The position numbers and the translations under genes are program-made. The notes beneath the pieces were generated by a model. The model did not search any database. It was not told the origin of the DNA and saw nothing but the letters and a program-made list of their open reading frames with translations. From contig NZAC01000024.1 of assembly GCA_002686085.1 (NCBI GenBank), positions 1-42,827 of the forward strand: a stretch of 42,827 nt of DNA. The letters are read 5' to 3'. This document shows, piece after piece, positions 1 to 42,827 of the stretch. How positions within the stretch are numbered: position 1 is the stretch's first letter; each line of letters starts with the position of its first letter. This stretch comes from Roseibacillus sp. GTDB lineage: Bacteria; Verrucomicrobiota; Verrucomicrobiia; Verrucomicrobiales; Akkermansiaceae.

Positions 1-291
1 AGGAGCATCAATACCGAAAAGGTCGAGGCTGTTGCCCGTGTGCCCAACGGGCCAGAAGTCGAGGGAATGGTGGGGTTGAAAAACTACCTCCTCGAGCATC
101 GGAAAAACGATATTGCTGAAAACATTTTGCGCCGGTTACTCAGTTATGGAATTGGTCGGAAACTGACTACCCACGACCGCTTTGTGGTGGGAGAACTGAT
201 TGAGGGCTCGGCTGTTAATGATTACCGATTACTCGACATGATTATCGCAATTTGCCAGAGTCGTGTGTTCAGCGGAACGGCGAGTAAGTGA
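1..291 (+). CDS. DUF1592/1588/1585 family protein, C-terminal fragment
   Basis: The frame is open from the first base of the window, so only the last 96 residues are present and the start lies to the left. The visible part matches the DUF1585 end of the large secreted proteins that Planctomycetes and Verrucomicrobia carry together with DUF1552 proteins. What supports this is the segment with LPNG-like spacing (VPNGPEVEG), a 'LKNYLL' helix, 'LLSYGIGRKLTTHDR' and a final 'LLDMIIAICQSRVF'. The full-length family usually begins with a cytochrome-c-like domain, which cannot be checked here. The DUF1552 gene follows after 12 bases, the usual pairing. The biochemical role is not established. Family assignment is confident. 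Confidence 0.85.
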   Translation, partial: RSINTEKVEAVARVPNGPEVEGMVGLKNYLLEHRKNDIAENILRRLLSYGIGRKLTTHDRFVVGELIEGSAVNDYRLLDMIIAICQSRVFSGTASK

Positions 292-303
292 ACTGAGCTG
301 AAT

Positions 304-1659
304 ATGAAACCGAAAGCCTGGCATCTGAATAGACGTGAAATGCTGAAGGGGGGCGGTGTCGCCTTGGCCCTGCCCTTTCTTAATGGAATGAGCTGGGCTG
401 CTCCATCGAGGGCTATGCCAAAGAGAATGCTGGTAAGTTATTTCTCCTATGGTGCTTACATGCCCAATGGTCCGGCAGGCATTCCCAACCCGAATATGCC
501 GCACCACGATTGGAGCTGGTGGCCATGTCGGGATGCGGGACCACTCAGCTTTAACCAATCCTCCAAGCCCTTTGAGCCGCTCAAGGATTACGTGAGTTAC
601 TACCGGGGTCTGGATCATGCCGGCGGCTGGGCTCTTGGAGGCCATAGTTCGGGCGATGTCTTTGCTACCGGCGCAGACATGGTGGGTAACCAGAAGACGA
701 ACAGTATCTCGATCGATCAAGTCGCTGCCAACGTCCACGGAAACAAGACTCGATATGCCTCCATGGTGCTGGGCACTGAGGGCGGAACGGGCTCCTATGG
801 ACGGAGCAAGACGCTTTCTCACCGCGGCCCCGGCCGACCAATTCCGTCCATGGATAAGCCGCAGGAGATTTTCAATCGGCTTTTCAGCCCTTATGCTGGT
901 AATGGGGTTGAACAGGTGCGTGCAGGGCTCAAACGCGAGGCCAGTATTCTCGATTTATTGATGGATCAAAGCCGTAGCCTGAAAAATCGTCTCGGCCGCG
1001 AGGATCAGGGGAAGGTCGATGAGTATCTGGAATCGATCCGAGCTCTGGAACACCGCGTGGAGCGTACTAGCAAATGGACGCACCAGCCATTGCCGGATGT
1101 TAATACCAAGGGGCTCAATCTTGCGGCTTCGCACAAAGACCCCAAGGAATACATCCGTTGCATGTATGATCTGGTGTATCTGGCCTTTCAGACAGATTCC
1201 ACGCGGTTCGCCTCACTTATGCTTGAAAGCGAAAATTCGAGCAATAGTGAGCTGTGGAACTACGCCACCTATGTCCTTGGTTACAAAGGAGCCACTCACG
1301 ACATTGCTCACAAGCGTCCCGTAGATTACTCAGGACGATGGGACCAGTGGAGGGCTGAGCAGCATGCTTATTTTCTGCAACGACTCAGGGATACTCCCGA
1401 GGCAGAGGGCAACATGCTTGATCGCACGGTTGTGCTCTGGGGTTCGGCTCATCCCCATGCTTCACACAGTACGAAGAACTATCCGATTCACCTTGCAGGA
1501 GGAAACAAGCTTGGGCTCGCGCACGGTCAGTTGCATTCCTTCGAAGGCGAGAAGAAAGTACCATTGGCTAACCTGTTTGTCTCCATGCTCCATGCGGTGG
1601 ACGTTCCGGTGAAATCCTTTGCTGACAGCACTGGCCCTATGCCTGAAGTGCTCGCGTGA
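304..1659 (+). CDS. DUF1552 domain protein, Tat-type signal
   Basis: A 451-residue protein of the DUF1552 family, whose members are exported and of unknown biochemical function. It begins with a twin-arginine-like signal: N9-R10-R11 followed by 'EMLKGGGVALALPFL', the usual start of this family. The rest has the expected length and ends with a conserved 'LANLFVSMLHAVDVPVKSFADSTG' type segment near residues 420-443. The start at 304 is chosen because it puts the RR motif about ten residues in; no strong ribosome binding site is visible. It follows the DUF1592/1585 gene after 12 bases, and its stop codon overlaps the next start, so the genes are probably cotranscribed. What the pair does is inferred only from co-occurrence: probably secreted polymer or sugar breakdown. 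Confidence 0.9.
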   Translation: MKPKAWHLNRREMLKGGGVALALPFLNGMSWAAPSRAMPKRMLVSYFSYGAYMPNGPAGIPNPNMPHHDWSWWPCRDAGPLSFNQSSKPFEPLKDYVSYYRGLDHAGGWALGGHSSGDVFATGADMVGNQKTNSISIDQVAANVHGNKTRYASMVLGTEGGTGSYGRSKTLSHRGPGRPIPSMDKPQEIFNRLFSPYAGNGVEQVRAGLKREASILDLLMDQSRSLKNRLGREDQGKVDEYLESIRALEHRVERTSKWTHQPLPDVNTKGLNLAASHKDPKEYIRCMYDLVYLAFQTDSTRFASLMLESENSSNSELWNYATYVLGYKGATHDIAHKRPVDYSGRWDQWRAEQHAYFLQRLRDTPEAEGNMLDRTVVLWGSAHPHASHSTKNYPIHLAGGNKLGLAHGQLHSFEGEKKVPLANLFVSMLHAVDVPVKSFADSTGPMPEVLA

Positions 1660-2363
1660 TGATGCGGAGTATCAGCTGGATTGCGATTTTCTTGGCGTTC
1701 CTCTTGAGTGAGGAAATCACGGCGGAGGAAAGCGCTTTGCCGCGCGTTCTCATCCTTGGTGACCAGATCTATCAGCAACCTGCCAATGAACTGCGAAAAG
1801 AGCTGAAGGGCAAAGCAGAAGTGAATTTCCCGGGGATGAAGCCCGGTGAGGTGTGGAATTCAACCACTGCCTTGGAGCTGATCGACCGCCAACTTGGGGA
1901 TGGTCGATGGGATCTAATCCACTTCAATTGCGGCCTGGGAGACCTGATTCACCGTGTCCCGGGTGTGAAGGCCTTTCGGGTGATGCCGCAGCATGCGGGA
2001 GGCATCCGTACTACGGATCCCAGACAGTATGAAAAAAATCTTCATGCGCTCGTTACCCGCCTCAAGGCGACGGGGGCCAAGCTTGTCTGGGCAAGTACTA
2101 CCCCCATCCGGCATTCTTCCACCAACGTCTTCACCAAGGGAACCGAGATCGAGTATAACGCCATTGCTGCTAAGGTAATGGCAGGACATGGAATTCCTAC
2201 CAACGACATGTACGTCTTTGTCAGGAGCCTGATTGACATGAATAAGCCTGCGAGTCATGGAGCTGACCCGTTCTTCTTTGATCGCAAGGCCATCCATCCG
2301 CCCATTCGTGAAATTATGCACAAACACCTGAAGTTGGCTCCCATTAATACACCGAAACCATGA
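1659..2363 (+). CDS. SGNH/GDSL-like secreted protein lacking the catalytic serine
   Basis: About 234 residues with an N-terminal signal peptide and the SGNH-hydrolase layout. Block I reads RVLILGDQ at about residues 29-36, where active members have G-D-S, so the nucleophilic serine is Gln. Later come 'WDLIHFNCGLGDL' (block III region), 'YEKNLHALVTRLKATGAKLVWASTTP' and a C-terminal 'AIHPP' carrying the expected histidine. The ATG at 1659 overlaps the upstream TGA by one base (TGATG); a GTG at 1656 and an ATG at 1662 are alternatives. The gene ends in an ATGA overlap with the next one, so translation is probably coupled. The family is esterases and acyl-hydrolases; this copy may be catalytically dead or may act as a binding protein. 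Confidence 0.75.
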   Translation: MMRSISWIAIFLAFLLSEEITAEESALPRVLILGDQIYQQPANELRKELKGKAEVNFPGMKPGEVWNSTTALELIDRQLGDGRWDLIHFNCGLGDLIHRVPGVKAFRVMPQHAGGIRTTDPRQYEKNLHALVTRLKATGAKLVWASTTPIRHSSTNVFTKGTEIEYNAIAAKVMAGHGIPTNDMYVFVRSLIDMNKPASHGADPFFFDRKAIHPPIREIMHKHLKLAPINTPKP

Positions 2364-3553
2364 AAGTAACCCTGATCAGTCTTGTTGCCCTGTGGGCTGC
2401 CTCGTGCCCGCTGTGGGCTAAGCCACTGAAAGTCTACCTGTTGGTTGGCCAATCAAATATGCAGGGGCATGCGGCCGAGCGAACCTTGGGGCACCTGGCA
2501 ATGGATGCGAAAACGGTGCCCTTGCTGAAGGCGATTCAGAATGCCGATGGATCGGCCAAGGTTCATGATCAGATTTGGATTTCATCCATTGAGATAGCCG
2601 AGGAATCCGGGGTTAAGGAGGGGAAGCTCACCGTTGGGTATGGTGCGGGTGGCCGTGACCCCAAGATCGGTCCAGAGCTGACTTTCGGCATCACCATGCA
2701 AAAGCACGTCGGTGAGCCAGTCCTTTTAATCAAGACTGCATGGGGCGGCAAGTCGCTGAACACGGACTTCCGGCCACCCAGTGCGGGCCCCTATGTTTTC
2801 AACGACAAGCAAATCGAGAATTTTAAGAAACGAGATAGGAATCTGGCGGAGGTGCGCCAGGAAAAAGTCAACTCTACAGGGGTGTATTACCGGGCCATGC
2901 TTGAGCATATCCGCAAGGTGCTTGGTGACATTCAACGCGTGTATCCAGATTATGATGCCAAGTCCGGCTACGAGTTATCGGGTTTTATCTGGTTTCAAGG
3001 TTGGAACGATATGGTTGATGCGGGAACCTATCCCTCGCGGGGACAGGTGGGAAGTTACGATGCCTACAGCCGTAATCTCGCGCATTTCATACGTGACGTG
3101 CGTAAGGATTTGAACGCTCCGAAGTTGCCGTTTGTGATCGGAGTGATGGGGGCGGGTGGCCCCATCTCCAAGTATGGTCCGGACCAGAAACGCTACGCTG
3201 ATATTCACGGTGAATTTCGTAAGGCTATGGCAGCGCCAGCCAACTTGCCAGAATTCAGGGGTAACGTTACTGCCGTGCGGACTGAAAATTACTGGGATGG
3301 AGAGCTCTCCGAACTGGTCGATCGTCGTAGTAAGATTAACGCCAAACGCCGCGAGCTTTCAAACGATGAATCACTCAACCGGGAACAACGCGACAAGGCC
3401 CTTGCTGATTTCAATGCCAAGCTGTTTACCAAGGAAGAGCTGCAGATCCTGGAGCTTGGCGTTTCCAATGCGGCCTATCATTACCTGGGATCAGCTAAAA
3501 TTCTTGGGCAGATCGGCAAAGCCTTTGCTGACGCGCTCGCTGCAATGAATTAG
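2360..3553 (+). CDS. Sialate O-acetylesterase-like (SASA) secreted carbohydrate esterase
   Basis: A 397-residue secreted protein with a signal peptide of about 20 residues (cleavage near ...LWA/KPL). It has the SASA domain hallmark GQSNMQG at residues 30-36, with S32 as probable nucleophile, the oxyanion segment 'WFQGWND' at 211-217, and a C-terminal 'AAYHYLGSAKILGQIGKAFADAL' that contains the expected histidine. These residues fit an SGNH-type esterase that removes acetyl groups from sugars (CE6 or SASA type); the true substrate is unknown. Its ATG overlaps the previous stop by four bases. Unlike the preceding SGNH-like gene, all catalytic residues seem present, so within this operon it may be the active esterase partner. 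Confidence 0.85.
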   Translation: MKVTLISLVALWAASCPLWAKPLKVYLLVGQSNMQGHAAERTLGHLAMDAKTVPLLKAIQNADGSAKVHDQIWISSIEIAEESGVKEGKLTVGYGAGGRDPKIGPELTFGITMQKHVGEPVLLIKTAWGGKSLNTDFRPPSAGPYVFNDKQIENFKKRDRNLAEVRQEKVNSTGVYYRAMLEHIRKVLGDIQRVYPDYDAKSGYELSGFIWFQGWNDMVDAGTYPSRGQVGSYDAYSRNLAHFIRDVRKDLNAPKLPFVIGVMGAGGPISKYGPDQKRYADIHGEFRKAMAAPANLPEFRGNVTAVRTENYWDGELSELVDRRSKINAKRRELSNDESLNREQRDKALADFNAKLFTKEELQILELGVSNAAYHYLGSAKILGQIGKAFADALAAMN

Positions 3554-3580
3554 ACCACAAAACCTATTCTTCCAATCAGT

Positions 3581-4606
3581 ATGACCCGTTTGTTTCTACT
3601 GCTTCTACTCTCTACTTTTTTGCTCAATGACTTGGATGCTCAGCAGGGACATCCTGCTCCGGGGGACCTTTGGTTAACCTATCCAGGGTCAAATGGGCCG
3701 GGAAAGGGGAAGCATGTTGTCCTGATTGCTGCTGAGCAGGAGTACCGCAGTGAACAATCCATGCCAATGCTGGCGAAAGTTCTCTCCAGTCATCATGGCT
3801 TTGATTGCACCGTTCTGTTTTCCGTGAACGAAAAAGGGGAAGTCGACCCAACGGTCCCAGCTCCATTCAAAGACAAAGAAAAGCGCCATAATATTCCGGG
3901 TCTTGATCACCTGAAAAAGGCAGATTGCGTAATCTGGATCTCGCGTTTCATGCATCTCCCTGAAGCTCAGATGCAGCATTTCTATGACTACTTTGATTCA
4001 GGAAAACCTCTCATCGCTCTACGAACTGCCAATCATGGTTTCTGGGGAAGCTTCAAATACAGGAAGGGAGGTAAAAACGTTTCTCTACGTATGCTGTTGG
4101 GTGGCACTTTCATGGGGCATCACGGGGGGTGGCATCGGGAAGCAACACGTGGAGTGATCGTTCCTGAGAAGAGGAAACATCCTATTCTTACCGGAGTCGG
4201 GGATATCTGGGGAACGTCCGACGTCTATCGCTGTCATAATGACAGGCATCCCTTCCCGGAAAATTGCGATTCCCTGGTCCTCGGTCAGCCATTGATAAAT
4301 CTTGAGAAGGACGCTCCACCCAATACCAAGAAGGAGCCATTGCCGGTCGCCTGGACGAAAACATGGACCGGGAACAAGGGCCTGGAATCCAGAATATTTC
4401 ATTTTACCATGGGCTCCGCGATGGACTTGGAAAATGACGGAGTGCGAAGAATCACGGTAAACGCCGTCTACTGGGGGTTAGGTATGGAAAAAGCAATCAA
4501 GGCGGACAGATCAATTGCCATCATCGGCGATTATAACCCACTGAAGGCCGGGTTTAATTACGAGAAGCTGGGAGTTAAACCGCACCCGGTGGAATACTAT
4601 CGGTGA
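3581..4606 (+). CDS. Secreted ThuA-like domain protein
   Basis: A 341-residue exported protein. The signal peptide is 'MTRLFLLLLLSTFLLNDLDA'. The remainder is a ThuA-like, class-I-glutamine-amidotransferase-like fold: 'HVVLIAAEQEYRSEQSMPML', 'DCVIWISRFMHLPEAQMQHF', 'YFDSGKPLIALRTANHGF', and 'HHGGWHREATRGVI' followed by 'HPILTGVGDIWGTSDVY'. The last two segments are typical of ThuA proteins in Planctomycetes and Verrucomicrobia. ThuA is linked to trehalose or other sugar metabolism in rhizobia, but the exported versions have no proven reaction. It follows the esterase gene after 27 bases on the same strand and fits a sugar-processing locus. Confidence 0.85.
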   Translation: MTRLFLLLLLSTFLLNDLDAQQGHPAPGDLWLTYPGSNGPGKGKHVVLIAAEQEYRSEQSMPMLAKVLSSHHGFDCTVLFSVNEKGEVDPTVPAPFKDKEKRHNIPGLDHLKKADCVIWISRFMHLPEAQMQHFYDYFDSGKPLIALRTANHGFWGSFKYRKGGKNVSLRMLLGGTFMGHHGGWHREATRGVIVPEKRKHPILTGVGDIWGTSDVYRCHNDRHPFPENCDSLVLGQPLINLEKDAPPNTKKEPLPVAWTKTWTGNKGLESRIFHFTMGSAMDLENDGVRRITVNAVYWGLGMEKAIKADRSIAIIGDYNPLKAGFNYEKLGVKPHPVEYYR

Positions 4607-4669
4607 CGCGGCCGCGTGATTCAGCGATAGCCGCCTGAGATCTTCTGATTTTCGTGAGGCTCGAAAGAG

Positions 4670-5854
4670 ATGGAATATAAAGTCGGGAGAACCAACGTGT
4701 TAGCAGAAATGAACCATTTGCGATCGGTAGTCACTGCCCTGCTTGTTGTTACTGGATTATCGGTTGCCTCCCGTGCCGATGACGGGTTGGAAGCGTTCCT
4801 CGGAAAACCAGTTTTCGAAAAACAGCGTCTGTTCGATGACCAGCGTTATCCTAATATAGTGGTGACGACCCGGGGCACGGTGGTTGCGGTCTGGGGTAAT
4901 GACGGGGTTGTGGTGCGCCGTAGTGAGGATGGAGGCAGGACGTGGGGTGGAGCCATTACGGTCTCTGAAAAGGGATACCATGGTGGAGGCACCACAGTTG
5001 ATGAGAATTCAGGGGATCTCCTGGTCTTTGTGGAGGACCGGCAACCGCCGGCACCATTGACTGTGTATCGCAGTCGGGATGATGGTAAAACGTGGCGGGT
5101 GCAAGCTACGGTGATTGGGAAGGACACAAACGGTAACACTCCTTCCATGCACATGAATGAACACGGTATCACGCTGCTTCATGGGAAGCATAAGGGGCGC
5201 CTGCTGCGACCGACTCGCTACTACGGACCCAATGGAGGTGGCGCGGAATGGCCCCTGCAGTACACCAATGCCATCTACAGTGACGACGGTGGAAAGTCAT
5301 GGAGAACGAGCAGCCCTTTTCCTGAAAAGGGGACGGGGGAGGCGACTCTTGTGGAGTTATCGGATGGGCGCATTTACTATAACTCGCGCGTGCACTGGTC
5401 TGAACGGCCGCGGAATAAAAGGCGACGGGAGGCGTGGAGCGACGATGGGGGGGTGACGTGGAAGAAATGGCGCATCATAGATGTGCTGCCGGACGGGGAT
5501 CAGGGGAGAACTTACGGTTGCATGGGAGGATTGACCCGGTTGCCGTTGAGAGATCGCGACATCCTTCTTTTCAGTAACCTCGATACCGAAGCCGCCTACC
5601 GCGAGCGAGTTACCGTATGGGCGAGTTTTGACGGGGGGCGGACCTGGCCTCTCAAGAGGTTGGTAGACGCGGGCCGAAGTGGATACTCATCGCTGGCCGC
5701 CGGGAGGGGAGAGACTCCCTCGGAGGGGTGGATCTATCTCTTCTATGAGCACGACCCCATCAAGGGTGCCCATATGGTCCGGTTCAACCTGGGATGGCTT
5801 CTCGGGGGCGAGTCCACAGGTGACGGCCCCATACCGGAGTTGAAGACCAAGTAG
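4670..5854 (+). CDS. Sialidase/BNR-repeat family secreted glycosidase-like protein
   Basis: A six-bladed beta-propeller protein of the sialidase superfamily, 394 codons from the first ATG. Five Asp-boxes (S-x-D-x-G-x-T/S-W) are visible at residues 85-92, 135-142, 204-211, 257-264 and 319-326. A RYPN motif at 59-62 corresponds to the FRIP arginine, R183 and R240 are candidate carboxylate-binding arginines, and E224 in 'GEATLVELSDGRIYYNSR' sits where the catalytic glutamate is expected. The true start is probably the ATG at 4709, because the signal peptide 'MNHLRSVVTALLVVTGLSVASRA' begins there. The substrate may be sialic acid or another acidic sugar. It closes the sugar-processing locus and is convergent with the next gene (12 bases between stops). 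Confidence 0.85.
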   Translation: MEYKVGRTNVLAEMNHLRSVVTALLVVTGLSVASRADDGLEAFLGKPVFEKQRLFDDQRYPNIVVTTRGTVVAVWGNDGVVVRRSEDGGRTWGGAITVSEKGYHGGGTTVDENSGDLLVFVEDRQPPAPLTVYRSRDDGKTWRVQATVIGKDTNGNTPSMHMNEHGITLLHGKHKGRLLRPTRYYGPNGGGAEWPLQYTNAIYSDDGGKSWRTSSPFPEKGTGEATLVELSDGRIYYNSRVHWSERPRNKRRREAWSDDGGVTWKKWRIIDVLPDGDQGRTYGCMGGLTRLPLRDRDILLFSNLDTEAAYRERVTVWASFDGGRTWPLKRLVDAGRSGYSSLAAGRGETPSEGWIYLFYEHDPIKGAHMVRFNLGWLLGGESTGDGPIPELKTK

Positions 5855-5866
5855 ATTCGAGGAGGC

Positions 5867-7246
5867 TTAACGGCGGCTGCCTCGGCGTTCAAAGTGCTTT
5901 TGTAGCTCTTCTTTACTGAGAGAACCGTTTTCGTCAGTATCCATCATCTTGAAGCGGTCGGCCATCGGTCCGTGTGCCTCCTCAAGGGCGATGACCCCGT
6001 CTCCGTTGGTATCCATTCGTTCCAGCATCTGCCCTACATCAGGTCGGCGGCGTTGACCGAATCCTCCCCGTCCGCCAGGTCGCTGGCGTCTGTCAAAACC
6101 CCTGCCGCCTCCGGAGGATCGTACCGAACCGGCATCCCGGTCACGCCTGAGTTCTATCTCGTAGCGATGGGTGACCGCCCGGCACCAGCCTTCCTCGTCA
6201 TCACAGGCAAAATAGGAGACCTCCAATTCGAGGGGTTGCTCAATTCGTCCAGCGGAGGAATCGACCTCGATTAAAAACTCGCGTGGATCAATGTCCGAGG
6301 GGGCCTTGACCTTAGGGGCGGACCCTTTGCTTGTGCTCATTTTGATTCCCTTGGGAGTCTTGAATTCGAAATAGAGAGGATCTGCAAGGTTGTTCCAGTG
6401 CACCGTATGGAGAGGGTCAAGGTGGAAGCCGATATGGAGTTTCCCCTTTCCTTGGTCCATTAGTCCCCGGTCCGCCTCGGCCCGGAGCTTGACATAGAAT
6501 ATCTCCTTCGCCTTTTCCTTGTCGCTCTTTGAAGTGATGGGACGGACAATCACAGCCATTGATCCTTCGGGTTTTTGCGTCCGGGGGACGACGCCGCTGG
6601 CGATCTTGCTTGTCGGGGCGGACCTGATCTTTCGATTCAGGTCGGATGGGGAGGTGACAGTCTTGGTCTTTCCGATGAGCTTTTCCAAGTCAGCTCTCAG
6701 GGTTTGAGGATCGCTCCAGCTTCGGGAGACCAGGATCCTGCCTTCCGGGGAAATGATAAATTCCGAGTTGGGCCGATCGCCAAGCGCATGCTTGAGATCG
6801 TTCGTCATGGTATCTGCAAGCCATGGGATTTTTGTATCGAGCTGCCTGCGGGCTGCAGTGACATGCTTGAGCCTCTCTTGGATCGTTATTGGTTGGACGA
6901 GTCGGTCGCGTTCCGGATGGGCAAGGGATTTGTAAACATAGTAGAAATCCAGTTCCTCACTCCTCTCCCGGTAATCATGGTAGATAGCCTCCAGACCGGA
7001 GACATTACGAAGGAAGGGGGGTCATGTCAGACAGCCGAAGACAATCACCGCATGGCGGCCCTTGAGTTTTTCTCGTAGAGCGAAGCTTCGCCCCTCGGCG
7101 TCGAATACGCTGATATCGGGTGCCAGGCTACCCACCGCTGGCATTTTCTCGCCACCGCGCCGGTTTTGACGGTCCTGCCCCAGCACCACGGATTGCAAGG
7201 AGCAGGCCATTAAGAGGGCTGTTGTGATAGCCACGCACTTTATCAT
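5867..7246 (-). CDS. Deiodinase-like thioredoxin-fold selenoprotein (in-frame UGA = Sec75) with DsbD-like and EF-hand regions
   Basis: Read from 7246, one frame runs 459 codons and is broken only by a TGA at 7024-7022 (codon 75). Around it the protein reads VIVFGCLT-U-PPFLRN, which aligns with the iodothyronine deiodinase active site (NFGSCT-U-PxF), so the TGA falls exactly on the catalytic selenocysteine; C72 gives a C-x-x-U pair. Deiodinase-like features continue past the TGA: 'YYVYKSLAHPE', 'TIQERLKHVTAARRQL', 'IPWLADTMTNDLKHAL' and 'SEFIISPEGRILVSRSW' (to about 176). Residues about 229-369 resemble DsbD N-terminal-type domains (C348 and C355 in ACDDEEGWC). A Gly/Arg-rich linker (371-404) and two EF-hands (412-423, 436-447) follow. 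The N-terminus is a signal peptide, possibly lipoprotein type (LMAC). Alternatives are a nonsense mutation, or two separate genes; the start at 6808 is unlikely because it cuts the fold. Substrate unknown. Confidence 0.85.
6980..7008 (-). promoter_or_regulatory. Candidate bacterial SECIS hairpin
   Basis: Directly downstream of the in-frame UGA, the mRNA can form a stem of six pairs, GUCUCC (7003-6998) with GGAGGC (6992-6987), closed by a five-base loop GGUCU (6997-6993). A further GUA/UAC pairing (7008-7006 with 6982-6980) is possible across an internal loop. Twenty-four bases separate the UGA from the first loop G, within the range accepted for bacterial SECIS elements. The loop matches the GGUCU in the loop of the E. 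coli fdhF element as I remember it, where SelB reads the G and U. The hairpin lies inside the coding sequence, as is normal in bacteria. The structure was folded by eye and not scored. Confidence 0.65.
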
Positions 7247-7413
7247 CTCAATTGGAGCTAACAGGGCATCGGTGTATTTTACAAGGAGGGTAGTCGTAAT
7301 TCTTTGATTTTTAATGGTCTCACAGGGACCAGAGGAAATCTTCCAAGCGGAATGAAGGTTTCGGTCCCGATATCACTGTGGGTAGCCCTTTTCTAAATGC
7401 AAAAAAATCGCAA

Positions 7414-7441
7414 TTGGCACTTGATAACATCAACAGATAAG
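7414..7441 (+). promoter_or_regulatory. Candidate sigma70-type promoter for the PEP-CTERM gene
   Basis: In the 226-base divergent gap between the selenoprotein gene and the PEP-CTERM gene, TTGGCA at 7414-7419 and GATAAG at 7436-7441 are separated by 16 bases. They match the sigma70 hexamers at five and four positions. They lie about 30 bases before the ATG at 7473, which has no clear Shine-Dalgarno sequence. Weak evidence; I saw no comparably good promoter for the opposite strand. Confidence 0.3.
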
Positions 7442-7472
7442 TAACTCTTGCAAAGAATTTGCATTAACACAC

Positions 7473-8279
7473 ATGAAATTTCTTTTTAGCTCGATTTGCA
7501 TGTTAAGTCTTTTGGCGAGTCAGTGGTCTCTGGGTGCCCTGTGGCAATCTGGGCACGGTGACATTGGTATCGGATTCGACGGAACGGATTGGGATCCACA
7601 CTTCCACTTCCACGAAGAGGAAGGGGAGCATGAGGGAGAGGAGCACAAGGACGATGACGACCACGAGGGCGAGGATGACCACGACCACGACCACGACCAC
7701 GACCATGAGGGAGATAACCACCCCATTATCGATGGAGAGGAAGCCACCGAGGAGGAGTATGAAATTGACGCGCTAACCCTACTGGTTTCAGGGGGACGTC
7801 TGCCGGGTGCAGGTGTTGCAGATTCTGGAGCGGCAGACATTTATGTCCTAGCGCAGGATGAGTCTCTTGCAGTCGCGCAGGGAACGCCTTGGGTTGGTAT
7901 CGCTGTTGAGGAGATCGCTCCGGGCCTGCTTCTCAATGATTTGGTGACCTTGAGCCTTGTCGATGTGTCGGGTCCTGGAGTGTATTCACTCTGGACTACC
8001 GACTCGTTTGGTGGCGACAGTGTCCTCATGTCTAGTGCTCTTGGGTCAGATGCGCCGGACAGCGTGGCTCTCCCTCTGGAGCCTGGCCACTATCACTTCA
8101 ATATGGGCTTTAGCGAGGAGGGCATCTACGACGTGACCTTCAATAGTTCAGGGACAACTGTCGATGGAGTCGAGACTGGTACTGATTTCACGGTGAGCTT
8201 CAACGTGGTGCCGGAACCCTCCTCGGTTCTCCTGCTTGCCTTAGGAGCGTTTGCTACACTTCGTAGAAGGAGAGTGTAG
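7473..8279 (+). CDS. PEP-CTERM surface protein with Asp/His-rich tract and choice-of-anchor-M-like domain
   Basis: A 268-residue exported protein. It starts with a signal peptide of about 21 residues. Residues about 47-85 are extremely rich in Glu, Asp and His, including a DHDHDHDHDH run, and could bind metal ions. Residues about 95-235 resemble the TIGR03769 / choice-of-anchor M domain: 'PWVGIAVEEI', 'GPGVYSLWTTD', then 'GHYHFNMGFSEEGIYDVTF'. The end is a standard PEP-CTERM signal: VPEPSS, a hydrophobic stretch and RRRR, so the protein should be sorted by an exosortase/archaeosortase-type system and lose this tail. The same domain recurs in the protein encoded at 9041. Function unknown; a surface metal-binding role is inference. 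Confidence 0.8.
   Translation: MKFLFSSICMLSLLASQWSLGALWQSGHGDIGIGFDGTDWDPHFHFHEEEGEHEGEEHKDDDDHEGEDDHDHDHDHDHEGDNHPIIDGEEATEEEYEIDALTLLVSGGRLPGAGVADSGAADIYVLAQDESLAVAQGTPWVGIAVEEIAPGLLLNDLVTLSLVDVSGPGVYSLWTTDSFGGDSVLMSSALGSDAPDSVALPLEPGHYHFNMGFSEEGIYDVTFNSSGTTVDGVETGTDFTVSFNVVPEPSSVLLLALGAFATLRRRRV
7677..7706 (+). repeat. Short tandem repeat, five hexamers (GACCAC)
   Basis: Four copies of GACCAC followed by GACCAT lie in frame and encode Asp-His five times. Because the unit is six bases, slippage would change the number of Asp-His pairs without shifting the frame, so the length may vary between strains. Confidence 0.9.
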
Positions 8280-8326
8280 AGCGAGGCGCCCTGAGGGAGG
8301 GGGAGGCCCGTGAACTACAGGGCAAG

Positions 8327-9037
8327 ATGAGGACGCGTGGCTTTACGATGGTAGAAGTGTTGGTGGCGATAGCCATCATCGCCATTCTTGCTGCTCTCGG
8401 TTCAAGCGCTGTTTTTGCGGGTCTTGCTCGAGCGAAACAGGTTCATTGCACTAGTAACATGCGGCAGATTGGTGTGGCCTTGACGGCACATGCAATAAGC
8501 AACAACGGGTTCTTTCCAGAAACAACCCATACTGTAGCGGTGAACAAGGCTTGGATTGCCGCGCTGGAGGACGAAATGGGTCCGAACTACGATGAACTAC
8601 GCCTTTGCCCAGCAGATCCATTCAGGGAGGAGCGACGGGAGCGGGGAGGAACGAGTTACATTCTCAACAGCTACATCTTTGTGCCCGAAATTGGGCCTTT
8701 TGGCGAGGAGCTCAGTTCTCCATGCAACAACATGCAGTGCATTGAAGAGCCCGCCCGCACCTTAATGGCATTCATTGTCTCTGAAGGGCAGACGGTAGAA
8801 GCTACGATGGACCATACGCACTCGCGGGGCTGGACGAGAAGCTGGGAGAATGTATTGAGGGATATCCAGCCAGATCGACATCGGACCGGACGGCCAAACG
8901 ATGACCACTCAAGGGGATCTGCGAATTATCTCTTTATAGACGGCCACGTCGAGACGTGGAAGGCCAGCGACGTGAAGCGACGTATCGAGTCCGGGGAAAA
9001 CTTTGCCGAGCCTCCGCATTTGAGAGAGGACGCGTAA
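8327..9037 (+). CDS. Pseudopilin-like protein with prepilin N-methylation signal
   Basis: A 236-residue protein that starts with a type IV prepilin/pseudopilin leader: 'MRTRGFTMVEVLVAIAIIAILAAL', with G5/F6 as the processing site and E at mature position 5, followed by a hydrophobic helix. The C-terminal half has the 'SANYLFIDGHVETW' ending that is common in Planctomycete and Verrucomicrobia pilin-like proteins (H-X9-DG type, here with one extra residue). Such proteins are processed by a prepilin peptidase and lie in the inner membrane or a short pseudopilus; individual roles are unknown. It is encoded 47 bases after the PEP-CTERM gene and directly before a paralogous surface protein, so the three may form one unit. 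Confidence 0.85.
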   Translation: MRTRGFTMVEVLVAIAIIAILAALGSSAVFAGLARAKQVHCTSNMRQIGVALTAHAISNNGFFPETTHTVAVNKAWIAALEDEMGPNYDELRLCPADPFREERRERGGTSYILNSYIFVPEIGPFGEELSSPCNNMQCIEEPARTLMAFIVSEGQTVEATMDHTHSRGWTRSWENVLRDIQPDRHRTGRPNDDHSRGSANYLFIDGHVETWKASDVKRRIESGENFAEPPHLREDA

Positions 9038-9040
9038 GTG

Positions 9041-10228
9041 ATGAATAGTAATTGGAATTCCATCAGTGGAGAAAAATTTGGTAGGCAGATTTGGTTGGTC
9101 CTCATTACGGCTTTCCTGATTCAGGGGGCGCAAGCTGGGACGCTGCTGAAGCGAATTCACGTTGACCATGCATTTCGCTATCAGGGAAATGAAGAATGGG
9201 AGATCGTGATACACGGTAATGATGGAGATGATGACCTCGATCCTGATGAAGCTGTCATGGTGGTGTTCGACAGGCCATTTCCCCAAGAGGGAGGTAGGGC
9301 GACTCGGCCATCGAGCGAGCAATGGGATTTTCTGGGGGTTGCTGGGAATGAAGATGTCTGGATCATTCCGCAAAATTTCAACCCTTTTGTCTGGCCGGGG
9401 TGGCGGTCAGAGGGGGCCTTTGCGACCTACTACAACGATGATGCAAGGCTGGGGTTTTCCGCTCCCTTCGTTGGCATCTCGGTCGAAAATATCAGCTATT
9501 CCGGGCTGGGTGCGGGTCATTACTCAATGTGGAGTAATCAGACGGGGGGAATCACCAAGGTATGGATCTCGACTGCTGATGGAATTTCGGAGAACGATGT
9601 TTACTATTTTTCTTCAGGCCATGCCCATACAAATCAAGGTTTCAGCGATCCCGGGGTGTATCGAGTAGCTTATAGAGCTACAGGGTTCCTCGCTAATGAT
9701 GGGGGAGATCCTCCGGCTGGCACCCGGTTGGTTGCAAGTCAGCTTCAGAGTTTTTACTATGCGGTTGGTAGTTACGCTGAGTGGAAGGCGACCTATTTCG
9801 AACCTCATGAGCTGGTGGGGGCGAGCTCCTCCGATCCAGTTCCTGAAGCTACCCGCTATACCGGAGATAGCGATGGAGATGGAATTCCTTTACTCTTGGA
9901 ATACGCGTTTAACCTTTCTCCGGCTGAATCCGATTATCGGGTTCTCACCCCCGATTCAGGTGAGGGAGGGTTGCCGTCAGTTCGTCTTGATCAGTCCGCC
10001 TCACAACCGAGACTGGTTATCGAATATCTACGTCGGAGAGTGGAGGGAGCACCACGCCTCTCCTATTATCCTGAGTTTTCGTCTACCCTCGAATCTGGCT
10101 GGGCGCCGGCAGGGGCTGAAAGTGTCTTTCCAGTCGATTCGACCTGGGAACGGGTTGTTGTCGTGGACGAGAGTATTGGCCATGCAGACACGGTGCGTTT
10201 TGGCCGGGTTCGAGTGGAGTTACGTTAG
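9041..10228 (+). CDS. Secreted choice-of-anchor-M-like protein
   Basis: About 395 residues, exported (hydrophobic segment 'IWLVLITAFLIQGAQA' after a longer n-region). Residues about 100-225 repeat the domain of the PEP-CTERM protein at 7473: 'PFVGISVENI', 'GAGHYSMWSNQTGG', then 'SSGHAHTNQGFSDPGVYRVAYRATG'. This matches the TIGR03769-type pattern. The C-terminal part has 'DSDGDGIPLLLEYAFNLSP', a segment frequent in large secreted Verrucomicrobia proteins, and a beta-rich end; no PEP-CTERM tail is present. The ATG at 9041 is preferred over the GTG at 9038; GAGAGAGGA at 9021-9029 serves either start. Ligand and role are unknown. Confidence 0.75.
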   Translation: MNSNWNSISGEKFGRQIWLVLITAFLIQGAQAGTLLKRIHVDHAFRYQGNEEWEIVIHGNDGDDDLDPDEAVMVVFDRPFPQEGGRATRPSSEQWDFLGVAGNEDVWIIPQNFNPFVWPGWRSEGAFATYYNDDARLGFSAPFVGISVENISYSGLGAGHYSMWSNQTGGITKVWISTADGISENDVYYFSSGHAHTNQGFSDPGVYRVAYRATGFLANDGGDPPAGTRLVASQLQSFYYAVGSYAEWKATYFEPHELVGASSSDPVPEATRYTGDSDGDGIPLLLEYAFNLSPAESDYRVLTPDSGEGGLPSVRLDQSASQPRLVIEYLRRRVEGAPRLSYYPEFSSTLESGWAPAGAESVFPVDSTWERVVVVDESIGHADTVRFGRVRVELR

Positions 10229-10276
10229 GTATTTCCGTCTTTTTCGACAGCGACTCTGCCGAACAAAATCTTAATA

Positions 10277-11023
10277 CTACTGCCGTAGCGCTTCGACTTC
10301 ATTCCGGGCGACCTTGATGAACACATCGTCGAGATCTTTGCCTTCAAACTGGGACTTAATCTCTCCCGCCGTTCCAGAGGCAAGGATCCTGCCTTGGTGA
10401 AGAAAAAGAACGCGGTCGCAGACCTCCTCGATATCTCGCATATTATGTGAGGTATAGAGAATGGCTGGAGAGCGTTCTTTCTGAAGGCGGCGAACGAGTT
10501 TGCGCACCTTGTCAGCAATATCGGGGTCGAGAGAGGCGGTGGGTTCGTCGAGCAGGAGGAGTTCTGGATCGTTGAGTAAGGCCTTGGCGAGATTTACCCG
10601 GGTACTCTCCCCTGCGGAAAGGCGCCCCGTAACGCTGTTACGAAGGTGGTCGATGCCAAGCATCTCGAGAAGCTCTTCGATTTTCTCTCTTGGATTTTTA
10701 ACTCCGTAGAGCCCGGCGAAGACCCGAAGGTTCTGCCAGACCTTGAGGTTCGAGGGGAGGTTGGCGTAAGTCGTGCAGAAATTAGTGCGCCTTAGAATCT
10801 CGATCCGGTGGTTCTGGAGGTCCTTCCCGAAGACCTCGATACTTCCCTCGTTGGGAATGGTCAGACCGAGAATCATGTTCATGACAGTGGTCTTTCCGGC
10901 ACCGTTGACCCCTAGAAGACCGAGGACCTCACCGGCTTGGACATTCAGGTCAAGGCCGTCGACGGCAACGATGTCTTCAAAGCGCTTAGTCAGGGAGCGA
11001 GCCTGAAGTAGGGGAGGGGTCAT
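10277..11023 (-). CDS. ABC transporter ATP-binding protein (ABC-2/NatA type), orphan
   Basis: A 248-residue ATPase subunit with all nucleotide-binding motifs: Walker A GVNGAGKTT, Q-loop region, signature LSAGESTRVNLAKAL (Ala in the third position), Walker B LLLLDEPTASLD and the switch histidine in TSHNM. The sequence style (VDGLDLNVQAGEVLGLLGVNG, LGLTIPNEGSIEVFG) matches drug/sodium exporters of the ABC-2 class. The usual membrane permease gene is not next to it: gatB lies upstream and a convergent surface-protein gene downstream. It therefore either pairs with a permease encoded elsewhere or has another role. It follows gatB after 34 bases and may share its transcript. Confidence 0.9.
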   Translation of the reverse strand: MTPPLLQARSLTKRFEDIVAVDGLDLNVQAGEVLGLLGVNGAGKTTVMNMILGLTIPNEGSIEVFGKDLQNHRIEILRRTNFCTTYANLPSNLKVWQNLRVFAGLYGVKNPREKIEELLEMLGIDHLRNSVTGRLSAGESTRVNLAKALLNDPELLLLDEPTASLDPDIADKVRKLVRRLQKERSPAILYTSHNMRDIEEVCDRVLFLHQGRILASGTAGEIKSQFEGKDLDDVFIKVARNEVEALRQ

Positions 11024-11057
11024 GAGGCGAGAAGTTCTTGAGCAGCCGGGGAGGGGC

Positions 11058-12521
11058 CTAGTGGAGAAGCTTTGCCCGGATCGAGTCGGTGACCTGCTTC
11101 GGGTTGGCCTTGCCCTTTGAAGCCTTCATGACTTGCCCCGTGAGCCAGTTGACGAGTTTTTCGTTACCGCCTTGAATCTCAGATACCTTGTCTGGGTTGG
11201 CCGCGATGGCTTCGTCGATGAGTGCATCAACCGCTCCGGTGTCAGCGGGTTCAAATCCGAGATCCTTGGCAACCTCTGCAGGGTTCCGGGAGGGATTTGC
11301 CCAGAGTGAATTGAAAACCTCGCGAGCCTGATTGTTGGAAATCGCTCCTTCCTCGATGAGGTCTACCGTCTTGGCCAGTTTCTCAGCAGAGAGGGGAGAG
11401 GCTTCAGGAGAAAGGTCGTCTTCATTGAGATGCCGGAGAAGAGTGTTGATTACCCAATTGGCAATTTTCTTGGGAGGTGCCTGCGATGCTTTCACAGCGT
11501 TTTCGAAGTAGTCTGCAAGTGAGCGATCAGAGGAAAGAACAAAGGCATCATAACTCGTCACCTCATAATCCTTCTCAAAACGTGCCGATTTAGCCGCAGG
11601 AAGCTCGGGAACATGATCCCGCATTCGCTTAACAATTTCTGCCGTCCGGATTGGAAGGAGATCGGGATCAGGGAAATATCGATAGTCGTGGGCGTCCTCC
11701 TTACCTCGCATGAACTCGGTGACACCAGCATCATCATTCCATCGCCAGGTCGCTTGTGCGTGCGACCCACCTTCCTCGAGGACTCTGATCTGACGCTCAA
11801 TTTCGTGGTGAAGAGCGCGCCGCACGGCAGAAATGGAGTTCATATTCTTGAGTTCGATCTTGGTGCCCAGCTTATCGGTGCCTCTTTTACGAACAGACAC
11901 ATTAACGTCACAGCGCAGTTGCCCCTTTTCCATATCAGCATCCGAGATTTCTCCATAAATGAGGATTTGCTGAAGAGTCTTGAGGTAGGCGAAAGCCTCT
12001 TCCGGTGTTTCGATTTCGGGTTCAGAGACAATTTCCATGAGAGGAGTTCCGGCACGATTGAAATCGATTACGCTGGAATTCGCCAAGTGAGTGGATTTGG
12101 CGACGTCCTCCTCAAGATGGATACGAGTCAGTCCTATTTTCTTTCCCGGGTGAGCAATGTTCTGCTGATAATCTTTAGGATAACTGTGGTCTGGCAGTGG
12201 GACGGAGCCTCCAAGGCAAAGAGGTAGATCAAATTGTGAGATCTGGTAGTTCTTAGGCATGTCAGGATAGAAATAATTTTTTCTATCCCACTTGGATATT
12301 TCGGGAGTCGTGCAATCGAGAAGAAGTCCGGCTAGAATCGTCTGCTCAATCGCGGCCTTGTTGAGAACTGGAAGAGCGCCCGGAAGGCCCATGCAGGTTG
12401 GGCAGACATTGCTATTTGGCTCTTCTCCAAAGCTGGTTCTGCATGAACAGAACATCTTGCTCCTGGTGTTGACCTGGCAGTGGACTTCAAGCCCGATAGT
12501 AGCGATATAGTCCTTGTGCAT
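11058..12521 (-). CDS. gatB: Aspartyl/glutamyl-tRNA amidotransferase subunit B
   Basis: Subunit B of GatCAB, which converts mischarged Glu-tRNA(Gln) or Asp-tRNA(Asn) to the amide form using ATP and ammonia from GatA. At 487 residues it has the normal length. It shows 'ATIGLEVHCQ' at the start, a zinc-type cysteine set (C25, C27, C40, C43), 'MPKNYQISQFDLPLC', 'RIHLEEDVAKS', 'SVIDFNRAGTPLMEIVSEPE' and a C-terminal YqeY-like tail domain ending '...TGQVMKASKGKANPKQV'. GatA and GatC are not in the window. Its presence implies indirect amide-tRNA synthesis in this organism. Confidence 0.97.
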   Translation of the reverse strand: MHKDYIATIGLEVHCQVNTRSKMFCSCRTSFGEEPNSNVCPTCMGLPGALPVLNKAAIEQTILAGLLLDCTTPEISKWDRKNYFYPDMPKNYQISQFDLPLCLGGSVPLPDHSYPKDYQQNIAHPGKKIGLTRIHLEEDVAKSTHLANSSVIDFNRAGTPLMEIVSEPEIETPEEAFAYLKTLQQILIYGEISDADMEKGQLRCDVNVSVRKRGTDKLGTKIELKNMNSISAVRRALHHEIERQIRVLEEGGSHAQATWRWNDDAGVTEFMRGKEDAHDYRYFPDPDLLPIRTAEIVKRMRDHVPELPAAKSARFEKDYEVTSYDAFVLSSDRSLADYFENAVKASQAPPKKIANWVINTLLRHLNEDDLSPEASPLSAEKLAKTVDLIEEGAISNNQAREVFNSLWANPSRNPAEVAKDLGFEPADTGAVDALIDEAIAANPDKVSEIQGGNEKLVNWLTGQVMKASKGKANPKQVTDSIRAKLLH

Positions 12522-12676
12522 CGACAGGAAAGGGAAGGCAACGTTGCTTTGTGACTACGAATTGTGAGGCCCGAGGGAGATAAGTGCAAGGGCGGGGACT
12601 AGGGTGGGGGATCCGCCTGCCCAATCAAGGGAGAACCTTGTCGGATAGCACGGTGGTCCGCTGCGAAGCTCAGGCT

Positions 12677-13555
12677 TTAATTATTTTCCTGATCCGGTAA
12701 CAAACCAATAGCGGCTTCGATATCAAGATCCTCTAACTTGGCACGAGCGCTTTCTTCCGCACAGACTTCCTTGATTGAGTCGGAATGGAGTAATCGAGCA
12801 GTTTGCCCCTGACTATAGAGGGCTTTCAGCTGAGCTTTCTGTTCCGTAAGAAGATAATTAATCTGAGCCTGCTTAGCTGCTGCCCGGACATCTGCCTTCA
12901 AGTTTGCGCGGGTCCACACTCTCTCGTTGTCCACAAGAAGGGTGAGCTTGGAGAGGTTTGCGCGGGCTCGATTGTTTATAAGGTCCAGTTTATCAATATG
13001 AAATCGTCCAGCTTGGCTGGCATCCAGTTTCCGCTTCAGTTTCGAAAGAGCAGGTTGAGTGGGCAGCTTGGCGAGGCGGTCTTCGGGACTTGATGCATTT
13101 AGCCATTCCTTGCTTGAGAGAGCGGCCCTTACCCATTCCAGTTCAGAGAGGGTGCCCGCGTAGCGGATTCCAGAAAGGCAGCACCACGTGAAGGCAATCC
13201 CCATGACAAAGCCGAGGATGCCTCCGCCTGGGGTGAATTTTCTTTTTGCGCCCTCTTTAGGCTTCGATGGCGTCAGTATAATTCCAAACAGGGCGCGGGC
13301 GACAAAGAAGGACGCAAATCCAATAATGAGACCTACCGCTCCCGCCATCCATGGGTCTGGATCGTCAATCAGTTTTCCAGCCCATGACAAGCCGTTCTGA
13401 AAGCCCCAGAATCCAGCCCCAGCTCCCACCGAGAGCGCAACAAGGCCAAAGGTCATGCGAATAAATCCCTTAAGCAGTCCGACAATAATGAACGCGATGA
13501 TAATGAGCCCGAGGACGCCGTAAATCGTGAGGTCAGAGGAGGAGATCTCGAGCAT
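12677..13555 (-). CDS. CvpA-like membrane protein
   Basis: A 292-residue protein with about four membrane helices in the first 140 residues ('IYGVLGLIIIAFIIVGLLKGF', then about 33-50, 70-95 and 112-132). The first helix and 'GLLKGFIRMTFGLVALSVGAGAGFW' resemble CvpA/colicin V production family proteins. The second half is soluble, helical and rich in Ala, Lys and Glu, without a domain I recognise. It lies between aroC and gatB on the same strand. The CvpA assignment rests on the helix pattern and is tentative. Confidence 0.55.
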   Translation of the reverse strand: MLEISSSDLTIYGVLGLIIIAFIIVGLLKGFIRMTFGLVALSVGAGAGFWGFQNGLSWAGKLIDDPDPWMAGAVGLIIGFASFFVARALFGIILTPSKPKEGAKRKFTPGGGILGFVMGIAFTWCCLSGIRYAGTLSELEWVRAALSSKEWLNASSPEDRLAKLPTQPALSKLKRKLDASQAGRFHIDKLDLINNRARANLSKLTLLVDNERVWTRANLKADVRAAAKQAQINYLLTEQKAQLKALYSQGQTARLLHSDSIKEVCAEESARAKLEDLDIEAAIGLLPDQENN

Positions 13556-13573
13556 ATCTGAATAGAAAAGAAA

Positions 13574-14677
13574 TTATTGAGACGCAGCAGATACTTCACC
13601 GCATTGAGCTCTATGACGGAGCAGGTGATCACAGAGGACCAGAGTGGTCATTGCCTCGATCATGGGAACAGCGCGGGGAAGAACACAGGGGTCATGCCTA
13701 CCACGACCTTTCAGTTCTGTGTCAGAGCCCGTGTTGCTGACGGTTGCCTGTTCGGTCATAATAGTCGCTGTTGGTTTGAAGGCGACCCTGAACAAGATAG
13801 GCTCTCCGTTCGAGATGCCTCCCTGAATACCGCCGGAGTGATTCGTTTGAGTCCTCACGCGGCTATCCTCCATGTAGAAGTGATCGTTGTGTTCCTTTCC
13901 CGTGAGTAAGGTGCCCTTGAACCCGGATCCGATCTCAAATCCCTTAGTTGCAGGGAGGCTCATCATCGCTTTAGCGAGTTCGGCCTCTAACTTGTCGAAT
14001 ACGGGCTCTCCGAGGCCTGGGGGGCAACCGCGAACGACGGCTTCGATTGTTCCACCGAGGGAGTTCCCCTCGCTCCGGGCCTTCTTGATCAAGGAAATCA
14101 TTTCTTCGACTTTGGAGGGGTCTCCAGTTCGCACGATATTGTCCTCAATCTGCTCAGAGTTGATGGATTCAGGATCCACATTGGCTTCCAAGTCCTGAAT
14201 AGAGGAAACCCATGCGAGCACTTCGATTCCCGGAGCCAGGGCGTTGAGGACTTGTCTGGCGACTGCAGCCGCGGCAACGCGCCCTATGGTTTCGCGTGCG
14301 GAGGCTCTGCCCCCACCTTGCCAATTTCGAACTCCATACTTTGCGTCGTAAGTATAGTCCGCATGGGAAGGCCGGTATTTCGTGGCCATCTCCTCATAGG
14401 CCGCGGGACGAGCATCCTTATTTCGAACCAGAATGGCGATGGGGGAGCCCAAGGTTACGCCCTCGAAGACCCCTGACAAGATTTCGCATTCATCAGCCTC
14501 ATCCCGGGGGGTCACAATCTCACTCTGACCTGGTCGTCGTCGGTTCAGTTCACGCTGGATCTGCTCTTCGGCGAGAGGGATCCGTGGAGGGCATCCATCG
14601 ATCACGACTCCTACCCCGCCGCCATGGGATTCACCCCAAGTAGCGATATGAAAGCAACGACCGAGGAAACTAGACAT
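13574..14677 (-). CDS. aroC: Chorismate synthase
   Basis: Makes chorismate from 5-enolpyruvylshikimate-3-phosphate, the last shared step of aromatic amino acid synthesis, and needs reduced FMN. Length is 367 residues, as usual. Family signatures are present: '[23 protein letters not shown]' at the N-terminus (with G-E-S-H-G), '[20 protein letters not shown]' in the middle and 'FKPTATI' with '[17 protein letters not shown]' near the end. It is 18 bases upstream of the CvpA-like gene and divergent from the HNH gene. Confidence 0.97.
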
Positions 14678-14797
14678 CGGGAGCAGTTTAAGGGTATAAG
14701 ATTATCAAGGCAATCCCTGCTTCGGAATGATTGGGTATGGCGTCTCCGGACGGGTTATTGAGTGATCGGTCGCTTTCCCTTGTTCGGGGTAAACCCC

Positions 14798-15445
14798 ATG
14801 GTAGAGTCCTCTGTTGTAGTGCCTGAGCAGGCTAATAAATTGTTACTGGATTGCCCGGTTCTCGTGTTGAATCGCCTTTGGCAGCCGATTCATACCTGCT
14901 CAGTGAAGCGGGCAATCAGGCTCGTTTGTCTCGGTCATGCTCAGATCGTCCAAACTGATGGAGACGCCCGGTATCAGACTCACGACCTGATTTCTTGGGC
15001 GGAGCACTCCTCCGGGCATTTGGCTGGTGAGTTAATCAGGACCGTGCGCCATGCGTTCCGAGCCCCTAGGATTATCGTGCTGGCACTTTACGACAGGATA
15101 CCCCGGAAAGAGGTGAAGTTTACCCGACAAAACGTGTTTCTTCGGGACGATTTTGTCTGTCAGTATTGTGGGAAGAGGTTTGGGGACCGTGAGCTCAACC
15201 TTGATCATGTTGTACCACGGGATAAGGGAGGCAAAACTACGTGGGAGAATATCGTCACTTCCTGTATCCGCTGCAATACCAGGAAAGCCAATAAGTTGGC
15301 CTATGAAGTGGGGATGAACCTGCTGCGGAAGCCAAAGGCTCCGCGTTGGCGGCCGATATTTGGAAAGCGTCCGGAACTTTCCGAAGATGAGAGCTGGGCG
15401 CAGTTTCTCCAGCCTGATCGGGAAAGAGTGAAAGTTAGCGGCTGA
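14798..15445 (+). CDS. HNH endonuclease family protein
   Basis: About 215 residues. The first half ('VLVLNRLWQPIHTCSVKRAIRLV', '...HAFRAPRIIVLALYDRIPRKEVKFTRQNVF') is the N-terminal region typical of a widespread bacterial HNH protein family. The second half is an HNH domain: CQYCGKRF, 'ELNLDHVVPRDKGG', 'TTWENIVTSC' and CIRCNTRKANK, so two CxxC zinc pairs and the H-N-H residues are present. The ATG at 14798 is favoured; a GTG at 14762 would add twelve residues outside the conserved start. Cellular role is unknown; these proteins are common housekeeping-like genes rather than mobile ones. Confidence 0.85.
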   Translation: MVESSVVVPEQANKLLLDCPVLVLNRLWQPIHTCSVKRAIRLVCLGHAQIVQTDGDARYQTHDLISWAEHSSGHLAGELIRTVRHAFRAPRIIVLALYDRIPRKEVKFTRQNVFLRDDFVCQYCGKRFGDRELNLDHVVPRDKGGKTTWENIVTSCIRCNTRKANKLAYEVGMNLLRKPKAPRWRPIFGKRPELSEDESWAQFLQPDRERVKVSG

Positions 15446-15471
15446 GTGTTCGGTGAGAAAGTTTCCCTCTC

Positions 15472-16956
15472 CTAGCCTCCTATAAGCCAGAGGATGGGAT
15501 TGGGCCAGAATCCGAGGAGGATAGTAAGTGCAGTCAGGCTCAGTATGACGAATCGGCTGATCCGGGGAACTGGAAGCTCTTTCTCATGAGCAGGTTCCCG
15601 CCAGTAGATGGCACGGACGACTTTGAGGTAATAGTAGAAGGAGGCAGCGACACCGATGAAGCCGATGCCAATACCCAGCCAGAGAACCTTGTTGGCGGAA
15701 GCGGAGCTGATCGCCAGTTGAAAAGCGAAGAATTTCCCAATGAAGCCCGCAGTGAGGGGAAGGCCTGCGAGAGCTGAGAGAAGGATCGTGGCACAGACCG
15801 CGAGGGAAGGGTTTCGACGGCCGAGTCCATCAAAAGCTGAGATTTCGTCGCTGTCGTCGGCATTGCGCACGACTACGAGGACAAAAAAGGCTCCCAAGGT
15901 GATCACAAGGTAGGTTGCGAGGTAGAGTGAGACAACCTGATGTGTGCTGAGAGAACCAGCATCGCCAGGATGCCACGCCGCTATGGCCAGAAGGAGAAAT
16001 CCCGCATGGGCGATCGAGGAGTAGGCGAGAAGACGCTTGAAGTTGGTTTGCCCAAGTGCGGCTAGATTACCTACCAGAAGAGTAAGCCCGGCCATGATGA
16101 GGACAATAAGTGTTGTCTGACTTTTTGTGATCTCTGAGTTGAAGAAGGGTTCGAGGATTCGCAGGGCGACGATGAATCCTGCTGCCTTTGATCCAACCGA
16201 GAGAAATGCAGTAATTGGGGTAGGCGCTCCCTGATACACATCAGGAATCCAGAGGTGCATGGGCGCTGCTCCAATCTTAAAGGCAAGGGATAGAAGCATT
16301 AACGAAAGCCCAAAGAACAGAGGCGAAGGATTGGCTGCGAGCGCCGAATCGGGGTCAGAAATTGCAATCCCGATCTCGGCGAGATTTGTGGTATGGGTTA
16401 CGCCATAGATCCAGGCGATTCCATAGACAAGGAAGCCAGTAGACAGGGCCCCGAGGATTAAATACTTCACGCCGGCCTCAAGGGATCCGACTTGGCGACG
16501 CATGTAGGCCACCAGAATGTAGAAAGTGATGGTGACTAGTTCCAGAGAGACAAAAATGGAGACAAGGTCTCTGGCCGAGGCCATCCACATCATGCCCGCA
16601 CACGCAAACACCGGGAGAGCGTAGAATTCACCTGTGCCGTGGTCAGTTCCGGGCTCTTCCGTGAACTGGTTCAAGACCTTGCGGTAATCATAGGCCATGA
16701 GGAGGACTAGGATCGTGGCCACGATGGCAAGAATCTTGAAGAAAACGGCCCAGTTGTCATATATGTAGAAGCGGGCTAACTCAGCATTGTCGGTAGGAGG
16801 AGTAACCGCGAAATAGAGGGGAACAAGAGTAAAGGCGAGCCCTCCTATCGAGACCCTCCGGACCAGTTCTCGACTGACTGATTTTCCAAAAGCCTCAATC
16901 AAGAGCAGAATGAGGCCGAGGATGACGACAGTAGCTTCTAACCAGTAGGCAGGCAT
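15472..16956 (-). CDS. nuoN: NADH-quinone oxidoreductase subunit N
   Basis: Antiporter-like membrane subunit of respiratory complex I, about 494 residues and roughly 14 helices. Landmarks are 'LVSIFVSLELVTITFYILVAY' with the conserved glutamate, 'FKIGAAPMHLWIPDVYQGAPTPI' with the conserved lysine of the discontinuous helix region, and 'LLAYSSIAHAGFLLLAI'. The start is put at the ATG at 16956 ('MPAYWLEATVVILG...'), ten bases after nuoM; an upstream extension to 17112 would overlap nuoM and adds a non-membrane stretch, so it is rejected. It is the last gene of the complex I cluster and faces the HNH gene across 26 bases. Confidence 0.95.
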   Translation of the reverse strand: MPAYWLEATVVILGLILLLIEAFGKSVSRELVRRVSIGGLAFTLVPLYFAVTPPTDNAELARFYIYDNWAVFFKILAIVATILVLLMAYDYRKVLNQFTEEPGTDHGTGEFYALPVFACAGMMWMASARDLVSIFVSLELVTITFYILVAYMRRQVGSLEAGVKYLILGALSTGFLVYGIAWIYGVTHTTNLAEIGIAISDPDSALAANPSPLFFGLSLMLLSLAFKIGAAPMHLWIPDVYQGAPTPITAFLSVGSKAAGFIVALRILEPFFNSEITKSQTTLIVLIMAGLTLLVGNLAALGQTNFKRLLAYSSIAHAGFLLLAIAAWHPGDAGSLSTHQVVSLYLATYLVITLGAFFVLVVVRNADDSDEISAFDGLGRRNPSLAVCATILLSALAGLPLTAGFIGKFFAFQLAISSASANKVLWLGIGIGFIGVAASFYYYLKVVRAIYWREPAHEKELPVPRISRFVILSLTALTILLGFWPNPILWLIGG

Positions 16957-16966
16957 GACGTAATTC

Positions 16967-18520
16967 TCAGTTGGCCAGCATGGCTTGCCGGGGTTGAGGT
17001 TTGGGGTCCGGCAGGAGTGCCGGTTCCAAGGGCTTTTGCACTTCGGAAGGTTCGGAAGCGCCGCTTCCGGAGTTTTCCAGAAGACCGAGAAGGAGATTGG
17101 GAAAGAGTCCAACTATCACCAGAACAAAGGCAAGAAAGATTGCGGGTCGACGGTCTTTGGAGGAAAGATCTTCGGCGTTTTCGATGTGCGATCCCCCCGG
17201 ACCCTGAAAAGTCCTACGGTAGGCTCGCAGCATGTAGACAGCGCTGATCACCAGGCCCCACAGGGCTATAATCGTAGCGATCTGTACTGATCCCAGCCCG
17301 CTGCCTGCCTGCCAGCCCTTGAACCCGGCAATGAAGACCATAACCTCTCCGGCAAAGTTCGCGAGACCGGGAAGTCCTATGGATGCCATGGCCGCGAGCC
17401 CGAAGAGAAATGCCAGCTTGGGTGTGTGGCTAGCCAGCCCTCCGAGGTTTCGCAGGTCGAGGGTCCCCGTTTTCTTCTCGAGACGATCGGTAAGGCCGAA
17501 AAGCATGGCGATGGTCACTCCATGGGCGAACATGAGGAGGATTGCCGCAGGCATTGCCACAGGGTTTTCCGTCTGTGCACCAGCCTCAATCAGAGCAGCA
17601 AAGGCAAGGAAGATGTAGCCCATGTGCATGACGCTTGAGTTGCCCAGCATGAGATCAAGGCGCTTCTGGTTGATGGTCACAAATCCAACCCAGAGTATAT
17701 TGCCGATGAGAAGAACGATAACCAGGTTGAGCCAGTGACTCATCCCCTCTGGAACGAGCGGGTGGAGTCTCAGTAGGCCGTAGAGACCGAATTTCTTTAG
17801 GACGCCGGCATGCAACATGGAAATAGGAGCGGGGGCACTGGCGTAGGTTGGTGCTGCCCATGAATGGAAAGGGAAGAGAGATACCAGAGTGCCAAAGCCA
17901 ATAATGAGAAAGAGGGCGATGCCCGGCTGGTCTTCGGCCGGAATGGATGTCTTGAGCAAGTCCTCGAAGGCCAGGCTGGAAGTTCCGCTGGCCGCTGTGA
18001 GCCAGAGTAGTCCAGCAAGAAGCACGATTGATCCAAACGCCAAGTAGATGGTTGCCTTCCACGCAATGATTTTACGTTCTCCACGACCAAGAATTCCTAT
18101 CATTAAGAAGGTAGGGACCAGTGCGAGTTCGTGAAACGCGTAGAAGAAAAAGAGATCAGTCGAAATAAACGCACCGACAGCCCCTGCCGCGACGAGAAGA
18201 AGAGAGATGTTCCAGAGGCTCTCATGGCGCTTTTTGCAGGAACCGGTACGGGCAGCCGCGAATGCCACTACGACCGAAAGAAGCATCATGATGACGCTCA
18301 TTCCGTCGTAGAGCCCCAGACCGAGACGGATTTCGGGTTTGCTGAGCACAACCGGTGCGATGGATAGTCCATCCCGGATACCCATGGCCCATAATCCTGC
18401 GAGAAGGATACCAGTTGCGAGCATCAGAGCAGTTGCCAGCCTCGCTGTTGCTCCCGGATCCCGACCCCTGAGAATCGCAATGACTCCAATGAGTGGTATT
18501 AAAAGAAGGCAGGCAGTCAT
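16967..18520 (-). CDS. nuoM: NADH-quinone oxidoreductase subunit M
   Basis: Proton-pumping antiporter-like subunit, 517 residues, many membrane helices. Landmarks include 'LFFFYAFHELALVPTFLMIGILG' with the conserved glutamate, 'PFHSWAAPTYASAPAPISMLHAGVLKKFGLYGLLR' (split in the usual NuoM way, with lysines) and 'GNSSVMHMGYIFLAFAAL'. The soluble C-terminus is Pro/Lys-rich. It is six bases from nuoL. Length and motifs are those of normal, intact NuoM. Confidence 0.95.
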   Translation of the reverse strand: MTACLLLIPLIGVIAILRGRDPGATARLATALMLATGILLAGLWAMGIRDGLSIAPVVLSKPEIRLGLGLYDGMSVIMMLLSVVVAFAAARTGSCKKRHESLWNISLLLVAAGAVGAFISTDLFFFYAFHELALVPTFLMIGILGRGERKIIAWKATIYLAFGSIVLLAGLLWLTAASGTSSLAFEDLLKTSIPAEDQPGIALFLIIGFGTLVSLFPFHSWAAPTYASAPAPISMLHAGVLKKFGLYGLLRLHPLVPEGMSHWLNLVIVLLIGNILWVGFVTINQKRLDLMLGNSSVMHMGYIFLAFAALIEAGAQTENPVAMPAAILLMFAHGVTIAMLFGLTDRLEKKTGTLDLRNLGGLASHTPKLAFLFGLAAMASIGLPGLANFAGEVMVFIAGFKGWQAGSGLGSVQIATIIALWGLVISAVYMLRAYRRTFQGPGGSHIENAEDLSSKDRRPAIFLAFVLVIVGLFPNLLLGLLENSGSGASEPSEVQKPLEPALLPDPKPQPRQAMLAN

Positions 18521-18526
18521 GGGTTC

Positions 18527-20365
18527 CTAGCGAGCGAATACGGTGAGATAGATAATCAAGATGATGCCTGCTCCGAAAAGGAATGCATACCCCTGCAGAT
18601 TTCCACTCTGGAGCTTCCGGAAAAGATTGCCGACTCCGGATGCGGTTCTCACCAAGCCCCCGACGAGGAGATTTCCGATAATGAAATCATCGAGGAAGTG
18701 AACAACTATGGCGACTGCGTTCTGGAAGACCCGGACTAGGACCAGATAAACCTCGTCGAAGTAGAACTTGTTGCGGAAAATTTTGAATATTGTGTTTCCT
18801 TCGAGGGGGTCGGCATCCCGGCCCCGGTAGACAAGGATGCCGCTGCCTATTCCTACTAGGAGAGCGGCCAGAGAGATCAGGAATACTGGATTGGCCAGGC
18901 TGAAAGAATGAGAGGGGTGATGAAATGCTGGCGATAATGTTTCCGCGACGGGAGTAAAACCTGCGATAACCGCCATGCAGGAGAGCGCGAACAGTGGATA
19001 GAGCATGAGAGGTGGAACCTCCTTGGCTGCTTGGGCACCATGTCCTCTGCCCTTGCCGAGAAAGGCGACAATGAAGAGGCGCGTCATGTAAAATGGAGTC
19101 AGGGTGGCAACAATGATCGCCAGCCAGAAGAGAACGGGCTGATCGTGGTGAGCCGCCTCAAGAATCTGTTCCTTAGACCAGAAACCGGAAAGCGGGTAAA
19201 TGGCCATAAGAGCCGCGGTTCCAACAGCAAAAGTGACTGTGGTCTTACGCATTCTCTGGAAGAGCCCTCCCATCTTCCAGATGTTCTGTTCGTGATGGCA
19301 CGCATAAATCACTGCTCCCGAGCCAAGAAAGAGTAGAGCTTTGAACCACGCGTGGGTGTACAGGTGAAACATCCCGGCTTCGGCGCTGTGCTCTCCCGCA
19401 AGTCCTACGGCCATCACCATGTAGCCGAGTTGAGAAAGGGTGGAGTATGCCAAGACCCGTTTGATGTCGTCCTGCTGAGTGGCCATCAAAGCGGCCAGAA
19501 GGGAGGTAATCCCACCAATCCACGCTATGGTAGTTCCAGCGAACCCCTCAAAAATTTCGATGCCGGCTGAGAGCTGTAACCGGAACAGCATGTAAACTCC
19601 GGCGGCGACCATGGTCGCAGCGTGAATCAGGGCGGATACCGGAGTGGGCCCTTCCATGGCATCAGGTAGCCAGACGTGGAGCGGAACTTGCGCAGATTTC
19701 CCCAGTGCTCCACAGAAGACAAGAAGGACCGCAATCCCGGTAAGCGTGCTGCTGTTTTGCGCTATCACTGTTGTGCTCTCCGACATCTCCCTGAAGGCAA
19801 AGGTTCCAAGGATGCCCCAGAGCATGAGAATGCCGATCATGAAGCCGAAGTCACCGATTCGATTGACAAGAAACGCCTTCTTCGCGGCTTCAGCAGCTGA
19901 ATTCTTTTGGAACCAATGACCGATGAGAAGGTAGGAGCTGAACCCGACCAGCTCCCAGAAGATAAACATCATGATGAAGTTGCTCGCGAGTACGATGCCT
20001 GTCATCGAAAACATGAAGATGGAAAGTCCGGCAAAATAACGGGCTCGTGCCTCGTCCTCCTTCATATATGCCAGTGAGAAAAGATGAACTAGCAGGCCAA
20101 CACCTGTCACCACGATCATCATGCCGCGTGAGAGGTCATCGATGATCAGACCGATCTCGATGTGAAAGCTCCCAGCCGTTGCCCATTGAACCGCTAAAGT
20201 TCTGTCCTCGCTTCCGAGCATGACAAGTGCAATCACAAAGGTCGTGGCAGCAGATCCCACCGACATTCGGACAGCTATTCCGGCCATCTCCCGCAGCAAC
20301 AGCTGGATCACCGCTGCAGAGCAGAGCGGGAGCAGCAAAATCGACCAGGAGAAAAATTCGGGCAT
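18527..20365 (-). CDS. nuoL: NADH-quinone oxidoreductase subunit L
   Basis: The distal pump subunit of complex I, 612 residues. It has 'FIFWELVGFSSYLLIGHW', 'LHVWLPDAMEGPTPVSALIHAATMVAAGVYMLFRL', 'AYSTLSQLGYMVMAVGL' and 'LYTHAWFKALLFLGSGAVIYACHHEQNIWKMGGL', all classical NuoL motifs. The C-terminal 'NKFYFDEVYLVLV' precedes the last helices, where NuoL has its lateral helix. It is 71 bases downstream of nuoK. Confidence 0.96.
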   Translation of the reverse strand: MPEFFSWSILLLPLCSAAVIQLLLREMAGIAVRMSVGSAATTFVIALVMLGSEDRTLAVQWATAGSFHIEIGLIIDDLSRGMMIVVTGVGLLVHLFSLAYMKEDEARARYFAGLSIFMFSMTGIVLASNFIMMFIFWELVGFSSYLLIGHWFQKNSAAEAAKKAFLVNRIGDFGFMIGILMLWGILGTFAFREMSESTTVIAQNSSTLTGIAVLLVFCGALGKSAQVPLHVWLPDAMEGPTPVSALIHAATMVAAGVYMLFRLQLSAGIEIFEGFAGTTIAWIGGITSLLAALMATQQDDIKRVLAYSTLSQLGYMVMAVGLAGEHSAEAGMFHLYTHAWFKALLFLGSGAVIYACHHEQNIWKMGGLFQRMRKTTVTFAVGTAALMAIYPLSGFWSKEQILEAAHHDQPVLFWLAIIVATLTPFYMTRLFIVAFLGKGRGHGAQAAKEVPPLMLYPLFALSCMAVIAGFTPVAETLSPAFHHPSHSFSLANPVFLISLAALLVGIGSGILVYRGRDADPLEGNTIFKIFRNKFYFDEVYLVLVRVFQNAVAIVVHFLDDFIIGNLLVGGLVRTASGVGNLFRKLQSGNLQGYAFLFGAGIILIIYLTVFAR

Positions 20366-20436
20366 GGCTAAGAGTTCCTAGGAGTTGGGATAAGTTCGAA
20401 GGTTCTTTGATTCGGAGGGTTTCTCTGGTCGAGCTT

Positions 20437-20757
20437 TCATCCTCTCATGGAGGTGAGTTCTTTTACGTCAACTGTCTGGCGAGCGCGGTAGAGAGCAACG
20501 ATGATCGCAAGTCCAACTGCGACCTCCGCCGCGGCAACGGTAATAATGAAAAAGACCAGCACCTGACCGTTGTAATCGGGCAGTCCATTCTCTCCGGTAT
20601 TGAAACGGGAAAACGCTACCAGAGTGAGGTTTGCGGCGCTCAGCATGAGCTCGAGGCACATGAAGATAACGATAATGTTACGGCGAATGAGTACTCCGGC
20701 CAGCCCGATGGCGAAGAGGAGTCCAGAGATGAAAAGGTATTCTTGAAGAGAGGCCAT
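20437..20757 (-). CDS. nuoK: NADH-quinone oxidoreductase subunit K
   Basis: Small membrane subunit, 106 residues with three helices. E36 in '[15 protein letters not shown]' and E78 in '[20 protein letters not shown]' are the glutamates of the proton path known from this family. Three bases separate it from nuoJ, indicating coupled expression. Confidence 0.95.
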
Positions 20758-20760
20758 CGT

Positions 20761-21393
20761 TTAGCTTTCAGGCCCTCCGGATTTAGATTGTTTCCTCTTC
20801 AAAGAGAGCGCAACGACTCCGACGGTTGCCACGAGTAGAAGGACCCCAATGATCTGCAGAGGAAAGTTGTATCCCGGCGTTCGGATGGAGGCGTTGTCAC
20901 CCTTGTGACCAAAGAGCGTGAGGCCGATAAGGTTTACATCTGGCAGCGATTTTTTTTGTAGGCTGTTGTATATTTCCGATTGGTTGTCCGGGTCGCGCTC
21001 ATGGTCGTAAAAGCTTTCCGCGGCATCTTGGAGAGGAAGCGCTTTCGGGTCCCCACCACGAACTTCAGACAGCACTGTTGATAGTTGGATGACAAAAGAA
21101 AAAGGGATGATTAAGCCCCCTACCAAGATCAGTGGGCTTGATCGCTTAAAGGCAGAGGGGGCCTTCAAATCCAAAAGCATGATGATAAAAAGAAAGAGCA
21201 CCATGATCGCTCCTGCGTAGACAAGGATCTGGATGATCCCCACGAAATAGGCATTCAATCCGATAAAAAGAGCTGCGAGGCCAACGAAGGAGCCGACCAT
21301 GGAAATCGCGGAGCTCACCGGGTTGCGAAAGCACACGAGAGCGATTGCTCCAATGACGGATACAGCAGCGAACGCGTAAAAGAAAACAGGCAT
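20761..21393 (-). CDS. nuoJ: NADH-quinone oxidoreductase subunit J
   Basis: Membrane subunit of complex I, 210 residues, with about five helices. The start 'FYAFAAVSVIGAIALVCFRNPVSSAISMVGSF' and 'FVGIIQILVYAGAIMVLFLFIIMLLDL' are the family signatures. The C-terminal part has a loop of about 70 residues before the last helix. It lies between nuoI (85 bases upstream) and nuoK. Confidence 0.93.
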   Translation of the reverse strand: MPVFFYAFAAVSVIGAIALVCFRNPVSSAISMVGSFVGLAALFIGLNAYFVGIIQILVYAGAIMVLFLFIIMLLDLKAPSAFKRSSPLILVGGLIIPFSFVIQLSTVLSEVRGGDPKALPLQDAAESFYDHERDPDNQSEIYNSLQKKSLPDVNLIGLTLFGHKGDNASIRTPGYNFPLQIIGVLLLVATVGVVALSLKRKQSKSGGPES

Positions 21394-21478
21394 GCCTATA
21401 AGATAAATCCTTCTAGCGTCTCACTGTCCGAGTTTTCCTCAGAGGATTCGATTAGGCCAACAGTAACGGGGTGCCTCA

Positions 21479-22045
21479 TTATTTCAGCTCGTTCCATTTG
21501 TTGACCAAACCTTCCCGAATGCCTCCGATTTCGTATAGGCGTTTCTTGTCGTTGACCATTTCCCCGCGGGTTGTGCCGGTCATAGCATAGTCCTGCCTGA
21601 GGAAAATGGCCTGTTCGGGGCATACTTCCTCACACATTCCACAGTAAATGCAGCGAATCATGTCGATATCGAATTTCTGCGGCGCCTTCTCCACCTTTGC
21701 CCATGGGTCTTCGGACTGGATTTCACCGGGCGTGATAGTTATCGCCTTTGGGGGGCAGATGAATTCACAGAGTTGACAGGAGACGCATCGCTCTCGTTTC
21801 TGTTCATCTGTGACTAGAGCGGGAACTCCTCGATAGTAGTCGGGTAGTTGGTCGTCCCACTTCTGTTCAGGATACTGCATGGTGACTCCCAGGCCGGATG
21901 TTGCCAAGGATTTGCCGCCCTGAGCCTTTCCGCGGAGCGATTCCATGGCGTGCTTTAGCGTAATGATCAAGCCCTTGAGGATCGCTGGCAAATAGAGGTG
22001 CTCATACCAATGCAGCTTCGGGCGTTTGACTTTGACGGTGGCCAT
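21479..22045 (-). CDS. nuoI: NADH-quinone oxidoreductase subunit I (ferredoxin-type)
   Basis: Peripheral-arm subunit carrying two [4Fe-4S] clusters (N6a and N6b) that pass electrons towards the quinone. The two CxxCxxCxxxCP motifs are at C87/C90/C93/C97 and C132/C135/C138/C142. The N-terminal 'YLPAILKGLIITLKHAM' segment is the usual amphipathic anchor. At 188 residues the length is normal. It is encoded 64 bases after nuoH. Confidence 0.96.
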   Translation of the reverse strand: MATVKVKRPKLHWYEHLYLPAILKGLIITLKHAMESLRGKAQGGKSLATSGLGVTMQYPEQKWDDQLPDYYRGVPALVTDEQKRERCVSCQLCEFICPPKAITITPGEIQSEDPWAKVEKAPQKFDIDMIRCIYCGMCEEVCPEQAIFLRQDYAMTGTTRGEMVNDKKRLYEIGGIREGLVNKWNELK

Positions 22046-22109
22046 CAGGAAGGGGAGGTGGAAGATCTTTGGATTTAAATAAAAAAAGGAAGAGGGGATC
22101 GAGGGATAA

Positions 22110-23387
22110 TCATGTAACCTTCGCCTTGCGTTTGATTTCGTTCGCCTTCGTTATGAAGAACATCAGTAAAGCGATGATGATCAGGGCTGGTAATCCGAAA
22201 AGAAACGTGTTGAGGATGCCGATATGTGGGGCTGCCATGATCAGGGCGGCCAAGAAGATGTTAAAGAGAGCTAACTCAAAAAATACGACCCACCCCAATT
22301 TCATAAGTTGGTCGTAACGAAAGCGCGGAACGGTCCAGCGCACCCAGATGAAGAAAATAATGAAGGCTACCGTCTTAGCTAGAAAGGCTCCCATGTGAAT
22401 GAAACCCGCATACCATTTCCAGTTGCCTTCCGCGGTCTGCAGCAACGAGCTATCCAAGCCGAACCCAAGCGACCACCCACCAAAGAATACGGTTACAATA
22501 AGGGCAGAACCAACAATCATGGCTGCATATTCACCCATGAAAAAGAGAGCGAATTTCATGGACGAATATTCGGTGTGATAACCACCGACGAGTTCGGTTT
22601 CGCATTCAGGGAGATCGAAGGGCATTCGATTCGTTTCGGCGAAAATAGAAGTCGTAAATACAAAGAAGGAGATCCCCATGGGCAGGAGGAGGAGCCATTG
22701 TTGCGAGCTGTTCTGCCAGTATCCTTCGTGGATCAGGGTTCCGCTTTCATTCCAGAGTGGGAGGAGAAGCCATCCGTTGGATGCCTGATATGCGACAATA
22801 TCACTGAGGTTGAGTTTTCCAAAAAAGAGGAGAACAGGAATAAGCGAAAGGCCCAGAGCAATCTCGTAGGAGATCATCTGAGCACATGAACGCACCCCGC
22901 CGAAGAATGGATACTTCGAGTTTGAGGCCCAACCTGCAAGAGTGATTCCGTATACGCTGAGGGAAGCAATCGCGAAAATGAACAGCGGCCCGACCCCAAT
23001 ATCGGCAATAACCATCTTAACCTCATATCCGAATATGGTGACGGCACTTCCGAAAGGAACCACACACAGGCTGATGAATGCGGGAGCAGCGGTAAAGGCC
23101 GGCGCCATCCAATAGAAAGATTTTCGGACGTGAGCCGGGGTGAAGTCCTCCTTCAAGAGTCCTTTTATCCCATCGGCGAGGGGCTGGATCAGACCGAAGA
23201 ACTTTAAATCCTTTTTGAAACCAAAAAGAGTGGTGGGGATGCCGACCCTGTTTGGGCCAACCCGATCCTGGAGCACAGCGGATACCCTGCGCTCCGCGTA
23301 AGTAGAGTAGGCCACGAGGGGAAGCACCACCAGAAAGGTGAATCCAAAAATTTTGATGGCGGAGGCGATAATGAAAGCGAGATCCAT
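22110..23387 (-). CDS. nuoH: NADH-quinone oxidoreductase subunit H
   Basis: Membrane subunit at the quinone site, 425 residues. It has 'YAERRVSAVLQDRVGPNRVG', 'GLIQPLADGIKGLLKED', 'YSTYSEYSSMKFALFFMGEY'-like segments (here 'GYHTEYSSMKFALFFMGEY'), 'RMPFDLPECETELVGG' and 'RFRYDQLMKLGW'. These contain the acidic and arginine residues known at the quinone cavity. It is about 100 residues longer than E. coli NuoH, because of a loop near residues 190-225 and a longer section before the final helices; such longer forms occur in related phyla. Confidence 0.96.
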   Translation of the reverse strand: MDLAFIIASAIKIFGFTFLVVLPLVAYSTYAERRVSAVLQDRVGPNRVGIPTTLFGFKKDLKFFGLIQPLADGIKGLLKEDFTPAHVRKSFYWMAPAFTAAPAFISLCVVPFGSAVTIFGYEVKMVIADIGVGPLFIFAIASLSVYGITLAGWASNSKYPFFGGVRSCAQMISYEIALGLSLIPVLLFFGKLNLSDIVAYQASNGWLLLPLWNESGTLIHEGYWQNSSQQWLLLLPMGISFFVFTTSIFAETNRMPFDLPECETELVGGYHTEYSSMKFALFFMGEYAAMIVGSALIVTVFFGGWSLGFGLDSSLLQTAEGNWKWYAGFIHMGAFLAKTVAFIIFFIWVRWTVPRFRYDQLMKLGWVVFFELALFNIFLAALIMAAPHIGILNTFLFGLPALIIIALLMFFITKANEIKRKAKVT

Positions 23388-23405
23388 GGGAATCAGTTCG
23401 AGTAT

Positions 23406-25160
23406 CTAGCCAACAATTTCCCCCGCAGTAATCCGGGCCTTTTCTGACTCAAGGAGAGGGATGCTCTCTCCGGTTTCCACAATAGGGATTCCAAGGTCAC
23501 TGATCTTTGAAAGAGTCAGGTCTTCAAATTCCTCTACCTCGTCTGCGATTTCACCGAAGACCTCCTCCAGCAGGTATCGCGAGGGTTCGTCCGGAGAAAG
23601 GGCCTTAACCAGATCTCGAAGGATTTCCCAATCATCCATTGCTCCGGGCGGTGGGGAAATTGCCTGGTTGAGTCGCTGGAGTCGTCCAGTGATGTTCACC
23701 AAGGATCCTCTTTTTTCAGCAAAACCTGCACCGGGAAGAACAACATCGCTGGCCTTGGCGGTTTTGTTGGTCAGGATATGGTTTGATACGAGAAAATCTA
23801 AATTGGCAAGGTCGTCAGCCTTAAACTGAGCGTCTCCCAGAAGGTCTTCGTAGAAAACAATTAGCGCTTTGATTTTGCCAGTCACCACTCCCTGACGGAT
23901 TGACTCAAGCTTGGCGTAAGGGTTTCTGGAGGCCCAGATCAGCTTTGCGCCTGAAGTGTTGGGATTTCTGTCAGCAGAAATCAGTTTTCCGTCGGACTCT
24001 CCGACCCTTGGAACCAAGGAGAGGAGGTCTGTTTCAAGCGTATCAGCAAGCCGCCGGAGAAGATAAAGTTCCTCGTTTGTCATGCGGCCGGAGCCAATCA
24101 CGGCTATCTCTTCCCCTTTGAACCTGGACAATTCCTCAGCGGTCTTTGCGATTGCACCGGGCCAGTCGGAAATTTCGTGCTTCGATCCGATTTTCACGAA
24201 AGGATCGCCGAGGCGGGTTTCTGCGTGCAGGTAGTGAAAGTTAAGACGGTGACTGTCTGGCATCCATGAGGAATTCACCTCATTGTTTTCCCTTGGAGTT
24301 ATCCGGAAAACTTCGTTGCCCCGGGTCCAGATGACCGTGTTGCATCCTGTGCCGCAGTTTACGTCAATGCTCTTGGTTTCCTTCAGGAACCACACTCTCA
24401 TCTGGAAGCGGAAATCGTTTGAGGTGAGGGCTCCCACCGGGCAAATGTCTGCGGTATTGAGTGAGTAGTTGTTGTCCAGACGACGTCCTGGATGGACTGT
24501 CAGAGTTGTGTGAGTGCCTCGATCTATGAACCCGAGAACGGGATCATCGGCTACCTCATCCATGAAGCGGATACACCGGCTGCACATGATGCAGCGTTCA
24601 TCATCGAGCCTGATGCGAGGACCAATCTCGACATTCTTAGGCTTCTTGACTTTCATTTCCTCAAATCTTGAGGAACCTCGCCCGTGTTCGACAGAGAACT
24701 CCTGAAGGCTGCATTCACCAGCCTGGTCGCAAATAGGGCAGTCGAGGGGGTGATTGATCAGGAGAAATTCCATCACCCCGTTACGGCATTCTTCCACAAG
24801 TTCGCCTGTGGTGCGGATTCCCATGTTTTCAGTAACGGTGTTAGCGCATGCTATAACGGGTCGGGGCATCCATGAGATCTGCTGATAGCCGTCATCCTCA
24901 TAGTGGGGGGATTCACCCGGAGGAGGGCGATTCGGCATGCCCATTTGGACGAGGCACATCCGGCAGTTTCCGGGTGATGAAAGCTTGGTGTGGTAGCAGT
25001 AATGGGGAACCTCTTTTTCAGCAATTTTGCATACCTCAATCATCCGGGTGCCGGCGGGAACCTGAACCCAGGTGCCATCGACCTGCACATTAACCAGACC
25101 TTTTTCTGCAGCGAGGTCCTTGGGCAGCTTTTCAGCGGTTGCTGGAGCGGAGTCTGCCAT
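23406..25160 (-). CDS. nuoG: NADH-quinone oxidoreductase subunit G
   Basis: Large iron-sulfur subunit, 584 residues. Cluster ligands are visible: [2Fe-2S] C55, C66, C69 and C105; the H/C-ligated [4Fe-4S] H137, C141, C144 and C150; and another [4Fe-4S] C190, C193, C196 and C240. A molybdopterin-oxidoreductase-like region without cofactor follows. It is shorter than E. coli NuoG (about 900) and also lacks the extra N7-type cysteine set. The gap to nuoF holds a perfect TGTGA-N6-TCACA palindrome, so nuoG may start its own transcription unit. The start fits the ATG at 25160. Confidence 0.94.
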   Translation of the reverse strand: MADSAPATAEKLPKDLAAEKGLVNVQVDGTWVQVPAGTRMIEVCKIAEKEVPHYCYHTKLSSPGNCRMCLVQMGMPNRPPPGESPHYEDDGYQQISWMPRPVIACANTVTENMGIRTTGELVEECRNGVMEFLLINHPLDCPICDQAGECSLQEFSVEHGRGSSRFEEMKVKKPKNVEIGPRIRLDDERCIMCSRCIRFMDEVADDPVLGFIDRGTHTTLTVHPGRRLDNNYSLNTADICPVGALTSNDFRFQMRVWFLKETKSIDVNCGTGCNTVIWTRGNEVFRITPRENNEVNSSWMPDSHRLNFHYLHAETRLGDPFVKIGSKHEISDWPGAIAKTAEELSRFKGEEIAVIGSGRMTNEELYLLRRLADTLETDLLSLVPRVGESDGKLISADRNPNTSGAKLIWASRNPYAKLESIRQGVVTGKIKALIVFYEDLLGDAQFKADDLANLDFLVSNHILTNKTAKASDVVLPGAGFAEKRGSLVNITGRLQRLNQAISPPPGAMDDWEILRDLVKALSPDEPSRYLLEEVFGEIADEVEEFEDLTLSKISDLGIPIVETGESIPLLESEKARITAGEIVG

Positions 25161-25234
25161 GAGTCAGATGCGTGCGGAACCTTCCATTCGGTTCGGTTGA
25201 AAATATGCATGGAGGAACGAATAGCGACAAGCGC

Positions 25235-25255
25235 ACTTTGTGAAATTTTTCACAA
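25235..25255. promoter_or_regulatory. Crp/Fnr-type palindromic operator upstream of nuoG
   Basis: TTGTGAAATTTTTCACAA (25238-25255) is a near-perfect inverted repeat containing TGTGA-N6-TCACA, the exact spacing and arms of the CRP consensus. It lies 75-95 bases before the nuoG start, in the 159-base gap after nuoF, and 21 bases are identical to the site upstream of nuoD. I infer a Crp/Fnr-family regulator; its identity cannot be seen here. Confidence 0.7.
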
Positions 25256-25319
25256 GCGGCATAAGTTCCTTATTTTCTGTATATTGCATCATTATGTCCC
25301 GTGGGCTTAGGTCCTCGCT

Positions 25320-26750
25320 TCAGGAACTTCCAACCGGAGCAGGGGCTTCCTTGAGGTAGCGCCTCTGTGCTTCCTGTTCCGGGTTCCGGCTAATACCGAC
25401 ATCATCCTTGGCCGTGTCTGCAAGGAGTTCATCTCGGAACTTGTCTATCATGCCTTCAACAGGCCATGAGCAGGCTTCCCCGAAGGCGCAGATCGTGCGG
25501 CCATCAATCTGGTACGCGACTGACTCGAGGGTGTCGAGGTCTGTGGGGGTTGCTTGTCCTCCCACCAGACGATCAGTGATTTTTTTCATCCAAGTGGATC
25601 CCTCGCGGCAGGGTGTGCACTGGCCACAACTTTCGTGAGCATAGAACTCATTAATATTGTTCAAAACCCACGACATCCTACGGGAATCATCCATAACGAT
25701 AACTCCTCCGGACCCTGCCATTGACCCACACGCTGCCATTGTGTCAAAATCTAAAGGGATTTCATCGAAGGTGATTTCCCGTTTGTCTGATCCCGGCGGA
25801 CTGGAGACATTGTAGGTGTCTGAACATCGTAGGATCTTCGCCGATGATCCTCCGGGAATAACTGCCTTGAACGTTCGCCCTTCGAGGGGGCCACCGCACA
25901 CATCATGAAGGAGCTCTCCCATCGTCATCTTGCCGACCTCGATCTCGTAGTAACCTGGCTTTTTTACATCGCCTGAAACGCAGAGGATTCGCGTTCCGGT
26001 GTTACGCGGCGTGCCAATATCAGCGTAAGCCTTCCCACCCATTTCAATAATGTGCTTCACGTGGCACAGGGTTTCTACGTTATTGACGATCGTCGGGCAC
26101 ATATAAAGGCCCATCGCGGCGGGGAAGTAGGGAGGCTTGATGCGGGGGTAAGGACGCTTTCCTTCAAGGGATTCGATCAACCCAGTCTCCTCACCGCAAA
26201 TGTAAGCACCGGCTCCCCGATGGACATAGAATTCGCAACTGAAGTTAGTTCCACAGATGTTTTTACCCAGAAAACCTGCTTTCTTCGCTTCCTTGATGGC
26301 TTTTTCGACGATCTCTGCAGCTTCTGGAAATTCTTCGCGGATGTAGATGTATGCAACTTTGGCACCAACCGCGAAGCAGGATATAACCATGCCCTCGATA
26401 AGTTGGTGAGGGTCTTGATGAACAATGTAGCGATCCTTGAATGTTCCGGGTTCGGACTCGTCGCAGTTGCAGATCAAGTAGACCGGCTTTTTGTTTTCGG
26501 GTGGAATAAATCCCCATTTCACTCCAGTTGGGAAGCCGGCTCCTCCACGTCCCCGGAGCCCTGAGTCTTTTACTTCCTGTGTGACCTCGCCAGGCTCCAT
26601 TCGCAGAGATTTCTCAAGGGACTTATAGCCCCCTTCAGAAACATATTTTTTCAGCGAGGCATTCCAACCCTTCCGGTCGATGTTCCGAAAGATCAGGCGA
26701 CGTTCAAGTTCATGAGGCTCTTTGCCCTCGATATAGGTAACTTTTGGCAT
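25320..26750 (-). CDS. nuoF: NADH-quinone oxidoreductase subunit F
   Basis: Subunit that binds NADH and FMN and holds cluster N3, 476 residues. The nucleotide site GRGGAGFPTG is at 67-76, the FMN-binding GAYICGEETGLIESLEG at 180-196, and the [4Fe-4S] ligands are C375, C378, C381 (SCGQCTPCR) and C421 (RTICAFGEAC). It follows nuoE after nine bases and is in the same order as in other organisms. Length is normal and all key residues are present. Confidence 0.97.
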   Translation of the reverse strand: MPKVTYIEGKEPHELERRLIFRNIDRKGWNASLKKYVSEGGYKSLEKSLRMEPGEVTQEVKDSGLRGRGGAGFPTGVKWGFIPPENKKPVYLICNCDESEPGTFKDRYIVHQDPHQLIEGMVISCFAVGAKVAYIYIREEFPEAAEIVEKAIKEAKKAGFLGKNICGTNFSCEFYVHRGAGAYICGEETGLIESLEGKRPYPRIKPPYFPAAMGLYMCPTIVNNVETLCHVKHIIEMGGKAYADIGTPRNTGTRILCVSGDVKKPGYYEIEVGKMTMGELLHDVCGGPLEGRTFKAVIPGGSSAKILRCSDTYNVSSPPGSDKREITFDEIPLDFDTMAACGSMAGSGGVIVMDDSRRMSWVLNNINEFYAHESCGQCTPCREGSTWMKKITDRLVGGQATPTDLDTLESVAYQIDGRTICAFGEACSWPVEGMIDKFRDELLADTAKDDVGISRNPEQEAQRRYLKEAPAPVGSS

Positions 26751-26759
26751 TCTGACCGA

Positions 26760-27326
26760 CTACTTGTAGCTCTTAAGAAGTTCCGATGCTTTCTCTGCAG
26801 GAAGGTCCTCGTGAAAGTCATTGTTCACCAGGCACACCGGTGCCGTCCCGCAGGACGCAAGACATTCTGCGAATTCCACCGACCAGGTTCCACAGGGAGA
26901 CACCGCGACAGGGTTGTGGTGCGAGGTCTGAGATCGGTCGATTCCGGCCAGTTCGCAAATTTTGTCCATGAGTTCGTAACTTCCACCCATAGCGCAGCTC
27001 AGGGTCCGGCAGACCCGGATATGATATTTACCCGGAGCATGCTGGCGCAGTCCCGGGTAGAAGGTCACAACCTCTGCGACCTTGATGGGCTCCAGATCGA
27101 GTTTTGTTGCTACCCACTCTATGGCATCCGAGGAAATATAGCCGAACTTCGACTGCACGATGTGTAGAAGAGGGAGAACAGCTGAGCGTTTATGTTCAGC
27201 GGGATACTGCCGGATACGTGCGTTTGCCTCTCTTTCGATGGTGCTGTCGACCTCGAAAGGGGGGTGATGCTTTGTCCCGCTGGTCTCATGAGAAGTGACC
27301 TGGTCGGTAAGGATTGTTTGAGGCAT
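26760..27326 (-). CDS. nuoE: NADH-quinone oxidoreductase subunit E
   Basis: A 188-residue thioredoxin-like [2Fe-2S] subunit (cluster N1a). Ligands are C106, C111, C155 and C159, in 'VCRTLSCAMGGS' and 'ECLASCGTAPV'; a further C145 lies in SPCGTW. It begins with 'HETSGTKHHPPFEVDSTI', a longer, poorly conserved N-terminal stretch of about 25 residues. It sits 45 bases after nuoD and nine bases before nuoF. Confidence 0.95.
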   Translation of the reverse strand: MPQTILTDQVTSHETSGTKHHPPFEVDSTIEREANARIRQYPAEHKRSAVLPLLHIVQSKFGYISSDAIEWVATKLDLEPIKVAEVVTFYPGLRQHAPGKYHIRVCRTLSCAMGGSYELMDKICELAGIDRSQTSHHNPVAVSPCGTWSVEFAECLASCGTAPVCLVNNDFHEDLPAEKASELLKSYK

Positions 27327-27371
27327 GGTGTTAACTCGCCGAGGGAGTGGCTATTCAGACACTTCGGATTT

Positions 27372-28637
27372 TCATCGGTCACACTCTCCCATTACGAAGT
27401 CGAGAGAGCCCAGAATAGTTGGAATGTCAGAGACCATGTGGTCAACGAGGAGGTCGGAAAGAATCGAGAGGTTTACGAAGGAAGGAGCTCGGATTTTCAA
27501 CCGGTGAGGGACCCCTCCTCCCTTGGAATTAATGTAGAATCCTAGCTCACCCTTGGGGTTCTCGGCGCCAAAATAAACCTCGCCTTCCGGAGCCTCTATT
27601 CCCTGTGTGGCAACGATAAAATGGTGAATGAGTTCCTCCATTTTCATCATGACTTTTTCTTTGTCAGGAAGACTACTTTTGGTGTCTACAACATTGACTG
27701 GGCCATCAGGTAGAGTGTCGAGAACCTGTCTCACAATGGAGATGGATTGCTTCAACTCTTCCATCCGGACGAGATAGCGGTCGTAGCAATCCCCCAGTTC
27801 TCCAACCGGCACATCAAACTCGTAATTTTCGTAGCCGAGGTACGGGCGGTCTTTCCGCAGGTCACGGCTGGGTCCAGAAGCGCGAAGGTTCGGGCCTGTC
27901 AGACCGTAGGAGATAGCAGTCTCAGCGGATATGATCCCCACATCCTTCGTCCGAATCAGGAAAATTTTGTTTCTAGTGAGAAGTCTGTCTACTTCATCCA
28001 CCGTGTTTTCGCATTCTTCAAGGAAGGTGCGGACATTGTCGGTGAAGCCTTCGGGAAGGTCGCGGATCTGACCGCCAACTCGTGTGTAAGAGGTGGTGAA
28101 GCGGGCGCCCGTGAGTTGCTCAGAAAGGTTGTAAATCTTTTCCCTCTCGGTAAAGGTGTAGAGGAAGACGGTCATTGCTCCCACATCCATTGCGTAGACA
28201 CCAACTCCGAGGAGGTGGGAGGAAATGCGGGCAAGTTCGCAGGCGAGGACGCGGATCGCTTGGCCCCGGGGCGGAAGCTCCCATCCCATCAACTTTTCCA
28301 CTGCGCAGGCATACGCCACGTTGTTGGCCAAGGGCGCGAGGTAATCCAGCCGATCCGTGTAGGGAACAAACTGGTTGTAATGCATGTTCTCAGCAATCTT
28401 CTCGTCACCCCGGTGAAGGAAGCCGATATCCGGGGCGGCCTTGGTAACTACCTCACCGTCGAGCTCCAGAATGAGACGGAGAACCCCGTGGGTGGCCGGG
28501 TGAGATGGGCCCATGTTGAGCACCATTTTCTCCCCAAGAAGATCCTCGGTCCCAGACTGATAGTCTGTGGCAGCCTGCGCCGCGGTGGCGGCCGCATCGG
28601 GAACCTCGTAAATCGTTGTAGGAGAGGTTTCGCTCAT
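27372..28637 (-). CDS. nuoD: NADH-quinone oxidoreductase subunit D
   Basis: The 49-kDa-type subunit that forms the quinone-binding cavity with NuoB, 421 residues. Signatures: 'KMVLNMGPSHPATHGVLRLILELDGEVV', 'DIGFLHRGDEKIAENMHYNQFVPYTDRLDYLAPLANN', 'RISSHLLGVGVYAMDVGAMT' and 'HRLKIRAPSFVNL'. An N-terminal extension of about 33 residues, rich in Ala and Thr, precedes the core. It is first in the cluster; nuoA, nuoB and nuoC are not in the window, so they must be encoded elsewhere. A palindromic operator lies 47-74 bases before its ATG. Confidence 0.96.
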   Translation of the reverse strand: MSETSPTTIYEVPDAAATAAQAATDYQSGTEDLLGEKMVLNMGPSHPATHGVLRLILELDGEVVTKAAPDIGFLHRGDEKIAENMHYNQFVPYTDRLDYLAPLANNVAYACAVEKLMGWELPPRGQAIRVLACELARISSHLLGVGVYAMDVGAMTVFLYTFTEREKIYNLSEQLTGARFTTSYTRVGGQIRDLPEGFTDNVRTFLEECENTVDEVDRLLTRNKIFLIRTKDVGIISAETAISYGLTGPNLRASGPSRDLRKDRPYLGYENYEFDVPVGELGDCYDRYLVRMEELKQSISIVRQVLDTLPDGPVNVVDTKSSLPDKEKVMMKMEELIHHFIVATQGIEAPEGEVYFGAENPKGELGFYINSKGGGVPHRLKIRAPSFVNLSILSDLLVDHMVSDIPTILGSLDFVMGECDR

Positions 28638-28683
28638 TGACGGGAGTCACAAGAATAAGGCCCCAAACAGGTCGTTCGCGCAA

Positions 28684-28711
28684 GGACTTTGTGAAATTTT
28701 TCACAAAGTCC
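28684..28711. promoter_or_regulatory. Crp/Fnr-type palindromic operator between nuoD and the HDAC-like gene
   Basis: A 28-base inverted repeat, 13 matching bases per arm around a two-base centre; only the centre breaks the symmetry. It contains TGTGA-N6-TCACA, the CRP-type core. It ends 46 bases before the nuoD start, and the divergent HDAC-like gene begins about 110 bases away, so one site may affect both. No U-run follows on either strand, so it is not a typical terminator. The site repeats 21 bases of the one upstream of nuoG. Confidence 0.7.
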
Positions 28712-28822
28712 GGAGGTGTCGGAGGATGGCAGAAAGAAGGGTAAAGCCCTCGTAAATGAGGGTATTTCACGAGGGGGGAAAAATATTAAGGAAATCCTAA
28801 GTATTGCCACAAGTGGTGATTT

Positions 28823-29785
28823 TTGCCAGAATATCAACATCTGCTGATTGTTATGGGCTACTCAATGCGCTGCTTCTACTCCCCGGAGTTCTACCTCGAT
28901 CTTCCGTCAGATCACCCCTATCCCATGCAAAAGTTCCGTATTTCGAAGGAAATGCTTCTCGAGCGCGGAACGGTCAGGCCAGAAGACATCGTGGAGGTGC
29001 GCCCGGCGGCAACTCATGTGCTGGAGCGGGCTCATACTCCGGCGTATCTGCAAAAGATCTATTCAGGCCAACTGGATCGGAAAGAACAGATTCGGCTTGG
29101 CTTTCCCCTAACACCACAGCTCTACACGCGAAGCGCTCTTGAAGTCGAGGCCACTCGTCTTGCTTGTGAGGCAGCTCTGCAGGATGGTGCTGCGGTGGTC
29201 TTGGCTGGAGGAACACACCATGCGTTCCGGGAACACGGAGAGGGCTACTGCGTGTTCAATGACATTGCGGTAGCGATTCGCAGCCTGCAGGTCAAGAGGC
29301 CTGGGATCAAGGTTATGGTGGTCGACACTGACGCCCATCAGGGGAACGGGACAAATAGCCTGCTCGATAACGATCCCAATGTTTTTACATATTCGATTCA
29401 CGTTGGGCGCAATGACCCGGCGCGCAAGGTCAAGGGCTCGATGGATGTGGAGACCGTGCGGTATGTAGAGGGGGAGATGTATCTAAAGCAGCTTTTCTCA
29501 ACTTTGGCTGCCGCGATGGATGTCTTTTCACCGGACCTTGTTATCTGGATCGCAGGGGCAGACAACCATCGCAATGATCAGTTTGGGCAGATGATGCTCA
29601 CAGTGAAGGATATTCAGAGGCGAGATGAGGTGATTCTCGGAGCCATGCTTCGCAATCGTATCCCCATTGCGATGCTCTATGGTGGGGGCTACAACCGTCA
29701 GCCTGAATATACAGCAAAATTGCACCGGAACACGGTCGTGACAGCCAAGCGAATTCTTGGCGAGGTGCAAGGGCTTGTCTCCTGA
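28823..29785 (+). CDS. Histone-deacetylase-like amidohydrolase (class IV-like)
   Basis: A zinc amidohydrolase of the HDAC/acetoin-utilisation superfamily, 320 residues as drawn. Active-site residues, numbered from 28823: H132-H133 in GGTHHA, 'GEGYCVFND', zinc ligands D170 and H172 in DTDAHQGNG and D247 in 'AGADNHRNDQFG', and Y290 in GGGY. All are intact, so the enzyme should be active, removing acetyl or similar groups from lysine side chains, polyamines or small amides; the substrate is unknown. The drawn start is a TTG; the ATG at 28868 ('MRCFYSPEFYL') or at 28856 is likelier by similarity, since family members begin with that motif. It diverges from nuoD and is followed by panE. Confidence 0.88.
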   Translation: MPEYQHLLIVMGYSMRCFYSPEFYLDLPSDHPYPMQKFRISKEMLLERGTVRPEDIVEVRPAATHVLERAHTPAYLQKIYSGQLDRKEQIRLGFPLTPQLYTRSALEVEATRLACEAALQDGAAVVLAGGTHHAFREHGEGYCVFNDIAVAIRSLQVKRPGIKVMVVDTDAHQGNGTNSLLDNDPNVFTYSIHVGRNDPARKVKGSMDVETVRYVEGEMYLKQLFSTLAAAMDVFSPDLVIWIAGADNHRNDQFGQMMLTVKDIQRRDEVILGAMLRNRIPIAMLYGGGYNRQPEYTAKLHRNTVVTAKRILGEVQGLVS

Positions 29786-30707
29786 GGTCGTGCGCCGGAT
29801 CGCGATTGTCGGATCAGGTGCGGTCGGTTGCTACTATGGCGCCCGGCTATCGGCGGCTGGCTACGATGTGAGATTTCTGGTGCGCTCCGGGTATTCGGTC
29901 CTGAAAGAAAAGGGGCTTACGGTTAAAAGTCCGGATGGCGATCTTGAACTTCCTTCCGTTCAGGCCTTTCTCTCAGCCGAGGACATCGGTCCGGTGGACT
30001 TGGTTATCCTCGCGTGGAAAACCACCTCAAATGGAGCATGTCGTGATGTAATCAGCCCGCTGCTGCATGAGGGGACGGTGATCCTTACTCTTCAGAATGG
30101 ACTTGGGACTACTGAGTATCTGGCGCAACTTTTCGGGGCAGACCGGATTTATGGGGGACTCTGCTTCGTCTGCATCAATCGTCTGGCCCCCGAGCAGATC
30201 AACCATATCGCCCAGGGGTTGGTTACGATCGGAGAGTATAATGAAGCTGAGCCGGCGCGGCTCGCGCAGCTGGTATCGCTCTTCAGCGATGCTGAGATCT
30301 CCTGTAGAGCGGTCGAAGATCTCCAAAAGGCTCAGTGGATCAAGCTGATCTGGAATGTGGCTTTTAACGGGCTCTGTATCACGGAAGGAGGGGTTACTAC
30401 TGCAGAGTTGCTTGCAAGTGATGAGGGTGAATCTCTGGTGAGGAAAATCATGGCAGAGGTAATCGATGGAGCGAGTGCGTTGGGAATGAGCATACCCGTC
30501 AGCACCATTGACGAGCAGGTTGTATCGACGAAGGAGATGGGCTCATACCGTCCCTCAAGCCTGATCGATTATCTGGAGGGGCGTGAACTCGAACTCCAAG
30601 CCATCTGGGCAGAGCCACTGAGGAGGGCCGAGAGAGCAGGGGCTCGGCTGCCTGCCTGGGTTCAACTTCTCGCTGACCTCAGGACGCGTCTCGCGGAACG
30701 GGGCTAA
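29775..30707 (+). CDS. panE: 2-dehydropantoate 2-reductase
   Basis: NADPH-dependent ketopantoate reductase for pantothenate and coenzyme A synthesis, about 310 residues. The Rossmann motif 'IAIVGSGAVGCYYGARL' opens the chain, 'LAWKTTSNGAC' carries the substrate/cofactor lysine, 'QWIKLIWNVAFNGLC' has the catalytic lysine and the asparagine, and 'YRPSSLIDYLEGRELELQAI' gives the SS...D...GR...E pattern of the family. The start is uncertain: TTG at 29775 has a GAGG nine bases before it and overlaps the previous gene by 11 bases; GTG at 29790 also fits. The end overlaps the convergent TIGR04138 gene by 29 bases. Confidence 0.88.
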   Translation: MSPEVVRRIAIVGSGAVGCYYGARLSAAGYDVRFLVRSGYSVLKEKGLTVKSPDGDLELPSVQAFLSAEDIGPVDLVILAWKTTSNGACRDVISPLLHEGTVILTLQNGLGTTEYLAQLFGADRIYGGLCFVCINRLAPEQINHIAQGLVTIGEYNEAEPARLAQLVSLFSDAEISCRAVEDLQKAQWIKLIWNVAFNGLCITEGGVTTAELLASDEGESLVRKIMAEVIDGASALGMSIPVSTIDEQVVSTKEMGSYRPSSLIDYLEGRELELQAIWAEPLRRAERAGARLPAWVQLLADLRTRLAERG

Positions 30708-31149
30708 GTGCCGAGCCACGATCTCCATCAGATTCAGGTTCACCGGAATCAAGTCCGGCGGTCAGGGTGCCTTTGGGGAGATAAGGACTGAGAAACGCCT
30801 CGGAGAACTCGTAATGGTTGGCGAAATCCTCGCGCGTATCAGAATCCTGCCTGCCAAACATGCCCTCCTCAATCAGCTCGAAAACCATGTCTCCAACATC
30901 GGAACATTGCGTGACTCCCCATTCCTCAAGCAGGGTCAGAGCCATGGGCCCAAATTCCTCGAGGGCGTGATCACGGAACCCATGAATAAGTTCTGCCCCA
31001 CTTACATGGCGCTCTTCACCATGCTCCTCTCGGGTGCGTTTTAGAGTAAAGTCGAGAGCATCCTTGAGGAGAAAGTAGGCACCTGCCTCAAATCGTGTCT
31101 CGCGTTTGAGGATATTTTCAATAGCGGTGTCGAATCGCAAAGCCTGCAT
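30679..31149 (-). CDS. TIGR04138 (Minf_1886-like) Planctomycete/Verrucomicrobia-restricted protein
   Basis: 156 residues of unknown function. It matches a small family I remember as restricted to Planctomycetes and Verrucomicrobia: 'FEAGAYFLLKDALDFTLKR', 'RHVSGAELIHGFRDHALEEFGPMALTLLEEWGV', 'DVGDMVFELIEEGMFGRQDSDTREDFANHYEFSEAF'. The first 110 residues are conserved; the last 30 (Gly, Ser, Asp, Pro-rich) look disordered. It starts 15 bases downstream of the class A PBP gene and its 3' end overlaps panE on the other strand. Family membership is a strong taxonomic hint. Confidence 0.8.
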   Translation of the reverse strand: MQALRFDTAIENILKRETRFEAGAYFLLKDALDFTLKRTREEHGEERHVSGAELIHGFRDHALEEFGPMALTLLEEWGVTQCSDVGDMVFELIEEGMFGRQDSDTREDFANHYEFSEAFLSPYLPKGTLTAGLDSGEPESDGDRGSALSPVPRDAS

Positions 31150-31164
31150 GATTTCTAGATGGGT

Positions 31165-32991
31165 TTATCGTTTAGCTTGAGAAGCAGAAACTAGTTTTGG
31201 TCGGGCTGCTCCCAAGCGCTGGATGGACTCTTGAAGTGCTGGAAAGAGTATACTGGGCGAGTCAAGGCGGGTTGGGATATCGTGTCCGACCCAGAGGCAA
31301 ATGGTTCGCTTAGAGCCGAGCCAGACCGCCCAGGCATCGGTTTTTGATGGGCTGGATCCAAGGAGGATTCGGGGTTCATCAACAGAGAACTGGGTTTCGA
31401 GAGCCGTTCTCACCGAGGTCGAAGCGAAAGCCGATTTGGTCGATGGCCCGATCGAGAGAATCTGATTTCCATCTGAGTTTAGTAATTGGCGGAGAAAGTA
31501 TGTCCGGGGTTTTTGGCCAGCAGCGGTCAGGGTGGCGGCCGCGGCGGCAACCTCAAGCGGGGTGGCACTCACACCTCCCCGGAATAAATCATCTCCCTCG
31601 AGAAAGGGGCCCCTGAATCCAAATCTCTCCATGAGATTGATGAGGTCCTCTGTGCCTATTTCCCGGCCCAGTGTCACGGGTTGCCCTTTTCTGGGAGGGA
31701 TGCCTCTTTCTGCGGCAGCAGCATACACAAAGGGAGCGAAAATTTCACCGAGGTCGCGTCGAGCGTCAAGGGCTCTGTTGAAAGAGGTGTTTCCGCTAGC
31801 ACGTCCTCCCACGATGCCTCGGATTCCCCCGGTTCTGGTGTCGATACAGACAGCTGCAATTTCGGGCGATCCCGGGATTGCTTCGAGAAACGCGTGTGCT
31901 TCCGCTTCAAGAAGTTCCTGCATGTTGGTTCTGATCGTGCTCTGGAGGCGCAGACCGCCATTGCGAATGTCCCTTGCGTCGATGAGCTCTTCAAAGTGCC
32001 GACGAACAGCCTGCAGTGCCCGGTTTCCTCCGGCTCCGCTTCCGGAGGCGGTAAGACCAAGATCGCTTGCTTGAATGTTTAAGGCTTCTTCCGGGCTGAG
32101 CGTCCCCTCAGTAACCATGCGGGCAAGCACTTCATCTTGCTGCATGATGGCTTTCGCAGGTGCTCGTAAGGGCGAGCAGGCATGGGGAGCACGGATGATG
32201 CCTACCAGAAGTGCACATTGGCGGCGGGTAAGATCAGATGCACTCACTCCAAAGTAGCGCCGAGAAGCCTCCTCCAGACCATGGCAGCCGGAGCCAAAGT
32301 AGATTCGATTGACATACGCCGAGAGGATCTCGTCTTTTGAGTAAGAGGCCTCGATTCGTAGCGCGATTGCAATTTCTATCAGTTTGCGATGCAGATTTTT
32401 TTCACGAAGATTGAAGCTGTTGCGGGCGAGTTGCATTGTCAGGGTGGAGGCTCCCTGAGTGAAGGACATGTCCGAAGCATTACGGATGGTTGCCCGAAGG
32501 ACGCCTCGAAGATCGACTCCACTGTGATCGAAAAAGCGTTTATCTTCCCGTGCCTCCAGAGCGGATACAAAGAAATCCGGTACTTCCATGCGGGAAATTA
32601 GGCGTCGGTTCTCTCCGTGTAGCGTAGCGAGTTCCTTCCCATCGATATCGAAAATGACGGAACGTTCGGGCATCTTTTGAATTTCACCGATATCGTAACT
32701 GAGTGATGCGATGAAATAGAAGGTAGCCACACCAAGAGTTAGTAAGACTCCAATGATTGCCGTCTGGATCCCCAATCGAAGGAGCTTCCTCACCCAGAGT
32801 GGCAGCCACTGGAGGAATATAGATTTCCGTTTGGCGGGCTTCCAATTCGGCTCGCCCTTGCTGCTCTTGCTCCCGATGGACTCTTCGCTGGATTTCAATT
32901 CGTCTTCAGACTTGCTTCCAACGAGGGTATTCGCCGGTCGCGCGTCATTGGGCGCTGAAGAAAGCTCCCGGGCTGTTGGGTCGTCTGGCAC
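31165..32991 (-). CDS. Class A penicillin-binding protein with intact GT51 and destroyed transpeptidase site
   Basis: 608 residues: a cytoplasmic Ser/Lys-rich tail, one membrane helix (about 75-98), a glycosyltransferase-51 domain and a transpeptidase-like domain. GT51 is intact: E149 in 'REDKRFFDHSGVD' and 'TQGASTLTMQLARNSF' at 178-193. The transpeptidase half still aligns with its neighbour ('VCIDTRTGGIRGIVGGR', 'FNRALDARRDLG...PFVYAAA'), but the SxxK motif is E416-I-F-A419, the segment with SxN is missing and KTG is KTD (550-552). It can therefore polymerise glycan strands but probably cannot cross-link them. It is 50 bases downstream of the intact PBP and may be a partner or regulator. 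Confidence 0.9.
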   Translation of the reverse strand: MPDDPTARELSSAPNDARPANTLVGSKSEDELKSSEESIGSKSSKGEPNWKPAKRKSIFLQWLPLWVRKLLRLGIQTAIIGVLLTLGVATFYFIASLSYDIGEIQKMPERSVIFDIDGKELATLHGENRRLISRMEVPDFFVSALEAREDKRFFDHSGVDLRGVLRATIRNASDMSFTQGASTLTMQLARNSFNLREKNLHRKLIEIAIALRIEASYSKDEILSAYVNRIYFGSGCHGLEEASRRYFGVSASDLTRRQCALLVGIIRAPHACSPLRAPAKAIMQQDEVLARMVTEGTLSPEEALNIQASDLGLTASGSGAGGNRALQAVRRHFEELIDARDIRNGGLRLQSTIRTNMQELLEAEAHAFLEAIPGSPEIAAVCIDTRTGGIRGIVGGRASGNTSFNRALDARRDLGEIFAPFVYAAAAERGIPPRKGQPVTLGREIGTEDLINLMERFGFRGPFLEGDDLFRGGVSATPLEVAAAAATLTAAGQKPRTYFLRQLLNSDGNQILSIGPSTKSAFASTSVRTALETQFSVDEPRILLGSSPSKTDAWAVWLGSKRTICLWVGHDIPTRLDSPSILFPALQESIQRLGAARPKLVSASQAKR

Positions 32992-33041
32992 TTGATGGCA
33001 AGTTGGAGAAAGAATGATCTCGGCCTCCGGTAAAAATGCAT

Positions 33042-35339
33042 TTATTCCACGGGGATCGCTCTGATGGGGTGCTTCGGACAGAAGTCTGCTGCGTGTGGTT
33101 CGAGGTCAATGGGGATTGGGTCATCGTAGGCAGTCTTCGCCTTTTCGCATCCTGGAGTCGCATGTTTGCCCGACGATCGACAGAGTCGGACAGTTTTCAT
33201 TTCTACCGGGGGTGTAAACTTGTTGAATTCGTATCTCCCCAGTCGATCTGCAGTTTTCATGACCTTGACCCATATAGGAAGGGCAAGATCTGCTCCGTAG
33301 CCACCTTCCACGATCGGCTTGGGTTGGTCGTGTCCCACCCAAACCGCGCAGGTTAGACCGGATGAGTAACCCACAAACCACGCATCCTGATATCCGTCAG
33401 TCGTTCCCGTCTTTCCTCCAGCTGGCCGCTGAAATCCGAGTTGGCGTCGCATGCTCGAGGCGGTTCCCGAACGAGTGGTGTCCTGCAGAACGGATGAGGT
33501 GGTCCACGCAGCACCCTTTCTGTCGATTGCCTGATAACCCAATGGCTTATGTGCCCAAAGCTCATTACCGTCCTCATCAAGAATTCTACTGACGAAGTGA
33601 GGGCCATAACGCGTCCCTGCATTCGGAAAGATCGTATAGGCGCTTGCAACCTGCTCGGGTGTAGCTTCCCAGGAGCCAAGATAGGATGACGCCTTGCTGG
33701 GAACGGTTATAGCGAAAGACCGGTGGGCCACCGAGCGAACGCTTTCCATTCCCGCGTAGTTCCCAATGCGCACAGACGATGTATTGCGGGAACTCATCAG
33801 GCCTTCTCTTGCGGTAACAGTAGGTAAATACTTTCCATCCGAGTTCCTCGGGTCCCAGTCACGGGGTGCGTATCTGATTTGTCCGGGCTTGATTCTTGAA
33901 TCGTCTACGTATGAGCCGGGACGCATCCCCTGGTCGAAGGCTGCGAGATAAACGAAGGGCTTGAATACAGACCCTATCTGACGACGGGCATGGATAGCGC
34001 GATTGAATTTTGATTCATCCGCATCCCGTCCACCGACGATACAGCGGATCGCACCAGTGCCGTTCTCAACAGCCACTATTGCCCCCTGTAGATAGTCAGG
34101 GGTTTTGCGTTGCTCGGAGGGAGTGGACTGCCAGTTACTGCGGGTGTTGTGGCGGTAACCCGGACGTCTTTCGATTTCGCTCAGCTTGGAGTTCAGGTGG
34201 CGTTCAGCGGCTTCTTGGAGATCCTTGTCAATCGTGGTGATAATCTTCAGCCCTCCTTGTTTAATATATTTCTTATCAAGGTGGCGCTCAATATCCCGCT
34301 TGATCGCATCCATGGCATAGCTGTCTTCTGTAATACGACGATTTACCGGTCGAATGTGCAGGGGTTCAGCCTTAGCGGCCTTGGATTCCAGATCGGTAAT
34401 GAAGCTATTCGCGACCATCGAATCGAGAGTCGAGTTTCTTTCCTTCTTAGTGTTTTCGACATCGTCGAATGGAGAAAACGCGTTGGGTCCGCGGATGATC
34501 CCCGCAAGCATGGCCGCCTCGGAGAGCGTAAGGGCCTCTGCAGATTTTTCTAGGTAAGCCCGCGAAGCTGCCTCTACTCCGTGAATAGATCCACCCCAGA
34601 AGATAAGATTCATGTAGTGCTGCATGATCTCATCTTTTTCGTAGGCTTCCTCGATTCGCAAGGCGAGGGCGAGCTCGAGAAACTTTCGATCGAGCTGTTG
34701 CCACTTGGGTCCTCTGGTGGACAAGCCGAAGGCGTTTCGAGCCAGTTGCATAGTGAGAGTCGAGGCTCCCTGGGCAAATGATTTTCGTTTGATATTCTCG
34801 ACAACAGCGCGAGCCACGCCCCGTGGATCTACGCCTCGATGCTGGTAAAAGTTCTTATCTTCCCGGGCAAGAAGAGCCCTTCGAAAATGAGGAGATACCT
34901 GTGTAAGATCAACGACGTGACGATGAGCTCCATGCAGGCGCCCGAGTTCCTTCATGTTCCTATCGTAAATAATCGAGCGTTGCGGCATTTCAGCTACCTG
35001 GCTCATGTCATATCTCAAAGACCTGAGAAAGTAGAAGAGACCGGCAAGAACTAGGACTGTGGCCCCGCCGCAGGCGCCGTAGGAAATACCCTTTGCAGGG
35101 ATTCGAAGAAGGGCAGGCCAGTTAGCAACTAATCGATTGATGATGAGGTAGGGCCAGAAGAAGAATACGAAAAGTGGGCTATGACCTCTTGCCGCTTTTC
35201 GCTTTCCCGTTGTGCTGGGCCTCCGCGATCTAGTTTTCGAGCGAGCCGTTTTTCGAGTTCGCTTACGAGTCGGTTTCCGCCTCGCCGAGTGTGGTCGCTG
35301 GCGAGGGGTCGCTTTCTTTCTTGGTCTGCGGCTGGACAT
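33042..35339 (-). CDS. Class A penicillin-binding protein (PBP1A-like), bifunctional
   Basis: 765 residues building peptidoglycan in the periplasm: transglycosylase plus transpeptidase. The first 54 residues are strikingly basic (Arg/Lys with Ser/Thr), followed by a hydrophobic segment and a membrane helix (about 86-106). GT51: E160 in 'AREDKNFYQHRGVD' and 'AQGASTLTMQLARNAF'. Transpeptidase: S457-V-F-K460, S517-R-N519 and K643-T-G645 ('GKTGTTDGYQDAW'), all complete. The last 50 residues carry four cysteines and a Pro/Asp-rich tail. Together with the degenerate copy downstream it makes a tandem of an active and a half-active PBP. The basic tail may bind nucleic acid or anionic lipid; that is inference. 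Confidence 0.95.
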   Translation of the reverse strand: MSSRRPRKKATPRQRPHSARRKPTRKRTRKTARSKTRSRRPSTTGKRKAARGHSPLFVFFFWPYLIINRLVANWPALLRIPAKGISYGACGGATVLVLAGLFYFLRSLRYDMSQVAEMPQRSIIYDRNMKELGRLHGAHRHVVDLTQVSPHFRRALLAREDKNFYQHRGVDPRGVARAVVENIKRKSFAQGASTLTMQLARNAFGLSTRGPKWQQLDRKFLELALALRIEEAYEKDEIMQHYMNLIFWGGSIHGVEAASRAYLEKSAEALTLSEAAMLAGIIRGPNAFSPFDDVENTKKERNSTLDSMVANSFITDLESKAAKAEPLHIRPVNRRITEDSYAMDAIKRDIERHLDKKYIKQGGLKIITTIDKDLQEAAERHLNSKLSEIERRPGYRHNTRSNWQSTPSEQRKTPDYLQGAIVAVENGTGAIRCIVGGRDADESKFNRAIHARRQIGSVFKPFVYLAAFDQGMRPGSYVDDSRIKPGQIRYAPRDWDPRNSDGKYLPTVTAREGLMSSRNTSSVRIGNYAGMESVRSVAHRSFAITVPSKASSYLGSWEATPEQVASAYTIFPNAGTRYGPHFVSRILDEDGNELWAHKPLGYQAIDRKGAAWTTSSVLQDTTRSGTASSMRRQLGFQRPAGGKTGTTDGYQDAWFVGYSSGLTCAVWVGHDQPKPIVEGGYGADLALPIWVKVMKTADRLGRYEFNKFTPPVEMKTVRLCRSSGKHATPGCEKAKTAYDDPIPIDLEPHAADFCPKHPIRAIPVE

Positions 35340-35470
35340 CCCGGAAAAGGAGAGGCAATGACGCGTGGTAGCGGCTCAGCTAGTTTTTCGAGGCTTTTGG
35401 TCTGGCTGACCAGATTAGACGAAAACCACTGGCATTGACGCTTGCTGAGTAAGCATCATATTTCACAGCG

Positions 35471-36472
35471 ATGAAACTAGCAAGTTTTGGGGAGCAAGCA
35501 GCTTTAATTCTGTCAGCGCTGGCCATCTTTTCGGAGGCGGCTGCCGAAGGTCCGGCTTTTAGCCCGGAGCATCTGCGGGCGCTGCAGAGCAAGGTCCACG
35601 ACGTGGCAGGGAAGGGGCTTACTGCGACTGTCTCACTCTTTTCGGAGGCAAGCGAGTCTTCCGGTAGTGGCGTAATAATTTCAAGGAATGGACTGATCCT
35701 TACCGCTGGGCATGTCGTTGAGGGGTTGGAGGAAGTCACGGTTGTGTTTTCCGACGGTAAGCAGGCGCGAGGCAAGGTGCTGGGTTCCAATTTATCGAAG
35801 GACGCGGCAATGGTGAAGCTGGCGGAAGAGACAGAGTGGCCATTCGTGGAACTAGGGGATTCGAGAGGCGTTGAGATTGGAGATTTTGTGGTATCCCTTG
35901 GCCACGCGGGAGGATTTGATGCCCTCCGTACCCCTCCAGTGAGATTTGGGAGGGTTGTCGCGCTCAATCCGCTCGGATTTATTGGAAGCGACTGTGCACT
36001 TATTGGTGGTGATTCTGGAGGGCCTCTTTTCAATCTCAAGGGGGAGGTGATCGCCATTCACTCGTCCATCGGAGCCAGCCTCACGGCGAACAATCATACT
36101 GGGGTGCAGAACTTTAAAACTGATTGGGATAGGCTTATAAATGGAGAGACATGGGGTAGGCTGACGATGAATCCATTGATGAATCCTGACCGGCCGGTAA
36201 TCGGCTTCAATGTGGCGGGAGCTGTCGAGGAGGGAGTGCGACTCGGGGAGGTTTATCCCGATTCTCCTGCTGACGTGGCAGGGATGCGACGGGGCGATAT
36301 CGTGGTTAGCATTGACGGCCAGCCAGTGAAGAGTCTACGGGGTTTACAGGGGATCCTTTCGGGATACGAGCCGGGCAATGAGGTAAAATTGACCTATAAT
36401 CGTGGGGGGGAAAGCAGGACCTGCAGGGTCAAGTTGGCTCGGCTCGCCGATGTGATGCCAGAACAGAAATAA
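35471..36472 (+). CDS. HtrA/DegP-like serine protease with one PDZ domain
   Basis: 333 residues, exported. The trypsin-like domain keeps the full triad: H81 (LTAGHVVEG), D111 (SKDAAMVKL) and S182 (GGDSGGPLF). A single PDZ domain follows ('GVRLGEVYPDSPADVAGMRRGDIVVSIDGQPV', about 255-325). This is the standard architecture of periplasmic quality-control proteases. The nine-base gap to the next gene suggests one operon with a pseudoprotease partner. The gap of 131 bases upstream, divergent from the PBP gene, should hold both promoters; I see no convincing hexamers. Confidence 0.92.
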   Translation: MKLASFGEQAALILSALAIFSEAAAEGPAFSPEHLRALQSKVHDVAGKGLTATVSLFSEASESSGSGVIISRNGLILTAGHVVEGLEEVTVVFSDGKQARGKVLGSNLSKDAAMVKLAEETEWPFVELGDSRGVEIGDFVVSLGHAGGFDALRTPPVRFGRVVALNPLGFIGSDCALIGGDSGGPLFNLKGEVIAIHSSIGASLTANNHTGVQNFKTDWDRLINGETWGRLTMNPLMNPDRPVIGFNVAGAVEEGVRLGEVYPDSPADVAGMRRGDIVVSIDGQPVKSLRGLQGILSGYEPGNEVKLTYNRGGESRTCRVKLARLADVMPEQK

Positions 36473-36481
36473 TCTGCACGA

Positions 36482-37651
36482 ATGAGCCTATCGACTATGA
36501 AGATCATTTCCTTTCTAGTATTTATCGTTCTTGCCTGCTGGACGCAGTCCTTGGCACAGGATCTCGAATCTTCTCCTGAAAGTCAGGCAGTTCTCGATGA
36601 TCAGGCTACTGGCATTTTCAGGGCCCTAGTTCCAGTCGTGAAGAAGGCCTCAGCCGGAACGGTGGAAGTGAGAGTCTGGCGTAAGAGGGTGAGCTACGGC
36701 ACCATCGTAGGGCCCGAAACGGTGCTCACTAAGTGGAGTGAGGTGAGTCGCGATCTCCGAAGTCTAAGTTGCCGAACAGGTGCAGGGGAGTGGTTGCCTG
36801 CTGTAGTCAGTGGTGTCTACCCTGATGCCGATTTGGCAGTGGTCAAAGTTGCGGGATTGGAAGTCGATCCTGTGATCTTTGGGGGGGAGAAGGATTTGCG
36901 TCCTGGTAGCTTTCTTTGCCTCGCGCGCCCCGATGGAGAAGCTGCGGGAATGGGAGTGGTCAGTGTCATGCCGCGGAGCCTTCGTAGTTCTGACCGAGCT
37001 TTCTTGGGTGTCGCAATGGATCTGGAATTTAAAGGGCCTGGAGTGCTCGTGCGCCGCGTAGAGCTGGGAACAGGAGCTGAACGATCGGGTCTCATGGCCT
37101 CCGATGTCATTCTGGAGGTGACTGGGAAAAAGGTGAACGGAAGCTTTGAGCTGAGTACTCTTTTACAACGGCTCGAGCCGGGTCAGAAGGTGAAGATTCG
37201 TTATGCCCGAGGCGAAGAAGAGAGAGAAATTGAAGTGGAGCTGGGTGGTAGACCACGAGCGCCACGGATACCCTACAGTCGAATGGAGCAGATGAATAAT
37301 ATGGGAGGGCACAGATACAATGAAGTGAGAGATGGATTCTCGAGAGTGCTGCAGTCGGATATGCAGATCGCACCGGAAGACTGCGGCGCTCCCGTCGTGG
37401 ATCTGGAAGGAAGAGTTGTTGGGGTTGCCATTGCGCGGGCTGGAAGAATCAAGACGTTCATCATTCCATCCTCCGCGATAGAGCAGACTCTTGCCTTGGA
37501 ACCAGCTCCACCTGAAGCTCAGCTTAGTAAGGCTGGAAGAATTCCCCTTCCTGAAGTTCGAGGTCCGGAGGCGGATCCCTTCGAAGCGATGCGTCGCCGA
37601 TTAGAGGAGATGCGACGTTTGATGGAAGAAATTGAGGAAGGCGGCGAATAA
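36482..37651 (+). CDS. HtrA-like pseudoprotease with PDZ domain placed before the nucleophile segment
   Basis: 389 residues, exported (signal peptide from M6, 'MKIISFLVFIVLACWTQSLAQ'). The N-terminal half resembles an HtrA protease lobe: the 'LTAxHVV' position reads LTKWSEV, so the histidine is Ser86, while D117 (DADLAVVKV) is kept. A PDZ domain (about 175-255, 'GAERSGLMASDVILEVTGKKVNG') then follows directly. Only after it does the serine segment appear: 'EDCGAPVVDLEGRVVGVAIA' (298-317), where GDSGGP has become EDCGAP and C301 replaces Ser. The C-terminus has a short charged helix (MRRRLEEMRRLMEEIEE). Two of three catalytic residues are changed, so it is probably inactive and serves as a binding or regulatory partner of the active protease nine bases upstream. 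Confidence 0.75.
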   Translation: MSLSTMKIISFLVFIVLACWTQSLAQDLESSPESQAVLDDQATGIFRALVPVVKKASAGTVEVRVWRKRVSYGTIVGPETVLTKWSEVSRDLRSLSCRTGAGEWLPAVVSGVYPDADLAVVKVAGLEVDPVIFGGEKDLRPGSFLCLARPDGEAAGMGVVSVMPRSLRSSDRAFLGVAMDLEFKGPGVLVRRVELGTGAERSGLMASDVILEVTGKKVNGSFELSTLLQRLEPGQKVKIRYARGEEEREIEVELGGRPRAPRIPYSRMEQMNNMGGHRYNEVRDGFSRVLQSDMQIAPEDCGAPVVDLEGRVVGVAIARAGRIKTFIIPSSAIEQTLALEPAPPEAQLSKAGRIPLPEVRGPEADPFEAMRRRLEEMRRLMEEIEEGGE

Positions 37652-37779
37652 TATTCTGGGGTTCCATGTCTACACATCGTAAGTGAGCCAGACACCTAGG
37701 ACAGACGGGTGAATACACCTGAAACTATCTTAATATTAGCGAAGGAAGTCACAGTTTTCGTTGCCTCTTTCAAGGTAGT

Positions 37780-38415
37780 CTACTCTGTGCTCTCAGGGGA
37801 TAATTCCTTGTTCTTGAGCTGAGCAACCATGGCGCGCAACTGATCCCGCTCTGCGAGGAGGGTCTCTAGTTGGTTCTGCGTTGGTGCACCAGCAGACTGT
37901 TTCTGTATCTGACGGAGACGGTCCTCCGATGCGGCGGCCCTTGAGAGGGCTTCTGTGAGCTGCCTGCGCAGGTCATCAGTGTCGATTGTCGCATTTGTTG
38001 CGCTCGCTAGTTGGCTGCTAAGAGAGCGGACAGTTGTTTGTGATATTTGGAGCTCCCGGCCGAGCGATTCCACAGATGCCTGAAGCTGACTCACTAACCT
38101 TGCGAGTTGTGAGGATTCGGTCGAAAGGCGGGTGGCCAACTGGGCTGGCGATTCCACGCTGGGGCCAGTTGTGCCTTCGACAAATCCCATACTCTGCCGT
38201 TTGGCGTTGAGCTCCTCACGAAGCTTCTCAACTTCTGATTTTTTCCCGCCAAAATCAGTGCCGGTGACTTGGAGAGCCAGTAAAGAAAGGGCAATAACGA
38301 TTCCCCCGAGAATGAGGCTTACAACGAGATTTTGATTTTTCTTGGAACCTGCTTGAGAGGGGAGGGCGGGCTCTGGCGTCGTGGCAGAGGCGTTGTCGGA
38401 AGATTCAATTTTCAT
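37780..38415 (-). CDS. Single-pass membrane protein with long coiled coil
   Basis: 211 residues not recognised as a named family. A Pro/Ser-rich cytoplasmic tail of about 28 residues is followed by one membrane helix ('LVVSLILGGIVIALSLLALQV', about 30-50) and a long helical part with heptad-like Leu spacing, rich in Gln, Ser, Glu and Arg (about 60-200). This is the usual outline of periplasmic coiled-coil scaffolds. It lies 112 bases after the HAD gene on the same strand. No catalytic motif is seen. Confidence 0.6.
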   Translation of the reverse strand: MKIESSDNASATTPEPALPSQAGSKKNQNLVVSLILGGIVIALSLLALQVTGTDFGGKKSEVEKLREELNAKRQSMGFVEGTTGPSVESPAQLATRLSTESSQLARLVSQLQASVESLGRELQISQTTVRSLSSQLASATNATIDTDDLRRQLTEALSRAAASEDRLRQIQKQSAGAPTQNQLETLLAERDQLRAMVAQLKNKELSPESTE

Positions 38416-38527
38416 GTGACAAGGGATGTGGTCTTGTTCTCACCTGGAAATCTCCCGGGAGGCCTTCGGAGGTCCTATCTCCGATTCATGGTAAGAGCAA
38501 GGGTGCCTTGAGCGCTAGATCTGATTG

Positions 38528-39151
38528 CTAGACGATATCGAGAAGCTCAGAGGGCTGATCGATGAGGAAAGTGGGATTTTCTCTGGATAGTGATCTCCTG
38601 GAATTTAACCCCCAAGTGACGGCGATGACCTCAACCTTCGCCTTGCGGGCTGCCCGAAGATCGCGAATTTCGTCACCAACGTAAATGATTTCCCCTGGTG
38701 CAAGAGAGAAAGTGCGGGCGATCGAGCGCAGGTGCCGGGCCTTGCCGCTTAGTTTTCCAATACTGCTCACAAAGGAAAATTCGTCCCGAATGCCATGAAC
38801 CTCGAGAAAGTTTTCGATGTTCTCGGGTATATTTGAACTGAGAATCCCCATCTGTTCAGACCGCTCACGCAAGAGGGGTAGAACATCCTGGACGCCCTCA
38901 ATGAGAGAGAGTTTCTCTATGCGGCTTCGGAGACGTCGCATTGCAGTAGCGAGGTGAAATGGAAGCTTGCGTTTTGGGACGCCAAGATGCTTCAGCAGTC
39001 CATTCGTATCCAATTCCCTCAGGTTATCCAACTGATCAGGGTTGATGAGATTATATCCATTCTTCTCAGCGAGTTCATTATAGATGATCAGCCCCTCGCC
39101 GAGGGTGTCGGCAATGGTCCCATCGAAATCAAATACAAGGCAACGTCTCAA
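38528..39151 (-). CDS. HAD-superfamily phosphatase (phosphoglycolate phosphatase-like)
   Basis: About 207 residues. HAD motif I is FDFDGTIAD (first Asp is the nucleophile), motif II is in 'MGILSSNIPENI', and 'IYVGDEIRDLRAARKAKVEVIAVTWG' is motif IV. The cap region in between is helical. I prefer the TTG at 39151 as start: GAGGAG lies seven bases upstream, right after the tsaD stop, and the chain begins with 'LRRCLVFDFDGT', as family members do. A start at 39217 would add 22 residues without similarity inside tsaD. Substrate is probably a small phosphomonoester; unknown. Confidence 0.85.
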   Translation of the reverse strand: MRRCLVFDFDGTIADTLGEGLIIYNELAEKNGYNLINPDQLDNLRELDTNGLLKHLGVPKRKLPFHLATAMRRLRSRIEKLSLIEGVQDVLPLLRERSEQMGILSSNIPENIENFLEVHGIRDEFSFVSSIGKLSGKARHLRSIARTFSLAPGEIIYVGDEIRDLRAARKAKVEVIAVTWGLNSRRSLSRENPTFLIDQPSELLDIV

Positions 39152-39158
39152 TATGAAT

Positions 39159-39164
39159 CTCCTC
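39159..39164 (-). promoter_or_regulatory. Shine-Dalgarno sequence that decides a TTG start
   Basis: GAGGAG on the minus strand, reading 39164 to 39159, immediately follows the tsaD stop (39167-39165) and lies seven bases before the TTG at 39151. It supports TTG as start of the HAD gene and suggests translational coupling with tsaD. Confidence 0.7.
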
Positions 39165-40256
39165 TTACAAGGTTGAGTCCTGCTGACACAGGGAAAAGTT
39201 CGGGTCGATATCTTCACTCATGGATCCCGCGGCGCCGCTTCGGAACTTTAAAAGCGCAGCAAATGCAATCATAGCCGCATTGTCTGTAGACAACCCGGGA
39301 GGACAGGTAAGAAAACGTAGCCCCTCGGACATGCACTTGTCGCGAAGGGTGGAGCGGAGTGCCTCATTACAACTTACTCCTCCAGACAAGGTGATCATAT
39401 TGCATCCGTATTCTTCAGCGGCTCGGAGAGATTTCGATACGAGGACATCTGTAACGGCCTTCTGGAAAGAGGCACAAATATCAGGGATTCTTGTGGTGAG
39501 GTTGCTGATCTTGGGGAGCGCATAACGCACTGCGGTCTTGAGCCCGGAGAAGGAGAAGTTGAGGTTCCCGGGCATCGAACGTGGAAACTGGAATGCCTCC
39601 GGGTTGCCAGTTTGGGCCTGTTTTTCTATCTCGGGACCTCCCGGGTAGGGGAGTCCCAGCATGCGCGCTACTTTATCGAAGGCCTCGCCCGCCGCGTCGT
39701 CTACCGTACGCCCGATGAGATGGTAATTACCAGCCTGTTTGGCGTGGACCAGCATGGTATGGCCTCCTGATACGATCAGAGCCAGATGAGGGGGAACTGT
39801 TATGCCGGGGCTTTTCCAGGAGGTACTTTGATCGGAAAGAAAGGGTGAGAGAAGATGCCCCTCCATATGGTTCACCGAGAGAAAATTTCTTCCAGACGCA
39901 GCAGCAAGAGCTTTGGCCATGCTATGCCCAACAAGGAGGGATGACGATAATCCGGGCCCCTTGGTAGCAACAAAAGCATCGATATCGCAGGTTTGTAGAT
40001 CTGCTTGATCAAGCGCTTGCTCCACCAGACTACGAAGAATGAGAGAGTGGTTTCGGGATGCTACCTCGGGGACAACTCCGCCATAGGACCGGTGCAGTTG
40101 TATTTGGGAAGAAACAAGGGAACAGAGTATTTCTGCAGGTGTTGTGCCGGTCTGCCTGATAATGGCCACAGCGCTCTCATCGCATGACGTTTCGATTGCG
40201 AGGATTGTCAGAGCTCCCGCTTTCAATTCTGGGACTGGTTGCTTGGCAACAGGCAT
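39165..40256 (-). CDS. tsaD: tRNA N6-adenosine threonylcarbamoyltransferase
   Basis: Transfers the threonylcarbamoyl group to A37 of ANN-decoding tRNAs, with TsaB and TsaE. 363 residues as drawn. 'TILAIETSCDESAVAII' opens the ASKHA-fold domain, H130 and H134 (NHMEGH) bind the metal, 'LALIVSGGHTML' and 'KVARMLGLPYPGGPEIE' are family signatures, and 'LSTDNAAMIAFAALL' has the third ligand Asp. The first 14 residues are variable, so the start may be internal. It is 13 bases downstream of the S41 protease gene. Confidence 0.96.
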   Translation of the reverse strand: MPVAKQPVPELKAGALTILAIETSCDESAVAIIRQTGTTPAEILCSLVSSQIQLHRSYGGVVPEVASRNHSLILRSLVEQALDQADLQTCDIDAFVATKGPGLSSSLLVGHSMAKALAAASGRNFLSVNHMEGHLLSPFLSDQSTSWKSPGITVPPHLALIVSGGHTMLVHAKQAGNYHLIGRTVDDAAGEAFDKVARMLGLPYPGGPEIEKQAQTGNPEAFQFPRSMPGNLNFSFSGLKTAVRYALPKISNLTTRIPDICASFQKAVTDVLVSKSLRAAEEYGCNMITLSGGVSCNEALRSTLRDKCMSEGLRFLTCPPGLSTDNAAMIAFAALLKFRSGAAGSMSEDIDPNFSLCQQDSTL

Positions 40257-40269
40257 GAGGTTGAGGATC

Positions 40270-41526
40270 TTATTGTTTCGAGACCGCTTGGAGAGCTCCG
40301 GTAACTACGGGGTCCATCCACGAGTCAAGAATTTGTCGCTGGTCAGGAGTCAGCGAGTCACGTCGTCGTTGCCTTCCAAGGTTCGCTCGATCTTCATCCG
40401 AGATACTTACTTTGACGTCAGGGATAATTCCGCGTGCCTGGGGAGTTCTACCCGAAGGCGTGTGGTAAGTTGCAATGGTGAGATTCAGGGCTGCGTTGCC
40501 CATCGGAATGACACGTTGAACGGATCCTTTGCCGTAACTGGTTTCCCCAACGATGGTTGCACGCCCCAAGTCCTGAAGGGCTCCTGCGACGAGTTCTGAG
40601 GCGCTGGCTGATTCGCGATCGAGGAGGACGGCAACCGGGTAGCTACGATTCCTCCGTTTGCGTGCGGGAGTCTTCATGGCCGGAGATGTATGTTCGGGGT
40701 TCCGTCCTCTGGTAAATACCACCTCTGTCGAAGGAGGGAGAAATTCTCCAAGGATGGAGATCGCCGCGGTCAGGAGTCCCCCGGGATTGCCTCGCAGGTC
40801 AAGGAGAAGTGCCTCCATGCCGCGATCCTCTAGATCGTCCAATGCTGCTTCGATTTCGCGATGGGAGGCCGCTGTAAATTTGGAAAGGTAGAGATAACCA
40901 ATCTTCAGGTTGGAAGAAAGGCGGCCGTCGAGAAAATGCGCTGTTGGCACAGCCGAAGTTTTGACAACTCTACGGAGGATGGACGCTTCGTAAGGCTCCC
41001 GGTTACTGGCACGGTAAGGGGTAAGAGGGACATGTTCACCCACAGGGCCTTGTAATGTTTCAAGGATCTCTGCCAGCGTCAGCTTGGAGGCGGGGTGACC
41101 CTTTGCTTCCAGAATGGAATCGCCAGGTAGAATATCCGCTTCCTCTGCGGCAGATCCTGAGTGGACCGCCGTTACCATGATCCGATCGTGGCTCTTTGCC
41201 AGAGTGATTCCGAGTCCTGGCAGGGATGGTTCACGTTTCTCCTCGCTGATAAAAGAGTAGGTTTCAGGGTGATAGAATCCTGAAAAACTATCGAGTGAGT
41301 TCAGCATTCCCTCAAGGGCATGATTTATAAGGCGTTCGTAGCTGAGTTTGTCACGATCAGGGTGATGAGACCGGACCTGCACAAGGACATGGATGAGGCG
41401 CTCCACGTGTTCGTAGCCCATCCCTTCGTCGAGGAGGGGCTGCGGAGAGGGGTCGACCTTTTGGTGGCTGCTGGTCAGCTGCGGAAGCAGGAAGGTTGCA
41501 ATCGCAATAATGGTGGGTAATGCCAT
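40270..41526 (-). CDS. S41-family C-terminal processing protease (Ctp/Prc-like)
   Basis: 418 residues with an N-terminal signal or anchor (MALPTIIAIATFLLPQL). A PDZ domain lies at about 100-185 ('LGITLAKSHDRIMVTAVHSGSAAEEADILPGDSILE'), and the S41 catalytic part has S308 in 'DRESASASELVAGALQD' and K333 in 'GETSYGKGSVQ', the Ser-Lys dyad of this family. Q337 is also conserved. Periplasmic Ctp proteases trim C-termini of envelope proteins. It is between clpX (56 bases upstream) and tsaD. Confidence 0.94.
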   Translation of the reverse strand: MALPTIIAIATFLLPQLTSSHQKVDPSPQPLLDEGMGYEHVERLIHVLVQVRSHHPDRDKLSYERLINHALEGMLNSLDSFSGFYHPETYSFISEEKREPSLPGLGITLAKSHDRIMVTAVHSGSAAEEADILPGDSILEAKGHPASKLTLAEILETLQGPVGEHVPLTPYRASNREPYEASILRRVVKTSAVPTAHFLDGRLSSNLKIGYLYLSKFTAASHREIEAALDDLEDRGMEALLLDLRGNPGGLLTAAISILGEFLPPSTEVVFTRGRNPEHTSPAMKTPARKRRNRSYPVAVLLDRESASASELVAGALQDLGRATIVGETSYGKGSVQRVIPMGNAALNLTIATYHTPSGRTPQARGIIPDVKVSISDEDRANLGRQRRRDSLTPDQRQILDSWMDPVVTGALQAVSKQ

Positions 41527-41582
41527 GCACCTACCCTAGGGAGATCATCTGGAAAGTGAAGAGCCTTCCCAAGGTGTGCAGC

Positions 41583-42827
41583 CTAAGCCGCATCTGCGCG
41601 CTTTTTACGGATCGCCGGGGATTTTTTTCCTTCCACAACTCCGCGGCTGATGGACACAGAATCAATATCTTTGCGCGAAGGGATATCATACATGATGTCG
41701 AGAGTAATGCCTTCGAAAATGGAGCGAAGAGCCCGTGCCCCGGTTCCTCTCCTTACTGCTTCTTCCGCCATCGCTCGCAAAGCATCCCGGGAAACTTTGA
41801 GTTTTACATCATTGAGAGCGAGTTGCTTCTGATATTGTTTCACCAGCGCGTTCCGCGGCTCGGTCAGGATCCGAACCAGCTCATCCTCGTCGAGTCGCAG
41901 GAGAGACGAGTGAACGGGGAGTCGCCCGATGAATTCGGGGATAAGGCCAAAGTGCAGAAGGTCTTCCGGTTGAACCTTGCTCATCAGGTCTTCATCGGAT
42001 CCTTCAGCGAGCGCAGTTTTTTCTGCGGCTGCAAATCCAAGTGCGTTTCGGCCAAGACGTCTTCGAACAATATCTTCCATTCCTACAAATGCCCCGCCAC
42101 AGACGAAAAGAATGCGCTCTGTATTCACCTGAATGTATTCCTGTTGTGGATGTTTGCGCCCTCCCTGAGGTGGCACATTACAGACGGTGCCTTCGAGAAT
42201 TTTCAGGAGAGCCTGCTGCACTCCCTCTCCCGAAACGTCTCTGGTAATACTGACGTTCTCTGTTTTTCTCCCGATTTTATCAATTTCATCTACGTAGATA
42301 ATACCCTGCTCTGCCTTTTCTACGTCGAAGTCTGCAGCTTGGAGCAACCGTAGAACAATGTTTTCCACATCTTCTCCTACGTATCCTGCTTCGGTCAGAG
42401 TCGTGGCATCAACGATGCAGAAGGGGACGTCCAGCACTCGAGCCAGCGTTCGTGCGAGTAAAGTCTTGCCCGAGCCTGTTGGGCCAAGAAGAAGGATGTT
42501 GGACTTCTCGATTTCGACGTCCGCCAGTTCAGGCGGAGCGTGGGATGTATCTTGATGTATTCTCTGGTAGTGATTGTAAACGGCGACCGCCAGCACCTTT
42601 TTTGCCTGCTCCTGACCTATGACGTAATCATCGAGCTTCTTGCAAATCTCGCTGGGAGTTGGAGTAGAAACGGCCTCCTCGAAAGAGGGCTCTGAATCCA
42701 ACTGCTGTTCCTCAGAGAATTCCTTGTCCAGAATGGTGGAGCAAACCTCGATACACTCGTTGCAGATATAGACTCCCGGCCCTGCAATAAGCTTTTTCAC
42801 CTCTGAATGGCTTTTGCCACAGAAGGA
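41583..42827 (-). CDS. clpX: ATP-dependent Clp protease ATP-binding subunit ClpX, 5' end cut off by the window
   Basis: Unfoldase that feeds proteins to ClpP. The frame stays open to the right edge; the last bases still encode '[10 protein letters not shown]' before '[19 protein letters not shown]', so three of the four zinc-finger cysteines are visible and the start lies roughly 10-20 residues outside. Then come '[23 protein letters not shown]', Walker A GPTGSGKT, '[21 protein letters not shown]', Walker [11 protein letters not shown], '[12 protein letters not shown]' and '[10 protein letters not shown]'. The C-terminal sensor-2 region '[21 protein letters not shown]' is complete. The last 20 residues are Lys-rich. 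Beyond the left part, clpP cannot be checked. Confidence 0.97.

Follow-up and report, generated by a model that had tools for sequence, protein, structure and literature searches.

A predicted exported selenoprotein joins a deiodinase-like domain to a candidate cysteine-pair domain in several bacterial phyla

Does the TGA in this locus end a protein or does it encode selenocysteine (Sec), and what would the resulting selenoprotein do? The window, that is, the whole stretch of 42,827 nucleotides analyzed, covers the first 42.8 kb of contig C24 in a 3.95-Mb assembly that is 96% complete. An earlier note had described two open stretches in the same frame, continuous through a TGA at 7024-7022 and free of other frame damage, and had interpreted them as a bacterial deiodinase-like selenoprotein that gene finders would split. 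The translation bears out this description: reading 7246-5867 on the minus strand with TGA as U yields 459 residues, the sole TGA becomes U75, and no other stop or frame damage occurs before the TAA. The 213 bases between the two open stretches are in the same frame, open, and encode the best-conserved part of the protein. For this frame, the standard ORF listing returned 5867-6808 only (its minimum is 80 aa, and the 74-codon upstream piece falls below it). The closest relatives of the gene in public genomes come from Roseibacillus sp. or Akkermansiaceae bacterium, i.e. marine Verrucomicrobiota. The features of the gene are located in Table 1.

Table 1. Positions of the selenoprotein gene and its features in the window
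Feature	Positions	Strand	Description and basis
Selenoprotein gene, whole	5867..7246	-	459 codons + TAA, single in-frame TGA
Signal peptide, N-terminal, predicted	7175..7246	-	residues ~1-24; read from sequence, alignment A1 and model
Deiodinase-like thioredoxin-fold catalytic domain	6668..7150	-	residues 33-193; PF00837, DIO2/DIO3 structural matches
Active-site motif C72-L-T-U75	7022..7033	-	TGA 7024-7022; invariant in 82 aligned sequences
SECIS hairpin	6987..7003	-	GUCUCC/GGAGGC 6-bp stem, GGUCU loop; conserved against a synonymous-codon null, 81 sequences
Ig-like beta-sandwich domain, resembling DsbD-alpha	6119..6583	-	residues 222-376; model and PF11412 matches in relatives
C348-x6-C355, candidate redox Cys pair	6182..6205	-	both Cys in 82/82 aligned sequences
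Two C-terminal EF-hands	5879..6037	-	residues ~404-456; PF13202 4.1e-9, PF13405, PF00036

We scanned 84,980 species, found 113 relatives and retained the best 80, which are distributed among Verrucomicrobiota, Planctomycetota, Acidobacteriota and Poribacteria (phyla as named in the records). At the position of codon 75, all 80 genome loci of these best 80 of 113 relatives carry TGA, placed in a GCLTUPPF-type motif: the 79 loci read by pattern were TGA in 79 cases, and L099, with the motif CLTUPSF, makes 80. Because one of the scan patterns was able to pick up Cys forms, their lack among the best 80 is informative. We also examined 143 related genomes: here, long homologues from the genus, and from two genomes of another family in the same order, each contain one TGA, and it falls at the same codon. 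The TGA aligns with Cys in two more distant long homologues, L031 and L032, which read CLTCPEF at this site. In our tree, the long forms with Sec do not make a clade that excludes these two Cys forms; we draw no direction of Sec/Cys change from it. Other selenoprotein families commonly show Cys replacements, which makes the near-total retention of Sec here notable. Within the genus, omega (Nei-Gojobori) is 0.12-0.29 upstream of the TGA and 0.05-0.10 downstream. The earlier note had allowed that resequencing might expose the TGA as an error; as independently assembled genomes carry it at the same codon, with purifying selection on both sides, it is neither chance nor a sequencing error.

The SECIS element is a hairpin, GUCUCC-GGUCU-GGAGGC, that begins 18 nt 3' of the UGA and carries GU in its apical loop, which resembles the E. 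coli fdhF SECIS loop. Its support is comparative: folded as a single sequence, the SECIS region of the window was no better than shuffles (z 0.02), and an Rfam search of the window gave no match. We compared 81 distinct sequences with 300 randomisations, in which synonymous codons were reassigned under each gene's own usage. At least 5 of the 6 stem pairs are kept in 81/81 distinct sequences, with a mean of 5.36 pairs observed versus 3.91 +/- 0.10 under synonymous recoding. The folding energy (MFE) is -7.8 observed versus -4.8 +/- 0.27 recoded, and the GU loop, expected in 14.6% of recoded sequences, is present in 97.5%; pairing, energy and loop each lie outside all 300 randomisations. Third-base (synonymous-site) constraint is maximal at codons 82-86, which is exactly the hairpin. 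At stem position 24/36, C-G becomes U-G and U-A, and 50 sequences that encode Pro have a C-A mismatch at position 25/35. The stem is missing in both Cys-form relatives. A post-UGA hairpin with a G in a small apical loop, of the kind that the earlier note had suggested seeking near the TGA, is significant across relatives and not in the single sequence.

The selenocysteine machinery, which the earlier note had also named, is complete in the genome. The tRNA-Sec scores 67 bits, above the Rfam cut-off, and ARAGORN agrees, with the anticodon TCA (UCA). SelA (503 bits) is full-length and lies at C24:57657-59000, on the same contig as the selenoprotein gene; SelB (281 bits) is a full-length ORF of 662 residues, and SelD scores 369 bits. 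The SelD gene, L048:1396-2445 (-) on contig C20, is itself a selenoprotein gene, with an in-frame TGA in SSCAGUASK. Among relatives, selA is present in 13/14 with the Sec long form versus 51/129 others (Fisher p 1.2e-4); the exception, G004, is an assembly that is 70% complete. From other lineages of the wider set, 15 hosts were picked and 13 have selA above the cut-off, while one of the remaining two has a mere fragment at a contig edge.

Taken as a true stop or a sequencing error, the TGA would leave two fragments or a pseudogene, and standard annotation does yield a truncated ORF and a same-genus copy in G014 has extra frame damage, but the TGA and SECIS are kept in more than 80 sequences from several phyla, both sides evolve under purifying selection and the genome has the complete Sec machinery; conservation already refutes this extremely improbable reading. 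On TGA/SECIS conservation and purifying selection we rejected pseudogene, sequencing error and code reassignment. The G014 copy, L025 (G014:C122:87036-88327), is broken by a TAA and gives split matches; it is apparently a decaying homologue.

The catalytic domain belongs with the deiodinases. It matches PF00837 (T4_deiodinase), the family against which the earlier note had proposed to compare it, with 32 bits versus a curated cut-off of 27, and 12/13 members of alignment A1 match the family at E up to 1; a six-frame PF00837 search of the genome gave no match, and control genomes likewise gave none. Mouse DIO3 (4tr3) is the best PDB sequence match (phmmer). U75 aligns with its active-site position, as the earlier note had claimed for the TGA; the likeness drawn there to SCT-U fails at the Cys, which stands at U-2 in mouse DIO3 and at U-3 here. 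H110 aligns with the His of DIO3 EEAHPSDGW, so Sec and the catalytic His are at DIO3 positions, and Asn160, nearly invariant in the 82 aligned sequences, aligns with what we take to be the position of the DIO3 catalytic Glu. In the same 82 sequences there is no variation at C72, T74, position 75, H110, W142 or D145. The AlphaFold model of the whole protein has a mean pLDDT of 79.9. The best structural matches of the catalytic-domain model are mouse DIO2 (Z 20.1, 2.5 A over 159) and DIO3 (Z 18.6), and ResA-, SdbA- and AhpE-like structures rank below them (Z 15-17). The interpretation as a bacterial deiodinase-like selenoprotein was largely right, and it withstood all three refuting conditions of the earlier note: the Sec machinery is present, homologues carry U or C at codon 75, and the TGA recurs across assemblies. 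"Deiodinase-like" should not be equated with thyroid-hormone deiodinase: with Asn in place of the vertebrate catalytic Glu, thyroid-type deiodination is not implied. Reviews give a thioredoxin-type UxxC motif for deiodinase-like selenoproteins (PMC13188914, PMC9312934), in contrast to the C-L-T-U-P-P-F found here, which is CxxU with Cys at U-3 and Phe78 at U+3.

In related Verrucomicrobiales we also observed a second, short Sec deiodinase-like family of GSHTUGPF type (L033, L034, L037-L044). It retains an acid at the Asn160 position, and several of its genes have their own post-UGA hairpin with paired changes (GCAGGC/GCCTGC, GCAGAC/GTCTGC, CCAGGC/GCCTGG).

Outside the catalytic domain, the protein is predicted to start with a signal peptide: the model shows a helix at 2-19 followed by disorder, and cleavage is predicted near VVLGQ/D. 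A lipobox is unlikely because the Cys before the cleavage site is not conserved. The second domain is modeled with high confidence (pLDDT 92.6) and has an invariant HWNN. Its Cys pair, which L031 and L032, the relatives of Cys form, also have, flanks the hairpin that links strands 118-128 and 133-147 in the domain model; as in DsbD-alpha, an Ig-like sandwich would carry two candidate redox Cys on one of its beta-hairpins. PF11412 (DsbD_N) is the one Pfam family that matches the second domain at E <0.001, doing so in 13/55 members (best 3.8e-6). Those matches of relatives that were examined singly are below the curated cut-off, and PF11412 does not match the window's own sandwich domain. Compared profile to profile (hhalign), the domain and two DsbD-alpha domains from the same genome gave a weak match (P 0.045), and a reverse HMM search missed those two. 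The structure search with this domain returned many Ig-like sandwiches (best Z 8.9, not specific), DsbD-alpha among them, and its profile search against the PDB returned nothing credible. Our designation of the domain as DsbD-alpha-like is tentative; the evidence is suggestive, not proof. The genome also encodes a DsbD/ScsB-like protein of 770 aa with DsbD-alpha, membrane and thioredoxin domains.

A lone DsbD_N protein of the same genome, L131:1369-2232 (+), has no membrane domain and adjoins a sulfatase-like ORF. In a related genome, L045:1498-2571 (-) fuses a thioredoxin-like segment to a similar beta-sandwich with the Cys pair VCEGAEGVC (given as C-x5-C); from this fusion, the beta-sandwich may partner thioredoxin-fold domains more generally in the order.

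From the gene, its decoding signal, the machinery, the catalytic-domain family and the invariance of C72, U75, H110, C348 and C355, we propose, with a probability of about 0.7, that this is a true selenoprotein, an exported Sec reductase of peroxide, disulfide or organohalide that would be recharged by its own Cys-pair domain. In our model, SelB and tRNA-Sec would decode UGA75 through the downstream hairpin. The product would be exported and would fold as the deiodinase-like domain, the Cys-pair beta-sandwich and the EF-hands, which probably confer calcium-dependent stability or attachment. Outside the cytoplasm, the U75 selenolate would attack the oxidised substrate, and C72 would resolve the intermediate by forming a selenenylsulfide (C72-U75). 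As a built-in reductase, the C348/C355 dithiol could then reduce the selenenylsulfide, much as DsbD-alpha hands electrons to its partners, and would itself be re-reduced by a membrane protein of the DsbD/ScsB type, such as the one that this genome encodes. The additional domains suggest thiol-disulfide redox chemistry. Because the Glu is missing and a Cys-pair domain is present, peroxide or disulfide seems the most likely substrate.

The protein could alternatively be a cell-envelope Sec thiol peroxidase, AhpE- or PrxQ-like, with hydrogen peroxide or lipid hydroperoxides as the substrates of U75. Each of the 13 A1 members weakly matches Redoxin and AhpC-TSA, and the AhpE and Bcp structures give Z ~16, but the two deiodinase structures score above these and the window protein's own AhpC-TSA and Redoxin scores are under the cut-offs. 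We consider this specific assignment unlikely on balance; it is one version of the exported Sec reductase proposed above and does not contradict it.

A reductive dehalogenase appears less probable still. Here U75 would act on the halogenated aromatics of marine algae and remove their iodide or bromide, with thiols recharging the enzyme, much as vertebrate deiodinases take iodide off thyroid hormone. The nearest solved structures are deiodinases, T-U-P-P-F and the following His (H110) are common to DIO3, and many hosts are marine; against this, the vertebrate catalytic Glu aligns with a nearly invariant Asn, the Cys-pair domain suggests a disulfide relay, and dehalogenation or aromatic-degradation genes were not found adjoining the gene. 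No conserved gene neighbours point to a substrate: those that recur across relatives are only PSD1/DUF1501-like genes, sulfatases and an ABC transporter, presumably types common in these phyla, and the window's own neighbours recur in its genus only. Among the latter, the divergent neighbour at 7473-8279 (+) encodes a protein with a PEP-CTERM sorting motif and a stretch rich in His, Asp and Glu, and is followed by a pseudopilin-like gene at 8327-9037.

How does the exported Sec reductase relate to known proteins? Sec and Cys deiodinase-like proteins with a likely redox role were reported in bacteria from the Sargasso Sea in 2005 (Zhang et al., PMC1088965); as described there, they share PF00837, Sec or Cys at the active site and a bacterial SECIS inside the coding region, and some of the four sequences may belong to the present subfamily. 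The earlier note, which knew of such proteins, had called a secreted, fused Sec version notable; the kind itself dates from 2005, while the architecture looks new, namely a signal peptide, a C72-x-x-U75 deiodinase-like domain, a Cys-pair beta-sandwich and usually EF-hands. Vertebrate DIO2 and DIO3 (9h48, 4tr3) have the same catalytic-domain fold, T-U-P-P-F and downstream His, whereas this protein has Cys at U-3 rather than U-2, Asn for Glu, predicted export, several domains and a bacterial SECIS within the gene. The NCBIfam model NF038285 ("deiodinase family protein") has the catalytic region in common, but its 69.6 bits are far under the curated cut-off of 250 and cover only positions 174-321 of 347; none of the NCBIfam models scanned was satisfied by the protein. 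The DsbD/ScsB N-terminal domain likewise is a beta-sandwich with two Cys flanking a hairpin, in contrast to which the present domain has C-x6-C, the HWNN signature and the Sec-domain fusion. Over both domains, the top Foldseek match is the C-terminal region of M. tuberculosis DipZ (2hyx, 5cyy), which also combines a thioredoxin-like domain with a beta-sandwich; however, the rmsd of ~14 A indicates a different relative placement, and DipZ has no Sec. No description of the architecture was found in open-access papers on deiodinase with Rhodopirellula, Planctomycetes or Verrucomicrobia, and open-access descriptions of bacterial deiodinase-like selenoproteins yielded none of beta-sandwich Cys-pair or EF-hand domains.

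More tentatively, and at odds somewhat short of even, these proteins may constitute an exported selenoenzyme subfamily, widespread and unannotated, whose Sec deiodinase-like domain would be permanently joined to a DsbD-alpha-like reductase domain of its own and thereby self-recharging outside the cytoplasm, possibly acting on halogenated organics. The selenoprotein subfamily spans at least four phyla and essentially always keeps Sec, yet it is split by standard ORF calling. Its built-in Cys-pair domain makes the role of bacterial deiodinase-like proteins directly testable, and the subfamily bears on the origin of animal deiodinases.
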